DNA of 24,443 nucleotides from a virus, in IMG/VR virus record IMGVR_UViG_3300007363_000099, positions 1 to 24,443 of that record; one strand, 5' to 3'. Each line of letters starts with the position of its first letter. Positions within the stretch are counted from its first letter, which is position 1. Both the position numbers and the translations under genes were made by a program. Under the pieces are notes generated by a model. That model worked only from the letters and a program-made list of their open reading frames with translations. It was not told the origin of the DNA and did no database searches. Shown piece by piece: positions 1-24,443 of the stretch.

Positions 1-68
1 GGACAATAATACGCGTCCCACTTTTCGGAGTAAAGCGAAGGGTGGTTTTGGTCGCACTTTGGGGTCAT
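1..68 (-). CDS. Partial hypothetical protein, cut by window edge
   Basis: An ATG at 68 opens a leftward frame that runs to the edge of the window without a stop. The visible start reads MTPKCDQNHPSLYSEKWDAY, which is natural-looking protein with a cysteine early on. A purine-rich AAAAGGA lies about 12 bases upstream, rather far for a ribosome site. A second leftward frame from an ATG at 81 is also open to the edge but looks less protein-like. Only 22 codons are visible, so no function can be given. Confidence 0.3.
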   Translation of the reverse strand, partial: MTPKCDQNHPSLYSEKWDAYYC

Positions 69-108
69 TTGTTTTCAACATCCTTTTAGTGGAGGCCGTC
101 CCTTATAG

Positions 109-384
109 CTACGCCATAACCAAACATCCGTCGGATTTGACGAAAAATTTACAGATTTTGAGGGAGTCGCTTAGGTACTCGGAAAACTTTTCTTCAGACC
201 GAAAAATCTCGTCGTCTTCATCGATCAAGTCCTCTATTGCTTCGCGCATCCATAGATGAGCTTTTTCTTTGTATTCTTGATTTAGGTCTTCGAATGTTAC
301 GTATTGGGCATCTTGAAGTTCTTCAGCTTCTTTTTTTAGTTTTTGGTACAGCTCTCTATCATCTTTACATTTTTCAAAAATCAT
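109..384 (-). CDS. Hypothetical acidic helical protein (91 aa)
   Basis: The start ATG is preceded by a near-perfect ribosome site (AAAGGAGG, five bases before the ATG), which makes translation credible. The protein is highly charged and rich in Glu, Asp and Lys, with a predicted mostly helical middle (ELYQKLKKEAEELQDAQYV and a later EAIEDLIDEDDEIF stretch). No membrane segment, signal peptide or catalytic motif is seen. It is the last complete gene of a leftward run of small accessory genes. I do not recognise the family. Small acidic phage proteins in such positions are often host-takeover or anti-defence factors, but nothing here shows that. Confidence 0.6.
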   Translation of the reverse strand: MIFEKCKDDRELYQKLKKEAEELQDAQYVTFEDLNQEYKEKAHLWMREAIEDLIDEDDEIFRSEEKFSEYLSDSLKICKFFVKSDGCLVMA

Positions 385-403
385 TTTTGCCTCCTTTTAG
401 CGG

Positions 404-429
404 TTTAAAGATGTTTTTTTATCTTTAAA
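404..429. repeat. AT-rich inverted repeat
   Basis: TTTAAAGAT (404-412) and its exact complement ATCTTTAAA (421-429) flank an eight-base loop GTTTTTTT, in the gap between two leftward genes. The stem has almost no G or C, so it is a weak terminator at best. It could be an mRNA processing or stability hairpin upstream of the gene ending at 109. Confidence 0.5.
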
Positions 430-445
430 AGGTTACACAAACCGA

Positions 446-703
446 TTATTTTTTCCCATTAAAATATTTCCAAGCAACTATCGGCAGCCACTCTCCACAA
501 ATCGTCTTTTTCGGATACACTCTCTTCGCCCCCTTTTTTGAGAGGAAGGTCTTCTCGATAGCCTTCATCCGCTTATTCTCGTAAATTTCCTCATTCGTAA
601 GTTCTCGCCCCTCGACTGCCCACACCTCTTCCCGCAGAGCGGTGGCTGCAGATAGGTAAACAAGTTGATGATATTCCCGACTATATTTAGGAAGGTCAGG
701 CAT
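446..703 (-). CDS. Hypothetical protein (85 aa)
   Basis: The ATG at 703 has a well-placed AGAGGTG six bases upstream, so I chose it. A longer version starting at a GTG at 766 would add 21 residues that also read like protein (NAPFYLWEVLEEVLI), but that GTG has no ribosome site. The protein is basic towards its C-terminus, with charged helices (LTNEEIYENKRMKAIEKTF) and a C-terminal WLPIVAWKYFNGKK. No family is recognised. The 109 bases between this start and the next gene upstream (704-812) hold no other clear gene. Confidence 0.55.
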   Translation of the reverse strand: MPDLPKYSREYHQLVYLSAATALREEVWAVEGRELTNEEIYENKRMKAIEKTFLSKKGAKRVYPKKTICGEWLPIVAWKYFNGKK

Positions 704-812
704 AATCAACACCTCTTCAAGAACTTCCCATAGATAAAAGGGGGCGTTCCTTAAGACTCTCACCACGGGAAAAAAGTTGCATAAGATAGCCCACTTAGCA
801 AATTTTGTAACG

Positions 813-998
813 CTAAGAAAATATCGCCCTTGAGAGTCTTGAAACCGGAAATCCTCGATTCCAGCCTTCTGGAAGTGTCACCGATGAGTCATACTCGCAT
901 TTTACCCATTCTGTGGGTCTTGGTACAGGGTCTGGAACGCTTTCGAATAGAGCCAACACTTGGTGGCGTTTTGTTTTTATGCCGTATTCGCGTCTCAT
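813..998 (-). CDS. Small hypothetical protein coupled to Tad2-like gene
   Basis: A 61-residue frame whose ATG overlaps the stop codon of the Tad2-like gene in an ATGA (995-998), a typical sign of translational coupling. The N-terminus is basic (MRREYGIKTKRHQVLALFES), the centre contains PVPRPTEWVKCEYD, and no known domain is seen. The coupling is the main support that it is a real gene. If real, it is made together with the Tad2-like protein and may serve the same process, but that is inference. Confidence 0.45.
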   Translation of the reverse strand: MRREYGIKTKRHQVLALFESVPDPVPRPTEWVKCEYDSSVTLPEGWNRGFPVSRLSRAIFS

Positions 999-1177
999 TT
1001 CACCTCAAACCAGTCATCAGCTTCACAGTCCTCAAGCACCATGGTATGGTAGCTATTATTGTGTAATACAACACGTCCAGAAGGTGAAAGAGCAAGATAC
1101 AGATCACTTCCCTTCCACCTCTCTCGGGAAAACTTTTTCCCTTCTTTAAGGCTTTTCAACACTTCCGAAAACGTCAT
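995..1177 (-). CDS. DUF2829 / Tad2-like protein (candidate anti-Thoeris)
   Basis: A 60-residue protein with the hallmarks of the DUF2829 family: N-terminal TFSEVLKSLKEGKKFSRERW (the family's F-x-E-A-L-x-x-L-K-x-G-K-x-x-x-R-x-x-W pattern), then G-x-x-L-Y-L, and a C-terminal EADDWFEV matching the family's A-x-D-W-x-V ending. Some DUF2829 proteins are known as Tad2, which bind and sequester the NAD-derived cyclic signal (gcADPR) made by Thoeris ThsB and so block that anti-phage defence. This copy is short: the loop between the two motifs is compact compared with many relatives. The ATG at 1177 has AAAGG seven bases upstream, just after the tRNA 3' end, so it probably shares a transcript with the tRNA. 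Family assignment is fairly sure; anti-Thoeris activity is inferred. Confidence 0.72.
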   Translation of the reverse strand: MTFSEVLKSLKEGKKFSRERWKGSDLYLALSPSGRVVLHNNSYHTMVLEDCEADDWFEVK

Positions 1178-1189
1178 AAACCAACCTTT

Positions 1190-1262
1190 TGCTTACAGAG
1201 AGAGTCGAACTCCCAACCGCCTGATTACAAGTCAGGTGCTCTACCAGTTGAGCTATGTAAGC
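1190..1262 (-). tRNA. tRNA-Thr (anticodon UGU)
   Basis: On the minus strand a complete cloverleaf can be drawn. The acceptor stem is GCTTACA/TGTAAGC (seven pairs) with discriminator A. The D stem is GCTC/GAGC around AACTGGTA. The anticodon stem is CCTGA/TCAGG around the loop CTTGTAA, giving anticodon TGT (reads ACA, threonine). A five-base variable loop follows, then a T stem GGGAG/CTCTC with one G-U pair and loop TTCGACT. No CCA is encoded. The 5' 38 bases overlap the end of the upstream protein gene. It is probably phage-encoded, since phage-like genes lie on both sides. Confidence 0.93.
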
Positions 1263-1620
1263 GGAATGATTCTCCACATTTTTTGCAGAAAAAAGTAGAT
1301 GGATAATCTGCTCTTGCTGCTTCCTCGTGCCACTGATGAATACACTTCTTTTCTGAGCAAAGAGTAGAGGAAATTTCTCCACCTACATTTGCCTTTCTTC
1401 GCTTAATCGCAGTACGGATCCCTAGGATGTTGGTCAAGATAAAAGCGAGATAGAGCGCCGATTGCGCCCAAAGTTCCCTTGACCCATCTAGAAAGCACCA
1501 AAATACATTTGCACATAGCCACAAGATACTCGATACCAGCAAATTACCTCGAGCGTTGACATAGGCGCCAAACAGGCTCACGCCAGTAAAAACCCAAGGA
1601 ATAAATTGAAACAAGCTCAT
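1225..1620 (-). CDS. PnuC-like small membrane protein with zinc-ribbon tail
   Basis: The 131-residue protein has two parts. Residues 1-70 form about three membrane segments, with an N-A-R-G turn and a W-x-x-x-N-x-x-W segment, resembling the short PnuC-like proteins common in phages (PnuC proteins carry nicotinamide riboside into cells). Residues about 88-120 carry C-x5-C, His and C-K-K-C-G, a likely zinc-ribbon. The last 12 codons and the stop lie inside the tRNA-Thr gene, so tRNA processing would cut this mRNA. The start ATG at 1620 has only a weak GAGAA upstream. Transport function is uncertain: half-length PnuC-like proteins are rarely characterised. Confidence 0.62.
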   Translation of the reverse strand: MSLFQFIPWVFTGVSLFGAYVNARGNLLVSSILWLCANVFWCFLDGSRELWAQSALYLAFILTNILGIRTAIKRRKANVGGEISSTLCSEKKCIHQWHEEAARADYPSTFFCKKCGESFRLHSSTGRAPDL

Positions 1621-1648
1621 TGAAACGCGTTCTCATTTTTGGTATACT
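1620..1648 (+). promoter_or_regulatory. Sigma70-type promoter for HTH/ParB-like operon
   Basis: TTGAAA (1620-1625) and TATACT (1643-1648) are separated by exactly 17 bases, each one mismatch or two from consensus. Transcription would begin near 1655. This rules out the TTG at 1639 and makes the ATG at 1651 unlikely as starts, and supports the ATG at 1687. The -35 box overlaps the start codon of the divergent membrane protein gene. Confidence 0.7.
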
Positions 1649-1686
1649 ATATGTCTTTGGATAAAAATAGGTCAAACCAGGTCAAA

Positions 1687-2175
1687 ATGACAGCAAAAGG
1701 AACGACCCCCTTAACCTACACCGAGCGAAAGACAATTGAAGATGGGGTGCGAAAAGGCCTTTCAACGGCTCAAATTGCCTCCATCTTAAAAAGATCGGTA
1801 AATTCCATAAAAGTTGAGATAAGGATTAACGGAGGAAAGGAATCTTACAACGCTGAAAAAAGCCAAACAGCGGCTAACGGTCGCAAAAAAACAAGGCTTC
1901 AAAAAATTTCCTGGCAGCCCACCGAAGAGCAGAGAAAGTTTATCGCGGAAGCTTTGGAAAAAAAGATTCCGTTCACCAAAATTTCCGAGCACACCGGAAT
2001 CCGGCGTCAGACTCTATGGAAGCTTGTTGCAAAAGAGTTCCCAACTTACCAGAAAAAGTCTTCGTGGCAACTTTACGAAAGAGTAGACCATCTAGAAAAC
2101 CTTGTAGAATGCCTGCAACAACAAATTGAAATTATTTTTGACACACTTAAGGAGATGAAAGATGCAACGCACTAA
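1687..2175 (+). CDS. Helix-turn-helix DNA-binding protein (IS30-type HTH_38-like)
   Basis: I start at the ATG at 1687 because the predicted transcription start is near 1655 and AGG sits five bases before this ATG. Residues about 9-45 match the HTH_38 type (LTYTERKTIEDGVRKGLSTA followed by QIASILKRSVNSIK) found at the N-terminus of IS30 transposases and in phage regulators. A second helix-turn-helix-like segment lies near 80-115 (FTKISEHTGIRRQTLWKLV). The C-terminus (about 128-158) is a predicted coiled coil, likely for dimerisation. No DDE transposase domain follows, so it is not a transposase. Its 3' end overlaps the ParB-like gene by 14 bases, so the two are probably co-made. Likely role: DNA-binding regulator or partner of the ParB-like protein. 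Confidence 0.68.
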   Translation: MTAKGTTPLTYTERKTIEDGVRKGLSTAQIASILKRSVNSIKVEIRINGGKESYNAEKSQTAANGRKKTRLQKISWQPTEEQRKFIAEALEKKIPFTKISEHTGIRRQTLWKLVAKEFPTYQKKSSWQLYERVDHLENLVECLQQQIEIIFDTLKEMKDATH

Positions 2176-2911
2176 AGATTACTCTATCTTTAAAAAACAT
2201 CCAAACAATAGAGAAATTATTCAGTCTAATGTAGAAAAAATTAAGAAATCCATCCAGATGAGGAACCTTCTTGAATTTAGGCCCATTCTGGTTGACTCAG
2301 AGATGCGAGTCATGGACGGACAGCATAGACTCGAGGCCGCAAAACTTCTCGGTATTCCTGTCTACTACCAACGAGCGGCTTCTGAGCAAGAAGAAACGCA
2401 TGAAATTATTCTACTCAACGCTTACCAAAAAGCCTGGTCCAACGAAGATTTTCTAAATTATTACACCTCAAAAGGTATTGAAAGCTATGTAAAACTTTCA
2501 AACTTTAAACAAAAAAATAACCTAAAACTTAAAGAAGCAATTGCTCTTTTAACAAGTGGTTGGAGTGGAGATTTTGGAAAAGCTTTTAAGGAAGGAAAGT
2601 TTGTTTTCCCAAACGAACAAAAGGTCCGCGAGGCCTTAACAAACCTAGATAAAATAAAAACTTTTATTTCTTTTGTTATTGAGAAAACGCCGCACAACAG
2701 GTCAATAATGGACTCCGCCGCCTTAAAAAAAGCCTTAATTTATTTCTTCAACATTCACCAAGTGAACTTTGACGTGTTTATGAAGAAGTTAGAGGTAAGG
2801 CTCGACCTTTTTAGACAATGCAACAGGGCCCAAACCTATTTAGAACTCTTTGTGGAGATCTATAACTGGAGGAATCGAGACCCTGTCGACGCGAAAGATA
2901 TGTACATTTAA
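2162..2911 (+). CDS. ParB/Srx-fold domain protein
   Basis: Residues 36-70 carry the ParB/sulfiredoxin-fold signature: RPILVDSEMRVMDGQHRLEA with D-G-Q-H-R at 52-56, then K-L-L-G-I-P-V. In this fold the motif binds nucleotide (CTP in true ParB proteins). The remaining 180 residues are helical and basic and match no ParB HTH domain I recognise, so a chromosome-type partition role is not assured. Phage relatives are variously called ParB-like nucleases. The ATG has a GGAG seven bases upstream inside the preceding gene. It shares a transcript with the HTH protein. It may act in plasmid-like maintenance, host takeover or DNA processing; the sequence does not decide. Confidence 0.75.
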   Translation: MQRTKDYSIFKKHPNNREIIQSNVEKIKKSIQMRNLLEFRPILVDSEMRVMDGQHRLEAAKLLGIPVYYQRAASEQEETHEIILLNAYQKAWSNEDFLNYYTSKGIESYVKLSNFKQKNNLKLKEAIALLTSGWSGDFGKAFKEGKFVFPNEQKVREALTNLDKIKTFISFVIEKTPHNRSIMDSAALKKALIYFFNIHQVNFDVFMKKLEVRLDLFRQCNRAQTYLELFVEIYNWRNRDPVDAKDMYI

Positions 2912-2912
2912 G

Positions 2913-3200
2913 CTAGTTGCCCCATAAGAAGCGATAATTTTTTGTCGCTTCTTCACAAATCTTTACGTATTGCTCGTAAGGAAGATCTGATGTCCTGCAA
3001 ATATTTGCGATCATGCACTCGCACGCATAGATAGCGTTGGGGGGATCGATCCCGTTCTCCATGAAGTGCTGCTGCAAAATCTGACAGGCTTCAGCCGTCT
3101 TTTCGGGAGAGAAGACTGTTACCGCTTTTTCACCCAATTGATCCGGCCGCTCGGATTCTGCTGCGCCCAAGGGTTCTGCCTTTCCTTCGCTTTCTTCCAT
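2913..3200 (-). CDS. Hypothetical protein overlapping terminase end (95 aa)
   Basis: The gene begins inside the last 82 bases of the large terminase gene in another frame. A GAGGGAG eight bases before the ATG at 3200 supports the start. The first 30 residues are Glu/Gly/Ala-rich and probably disordered; residues 31-95 look folded and helical, with several cysteines (ACECMIANICRTS) and a C-terminal NYRFLWGN. No family is recognised. The position, translated from the same message just after the terminase, suggests a packaging or head-related accessory role, which is inference. It converges with the ParB-like gene, with a single base between the two stops. Confidence 0.62.
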   Translation of the reverse strand: MEESEGKAEPLGAAESERPDQLGEKAVTVFSPEKTAEACQILQQHFMENGIDPPNAIYACECMIANICRTSDLPYEQYVKICEEATKNYRFLWGN

Positions 3201-4423
3201 AACTCAAACTCCCTCTCTTCGTTGGATAGTTCTCTTAAATCTTTTCGCTCCCCAAAATGAGAATAGAGGGCGTATCTCAGAGCGTCGCACGCGTGATCAT
3301 TTTTCTTCAAGGGAACGTCCTCTCCTCTTTCCCCTTTCTTGCTGTCCCAGACGTAGGATTGAATCTCTTGGATCAGGTTTTGGCACTTGTATACTATTTT
3401 TAAGTCGCCAACAGCCAACCGCATAGCAACAGATCTAATCCCGTTATCGACATCGTTTTTAGCGTCCCGAAGAACAGCGCTCCCCTTTCGTCTCAGCTCC
3501 ACTTTAAAGCTTGCAGCTGATGGGTCGATGTAAACCGCTTTCGGATGAATGTCGCCTAAGAAGTCGTAAAAGTCATCTGCATACTCTGCATCAGTTTTTT
3601 GAAATCCTTCCTTTTTAGAATCAAAATAATACTCCTTTTCGACCCATATTTTGGGTTCGACAGTATCATTGAATCCAAGTAAAAGAAAACAAGTTGGGTT
3701 ATGGGTTCCATAATCGACGGCTGCAATATAGTATTTGGCAAAAGCTGGAGGCTGCCCTATCACATGAATTCCTTGATCGAAGAAGTCATAAACACTTCCT
3801 TCTGCGAGGCACCATTCTCCCTCAATAAACCTCTTATACCAAAGACCCCGGTACTCTTTTTTGAGGTTTTCGATGAATTCCTTTTCCAGGGAGGGGTTAT
3901 CTTCAATACGGAAGTTAAAGACCTTGATGTCGAGTTCCTCGGCTCGATCAAGGAAATCTTTTTTGAGCCAATGAAACGGGGAATCAGGGTTGGTCGTGCC
4001 AAGCAGCTTTGCCCCTTTACTCGACAAGCGGCTGAGGAGCATCTTATAGAAGCCTTCGGGAATCAAGGTGATTTCATCGACATAGGCACCGGAAAAGGTG
4101 GCGCCACGAATCTTTGACTCCGCCCTCTCGTCATTCGCTCCAATGCAGATGAGCTTTCTCCCGTGGAGCATCATCTCTTGCTTGCCAAGATAGAGGTGAA
4201 CCTTCCCCTTGGTGATCTTGTCGAGCTCGGCGAAGATATTGTTTTTGATGGTGTGGATGGTACGCCCCACAATTGCGATATTGCCAGGGGGCGCCTCTTC
4301 ACACATTCTTAAAAGAGCGTAAAGGGAGATGTGGGATTTGCCCGAACGGACCGACCCCACCCAGATGTTTTGACGAGCGGTTGACTCATGAAAGCTTTTT
4401 AGCTGCTTTTGGCTAAACGGCAT
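3119..4423 (-). CDS. terL: Terminase large subunit (PBSX-type)
   Basis: This is the packaging motor and nuclease that cuts concatemeric phage DNA and pumps it into the prohead. The ATPase domain has Walker A GSVRSGKS (residues 23-30), Walker B GAYVDE (112-117) and the coupling motif GTTNPD (142-147). The C-terminal RNase H-like nuclease has the expected acids: D237 in AAVDYG, D300 in YIDPS, and D376/D380 in DHACDALRYAL. At 434 residues it is full length for the PBSX/Terminase_3-6C group. Its start overlaps the small subunit gene by 11 bases, and its end hosts the start of the next gene. Assignment is secure. Confidence 0.95.
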   Translation of the reverse strand: MPFSQKQLKSFHESTARQNIWVGSVRSGKSHISLYALLRMCEEAPPGNIAIVGRTIHTIKNNIFAELDKITKGKVHLYLGKQEMMLHGRKLICIGANDERAESKIRGATFSGAYVDEITLIPEGFYKMLLSRLSSKGAKLLGTTNPDSPFHWLKKDFLDRAEELDIKVFNFRIEDNPSLEKEFIENLKKEYRGLWYKRFIEGEWCLAEGSVYDFFDQGIHVIGQPPAFAKYYIAAVDYGTHNPTCFLLLGFNDTVEPKIWVEKEYYFDSKKEGFQKTDAEYADDFYDFLGDIHPKAVYIDPSAASFKVELRRKGSAVLRDAKNDVDNGIRSVAMRLAVGDLKIVYKCQNLIQEIQSYVWDSKKGERGEDVPLKKNDHACDALRYALYSHFGERKDLRELSNEEREFELWKKAKERQNPWAQQNPSGRINWVKKR

Positions 4424-4844
4424 TTGAGCTCGTAGATCTTAATTCATCAATTAGATCTTCGATCTGTGGGTCTCTTCCGTGTTTTTCTTGTGTATCCCTA
4501 TCCCAGCCAAACTTGTTCCTCATCATGATCTGATAGATAGCCGCTTCAGACTTTTTAACGCCATCAACCATGTCAATTCCCCTTTGTTCCCAAGCTGCGA
4601 AAGATTTACTTTCTGCTATTTCTTTCTGTGAGGCATCAAAAACGTTTGGTTCTTTTTTGATATAAGAATCCATTGTAACGCAAGTAAGAGTGAAGTCTCC
4701 TTCTTCAAAAAACCATCCTCTTTTAGATCTTCCTGAAGCGATGTGATCGCAGTAACTTTTGTAGGCTTTTTTCTTTAGTTCGTCGGTTGTTAGCTTGGCG
4801 GCTGCTTTGTTTCCCTTTTTAAACTGTCCCTCATGTTTAACCAT
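4413..4844 (-). CDS. terS: Terminase small subunit-like protein
   Basis: The gene lies directly upstream of terL and overlaps it by 11 bases, the usual place for the DNA-recognition subunit. The protein (143 residues) is basic at the N-terminus (VKHEGQFKKGNKAAAKLTTD), has a helical centre (LTCVTMDSYIKKEPNVFD, then WEQRGIDMVDG) and an acidic C-terminus, in keeping with short phage small terminases. I chose the ATG at 4844 because AAGAGAGG sits four bases upstream; a TTG at 4865 would add seven residues with poorer support. Direct motif evidence is weaker than for terL, so function rests partly on position. Confidence 0.75.
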   Translation of the reverse strand: MVKHEGQFKKGNKAAAKLTTDELKKKAYKSYCDHIASGRSKRGWFFEEGDFTLTCVTMDSYIKKEPNVFDASQKEIAESKSFAAWEQRGIDMVDGVKKSEAAIYQIMMRNKFGWDRDTQEKHGRDPQIEDLIDELRSTSSNAV

Positions 4845-4900
4845 AAAACCTCTCTTTGTTTTCAATAAACCACGAACAGAAATTTAATGAAAGATTGTGT

Positions 4901-4928
4901 TTGAAAAAATCTTAGGTGTGTTTATCAT
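4901..4928 (+). promoter_or_regulatory. Sigma70-type promoter for the gene at 4964
   Basis: TTGAAA (4901-4906) and TATCAT (4923-4928) are spaced by 16 bases, each one base from consensus. Transcription would start near 4935, giving a leader of about 30 bases before the ATG at 4964. The region also separates this rightward gene from the leftward terminase genes. Confidence 0.6.
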
Positions 4929-4963
4929 CGGACCTTTTGCTATTCAACCTATAAGGAGTGCTG

Positions 4964-5362
4964 ATGAAAAAACCAAAGACTAAAAAAGAGGGAGAAGAGG
5001 TGGGGATGGATAAAAAGAAACGCCTTCCGGTGCAGTATGAGTATTCGTATATCCCCGCTTTGGGGATGTTTGTCGAAGATATGAAGATCAACAGTGGAAC
5101 CACCCATCGTCACCAGATGGGACAAACTGAGTTTATGGCCATTTTGGATAGAGTTTCGCCGTTTGTTTCTACGGCTGGATCGCTGAGAAATGTAAGCCTT
5201 TGCTCTTCGAAGACAGGAATGTCAACGGGGAGGCTTGGGCTTTTCTTTAGACTCGCTGTTAAAATGGGAATTGCCTCCAAGATTGGTCGCTCTTATTTTT
5301 TCGCCAAAAAAGAGGCTAAACAAGGGTGGGACGAGCTAGTCAATCAGATGATGTCTGCCTAA
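4964..5362 (+). CDS. Putative winged-helix protein, single-gene unit
   Basis: The ATG at 4964 follows AAGGAG at five bases, a strong ribosome site. The 132-residue protein begins with a lysine-rich arm (KKPKTKKEGEEVGMDKKKR). Its second half (about 70-115) reads like a winged helix-turn-helix: a helix around FMAILDRVSPFV, a recognition-helix-like SSKTGMSTGRLGLFFRLAVK, then a short strand pair IASKIGRSYFFA. The gene stands alone between a strong promoter and a strong terminator, opposite to the terminase genes, a layout typical of a regulator or a gene carried as an independent cassette. No named family is recognised, and the DNA-binding idea is an inference from the pattern. Confidence 0.62.
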   Translation: MKKPKTKKEGEEVGMDKKKRLPVQYEYSYIPALGMFVEDMKINSGTTHRHQMGQTEFMAILDRVSPFVSTAGSLRNVSLCSSKTGMSTGRLGLFFRLAVKMGIASKIGRSYFFAKKEAKQGWDELVNQMMSA

Positions 5363-5367
5363 CTTTT

Positions 5368-5400
5368 AGCCCCTCTTATTCAAGGGGGGCTTTTTGTTTT
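5368..5400 (+). terminator. Rho-independent terminator
   Basis: A perfect hairpin just after the stop at 5362: AGCCCC-T-CTT (5368-5377) pairs with AAG-G-GGGGCT (5382-5391), ten pairs with one T-G, around the loop ATTC. It is followed by TTTTTGTTTT. The stem overlaps the last codons of the convergent leftward gene ending at 5376. Confidence 0.88.
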
Positions 5401-5585
5401 TCAATCATTTGAGTCCACGCCGTCACGAGTGTGTCTAGTTGCTCGTAAAGAAACTCGATATCCTTCTTCATTTCATCCTGTCGTTTAAAAAGCGCCTTTC
5501 TCATTGCGTCTTGAGAAGCTCGTAGCTCTAGAATTTTTGCATACAGCGTGTCTTCTTGAAATCCGACGAAGTCTATTTGATTCAT
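5376..5585 (-). CDS. Hypothetical helical/coiled-coil protein (69 aa)
   Basis: The ATG at 5585 has GGGAGGA four bases upstream, so I prefer it to the in-frame ATG 24 bases earlier. The whole protein is predicted helical with heptad-like spacing (AKILELRASQDAMRKALFKR, then MKKDIEFLYEQLDTLV), suggesting a small coiled coil. Its 3' end lies in the stem of the convergent terminator. It follows a leftward terminator at 5635-5670, so it needs its own promoter or relies on read-through. Function unknown. Confidence 0.55.
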   Translation of the reverse strand: MNQIDFVGFQEDTLYAKILELRASQDAMRKALFKRQDEMKKDIEFLYEQLDTLVTAWTQMIEKQKAPLE

Positions 5586-5634
5586 AATTTCCTCCCATTG
5601 GAGGATCAATGATATATGTTGTGTATTTTTAAAG

Positions 5635-5670
5635 AAATAAAAAACCCGCTGGAGCTTTTAGGACCAGCGG
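5635..5670 (-). terminator. Leftward rho-independent terminator
   Basis: CCGCTGG (5646-5652) and CCAGCGG (5664-5670) form a perfect seven-pair stem with an eleven-base loop. On the minus strand it is followed by GTTTTTTATTT. It closes the leftward group RusA - small proteins that ends at 5695. Confidence 0.85.
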
Positions 5671-5694
5671 TAAAAGGCTTTTGATAGGAGGAAC

Positions 5695-5847
5695 TTATTT
5701 GGAACGTGTCTTGGACTTAGCTCGTCTGGCAACTGCATAAGCAATCGCAACAGCTTGTTTCTGAGGTTTCCCAGCGTCCATCTCTCGACGAACGTTTTCT
5801 GAAAATCCCTTCTTACTCTTAGCTGCTTTACCCTTGACGAGAGGCAT
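5695..5847 (-). CDS. Small basic phage protein (50 aa)
   Basis: A short gene reading MPLVKGKAAKSKKGFSENVR at the start, with a centre E-M-D-A-G-K-P-Q-K-Q-A-V-A-I-A-Y and a basic tail. Very similar short proteins (lysine-rich start, then a G-K-P-Q-K-Q-A-x-A-I-A-Y helix) are common in phages and prophages; their function is unknown, though the charge suggests nucleic-acid binding. An AAGG lies five to seven bases before the ATG. The gene starts inside the end of the upstream gene (20-base overlap) and is followed by a terminator, so it closes the operon. Confidence 0.78.
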   Translation of the reverse strand: MPLVKGKAAKSKKGFSENVRREMDAGKPQKQAVAIAYAVARRAKSKTRSK

Positions 5848-6088
5848 GAGAACCTTGTTTCATGACTCTTAGCGATATATAAGAAATTGCAGATTTTTGC
5901 AAGAGCACCGCTTTAAACCTTTCGGTTGGATAAACTTCGATGTAATCGCTCAGAAGGTTTACTTTCTGTACGAGGTCAGCCCATATTCCGTCTACAAATT
6001 CTGATTCATATCCCATCTCTAATACTTCACCTGAGTTGAGGTGAAAGGTGATGATGCAATCTTGAAGCTCTTCCTCGGGTGTATGCAT
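5828..6088 (-). CDS. Hypothetical protein (86 aa)
   Basis: The ATG at 6088 follows the RusA stop by one base, and GGAAG six bases upstream serves as ribosome site, so the two are coupled. The first half looks like a small beta-rich domain (CIITFHLNSGEVLEM), followed by a helix (IWADLVQKVNLLSDYI) and strands around IEVYPTERFKAVLL. No family is recognised. Being in one operon with RusA suggests an accessory role in DNA metabolism, which is inference only. Confidence 0.55.
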   Translation of the reverse strand: MHTPEEELQDCIITFHLNSGEVLEMGYESEFVDGIWADLVQKVNLLSDYIEVYPTERFKAVLLQKSAISYISLRVMKQGSHASRQG

Positions 6089-6089
6089 A

Positions 6090-6500
6090 TTATTCTTCCA
6101 GGGGGTGGATCATGATAACGGTTTTAGGATGGGCACCGTACTGCTTGTCAACAGCTCCCCCTACGATTTGGGAGTCATCCGCTAATACGATTCCGATAAG
6201 ACAATCTTCTATGAACTTGGCCATATTGGTGCGATCTGGCCTTTTCGAGTGATGCTTTTTCTTCTCGTGAAGTTTTTGGTAATCTTTTTTTGAAAAAGAC
6301 TTTGGGATGGGCATGTAAAAAAAGAGATCGCATCTTACGGGCGCCTCGATCAGAGGGCCGTGGTACATCTCTTTCAGTTTCCACTGGACATACTCCCTTT
6401 CTTTGAATCGTGGATTAAAGGAACGTCGTCCGTAACCTGCGTGAGCTTTCCAAGGAACGGGATTTCCGTTGATTTCAAATACTAAGACCATACTTCCCAT
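6090..6500 (-). CDS. rusA: RusA-family Holliday junction resolvase
   Basis: RusA enzymes are small phage-derived dimers that cut four-way DNA junctions. The protein has the family start (FEINGNPVPWKAH, residues 8-20) and the catalytic region RPDRTNMAKFIEDCLIGIV (88-106) followed by L-A-D-D-S-Q-I, supplying the conserved acids D89, D99 and D108/D109 and the basic K95. At 136 residues it has the usual size. The ATG at 6491 is an alternative start; neither has a good ribosome site. It lies near the ERF and YqaJ genes, though on the other strand, completing a recombination set. It probably resolves recombination intermediates before packaging. Confidence 0.9.
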   Translation of the reverse strand: MGSMVLVFEINGNPVPWKAHAGYGRRSFNPRFKEREYVQWKLKEMYHGPLIEAPVRCDLFFYMPIPKSFSKKDYQKLHEKKKHHSKRPDRTNMAKFIEDCLIGIVLADDSQIVGGAVDKQYGAHPKTVIMIHPLEE

Positions 6501-6530
6501 ATAGATAGGGAAGTTTTTATTGTCTAGTTG

Positions 6531-6731
6531 TTAATCAAAACCCAAATCAGTAAGAGTAACTTTTCCTCCTGTTTCTTTTACAATAAAGATTGCTGTCTTC
6601 CTTAAGATCGGCATAAATTTCAAAATTCTATATATAGTGTTGTGGGATATACCAGTTCTTTTAGAAAAGGTGTGCACCGTTTCTAAATTATCGTCTAACC
6701 ATTTTTGTAAAGGATGTTTTGAGCTTTCCAT
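6531..6731 (-). CDS. Small repressor-like HTH protein
   Basis: The frame is open well beyond the ATG at 6731, but upstream of it the translation is low-complexity and crosses the terminator and operator, so the 66-residue version starting MESSKHPLQKWLDDN is preferred. Residues about 17-36 (VHTFSKRTGISHNTIYRIL) are a lambda-repressor/Cro-like helix-turn-helix. There is no ribosome site before the ATG, so it may be leaderless, as the lambda cI message is from one promoter. It faces a rightward operon across a palindrome at 6798-6810, the usual layout of a phage genetic switch. No peptidase or oligomerisation domain is present, so it resembles Cro more than CI. Confidence 0.72.
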   Translation of the reverse strand: MESSKHPLQKWLDDNLETVHTFSKRTGISHNTIYRILKFMPILRKTAIFIVKETGGKVTLTDLGFD

Positions 6732-6780
6732 GGGGGCAAGTGTAAAAGAAGTGGGAGAAAAAAGACAAGAAGGAAAATGG

Positions 6781-6810
6781 TTGAACGAAAATGAACAAGT
6801 ATGACATACT
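6781..6810 (+). promoter_or_regulatory. Candidate operator and promoter for the right operon
   Basis: AGTATGACATACT (6798-6810) is a perfect palindrome around one central base, sited between the repressor-like gene and the rightward recombination operon. A possible promoter TTGAAC (6781-6786), 18-base spacer, CATACT (6805-6810) has its -10 inside the palindrome, so binding there would block it. A weaker leftward -10 also falls in the palindrome. The rest of 6732-6892 holds no gene. Confidence 0.45.
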
Positions 6811-6818
6811 CTCAATCG

Positions 6819-6848
6819 TAACAAAAAACCCCCTCCACACAGAGGGGG
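6819..6848 (-). terminator. Leftward rho-independent terminator
   Basis: CCCCCTC (6829-6835) and GAGGGGG (6842-6848) form a perfect seven-pair stem with loop CACACA. On the minus strand it is followed by TTTTTTGTTA. No leftward gene lies directly upstream; it would stop antisense transcripts coming from the leftward genes beyond 8495 before they reach the repressor gene. A second hairpin, CCAGGG/CCCTGG, follows near 6858-6879. Confidence 0.7.
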
Positions 6849-6892
6849 AAGGCCACCCCAGGGAGCATCACAACCCTGGTAAGGATTAACTA

Positions 6893-7060
6893 ATGAGCTT
6901 CTATTCACTAGTCGACCCATATCGTAGATGGAGAGAAAGATTTGATCAATCGAAAAATCCTGACTCTCCCGTCTATGGTCCGTCTAAAGAAGACGAGGAG
7001 GAGTTTGAGGAGGCACTGGAAGCTTGGATAGATTATAGAATTTCAGCATTAGAGGATTAA
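6893..7060 (+). CDS. Small acidic hypothetical protein (55 aa)
   Basis: First gene of the rightward operon. The ATG has AAGGA seven to eight bases upstream, and the stop is one base before the ERF start. The protein reads MSFYSLVDPYRRWRERFD at the start and is very acidic in the middle (KEDEEEFEEALEAWIDY). No known domain. The tight spacing to the ERF gene supports a real, co-translated gene. Acidic small proteins beside recombinases may regulate them, but this is inference. Confidence 0.65.
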   Translation: MSFYSLVDPYRRWRERFDQSKNPDSPVYGPSKEDEEEFEEALEAWIDYRISALED

Positions 7061-7061
7061 A

Positions 7062-7658
7062 ATGAGCGAAGCAACTTCAAAAATCATCGAAGCCTTAGTG
7101 AAGGCGCAAAAAGAGATCAAACCGCCCGTCAAAGACAGAATGGGGCAGTTTAAAAACAAGTACGCTACCTTGGACGCTGTCTATGAGTCGTGCCGAGAGG
7201 TTCTTGCTAAAAACGGGATGACTTTAAGCCATGATGTGGAGCGCGTGGGAGAGTCTTTTGACTTGATCACCACCCTCTACCACACCTCTGGCGAGAAGCT
7301 TTCAATGAGATGCCCTATCTGCGTAGAAAGAACAGGGCCTCAAGGGTTCGCCTCTGCGCTTACATATGCTCGACGTTACGGCGTATGTAGTCTCTTGGCC
7401 CTCCCTGCCGATGATGATGATGACGCGGCTCAAGCTCAAAAAGATTCTGTTAAGAAGAAAGGATCAAATGATACCTCTTCCGCTACCCCTTCCGAAACCA
7501 TCACAGCGGAACAGCAAGCCTACCTGGATAAGCTTCTTGCCCAATACGAAGATAAACAAAGGCGTCTTGAAAGGGCAATGCAGAATTACGGGGTAAAATC
7601 TCCCCTTCACTTCCTGCGTAAAGATTTCAATAACGTCATTGCTGTGGTGAGATCATGA
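7062..7658 (+). CDS. erf: ERF-family single-strand annealing protein
   Basis: ERF proteins (P22 Erf type) anneal complementary single strands during phage recombination and circularisation. The family core is clear: KNKYATLDAVYESCREVL (residues 31-48), then LYHTSGE, and GFASALTYARRYGVCSLL (95-112) ending in an acidic run PADDDDDA. After about residue 125 comes a flexible Ser/Thr/Lys linker and a C-terminal helical domain. At 198 residues it has normal length. It overlaps the YqaJ-type exonuclease gene by four bases (ATGA), matching the usual pairing of annealing protein with exonuclease. Confidence 0.92.
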   Translation: MSEATSKIIEALVKAQKEIKPPVKDRMGQFKNKYATLDAVYESCREVLAKNGMTLSHDVERVGESFDLITTLYHTSGEKLSMRCPICVERTGPQGFASALTYARRYGVCSLLALPADDDDDAAQAQKDSVKKKGSNDTSSATPSETITAEQQAYLDKLLAQYEDKQRRLERAMQNYGVKSPLHFLRKDFNNVIAVVRS

Positions 7659-8506
7659 CAGTCCTCTCTCTTCAGCAAAACACCGATGAGTGGTACGAGT
7701 GGAGGCGCTCTAAGATTGGGGCCTCTGACTGCCCCATCATTATGGGCGTCTCCCCTTTCAAAACACCTCTTGACCTTTACAACGAAAAGATAAACGGGAC
7801 AAAGACCTTTATCAACAAAGCGATGGAAAGAGGTTCTTCAATGGAGGGAGAGGCCCTCGTCAGTTTTGGCGTAGAAATGGGGGTAATCACCAATCCCCAG
7901 GTGTTTCAACATCCAGAAATTGAGTGGATGGTCGCAAGCTTAGATGGGTGGTGCGAAGAAGGGGGATTTCATGTAGAGGTTAAGTGTCCCAATGAAAATG
8001 TGTGCAAAAACATTAAATTAGGAATAATTCCACCTTACTATCAATGGCAGATCCAGCACCAATTATGCGTTGCTAATACATCGTTTGGTTATCTATACGT
8101 TTACGACGGCCTAGAAGGAACGTTGGTGAAGATTGATCGGGATGACCAAATGATTGCCAAGCTTTTGGAGAAAGAGAGAGAGTTTTTCAACCTCCTTCAA
8201 ACCGAAACTCCTCCCACTTCTGAAGACTCTATGCCCCTTCGCAGCGATAGCGAGTGGCAAGATGCCGTCAACGCCTGGAAAGAGGCGAAGAGGGCCAGAA
8301 TGGAGGCTGAAGAGCTTGAGAAAATCTGTAAGGAGGGCCTCATCTATCTCGCGAATAACAAAAATTGCGCGGGCGGAGGTGTCCGCCTTCTTCAAAGAAC
8401 TCGTCAAGGTGCGGTTGACTACAGCAAGATCGCGGCCCTCAAGGGGGTCAACATCGATCTTTATCGCAAGCCTTCCTACACCTATTGGGAACTTTCAGAA
8501 TGGTAG
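7655..8506 (+). CDS. YqaJ-type viral recombinase (exonuclease)
   Basis: A lambda-exonuclease-fold nuclease that resects double-strand ends to make the single strands ERF anneals. Visible motifs: IGASD (21-25), RGSSMEGEAL (59-68), the metal-binding ASLDG (94-98) and VEVKC (107-111) acids with D97, E108 and K110, and the Q-W-Q-I-Q-H-Q motif (130-136). The C-terminal 90 residues are helical, with a coiled-coil-like stretch (WKEAKRARMEAEELEKICKE). Length 283 is normal. Its end overlaps the convergent gene by 12 bases. Confidence 0.92.
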   Translation: MTVLSLQQNTDEWYEWRRSKIGASDCPIIMGVSPFKTPLDLYNEKINGTKTFINKAMERGSSMEGEALVSFGVEMGVITNPQVFQHPEIEWMVASLDGWCEEGGFHVEVKCPNENVCKNIKLGIIPPYYQWQIQHQLCVANTSFGYLYVYDGLEGTLVKIDRDDQMIAKLLEKEREFFNLLQTETPPTSEDSMPLRSDSEWQDAVNAWKEAKRARMEAEELEKICKEGLIYLANNKNCAGGGVRLLQRTRQGAVDYSKIAALKGVNIDLYRKPSYTYWELSEW

Positions 8507-8833
8507 ATCTTGCTCACTACTCGTTCCCCTTGCCGTGGCAGGAGGGGAGAAGCTTTCTGGGCGCTTAAGGAAGGGTTGCACTAACGGCATCACAACCGTG
8601 TGAAACGCCTTCCATTTGCTCTCCTCCATCTCAGGGTACCTGCCGTACTCTTTCTTGCCTTCGGGGCTTTCGCTCTTCACATACACAGGGCGATCGACGT
8701 AGTAATTCCCTGTCTTTGATTTCTTAAGCCGCATGTTTGGGAAGGTGACTCCCCACTTGGGACCTAGGTAAACGTCGAAGGTTGCCTCATGGTAAAGGCT
8801 TCCTGGGGTGTCTTTCCAATTGATGATTTCCAT
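8495..8833 (-). CDS. Small protein with SSB-like C-terminal tip
   Basis: The 112-residue protein has a beta-rich first part (TFDVYLGPKWGVTFPNMRLK, then GNYYVDRPVYVKS) somewhat like SpoVG-type DNA-binding proteins, a helix (ESKWKAFHTVVMPLVQPF), a Pro/Ser linker, and the last residues E-Q-D-L-P-F. This matches the acidic D-x-P-F tip by which bacterial and phage single-strand binding proteins recruit repair and replication enzymes. It lies directly downstream of the replication initiator and opposite ERF/YqaJ. A single-strand DNA binding or DNA-maintenance role is likely but the fold is not a clear OB fold. The ATG at 8833 has AGAGGA four bases upstream. Confidence 0.6.
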   Translation of the reverse strand: MEIINWKDTPGSLYHEATFDVYLGPKWGVTFPNMRLKKSKTGNYYVDRPVYVKSESPEGKKEYGRYPEMEESKWKAFHTVVMPLVQPFLKRPESFSPPATARGTSSEQDLPF

Positions 8834-8914
8834 ATTTTCCTCTTTCTTTTGGCCTACAGTTGATTTTTTAGGGCTTACCCGTGCCAGTGTCCATGTTTTT
8901 CGTTTTGATCGATC

Positions 8915-9856
8915 CTAGCCCGTTTTTAAGTGGTTTTTCAAAAATTCGTCCCCTTCGGAGACTGGACCGTTTGCATATTCATATTCGTTTTTCAACTTTT
9001 GCACCAAAGCATTTGCCTGTTGAGCGAACACGTGAGCTGGGTCTTTGAACCAGATTTTCTCCTCAAGATTGATGCGGTTAATTTTTACTACGACACAATT
9101 TTTCTCCACTTTCCACACACATCCAGGTGGCAAAACTCCTTTGAGTTTCTCCTCCCTTGCCTCGGCGCTTTGTCTGTTTTTCTCAAAGTCTGGTTCTTTC
9201 TGTGGAAATTTTTCTCTATCTTCTCGCACCCACTTGCGGATGACCGCTGCATGACAGGCGTATTGGTTAAACCTTTTGGGGTTGATGTCGGCATACTCAT
9301 CTAAACGCTCCACCATTTGATCGATTTTGGCTTTCCCAAACTCTTGGACGAGCTTTTCATATTTGGGGTGCTCTATTTTTACTCGATTGAAAGTGAAAAA
9401 AGAAGGGGGTGGGGGGGGGGGAGGGGCCCCCTCTCTCTCTTCTTTTCTTCCATTACTCTTATCTTCTATATATGTGGACAATTTTGTCCGGGGGGGCGGA
9501 CAATTTTGTCCGGGGGGGCGGACATTTTTGACCTTTCGTAAACATTTTTTGAATTTATCGGAAATATATAAGTGTCTGTGCCATACGATCCCGTTCTTTT
9601 CGGTGTGCACCTCTAAAAATCCCTCTTTTTTGAGGCTGCAAATCCACCTTCTCACCGACCTTTCGTCGCATTCCAACAGGGTTGCGAGGTACTCGTTTGA
9701 GGCGTAGCAATACCCGTCTTCTCGCGCCAAATTTCTGATGATGGCGTAGCACTTGATGGCTGCCGGTTCTAAATTTTTATTAAAAAACATTGCGCTAGGG
9801 ATGACGCAATCGTAAGAGACTTCAAGTGTTTCTACTGAGAATCGAGATGGGTTCAT
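8915..9856 (-). CDS. Replication initiator (lambda O-like, HTH_36 type)
   Basis: The N-terminal domain (about 28-100) is a winged helix of the HTH_36 type: AIKCYAIIRNLAREDGYCYA, then LATLLECDERSVRRWICSLK and a wing with HRHLYIS. A Pro-rich linker (113-151) follows, then a C-terminal domain (152-313) with YACHAAVIRKWVREDREKF, a pattern common in phage replication proteins. The linker DNA carries 22-bp iterons (9476-9533), the same arrangement as the origin in the lambda O gene. The linker also holds an 11-base C tract. The start ATG has AGAGGA in a hairpin, suggesting translational control. No helicase loader or helicase is in the window. Confidence 0.82.
   Translation of the reverse strand: MNPSRFSVETLEVSYDCVIPSAMFFNKNLEPAAIKCYAIIRNLAREDGYCYASNEYLATLLECDERSVRRWICSLKKEGFLEVHTEKNGIVWHRHLYISDKFKKCLRKVKNVRPPGQNCPPPRTKLSTYIEDKSNGRKEEREGAPPPPPPPSFFTFNRVKIEHPKYEKLVQEFGKAKIDQMVERLDEYADINPKRFNQYACHAAVIRKWVREDREKFPQKEPDFEKNRQSAEAREEKLKGVLPPGCVWKVEKNCVVVKINRINLEEKIWFKDPAHVFAQQANALVQKLKNEYEYANGPVSEGDEFLKNHLKTG
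9405..9426 (+). repeat. G-rich homopolymer tract inside rep
   Basis: The plus strand reads five G, T, eleven G (9411-9421), A, four G. On the coding strand it encodes a polyproline stretch of the initiator (about residues 145-151). It can form a G-quadruplex and is prone to slippage, which would frameshift the C-terminal half of the initiator. Confidence 0.85.
9431..9533. other. Candidate replication origin: iterons plus AT-rich tract
   Basis: Three copies of a 22-bp unit start at 9476, 9498 and 9520. Each core is GGACAATTTTGTCC (inverted arms GGACAA and TTGTCC around TT) followed by seven G and C; the third core has two changes (GGACATTTTTGACC). Beside them, 9431-9475 is pyrimidine- and AT-rich, ending in TATATATG, a plausible unwinding site. 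The unit length is not a multiple of three, so the repeats are kept at DNA level, not protein level. This matches the lambda-type origin: iterons in the linker of the initiator gene. Confidence 0.78.
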
Positions 9857-9857
9857 A

Positions 9858-9876
9858 GGGTCCTCTGTTAGGACCC
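9858..9876 (-). promoter_or_regulatory. Hairpin covering the rep ribosome site
   Basis: GGGTCCT (9858-9864) and AGGACCC (9870-9876) pair perfectly around CTGTT. On the minus strand the AGAGGA that should serve the ATG at 9856 lies in this hairpin, so initiator translation may be held back until the structure opens. Confidence 0.55.
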
Positions 9877-9899
9877 CGGTTCGCAGTTTTTTTACCCTC

Positions 9900-9927
9900 T
9901 TGCTTTTAATCGGCTAGTGGGTAAAAT
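9900..9927 (+). promoter_or_regulatory. Candidate rightward promoter upstream of rep
   Basis: TTGCTT (9900-9905), 16-base spacer, TAAAAT (9922-9927). It points away from the rep gene and lies about 70 bases before a strong rightward terminator, with no gene between. An inverted repeat TTTTACCC (9890-9897)/GGGTAAAA (9919-9926) overlaps both boxes and could be an operator. Confidence 0.4.
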
Positions 9928-9933
9928 GGGAGG

Positions 9934-10002
9934 CATCTTTAATCTACCGTTCCAAAAGTAGACTAGTTGGCCCCCCGGTTGCGAGCCGGGGTGCTGTTTT
10001 TT
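9934..10002 (+). ncRNA. Candidate short RNA near the origin
   Basis: A transcript from the candidate promoter would run about 70 bases to the terminator at 9970-10002. It would fold into a small hairpin TCTAC/GTAGA (9943-9962) and the terminator stem. It encodes no protein. Its place beside the initiator gene recalls lambda OOP RNA, a short antisense-type RNA near ori. It starts upstream of rep and so would pair with the rep leader, not its coding part. Evidence is pattern only. Confidence 0.35.
9970..10002 (+). terminator. Rightward rho-independent terminator
   Basis: GC-C-CCCCGG (9970-9978) pairs with CCGGGG-T-GC (9986-9994), eight pairs with one C-T mismatch, around TTGCGAG; then TG and six T (9997-10002). 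No rightward gene precedes it closely. The rest of the non-coding stretch 10003-10106 shows nothing I can name. Confidence 0.7.
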
Positions 10003-10106
10003 CGCCCAAGCTTACTCCTACAAATAATTCCTGACTAGCCTCTCTGCTGATCTTGCAAAAGACATAACCCAATCTTAATGAGTCCTTTGAAAAGGAGCTC
10101 TAATCT

Positions 10107-10325
10107 TTATGGAGTATTAAGATATTTCTTGATTTTCTTGATACTTTTTTCTAGATAACGAACTCTCAAATAGACCGTCATTATCATCAAAAAGAAGATG
10201 AAAGAAAAGAATGCTAGTGGCGTGGGCGGATAAAGAGATTCGTTTGGGTCATCAGGAACAGAATAAACGTCATGACAGCCAGAGACATGATCGCTGTGCA
10301 CAAGAACTGTGCTACCCTTTTCCAT
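10107..10325 (-). CDS. Hypothetical single-pass membrane protein (72 aa)
   Basis: An N-terminal polar region of about 35 residues with His and Asp (VHSDHVSGCHDVYSVPDDP) precedes one membrane segment (about 37-54, AFFSFIFFLMIMTVYL) and a basic cytoplasmic-type tail (KSIKKIKKYL). No signal peptide is seen. The ATG at 10325 has its nearest AAGGA 13 bases away, better suited to another frame that starts at 10333. It ends a leftward tail-fibre operon, where lysis or superinfection-exclusion membrane proteins are often found; neither is shown here. Confidence 0.5.
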   Translation of the reverse strand: MEKGSTVLVHSDHVSGCHDVYSVPDDPNESLYPPTPLAFFSFIFFLMIMTVYLRVRYLEKSIKKIKKYLNTP

Positions 10326-10333
10326 AAATACAT
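10214..10333 (-). CDS. Possible overlapping 39-aa membrane peptide
   Basis: In a different frame from the 72-residue protein, an ATG at 10333 with AAGGA five bases upstream opens a 39-residue frame: MYLWKRVAQFLCTAIMSLAV followed by a hydrophobic M-T-F-I-L-F-L and a short tail with R-P-R-H. It looks like a positively charged start plus one membrane segment. It overlaps almost entirely with the other gene. Either one frame is spurious or both are used, as in some overlapping lysis gene pairs. Low confidence. Confidence 0.28.
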   Translation of the reverse strand: MYLWKRVAQFLCTAIMSLAVMTFILFLMTQTNLFIRPRH

Positions 10334-10341
10334 TTTGTTCC

Positions 10342-10893
10342 TTAGGCGTAATAGGAGAAGCTCGCTTTGAGGATGCCTGACCCGTCCATGGGGATTGCTG
10401 CTACGGCAGCATTATCAAGGGAGGTGACGAGATCCATTTGGGTTCCTGAAAGATTCCCCCACACCATCAAAGAGGAGGCGGGGAGGGCTACGTTTTGTAG
10501 TTGGATGGGGACAGCCGGCGATATAAAGGCGTTTACCGAAACAGGCAATCCAGTGATCCTCATATTGCCGGTCCCTGTATGAGCGGACCAGTCTAAAAAG
10601 ATCTCCACAAAAACCCTATCATCTATTTTGGACCAGTATCCTACTTGGCTAGAATATGTGCCAGCCCCCGGAGTTGAAGTGCCTTGAAGCACTGGAGTGA
10701 ATGTGGTCACCTCTGTGCAAGACGGCATACAATGCCACACCTGCGCATTAGCGGTTGAGTCGCAGCATTTGAAGGATTTCCCGGTGGAGGTATTAATCCA
10801 ACCATTCCCCACCTCCACCATCGATTCATTCAACCCTGGATCGGAATCGCTAAACCAGGTTCTAGAAGATGCTATCGAAAGAACTTTTGCCAT
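10342..10893 (-). CDS. Tail fibre-associated protein (183 aa)
   Basis: I use the ATG at 10893, which overlaps the fibre stop (TAATG) and has AAGGTGG seven bases upstream. The C-terminal half carries a pattern seen in many phage tail proteins: FTPVLQGTSTPGAGTYSSQ, then G-Y-W-S-K-I-D-D-R-V-F-V, and WSAHTGTGNMRITGLPVSV, a beta-rich domain. The N-terminal half is polar and has five Cys (KCCDS, WHCMPSC). It is coupled to the fibre gene upstream, so it probably forms a fibre tip or receptor-binding part. Confidence 0.68.
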   Translation of the reverse strand: MAKVLSIASSRTWFSDSDPGLNESMVEVGNGWINTSTGKSFKCCDSTANAQVWHCMPSCTEVTTFTPVLQGTSTPGAGTYSSQVGYWSKIDDRVFVEIFLDWSAHTGTGNMRITGLPVSVNAFISPAVPIQLQNVALPASSLMVWGNLSGTQMDLVTSLDNAAVAAIPMDGSGILKASFSYYA

Positions 10894-12344
10894 TATGCCA
10901 CCTTCATTACCCAAAATGCCGTGCCGTTACTAATCCCTGCCGTATCGGCGGCGCCACTTGAAATATTAATATTCGGTTGAATTGTATCTCCGGCAGTAAA
11001 AGGGAATATTCCCCAAAATAATCCTTCGGCTTGATTTCCTGCATCTCTAATAGCAGCAAAATTTAGCTGAAATTGTCCTCCTCCTCCCCCATTGACGTAA
11101 TAACCATAAGAAGAAGAAGTCATTAAAGCGGAGATATTTGTCATAACAACTCTTAATCCAATCAAATAATTACCAGTAACTGGAACTGTAAAAAGATTTG
11201 TTGTTGTGTTAAAATAACTTCCTTGATTGATAGGGGCAGTATTACATGGGATAAGATAATTTGTTCCAGCTCCCGTGACGTTCGCAGCTCCCGGGGGAGT
11301 TGCCAGCACAAGAGGTTGCAAAGGCATCGAGTTGACACCAGCGCTTGTCATCTTAAAGGTGTCATTCGTCCCTAAAGCTGACCCATTGCTAAGCTTCCAA
11401 ATTCCGCTATCGCTGCGATCCGCCCCTGCGCTCCATGTCTGCCCCCCTGTAATCGACCATACGGACATGGGATCACCTGAAGATGTCCCTCCCACCGTAG
11501 CTACAAACTGAGCATTCGATCCGGTATTGGCTGTATCGGAATTTGATACAGTCAAAGTTCGCACTGTGTTGGATGAAGTGCTAGGTTGGGTGAACGAAAA
11601 GTCCCCGTTGGAAGTTGAGGCAAAGACAGGATCTGCCCCTGTCTGCCCTGTTAAAAGCTGGCCTGTAGTGCCGACGGCTAAAGCTGCAATTGCGCTATTG
11701 CCCTCCCCGACTAAAACGCCATGCGCTGTCAACCCACTATTTACACCCAATGCGCCAAAGGCTGGATCTGCGCCTGTGCTTCCAATGAGTACCTGTCCCG
11801 TAGTTCCAACAGCGGTTACCCCTAAGGCAGCTGTTGAGCCTCCTCCCAATATCACGCCATGCTGCGTCTGTGTCCCTAGCTTTGCATTCAAAGAAGAGGG
11901 AACAATTGCTTTGGTGGAAACCGCACCCGCGATCGCCTCCGCATTTGTCGCCAGCACCCCCACCCCTTTCTGAGTCGTCGTCCAGTCTGCAATGGTTCCG
12001 GTGATAGTGTTGGTGGATCCGCTAAACGAAAGCCCTTGAGCCGACGTACCATTTAAATTGAGGTTACCATTTGCATCCGGGGTGACGGGAGTTCCGCCAT
12101 CTGGGGTAATTTGAATGATTTCCCCCGCGGTACTTGAAGCAAAACGATCCCAAACTGCCACTCCGTTGGCAATTGACAAAAGTTTGTAAAAGTCTTTTGT
12201 AACGGTGTTCTGCCACTCTACCCCAATCACGTTGCCACCCAGATCGGCGGTCGTTGGATTACGGGCCGCAAAGATCATTGAAACCGGGTAGCGGTTCAAT
12301 GTCTTTAAAGGATTGGAGTCAATGATTGGGGTATTAAAGCTCAT
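10893..12344 (-). CDS. Tail fibre protein with C1q/TNF-like C-terminal domain
   Basis: A 483-residue fibre. The first 70 residues (AARNPTTADLGGNVIGVEWQ) form a module also present at the start of the 416-residue fibre at 16569-17819, probably the docking end. The middle has repeats (GTTGQVLIGSTGADPAF at about 190 and GTTGQLLTGQTGADPVF at about 230, each preceded by G-V-I-L-G or G-V-L-V-G). Residues 375-483 resemble a C1q-like trimeric jelly roll: FTVPVTGNYLIGLRVVM, F-T-A-G-D-T-I-Q-P, and a final G-T-A-F-W-V-M-K-V-A. Such a head often binds receptors. It overlaps the preceding small gene by four bases. Confidence 0.78.
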   Translation of the reverse strand: MSFNTPIIDSNPLKTLNRYPVSMIFAARNPTTADLGGNVIGVEWQNTVTKDFYKLLSIANGVAVWDRFASSTAGEIIQITPDGGTPVTPDANGNLNLNGTSAQGLSFSGSTNTITGTIADWTTTQKGVGVLATNAEAIAGAVSTKAIVPSSLNAKLGTQTQHGVILGGGSTAALGVTAVGTTGQVLIGSTGADPAFGALGVNSGLTAHGVLVGEGNSAIAALAVGTTGQLLTGQTGADPVFASTSNGDFSFTQPSTSSNTVRTLTVSNSDTANTGSNAQFVATVGGTSSGDPMSVWSITGGQTWSAGADRSDSGIWKLSNGSALGTNDTFKMTSAGVNSMPLQPLVLATPPGAANVTGAGTNYLIPCNTAPINQGSYFNTTTNLFTVPVTGNYLIGLRVVMTNISALMTSSSYGYYVNGGGGGQFQLNFAAIRDAGNQAEGLFWGIFPFTAGDTIQPNINISSGAADTAGISNGTAFWVMKVA

Positions 12345-12499
12345 TTTGTGTCTTCTTCAATATTTTTTTCTTGAATGGCGGCAAGCAACTGTTGAACGCC
12401 ACTCATTCCATTAAGCCCCGCAGCCTTTAAAGCTACATCTACAACGGAGAAAAACAACTTTTCAACATCCCCTTCGAGGACCAGAACTTTTTTCATCAT
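12341..12499 (-). CDS. Small hypothetical protein before fibre (52 aa)
   Basis: A short gene overlapping the fibre start in an ATGA (12341-12344). It begins MMKKVLVLEGDVEKLFFSVV and is predicted mostly helical, with A-L-K-A-A-G-L-N-G-M-S-G-V-Q-Q-L and an acidic tail. An AGG lies about six bases before the ATG. No family is recognised. Translation coupling to the fibre suggests an assembly factor or chaperone, which is inference. Confidence 0.6.
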   Translation of the reverse strand: MMKKVLVLEGDVEKLFFSVVDVALKAAGLNGMSGVQQLLAAIQEKNIEEDTK

Positions 12500-12501
12500 A
12501 A

Positions 12502-12828
12502 TTAACCTACAGGTATTGTGTTTTCCAAATACAACAAAGATTGGGCCTGAATATCATGCCCCGCTTGTGTCATAACAGAAACATCGAAATATGTCATCCA
12601 GTCTGCATCTTCGTATTTAACAGGTTTCATGATGTTGTAAAAAATAGCGCTTTTACCAGCTAAGTAAGCCGCTTCATCAAGATAGACGTCAGTTACAATT
12701 AAGCAGTAAGTAGAAGGAACGTAATTGATTTGTCGAATTTGAATCCAAGCTGTAGGGATGTTCATTCCTGAGCCGGGATCTGTGTAATCCCTTTGAAAAC
12801 CAGAGTCTGCAACTGTTTTTGGTGCCAT
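12502..12828 (-). CDS. Hypothetical virion-associated protein (108 aa)
   Basis: The ATG at 12828 has AAGGGGA four bases upstream and starts just after the large fibre stop, so it is preferred to a longer frame. The protein has a short polar N-terminus (APKTVADSGFQRDYTD) and a beta-rich core (WIQIRQINYVPSTYCLIVTD, then AAYLAGKSAIFYNIM). This looks like the small structural proteins scattered among fibre genes in tailed phages. The family is not certain. Confidence 0.6.
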   Translation of the reverse strand: MAPKTVADSGFQRDYTDPGSGMNIPTAWIQIRQINYVPSTYCLIVTDVYLDEAAYLAGKSAIFYNIMKPVKYEDADWMTYFDVSVMTQAGHDIQAQSLLYLENTIPVG

Positions 12829-12839
12829 AATTTCCCCTT

Positions 12840-15332
12840 TTAAACCGATGTTATTGTTTCCCATCCTGCGCCACTATTAACGCATAACTTTCCTAGAGTA
12901 GTATCAAAAACAACGAGACCCGCTGTATTAGCTATAGCGTTTTTCTGTGTGGTTGTCATATTTGGAAATCTTACCCCTTGGGTAGTAGAACTGACTTCTA
13001 GCAAAGAGGCTGATGAAGTCGTTACCGTTCCAATTGCTACGGTACCTCCGAAATATGCGGCGTATTTGCCGGTGCCATAACTCGGATTTTCTACATAAAT
13101 TCCATAACCGTTTGTTATGGTTCCAGAACCTGATCCGGCTTCTACGTATATTCCTGATGCAACTGCAATAGATCCCGATGGAGAAAATTTTGGAAATAAG
13201 ATTAAAGAAGACCCAAAAGATAAGGCATTACTTGGAGATATAAAGCAATCTGTAGCCCAAGCAGCTGAATAGTTGGTGGCAGTCGATATTATTTCTCCAG
13301 TATTATAGGAAGAATAATTATTCGATGTGCTAGTAGAAGGGGATGATAAATGCATTCTAGCGGATACTGTAGACACCCCAAATCCAACAGGACCTGATAC
13401 TATCATGCCATTTGATGGGGAAACGTTTACACCAGCATAAGTTCCTATTGCAACCCCAGAAGTTACGTCCAGGTTGTTTTGAGGGGTACTTGTTCCTATT
13501 CCTACTTTACCCCCAAAGTAAGCACAATATTTTGTGTTTCCGTAAGATGGATTATTTGCATATAATGCATATCCAACTGATGGGGAAGAAGTAGATGTTC
13601 CTGCCCCTATCAAGCATCCATACATTGTAGCAATGGAGCCAGTACTTGATGTGAACAAAGGGTTTATATAAACTTCAGCGGCGTTTATTGTGCCAGATGT
13701 TGGCGCGCTCAATGTTGCGGCGGCTACAAAACCTAAAGAATCATCTGTTCCAGAAATTCCCCTAACGGTACCGCCTAAAAGAATGCCATACAATTGAGAG
13801 GTGGTTGGAGCAACACTTAAAAAAGCATTACCAGGAGAAGCGGTGCCCACCCCCATTTGACCGCTAACAATCAGACCATTGGTGGGAGCTGTATTTACGC
13901 CCCCATAACTCCCTAAAGCAGCCGATCCAAAAACATCCAATTTATTAGGGGTAGTGCTTGATCCTATCCCTACACTCCCGCTTACAATCATTCCTCCAGA
14001 TGGAGGAGTTGTTGTGTTGTAGCTTCCAACTGCGATGTTGTCGGAATATAAAGATATATTTCCTGCAGCTCCCCCACTTACGGCTCCGCAATAAATTCCA
14101 TATATATAATTTACTGCATTTGCTCCAGTCTTTGTTATGGAAACGTAATTTCCAAAAGCATTGGTTATGGTAGCGTTTGTGGTGTCAAATGTAGTTGAGT
14201 TTTGAAAACCTATTCCATTTGTAAGAGCAGATGCAGGCTTTATTGTAGATGATAAGGAAAAATTTAAAGTGTTTCCCCCAACTTGAGCCGTTTGCGTTCC
14301 ATTTATAATGACATTGGTGGCTCCAGTCCCCGTGACGGTCATTTTTGTTAAGCCAAGGGAACTTGTTCCTACGCCTAAAGACCCTGATATGATTGCGCCG
14401 TTCGATGGGGGCGTTGTGGAAGTATATCCAATCGCCATGTTGTCTGAATAAAGTGCGATGGAATTTGTTATCGTCCCAGAAGCGGATGGAGCCGTTATTT
14501 TTGCGCTGTATGCGGTAGTTACAGTTGCCCCCGTGTCAACAAAGGGTCCGACAACATCTAAAGTTGTGGCATTTGTAACCGTTCCACCAGTTGGAGAAAC
14601 AATAGAATATGTTGAAAGAGCGATGGCTGTAGTATAGGTGGCTCCTCCTGGAGGATTAAAGTTTCCGCTTAAAACGCTACCGTAAACAACTGGTTGGGTA
14701 GGCATTGTATAAACAGCTCCAGACGCAAAGGCAGCCGTAATGGCTCCTGAGCTGAGAGTAGGGAAAACTTGTGCATAAGCTATACTGGTGGAAGATGTCC
14801 CAATTGCCACCTGGCCGCTTACAATCATTCCATTGGTAGGACCTGTGTTTACTCCTGCATAAGACCCAATCGCGACTGCCCCTGACACATCGAGCCGATT
14901 CCTGGGAGAAGTTGTCCCCAGTCCAAGTCGGTTATTTGAGTTATCCCAAAAAAAGTTCGAATTGTTTTGAGTGTAAACTCCAGAAGCTCCCGCAAAAACC
15001 ACCGAGCCTTGAGTAAAAGCCGTAGATGTCCCGGTTCCTCCAAATGTAACTCCAAGGGGCGTCGTCAAAGCTACGGTGACTGCCCCCGTCTGAGCACTTC
15101 CCGATAAACCGTTTGCCGTCAAAGGGGCGGTTGCCGTCAAAGAGGTCACAAGGCCAGGGGCACCCGATACATCAATGGTAATCGTATTGCCGCTGGCGCT
15201 AGTTACGCAATTTGATCCTCCCAAAACATTTAGAACGTTAAAAGAGGGGACGGCTGTCCCGGAGTCAGTGACAAAGGAAGTAGGAATTGAAGGAAACGAC
15301 TCTGGGACATTAAGAGACTGAATTTGGCTCAA
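12840..15332 (-). CDS. Large repetitive tail fibre protein (830 aa)
   Basis: A long Gly/Ser/Thr-rich beta-structured fibre. At least five degenerate repeats of about 35 residues follow the pattern LDV[14 protein letters not shown], then [16 protein letters not shown]. Between repeats lie longer segments with N-A-Y/I-Y-I and G-T-I-x-N. The C-terminus ([19 protein letters not shown] then [13 protein letters not shown]) is the typical end domain of many phage and bacterial repeat fibres. It starts with TTG at 15332, with GAGGA four bases upstream; no better ATG exists. It probably forms the long shaft that reaches the receptor. Confidence 0.82.
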
Positions 15333-15341
15333 GATGTCCTC

Positions 15342-16217
15342 TTAGCTTTCGATCAATTCCTGAGACTTCATTTTAATTAAAACGCCCTCTAACTTTTTGC
15401 TTAAAAGTTGAAGTTGCATTTCATTGTTATTGGCTTTAAGCACAGAGTTTTTAGCGTCCATGACGGCCAAAGACATCTGATGTCGAAACTCTTCCAAATC
15501 CTGATTTTTAATAAACCCAGAGACATCAGGAATAGGAATGTTTCTCAGCTTTTGATCAAAATCCATCAAAGAAGAGGCGAGCTTTTGATCCAGCTTAGAG
15601 GTGATAAATGCCCCCATCTTTTCAGCTTCAAGCTTTGCTGACTCCATTTCCAAAGAAAGAGACCTTATTGCCTGCGCATGAGCCCCACTTTCCCTAGAAA
15701 GGGAAAGAGTACTCTCCTTCAAATTCTCTACTTGCAGCTTGAGACTTTGTAATCCCTCAGCTAGACCTTGCTGAAACATTTGGGTCTTTTCGCAAACCGT
15801 TCTTAATTCATTGTATTTGCGGCTAAGGTCTGAAATGAAGTCCAAAGCAGATGAAAGTTTTTTAACCAAATCCGCTTGAAAAGAGGCGGTTTCTGTGACT
15901 TCTCTTTTAAGAGATTGAGTGTCCTTTACATGCTCTTGATGTTGTAAAAGGAGGTCTTCAAGTTTTTTAGACCCACCCTTAATCTGTTCCTGAAGGTAAC
16001 TATCAAATTTAGAAAGGGCGTTTTCTTTAAAAGAAAAGTTTTTAATCTCATCTTTTAAATCGTGATCTAAATTTTCTACCTTTGCTGACAGTTTTTCAAG
16101 CAAAGCACTAACATTATCGCATTTTAAAGAAACATCCGCATAGTCGGCGATTCGTTTCCCAAATGCTTGAAAGCGCGCCTCAAAAAGAGAAAGTAGATTT
16201 TCCGCTTCGGTTGCCAT
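15342..16217 (-). CDS. Coiled-coil tail-fibre-associated protein (291 aa)
   Basis: Almost the entire protein is predicted helical with heptad-like repeats (for example ALLEKLSAKVENLDHDLKDE and LKLQVENLKESTLSLSRES), interrupted once near IPIPDVSGF. It has no Gly-rich shaft and no membrane segment. The ATG at 16217 has GAGAGGG seven bases upstream. Located between two fibre genes in one operon, it is probably a trimeric coiled-coil fibre shaft or a fibre chaperone. I do not recognise a specific family. Confidence 0.7.
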   Translation of the reverse strand: MATEAENLLSLFEARFQAFGKRIADYADVSLKCDNVSALLEKLSAKVENLDHDLKDEIKNFSFKENALSKFDSYLQEQIKGGSKKLEDLLLQHQEHVKDTQSLKREVTETASFQADLVKKLSSALDFISDLSRKYNELRTVCEKTQMFQQGLAEGLQSLKLQVENLKESTLSLSRESGAHAQAIRSLSLEMESAKLEAEKMGAFITSKLDQKLASSLMDFDQKLRNIPIPDVSGFIKNQDLEEFRHQMSLAVMDAKNSVLKANNNEMQLQLLSKKLEGVLIKMKSQELIES

Positions 16218-16219
16218 GG

Positions 16220-16558
16220 TTATCCCTCTCCATAGATTGTTTCAATGTAAAGAGATCCTCTGGAAGGAGCAGAAACATACTTTACGTAAAATTGTACCCC
16301 TTTTGCAAAAACAAAAAGGGAATCATGAGTTCTTCTGTTTGAACAGACGTCAAAAACTTTTGCAGCCCCTGCGGCCACGATTGCGTGGTTGTTGGTTCCG
16401 TCCGTACTGATCAGCATGTCAGTGTCCGTCGTATTGCTAATAACCAAGATCCTAGAAGGGTTGGCCAAAGGAGTTCCAACAGCAGTATAAGAATTCGTGA
16501 TGGACCCGTTCGCAACAGATCTCAATGTCTCGAATTGAGCAGTATAAGGAGAAGTCAT
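16220..16558 (-). CDS. Small structural protein, MTxPYxxQF type (112 aa)
   Basis: A 112-residue protein beginning MTSPYTAQFETLRSVANGSI and then mostly beta: RILVISNTTDTDMLISTDG, then F-V-F-A-K-G-V-Q-F-Y-V-K-Y. The start motif M-T-x-P-Y-x-x-Q-F recurs in the 153-residue protein at 21436-21897, hinting at a shared docking site. TAAGGAG sits five bases before the ATG and overlaps the previous stop. It looks like a small beta-sandwich tail or head-tail accessory protein. Confidence 0.65.
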   Translation of the reverse strand: MTSPYTAQFETLRSVANGSITNSYTAVGTPLANPSRILVISNTTDTDMLISTDGTNNHAIVAAGAAKVFDVCSNRRTHDSLFVFAKGVQFYVKYVSAPSRGSLYIETIYGEG

Positions 16559-16568
16559 TTTTTACTCC

Positions 16569-17819
16569 TTAGCTCATGATCCAGAAATTAATGTGAACAT
16601 CTCCGTTCAAGGCGGCAGGCCCGTTGTTGGTAAGGTAGACATCCATTGTCCCCGTTCCTGGAGTGACCTTGACAACCGTCATACGAGCATCGTTTGTCCC
16701 GAAGTTTGCAGCTGTTACAAGCACTGTGCTAGTTGCAGTAATAAAACTGTTTGTGATTACAAAAACTTGGTTTGCGGCGCTGGCTGTTGTAAATCCTGTG
16801 AAGACCGCATGTCCAACACGAGCATTCAAAACAATCGGTGTAGAAGCAGAAGATGCAGTGCCTGGCGTAATAGAAATTGTACCTGGACTTCCAGATCCTG
16901 TTGAAAGGCTAATTCCTGCAGTACCGGCTTTTAATGTCAAAGAGGCGGCTCCTGTGTCAGCCCCAATTGCGACTACATGAGCTGCAGCTCCAGTTGCAAT
17001 GTTGACGGCGCCAGCACGCGTGGCATTTGCGCCAAACACGTTGAATGTTTGAGTGCCTGCTGTAGAAGCTGTGTTAAAGATGTTGACTGTGCTATCAGCC
17101 GCCGAAGCTCCGTTAGCAATGTTAACACCTTGAGCAACTGTGTTATTTCCTGAACCTATTGAAATCGCATTACCTGAAGTTCCATTTCCTATAGAAATGG
17201 TTTTCAGTCCGGTATTGTTAGCGATGTTAATTGTTTGGGCTCCCGTACCTGGCGCAAGGTCGGTTTGACCCGTAGCAGCACCACTGCCGCCAAGCATCAA
17301 CGTTCCGGAAGTTTGAGCGGCGCCAATCGCGATAGCACCCGTTGTCACCCCTGTTCCGATCGTGATTGTAGATGAAGCCGCCCCTTGGACCAAGAAGTTG
17401 CCTGTACCTACCGAAATGGTGCCTCCTGCGGCCCCTGATGTGCTACCGATAGAGAAGGTCGTTGGGATAGAGATAGTGAGAGTAGACCCAGATCCTGCGG
17501 TGGCGATTTGAAGCGCCGTCCCCAAGATGTTAATATTCCCGTTTGAGGGAGAAATCGCCCCTCCACTATCTCCTGTAATGGTGGATACAATTACAGTGCC
17601 CCCCGCGCAAGGGCGAAAATTCGCGCTTCCACCAGTATTTTCAATATTGATGTAGGCTGCATCGGTTGCTGTATTCCCTGTCTGGTAGCACCAAATCGTT
17701 CCAGCATCGTAACCCAAATCCGTAGAATTTACGGGTGCACGGGCTGCTTGGACTGGTTTTGGAGTTCTTTTTGAGAGACCGAAAGGGGTGTTATAATTTC
17801 TTGAGGTAGGTACTGACAT
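16569..17819 (-). CDS. Repetitive tail fibre protein (416 aa)
   Basis: First gene of the leftward fibre operon. Residues 20-75 carry the N-terminal module shared with the fibre at 10893-12344 (AARAPVNSTDLGYDAGTIWC). A Gly/Ala/Thr-rich shaft follows with ten or so short repeats (TISIGNG, AISIGSG, GVNIANG, AVNIATG). The C-terminal domain (about 340-416) reads ITNSFITATSTVLVTAANFG and ends V-H-I-N-F-W-I-M-S, a pattern seen at the end of many phage fibres. The ATG at 17819 has AGGA about eight bases upstream. No promoter could be fixed upstream. Confidence 0.78.
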   Translation of the reverse strand: MSVPTSRNYNTPFGLSKRTPKPVQAARAPVNSTDLGYDAGTIWCYQTGNTATDAAYINIENTGGSANFRPCAGGTVIVSTITGDSGGAISPSNGNINILGTALQIATAGSGSTLTISIPTTFSIGSTSGAAGGTISVGTGNFLVQGAASSTITIGTGVTTGAIAIGAAQTSGTLMLGGSGAATGQTDLAPGTGAQTINIANNTGLKTISIGNGTSGNAISIGSGNNTVAQGVNIANGASAADSTVNIFNTASTAGTQTFNVFGANATRAGAVNIATGAAAHVVAIGADTGAASLTLKAGTAGISLSTGSGSPGTISITPGTASSASTPIVLNARVGHAVFTGFTTASAANQVFVITNSFITATSTVLVTAANFGTNDARMTVVKVTPGTGTMDVYLTNNGPAALNGDVHINFWIMS

Positions 17820-17838
17820 GCTCGCGTCCTGGCTGAGT

Positions 17839-17865
17839 GTTGATATTCATTCGGACACTATCAAC
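17839..17865. repeat. Inverted repeat in the divergent gap
   Basis: GTTGATA (17839-17845) and TATCAAC (17859-17865) are exact inverted copies 13 bases apart, between the leftward fibre operon (starts 17819) and the rightward pair of membrane genes (starts 17971). The gap 17820-17970 holds no gene. The repeat may be an operator or mRNA leader hairpin; both strands have TTGATA as a possible -35 box but no good -10. Confidence 0.5.
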
Positions 17866-17970
17866 TAAAAATTTATTTGTACAGACGTTTTGAAAAGGGT
17901 TAGAAAAATAAATCTCTCTTGGGAGAAAAGGGGGAAAACGGTATTATCTTTGCAGAAAATGGAGAGCGGA

Positions 17971-18177
17971 ATGGATTGGTTTAAAAAACACGTAGATACG
18001 GTTATTGTTCTTACAGGCATATTTAGTAGTATGGTTTGGATAAATGGAAAATTTGACAACATACAATCTCAAATAAACGACGTCAGAGAACAGGTCGTGA
18101 TTATGAAGACAGTAATGATTATGAAAGACGTTATGCCAAAAGAATTGGCTGTAAACAATAAAGAAGAAATAAAATGA
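17971..18177 (+). CDS. Small membrane protein, holin-like (68 aa)
   Basis: The ATG at 17971 has GGAG six bases upstream, so I prefer it to a longer frame. The protein reads MDWFKKHVDTVIVLTGIFSS at its start, with one membrane segment (about 8-26), then a heptad-like helix (NIQSQINDVREQVVIMKTVM) and a charged tail. The layout, one membrane helix plus amphipathic helix, fits XhlA-like or holin-accessory proteins, but such short phage membrane proteins are hard to assign. It lies on the strand opposite the flanking late genes and overlaps the next tiny gene by four bases (ATGA). Confidence 0.6.
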   Translation: MDWFKKHVDTVIVLTGIFSSMVWINGKFDNIQSQINDVREQVVIMKTVMIMKDVMPKELAVNNKEEIK

Positions 18178-18254
18178 TAGTTGCAATTTTTATGGGGGTT
18201 GCCGTCGTTATTATGTGCATCGAGGCGGCAGCAGATATTTTTAACTGGGATTAG
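18174..18254 (+). CDS. Tiny membrane peptide coupled to holin-like gene (26 aa)
   Basis: An ATGA overlap joins this frame to the upstream holin-like gene. It encodes MIVAIFMGVAVVIMCIEAAA and a short D-I-F-N-W-D end, essentially one hydrophobic segment with a charged end. Its stop overlaps the stop of the convergent 548-residue gene (18251-18254). Its size makes it easy to miss and easy to invent; the coupling and the clean membrane segment support it. Function unknown, possibly lysis-related. Confidence 0.45.
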   Translation: MIVAIFMGVAVVIMCIEAAADIFNWD

Positions 18255-19897
18255 GTTTTATGTTCCAGGAGCTTTACTTCTTGAGACATGTCTTGAAGTG
18301 ATTTTGTCGCTTCTTTATAAGCCTGCAAATCATTTGCAGCTACAGCATGAAGGGCCTCATCAAAAGCCTTCCTTCTCGCTGGCGATGACAAAAGATACCC
18401 ATATCCCCTTCTTCCCCAGTCTACCCCTCTTTTAGCAGTGGTAATAATACCCGAAGGCTTCCAAAGCCAGGAAATAGGCCAGATGGCATCAAACTTGCTC
18501 CACTCTCTTACAGGAATATTTTTTATGGCGTTCCTTGCAGAAACTAGGTCTTTTGCTATTTGAATGACCTCAGCAGCGCCTTCTTCTCCCATCTTAATCT
18601 TAAGATAGGACTGTTTTTTTGGATCGGTTGCAAGACGGGTAAGAGAAGATGTGTTTATTTTCTCTCTCAAGAGAGGCTCTAAAAAGTTTAAAGCGTCTTG
18701 AGCGCTTCTGAAGTCTTTATATTCCTTCATTAAATCGGAATATCTTTTGAACCAGGCAGAATCTTCAGGCAGCGTCTGCCCAATAGATTCGTCAATCTTT
18801 TTGTTAAGATTGTTTAGGAAGTCTGCATATTCCCTTCTTTTTCCACTTAAAAGCCTTCTTTCATAAATTTCATTTAGCTTTTGAGTGTTTGACCTTCTTA
18901 CTTTCAAAAGATCTTTAAGTGTGGAAGGTGCTCGAGTTCTAAAGTTGTCTATCTCTCTAGTTACCATTTTAGCGTCCCTATGTAACGTAGGAATGCCGCG
19001 GTAGTTCATTGAGGTATCTCTTAAGAAGCTGGAAACTGGATTTATGTTAATTTGAGGATTTGCTTCGTTTGCAGACTTTAAAAGATCTCCAAACTCTTTT
19101 TCATAATGTTTTCTAAAATCGAACCCTTCTTCAAATTTCTTTGAAAGAGGAATTCTTTCTTTAATTTTAGATTTGATCAAGCTTTGAGCTTCTTCGTCCA
19201 GTTTAGAAATGGCTTTCTCTTGCCTTTCCTTGGTAATAAGACCCAACTTAGGATTCGCGGCTTCTAATGCTCGAGGCTTTGCGAGCCCGCTGGCCATCCT
19301 TTCTGGTTCTCCAGAAAACTCACCTAGCACCTTTGATCCAAGACCTCTTTCTGCCTCTAAAGGTTTAGAGAAAACGGAAGTCGATGGAGGTTTTTTAGGA
19401 CTTAATTTAGAAGCTCTAGATAGGGTCTTAGAGGCACCCTTAGCGGCTCTTTCAAAAGGAATAAGCATTCCTAAAGAATTCAAAACCTCCCCTTCCTCTT
19501 TAGCAAGATCAGACAGTTCATTAAATCCTGACTTTTCGGAAGCATAATCAGAAAGAGGGGTGTGTACACCTTTACCTGAGATAAGGCTAGCCACGCCTGC
19601 TGGAGACGCTCCTGAAGTAATCGCCTCTAAAGGACGAAGGATATTTTCTGTAGCAAAGCTTGCAGCCGCCTCTTTGGGATGCTTAGCCACATAAGAGGCG
19701 ACACCGTGAGGATATTCTTCTTTTCTTTGCTTATTCTTTTCTTTGCTCCCGAGAAACGAAAGGATTTCAGACGGTTCATATCCGCTTTCTAAAGCTTTCT
19801 GAACCTTTGGCCGATACTCAGAGTTACTCGATAGATACTCAAGAATTTCGCTGTCAGAATAACCTGCTTTCTTAGCCTTCGCTATCCTGTCCTTCAT
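18251..19897 (-). CDS. Putative internal/ejection protein (548 aa)
   Basis: A large, mostly helical, basic protein. The first 50 residues hold two similar motifs (KKAGYSDSEILEYLSSN and ESGYEPSEILSFLGS), short helical repeats that suggest a docking or processing region. An Ala/Gly-rich segment (AASFATENILRPLEAITSGA) could interact with membrane. The remainder is long helices with many Lys/Arg. There is no enzyme motif. It sits with two other helical proteins next to the tail genes, overlapping the upstream gene by four bases, as ejected internal proteins of short-tailed phages do. Role inferred from position and composition. Confidence 0.6.
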   Translation of the reverse strand: MKDRIAKAKKAGYSDSEILEYLSSNSEYRPKVQKALESGYEPSEILSFLGSKEKNKQRKEEYPHGVASYVAKHPKEAAASFATENILRPLEAITSGASPAGVASLISGKGVHTPLSDYASEKSGFNELSDLAKEEGEVLNSLGMLIPFERAAKGASKTLSRASKLSPKKPPSTSVFSKPLEAERGLGSKVLGEFSGEPERMASGLAKPRALEAANPKLGLITKERQEKAISKLDEEAQSLIKSKIKERIPLSKKFEEGFDFRKHYEKEFGDLLKSANEANPQININPVSSFLRDTSMNYRGIPTLHRDAKMVTREIDNFRTRAPSTLKDLLKVRRSNTQKLNEIYERRLLSGKRREYADFLNNLNKKIDESIGQTLPEDSAWFKRYSDLMKEYKDFRSAQDALNFLEPLLREKINTSSLTRLATDPKKQSYLKIKMGEEGAAEVIQIAKDLVSARNAIKNIPVREWSKFDAIWPISWLWKPSGIITTAKRGVDWGRRGYGYLLSSPARRKAFDEALHAVAANDLQAYKEATKSLQDMSQEVKLLEHKT

Positions 19898-20889
19898 TCA
19901 AAAATATCCTGTAAACTAGGACGTGAAGATTTGTCAGAGCGCATTTGAGATGGATCTTCTAATTCAGCATATTGTCGAGCAAGCTGTTCTATAGCATCAA
20001 TCCTTCCCAAATTTTCTCTTTCGCTCAATTCCGAATTAGGTAATCTAGGTTTAATAACCTGTTCGTAAAGACCTTGAGGCAATTGGCCTTTTGTTTCTAA
20101 ATCTCTAAAAAAGCTTGCAAAATCAGCAGCAAGTCCATCAAACTTGTTTCTCATTTGAAGACCTTTCCGATTTAGGCCGGTCTTTTTTGCATTAAAAGAC
20201 GAAGTGAAGGGAATGCTTGTACTACCAGTATATTTAATGAGAGATCTCATTGTATCTACTGTTTTAAAAAGACCTTTGGCGCGAGCCCTTTTTTTAGCTA
20301 CCTCTTGCCTTGTTTTGGCGCTTTCTTTAGCTGACTCTGGATTATAAATTGATTCCAGAGTGGTATCTCCTTCTCTAGATTCCGCAGACTCTCCCAAAGT
20401 TCTCTTTGATGGGAAATTCTCGTTATTTAAAACCGAAGAAGAGTTTCTAGCTGCCCGAGTGGGTGGATTTTCTACAAAAGGTCCACTGACGTCAGGATTT
20501 AATCCCTCTTGCGGCTCCCCTTCAGAAATCTGCCCTCTCCCTATTCCCAATCTTTCCGCCACCCCTTCGTGTTCTAAATCCGTAGGTTGATAGGGTTGTT
20601 GAAGTCCCAATTGAGAAAACCCTTTATTTCGCAAATCATGGTGTTGAGCTTGTGTTTTAAGCAAAGTATCATAGAGCTCAAAAGCTTTTTGAGGATCTCC
20701 AGTTTGAAGCAAGAGGCTACCGATTCCTGGTATTCCAGTTTGCTGCTCAAATTCGTGAGCCATCTTTTGCTTGCGTTTAGCTCCTAGAATTTCTGAAATA
20801 GACCTTCCCACTTGAGGAATTACATTAGTACTCAACTGGTCCATTAAAGTTTCTCGAACCGAAGGAGGTCTATGAAGAGTGAAAACCAT
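19894..20889 (-). CDS. Putative internal/ejection protein (331 aa)
   Basis: Residues 1-100 are helical (LSTNVIPQVGRSISEILGAK, then FELYDTLLKTQAQHHDL); residues 100-190 are polar and probably disordered, with many Glu, Ser and Pro; the C-terminal third is helical again (MRNKFDGLAADFASFFRDLE). AAGGA sits about six bases before the ATG. It is translated between the 164- and 548-residue genes with minimal spacing. I recognise no family. Together with its neighbours it resembles a set of proteins carried in the capsid and injected with DNA. Confidence 0.55.
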   Translation of the reverse strand: MVFTLHRPPSVRETLMDQLSTNVIPQVGRSISEILGAKRKQKMAHEFEQQTGIPGIGSLLLQTGDPQKAFELYDTLLKTQAQHHDLRNKGFSQLGLQQPYQPTDLEHEGVAERLGIGRGQISEGEPQEGLNPDVSGPFVENPPTRAARNSSSVLNNENFPSKRTLGESAESREGDTTLESIYNPESAKESAKTRQEVAKKRARAKGLFKTVDTMRSLIKYTGSTSIPFTSSFNAKKTGLNRKGLQMRNKFDGLAADFASFFRDLETKGQLPQGLYEQVIKPRLPNSELSERENLGRIDAIEQLARQYAELEDPSQMRSDKSSRPSLQDIFE

Positions 20890-20897
20890 AATAATCC

Positions 20898-21392
20898 TTA
20901 AAACAAAGAACCAATCAATCCAAGCCCAGGCCCAGAAGCCGCGCCTAACATTTTTATCAAATCCTTAAGAAAGCTGGGCTTTTCTGTGATCCCAAACTCG
21001 CTAGTAGGCATTCCTAAAAGCTGATTTCCCATTCCTAAAATATCGCTCATCGCCTTTTGCTGAATCCCAGCTCTTTGAGCTTGCAATCCTTCAGCCAAAT
21101 TAGATGCTCCAGCGGCCAAAGAATTTTGAAATCCTGAAGAACGCCCCGCACCTTCTACCCCATATCGGTTTGCAATAGAAGGGGCCAACTTTTCATTGTA
21201 GAAACGCATTGTAGGCGCTTCCAATTGATCGTAAGCCGCACCTTGACCCGAGGCCAACCCCGACAACTGATCGTAAACTCCAGGGCTTCTGGAAAGGAAT
21301 TGAGATTTGAGATAATCGTAAAGCTGTTTTTGATCCTTCCCCATTGTGGGGAGTTCAAACATGCTGTAACCTTTGGGGGCACCCTGCATCAT
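20898..21392 (-). CDS. Putative tail/ejection protein (164 aa)
   Basis: A Gly/Ala-rich helical protein: KQLYDYLKSQFLSRSPGVYD, then IANRYGVEGAGRSSGFQNSL with A-A-G-A-S-N-L-A-E-G-L, and a C-terminal Gly-rich hydrophobic end (LGAASGPGLGLIGSLF) that could enter membrane. The G-A-G-R-S-S-x-F motif followed by an Ala-rich helix occurs in small virion proteins of tailed phages encoded near internal proteins. Two adjacent ATGs exist at 21392 and 21389; the ribosome site is weak. The gap 21393-21435 holds nothing. Confidence 0.6.
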   Translation of the reverse strand: MMQGAPKGYSMFELPTMGKDQKQLYDYLKSQFLSRSPGVYDQLSGLASGQGAAYDQLEAPTMRFYNEKLAPSIANRYGVEGAGRSSGFQNSLAAGASNLAEGLQAQRAGIQQKAMSDILGMGNQLLGMPTSEFGITEKPSFLKDLIKMLGAASGPGLGLIGSLF

Positions 21393-21435
21393 AATTTCAA
21401 CCTGTTTTCTTCACTATAACAACAATAGAAAAAAA

Positions 21436-21897
21436 TTACTTGATATATTCTACGACTACAACCGCGCTTGAGATATTGGGGGCTGCTGCCCCGTTGACAA
21501 TGATGATGTTAGCTGAAGTAATTCTTAGCTCTATCCCCTGATTTGCAGCAGCAACAGAGGCATACGGCATCGGTCTGTAATCAGGAGTTGTCGTCACAGC
21601 TACTCCATAAATCCGAGTAACTGAACTCAAGGAAGAAATGTTGTGAGCCGTTGTGCTTGTGGCTCCCGCCGCTACAGCACCGATCGAGTACACGGTCCTC
21701 CAAACATCCCTCAAATTTCCATTAACAGTAGTAGCAAAATACTGTTGCCCAGCCGAGTTCTCCGCAGTATTGTAAAGACCAATTTCTCTTTGGTTAATAG
21801 CTACCGCTAAATCAGAATAAGAGTTGACGAGTTCCCTTTGCTGAAGATTCTCTTCAACTGGGAAATACCGAAACTGAGGAACATAAGGAGTTGTCAC
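21436..21897 (-). CDS. Structural tail protein, MTxPYxxQF type (153 aa)
   Basis: It starts with GTG at 21897, overlapping the upstream stop in a GTGA, with AGGA about eight bases upstream. The protein starts MTTPYVPQFRYFPVEENLQQ, with the same M-T-x-P-Y-x-x-Q-F motif as the protein at 16220-16558. The rest is beta-rich: VWRTVYSIGAVAAGATSTTA followed by H-N-I-S-S-L-S-S-V-T-R-I-Y-G-V-A-V-T, a pattern common in small phage tail proteins. Translational coupling to the large tail protein suggests that they assemble together. Confidence 0.68.
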   Translation of the reverse strand: MTTPYVPQFRYFPVEENLQQRELVNSYSDLAVAINQREIGLYNTAENSAGQQYFATTVNGNLRDVWRTVYSIGAVAAGATSTTAHNISSLSSVTRIYGVAVTTTPDYRPMPYASVAAANQGIELRITSANIIIVNGAAAPNISSAVVVVEYIK

Positions 21898-24443
21898 GCC
21901 AGAGTCCTAGAAGGATAAATGTCTAATGTAATAGCGTGGAGTGTCCAATCCGATCGAACAATTGCTGCGGTCGTCATCTGGGCATCTGACATATACATAC
22001 GAAGTTGTACTGTATCGCCAATAATGCTATTAGAAAGGCGATGCCAAATTTGAGATTGCTGTCCTGCTGCATCGTATAACCCTAAGCTGTCATCCGGCCT
22101 AGTCCGGACAATATTCGAAGAAATAACAATTGGCTCTTGATTTGGCAAGTTAAAAGCGGGGTTGTTAAGTGCAACAGGGCTTTGCGAACCTAGAAGGTCA
22201 ACAGTAAATTCCCCGCTTGTCGTCTTGTCTAAAAAGAATCTCTGGGTCCCTAGCCGCCCCTTTTTACCGTCTTCCCATGCAATGGGGAACTGCTTTGTTT
22301 GAACATCAAAGTTGTCAATAATGATCATTTCAGTAAGAGCGGGGGTGGCCGAAAAAGTCCCCTCCACCTCAAAGTTATTTACATCGATCACCCTTCTCAC
22401 TCTGTTGATCGATGTAATGCTGATGGAAGGAGGGGTTGTGGTTATAACCCCTTGAAATCCGACATAATCCCCTTCTTCAAGTCCATGAAAGGGAGAGGTG
22501 ATTTGCTGCCCCGTCACTGCTGAAATATAAAGCGAAGGGCCGTTCAGGGTATCTTGATACTTGACCATCACATACCCTTGAGGGGTTCCTCCTGCGATTG
22601 CGGGGTACCGAGAAGCAATAAATCCCGAATTCCAAGGCTGATTCCATTCTTCCCAAGTAAAATCTACTAGTTGCTCCCAGGTTTTTCCTGTAAGGCCTCT
22701 ATATTGCCCATAGGTCGTAAAATATTCTTTCCAAATAGCAAAGCTTTGATTTCTGTAGTTATAAAGAATAGTTTTGTTTGGATAAACTGTAGAAGTTCCT
22801 GTGTCAGCTAAAGCTTGCGTAGAGGGATAGGTAAAATAAATAATCTCATTTTGGAAGTCTCTTGCAGCGCAGACGCGCTCGTTTCCTTGGTAGTTGTTCT
22901 GAATTTCAAAAACTTGGTCAGGGATTTTTTCGTCAAATCGCTCGGCGTTTACTGAAGTGGAAAGGATAAGACCGTAGTCACCGACGGTCAAAAGCCCCCT
23001 ATCCATAGCGATTAAAGAGAAAGTACTCTCTGAGCCAAGCTCAGGGTTGATTTTCTGAATCCGAAAGGGGAGGGCGTCAATCCCGGTTACAGTCAATCGC
23101 CTTTGAGATTTCTCCATCCCCAAAATCAAGACGTCTTGGACCACCCCAGCTGTCACAATCCGCTCGGGAGTGTCGATCGTCACAAAACCGCCAAATCCCT
23201 GACGGTTACTAATCCAAGCAGTCGCTAAAGTGCCTTGGTTCGCAGGGGCGTTGGCATAAAAACAGGTCCCTACGATTTGACAATATCGGATTCTGTTTTG
23301 ATAATAGACCGGAGACCCTGAGCTTGTTTGCTCAAACGTACCGAAACAGAGAAGCCGTGACCCGTAGGGGATAATCATCCGAGCTCCGACCAGGTAAGTC
23401 GTTGAGCTAGTTGAAAGATCATCTAAGGGGGGAGCAAAATTTACAAAGCCATTTGTAAATGATGGGGAAGAGGGAAGACCATCGTACCATTGAATTCCAT
23501 CTCCTGTTGCGGTGGGGCTTCTTCGAGTCAGGTATTGAACGATCCCCACATTGTTGATCCCAGCCGAAGTATCTGCTGGAACGGTGAATGTTGTAGCACC
23601 TGTCCTTGTTACTGTAAAGGTTTTCATATTGAGGTTTCCAGCTGCAGTGCCAGTGGTCTCATTAATGAAAACTTGATCCCCTGTTTGGAGAGTGTGAGGG
23701 ACTGAAGTGGTGATTTGTGCTGTCGCTGCCGAGGATATGGCGCTTATCGTAACAAAATGCATCCCTGGATTGTTGTTAGTCACAAACATCGCATTTTGGT
23801 AATTGGTAGACCAAAATTGTGCGTAATTTGGGCCTGTCCAAAAAATGGGAGCGCCAGAAGTTTTATAAAAAGATGCGTCTTGAAATAAACTTGTCCCAGT
23901 ATTTATCTCATAAGCGTACTTTTGATCGAAATAAACTGTTTCAGGAGTGTTTACAACTGAAGATGCCGTAAAGTCATTTTGCATTTCCTCAATTCCAAGA
24001 ACAGGAAGGCGAGGATAATAAGAGAAGGCTGCAGTAAGACCAGCAGTTAAAGCCCCTCCTGTAATAGTGACTGCCCCTGTGATATAATCGATTGTCCCTG
24101 ATCCTCCAGGTGCTCCCACCAATGTGCCGTTCGGAGTAGCTGGCTCTGTGTAGTTGTTGGTCCCATCGTTGAGAACTACAGACCCAGGCTTAATAGTCAG
24201 ATTCTGCTCGTTTAAAGCGACCCACGTCCCTCCGGATACATAAGCTCCAAATGCGCTAGAATCTACTCCAATTGTAAAAGTGTTCGCCCCGGTGACTGTG
24301 ACAGTATAGGTGTTTCCATTAAGTTGGGTCATCCCAACAACACCAGAGATTGTGACGCGAGCATCGTCTGAAAGGTTATGGTTCGCGGAGGTGATAGAAC
24401 AGGGGTTCGCATTGGTCGCCCCGGTAATTGATCCTTTGAGGCC
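21894..24443 (-). CDS. Large tail protein with E1_FCCH repeats, 5' end beyond window
   Basis: The frame is open to the right edge: 849 residues are visible and the true start lies outside. The visible N-terminus (ITGATNANPCSITSANHNLS, then V-T-I-S-G-V-V-G-M-T-Q-L-N-G) is an E1_FCCH-type module, found in many phage tail proteins. A second module lies near residue 235 (ISSAATAQITTSVPHTLQTG) and a third near 650 (ISAVTGQQITSPFHGLEEGD). The middle (about 330-600) reads like a tail nozzle/stabilisation protein: IPYGSRLLCFGTFEQT, IISNRQ-type loops, GLLTVGDYGLILST, and F-E-I-Q-N-N-Y-Q-G-N. This suggests a short-tailed phage tail hub or nozzle, with FCCH modules as surface decorations. Confidence 0.75.
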   Translation of the reverse strand, partial: GLKGSITGATNANPCSITSANHNLSDDARVTISGVVGMTQLNGNTYTVTVTGANTFTIGVDSSAFGAYVSGGTWVALNEQNLTIKPGSVVLNDGTNNYTEPATPNGTLVGAPGGSGTIDYITGAVTITGGALTAGLTAAFSYYPRLPVLGIEEMQNDFTASSVVNTPETVYFDQKYAYEINTGTSLFQDASFYKTSGAPIFWTGPNYAQFWSTNYQNAMFVTNNNPGMHFVTISAISSAATAQITTSVPHTLQTGDQVFINETTGTAAGNLNMKTFTVTRTGATTFTVPADTSAGINNVGIVQYLTRRSPTATGDGIQWYDGLPSSPSFTNGFVNFAPPLDDLSTSSTTYLVGARMIIPYGSRLLCFGTFEQTSSGSPVYYQNRIRYCQIVGTCFYANAPANQGTLATAWISNRQGFGGFVTIDTPERIVTAGVVQDVLILGMEKSQRRLTVTGIDALPFRIQKINPELGSESTFSLIAMDRGLLTVGDYGLILSTSVNAERFDEKIPDQVFEIQNNYQGNERVCAARDFQNEIIYFTYPSTQALADTGTSTVYPNKTILYNYRNQSFAIWKEYFTTYGQYRGLTGKTWEQLVDFTWEEWNQPWNSGFIASRYPAIAGGTPQGYVMVKYQDTLNGPSLYISAVTGQQITSPFHGLEEGDYVGFQGVITTTPPSISITSINRVRRVIDVNNFEVEGTFSATPALTEMIIIDNFDVQTKQFPIAWEDGKKGRLGTQRFFLDKTTSGEFTVDLLGSQSPVALNNPAFNLPNQEPIVISSNIVRTRPDDSLGLYDAAGQQSQIWHRLSNSIIGDTVQLRMYMSDAQMTTAAIVRSDWTLHAITLDIYPSRTLA

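Follow-up and report, generated by a model that had tools for sequence, protein, structure and literature searches.

The virus fragment analysed here, an IMG/VR record of 24,443 bases that we call the window over its whole length, encodes on its minus strand a 60-residue protein (MTFSEVLKSLKEGKKFSRERWKGSDLYLALSPSGRVVLHNNSYHTMVLEDCEADDWFEVK; ATG start) that belongs to the Tad2-like family (PF11195) but lacks the expected parts of the ligand pocket. Tad2 proteins, made by phages, capture bacterial alarm signals. Since the pocket motifs are missing, sequestration of gcADPR or His-ADPR in the canonical way is unlikely, judging from the sequence, and we give an even chance to a role as a small binding module, the partner of which is probably a protein.

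Membership in the DUF2829/Tad2-like family had been proposed in an earlier note on this DNA, and the Pfam search bears it out: PF11195 is matched over residues 1-39 with E=3.1e-9 and 37.7 bits, against a gathering cut-off of 25. The same note saw both ends of the DUF2829 pattern as kept. The N-terminal one is exact (E5 to W21), whereas the C-terminal one, A53-D-D55-W56-F-E-V59, reads A-x-D-W-x-x-V and is one residue off the A-x-D-W-x-V described. The shortened middle that it reported is there: solved Tad2 chains measure 88-104 residues (AcrIIA7, with an N-terminal extension, 158) against 60 here, and by sequence they align well to residues 1-35 only. Global alignments with relatives score 10-18 standard deviations over shuffled sequences, so this relatedness is not due to chance.

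An AF2 model derived from 18 aligned sequences (pLDDT 92.6, pTM 0.77) places helices at residues 3-10 and 48-51 and strands at 15-18, 27-30, 36-39 and 56-59, giving a predicted compact fold in the order helix, strand, two-stranded hairpin, short helix, strand. In the PDB search with this model, Tad2 chains take the top 14 places (probability 1.00, E 0.0015-0.026, TM 0.66-0.72 relative to query length), and no other protein among the 50 matches listed exceeds a probability of 0.38. Because five canonical Tad2-like rows stand in the alignment behind the model, this recovery is not fully independent, and we take it as good but not independent evidence for a Tad2 fold. The single-sequence model (pLDDT 74) gave no Tad2 match or anything else useful in the PDB search, and PADLOC and NCBIfam returned nothing useful for the window protein. 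The AF2 model further finds a match in Klebsiella phage KP8, a predicted protein of 61 residues.

A canonical Tad2 sponge forms a homotetramer in which two ligand pockets are shared, and it blocks Thoeris by binding gcADPR or His-ADPR. The gcADPR pocket of Tad2 involves the beta1-beta2, beta3-beta4 and beta4-alpha3 loops, strand beta4 and helix alpha3; the dimer interface lies at alpha2/beta2, and the known cyclic-dinucleotide site of the family in an insertion after beta2 (review, PMC12043709). Ligands differ within the family and include gcADPR, His-ADPR and cyclic dinucleotides (PMC12043709, PMC13299392; also PDB titles).

Which of these parts are present in the window protein? Ten canonical sequences share invariant F3, A6, G13, R18, W21, N22, G23, W69, S72, D75, L77, D80 and W81. 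Two patterns, W-N-G-[KQN]-[GN] and W-x-x-S-x-x-D, which we assign to the beta1-beta2 and beta4-alpha3 loops from the prose description in the review and not from coordinates, occur in 10/10 canonical and 0/13 compact sequences (the window protein and 12 relatives), the canonical set (n=10, viral) and the compact one being small and grown from chosen seeds. The aligned solved Tad2 chains show both motifs as well. The window protein has W-K-G-S-D in place of the first and, where the fuller form W-[LVT]-[APC]-S-x-x-D of the second would stand, H-T-M-V-L-E-D. Neither alpha2 nor a full beta3-beta4 hairpin was found, the model being without alpha2 and one strand; alpha2 is apparently absent too from some motif-bearing relatives of 71-76 residues. 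W21, G23 and D50 are kept, so a residual pocket may persist. Leave-one-out profiles part compact from canonical sequences without error (the window protein scores 62.4 bits with the compact and 37.2 with the canonical profile), a separation that is descriptive rather than an independent test, as the two sets were chosen partly by length. Loops differ strongly among compact members. Hits in Lactobacillus phage Lb and Shigella phage ShigP1 were rejected as compact members, since they have the canonical W-x-x-S-x-x-D loop.

Comparison with the closest known proteins locates the loss. The best match in an isolated phage is a protein of Erwinia jumbo phage pEa_SNUABM_37 (QXO10186.1, E=2e-6), which aligns to the first 40 residues free of gaps and shares the L-x-P-x-G hairpin. 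However, it retains W-N-G-K-G and W-V-A-S-V-S-D and has 16 residues more, which are deleted in the window protein at the place expected for the beta3-beta4 hairpin and for the loop that precedes helix 3. SPO1 Tad2 (gp34.65; PDB 8sme, 8smf, 8smg) resembles the window protein in the N-terminal PF11195 pattern, the C-terminal D-W and the modelled fold, with TM in the range given above, but it is about 90 residues long and carries W-N-G-K-N-M and W-V-P-S-Q-T-D; the window protein has neither motif, nor the middle segment. The best PDB match in both sequence and fold is Myroides odoratus Tad2 (ModTad2, PDB 8v3e, 9eib; His-ADPR), whose 88-89 residues include the canonical motifs and the long middle that are absent here.

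Table 1. Features of the 60-residue protein, its gene and the terminase gene (window coordinates)
Feature	Position	Strand	Evidence
Compact Tad2-like (PF11195) protein, 60 residues	995..1177	-	Pfam match; AF2 model (pLDDT 92.6) with Tad2 chains as sole confident PDB matches
Helix alpha1, residues 3-10, in conserved N-terminal pattern F-S-E-V-L-K-S-L	1148..1171	-	Model; F3 and G13 the same in all compact and canonical sequences
Strand beta1 and W21, residues 15-21, K-F-S-R-E-R-W	1115..1135	-	Model; R18 at least 90%, W21 conserved in most relatives
Beta1-beta2 loop, residues 22-26, K-G-S-D-L where canonical sequences have N-G-K-G-M	1100..1114	-	Canonical motif in 10/10 canonical, 0/13 compact
Two-stranded hairpin, residues 27-39, Y-L-A-L-S-P-S-G-R-V-V-L-H	1061..1099	-	Model; gap-free alignment to Erwinia phage SNUABM_37
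Junction, residues 40-47; 16 SNUABM_37 residues including its beta3-beta4 region absent	1037..1060	-	Pairwise alignment
C-terminal short helix and strand E-A-D-D-W-F-E-V, residues 48-59	1001..1036	-	Model; D55-W56 invariant
Putative ribosome-binding site AAAGG, 7 nt 5' of ATG, adjoining tRNA gene	1185..1189	-	Sequence
tRNA-Thr (TGT), immediately upstream of the 60-residue ORF	1190..1262	-	ARAGORN
Terminase large subunit (TerL)	3119..4423	-	phrog_2, E=1.5e-54

The earlier note had presented the protein as a minimal version; it is not a singular one. Starting from window, sister-phage and other seeds, we collected 12 further compact domains of 59-69 residues from viral contigs; with the window protein as sole query, viral contigs yielded zero relatives. 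Compact domains also occur in isolated phages, namely Lactobacillus phages Bromius and Lpa804 and Bacteroides phage C3_41T2LP. Scanned singly, 13/13 compact domains match PF11195 (best E=1.3e-11), with E values up to 10 allowed, such that some of these matches may fall below Pfam's cut-off. The form is already covered by Pfam and by PHROG families without a function. Residues 1-56 align with few gaps to positions 1-55 of phrog_6670 (120 positions), and residues 1-57 almost gap-free to positions 89-144 of phrog_872 (172 positions), which matches canonical Tad2s as well; neither family has a function label, and their proteins, unlike the window protein, bear extra domains or tails. A third family, phrog_643, labelled 'transcriptional regulator', matches compact and canonical Tad2-like proteins alike. 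As the compact form is found in viral contigs, isolated phages and PHROG families and in the match of the model to phage KP8, it is, by sequence comparison, neither new nor unique to this phage, and the window protein is a further member of a known compact subgroup.

The compact architecture, with its conserved core, recurs in unrelated phages of several hosts. A tree of the core only (29 columns) was unresolved, with seven label changes and no starred branch, and does not decide between a single and multiple origins; in it, proteins from three jumbo phages group weakly with those of the window and the sister phages. In the Lactobacillus phages, the compact domain has a long C-terminal extension and occurs in tandem copies. 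In two adjacent genes of phage Bromius (L003:1501-2262), a compact Tad2-like domain, recognised by eye in the second, stands at the start and is followed by C-terminal extensions that differ.

What phage does the window come from? Its genes include a terminase, RusA, Erf, a RecE-like exonuclease and replication genes, as well as genes that look like tail-fibre genes from their repetitive sequence. TerL served as query for sister phages and for inferring the host. Relatives with 61-68% identity are all viral contigs. PF11195 is present in 2/21 TerL relatives searched whole, several of which are fragments, and both of these domains are compact (IMGVR 3300005921, L072/L074; IMGVR 3300003319, L073/L076, the latter with a score under Pfam's cut-off). 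Among the sister loci, these two match the window protein best (E 1.7e-9 and 3.2e-7, respectively) and are 34-39% identical to it with the same core. The TerL proteins of these two phages are 64-67% identical to that of the window, and in both the compact domain lies near and downstream of TerL, the region that holds it in the window too, on the strand opposite TerL. In L074, it is fused to DUF551.

When one genome was scanned for each species, a single TerL relative turned up, in a Parachlamydia MAG; 234 Chlamydiota genomes, searched in turn, yielded four, with 39-53% identity. Tailed-phage-like contigs carry these related TerL genes in the four genomes (L091, L111, L113 and L114), which suggests a phage group of chlamydia-like bacteria whose host assignment is by binning. 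Two of the contigs are 36 kb and 35 kb long; the phage-host link is therefore one of binning, not of an integrated prophage. The window phage probably infects a member of the Chlamydiota (chlamydia-like bacteria). Among Chlamydiota genomes, one MAG (G094) has a PF11195 match just downstream of TerL and another genome (G107) has a methylase-like gene, named by eye, next to a compact domain.

The 60-residue ORF looks like a real, expressed accessory gene of the phage. Its stop codon is overlapped by the ATG of the next ORF, and it is probably co-transcribed with the tRNA-Thr gene. Measured against the codon usage of the other window genes, its own frame scores +0.14 bits per codon and is the only one of six with a positive score, the other five ranging from -0.16 to -1.0. 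Next to it, ORF 813-998 overlaps, in a different frame, one whose open stretch runs from about 862 to 446 (window 446-998, minus strand); a +1 frame change, either a sequencing indel or a real frameshift, may have split what is a single protein. On the other side, the stop of ORF 1225-1620 (minus strand) falls within the tRNA-Thr gene. This ORF encodes a small membrane protein that shares 27% identity over 67 residues with the product of L091:11106-11387, a PnuC-like protein (NMN_transporter, E=2.1e-8) in the related phage contig of the Parachlamydia MAG, where an AAA_28 gene adjoins it. As in the window, tRNA genes lie near the Tad2-like genes of jumbo phages Erwinia SNUABM_37 and Kosakonia Kc263.

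We infer the binding-module role from the motif loss together with the DUF551 fusion, the tails and the tandem copies. The compact protein keeps the C-terminal D-W and the core made of alpha1 and beta1, with an altered beta1-beta2 loop; the segment it has lost carries, in canonical Tad2, both the loop with W-x-x-S-x-x-D and the beta3-beta4 hairpin. Such a protein would not sequester gcADPR or His-ADPR in the manner of SPO1 or Myroides Tad2. It would be a small, probably oligomeric module, made during infection, that binds a host protein more likely than a nucleotide signal and that would contribute to host takeover or counter-defence.

Could the protein hold a signal after all? Searches of the probable host phylum found ThsB_TIR in 1/116 Chlamydiota genomes, and TIR_2 and SMODS above cut-off in 1/90 each; a search for ThsA-type proteins (PF18185), in which no control gave a match, carries no weight here. 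These few TIR/Thoeris and CBASS hits lower the need for a signal sponge but do not exclude it. A sponge for a different nucleotide-type signal, acting through a re-shaped pocket or a different oligomer, is a doubtful reading: it fits the variety of ligands already described in the family and the loop variation of compact members, but the window protein is without the insertion after beta2 that holds the cyclic-dinucleotide site (PMC12043709), and SMODS-type CD-NTases are as rare in Chlamydiota as stated above.

The earlier note named the protein a candidate anti-Thoeris sponge. In that case it would be a minimal true Tad2 whose oligomer, with a reduced pocket, would sequester gcADPR, His-ADPR or a similar TIR-derived signal and shield the phage from Thoeris. 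Family and fold agree with this proposal, as do the retained W21, G23 and D-W and the accessory location of the gene, but the pocket side of it is not sustained: the protein has neither of the motifs predicted to line the pocket (W-N-G-K-G; W-x-x-S-x-x-D) nor the beta3-beta4 region, and ThsB_TIR is scarce in the probable host phylum. We consider it improbable. More improbable still is a decayed, non-functional remnant of a Tad2 gene, a reading that would account for the lost motifs and the patchy presence in sister phages (2/21, several being fragments) but not for an intact ORF with a ribosome-binding site and coding-like codon use, nor for a compact architecture shared with unrelated phages, which is not expected from decay.

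It is a speculative and rather unlikely view that compact Tad2-like proteins constitute a separate, widespread class of phage binders, in which the Tad2 core is kept and the pocket swapped to hold a novel signal or a host factor, in phages of chlamydia-like bacteria and of other hosts. PF11195 proteins may receive 'Thoeris anti-defence Tad2' labels by annotation transfer. A clear PF11195 match can go without the expected pocket motifs, so such a label should not be taken to mean that the protein acts against Thoeris. Should compact members turn out to bind a signal, they would show the minimum of the Tad2 fold that is required.
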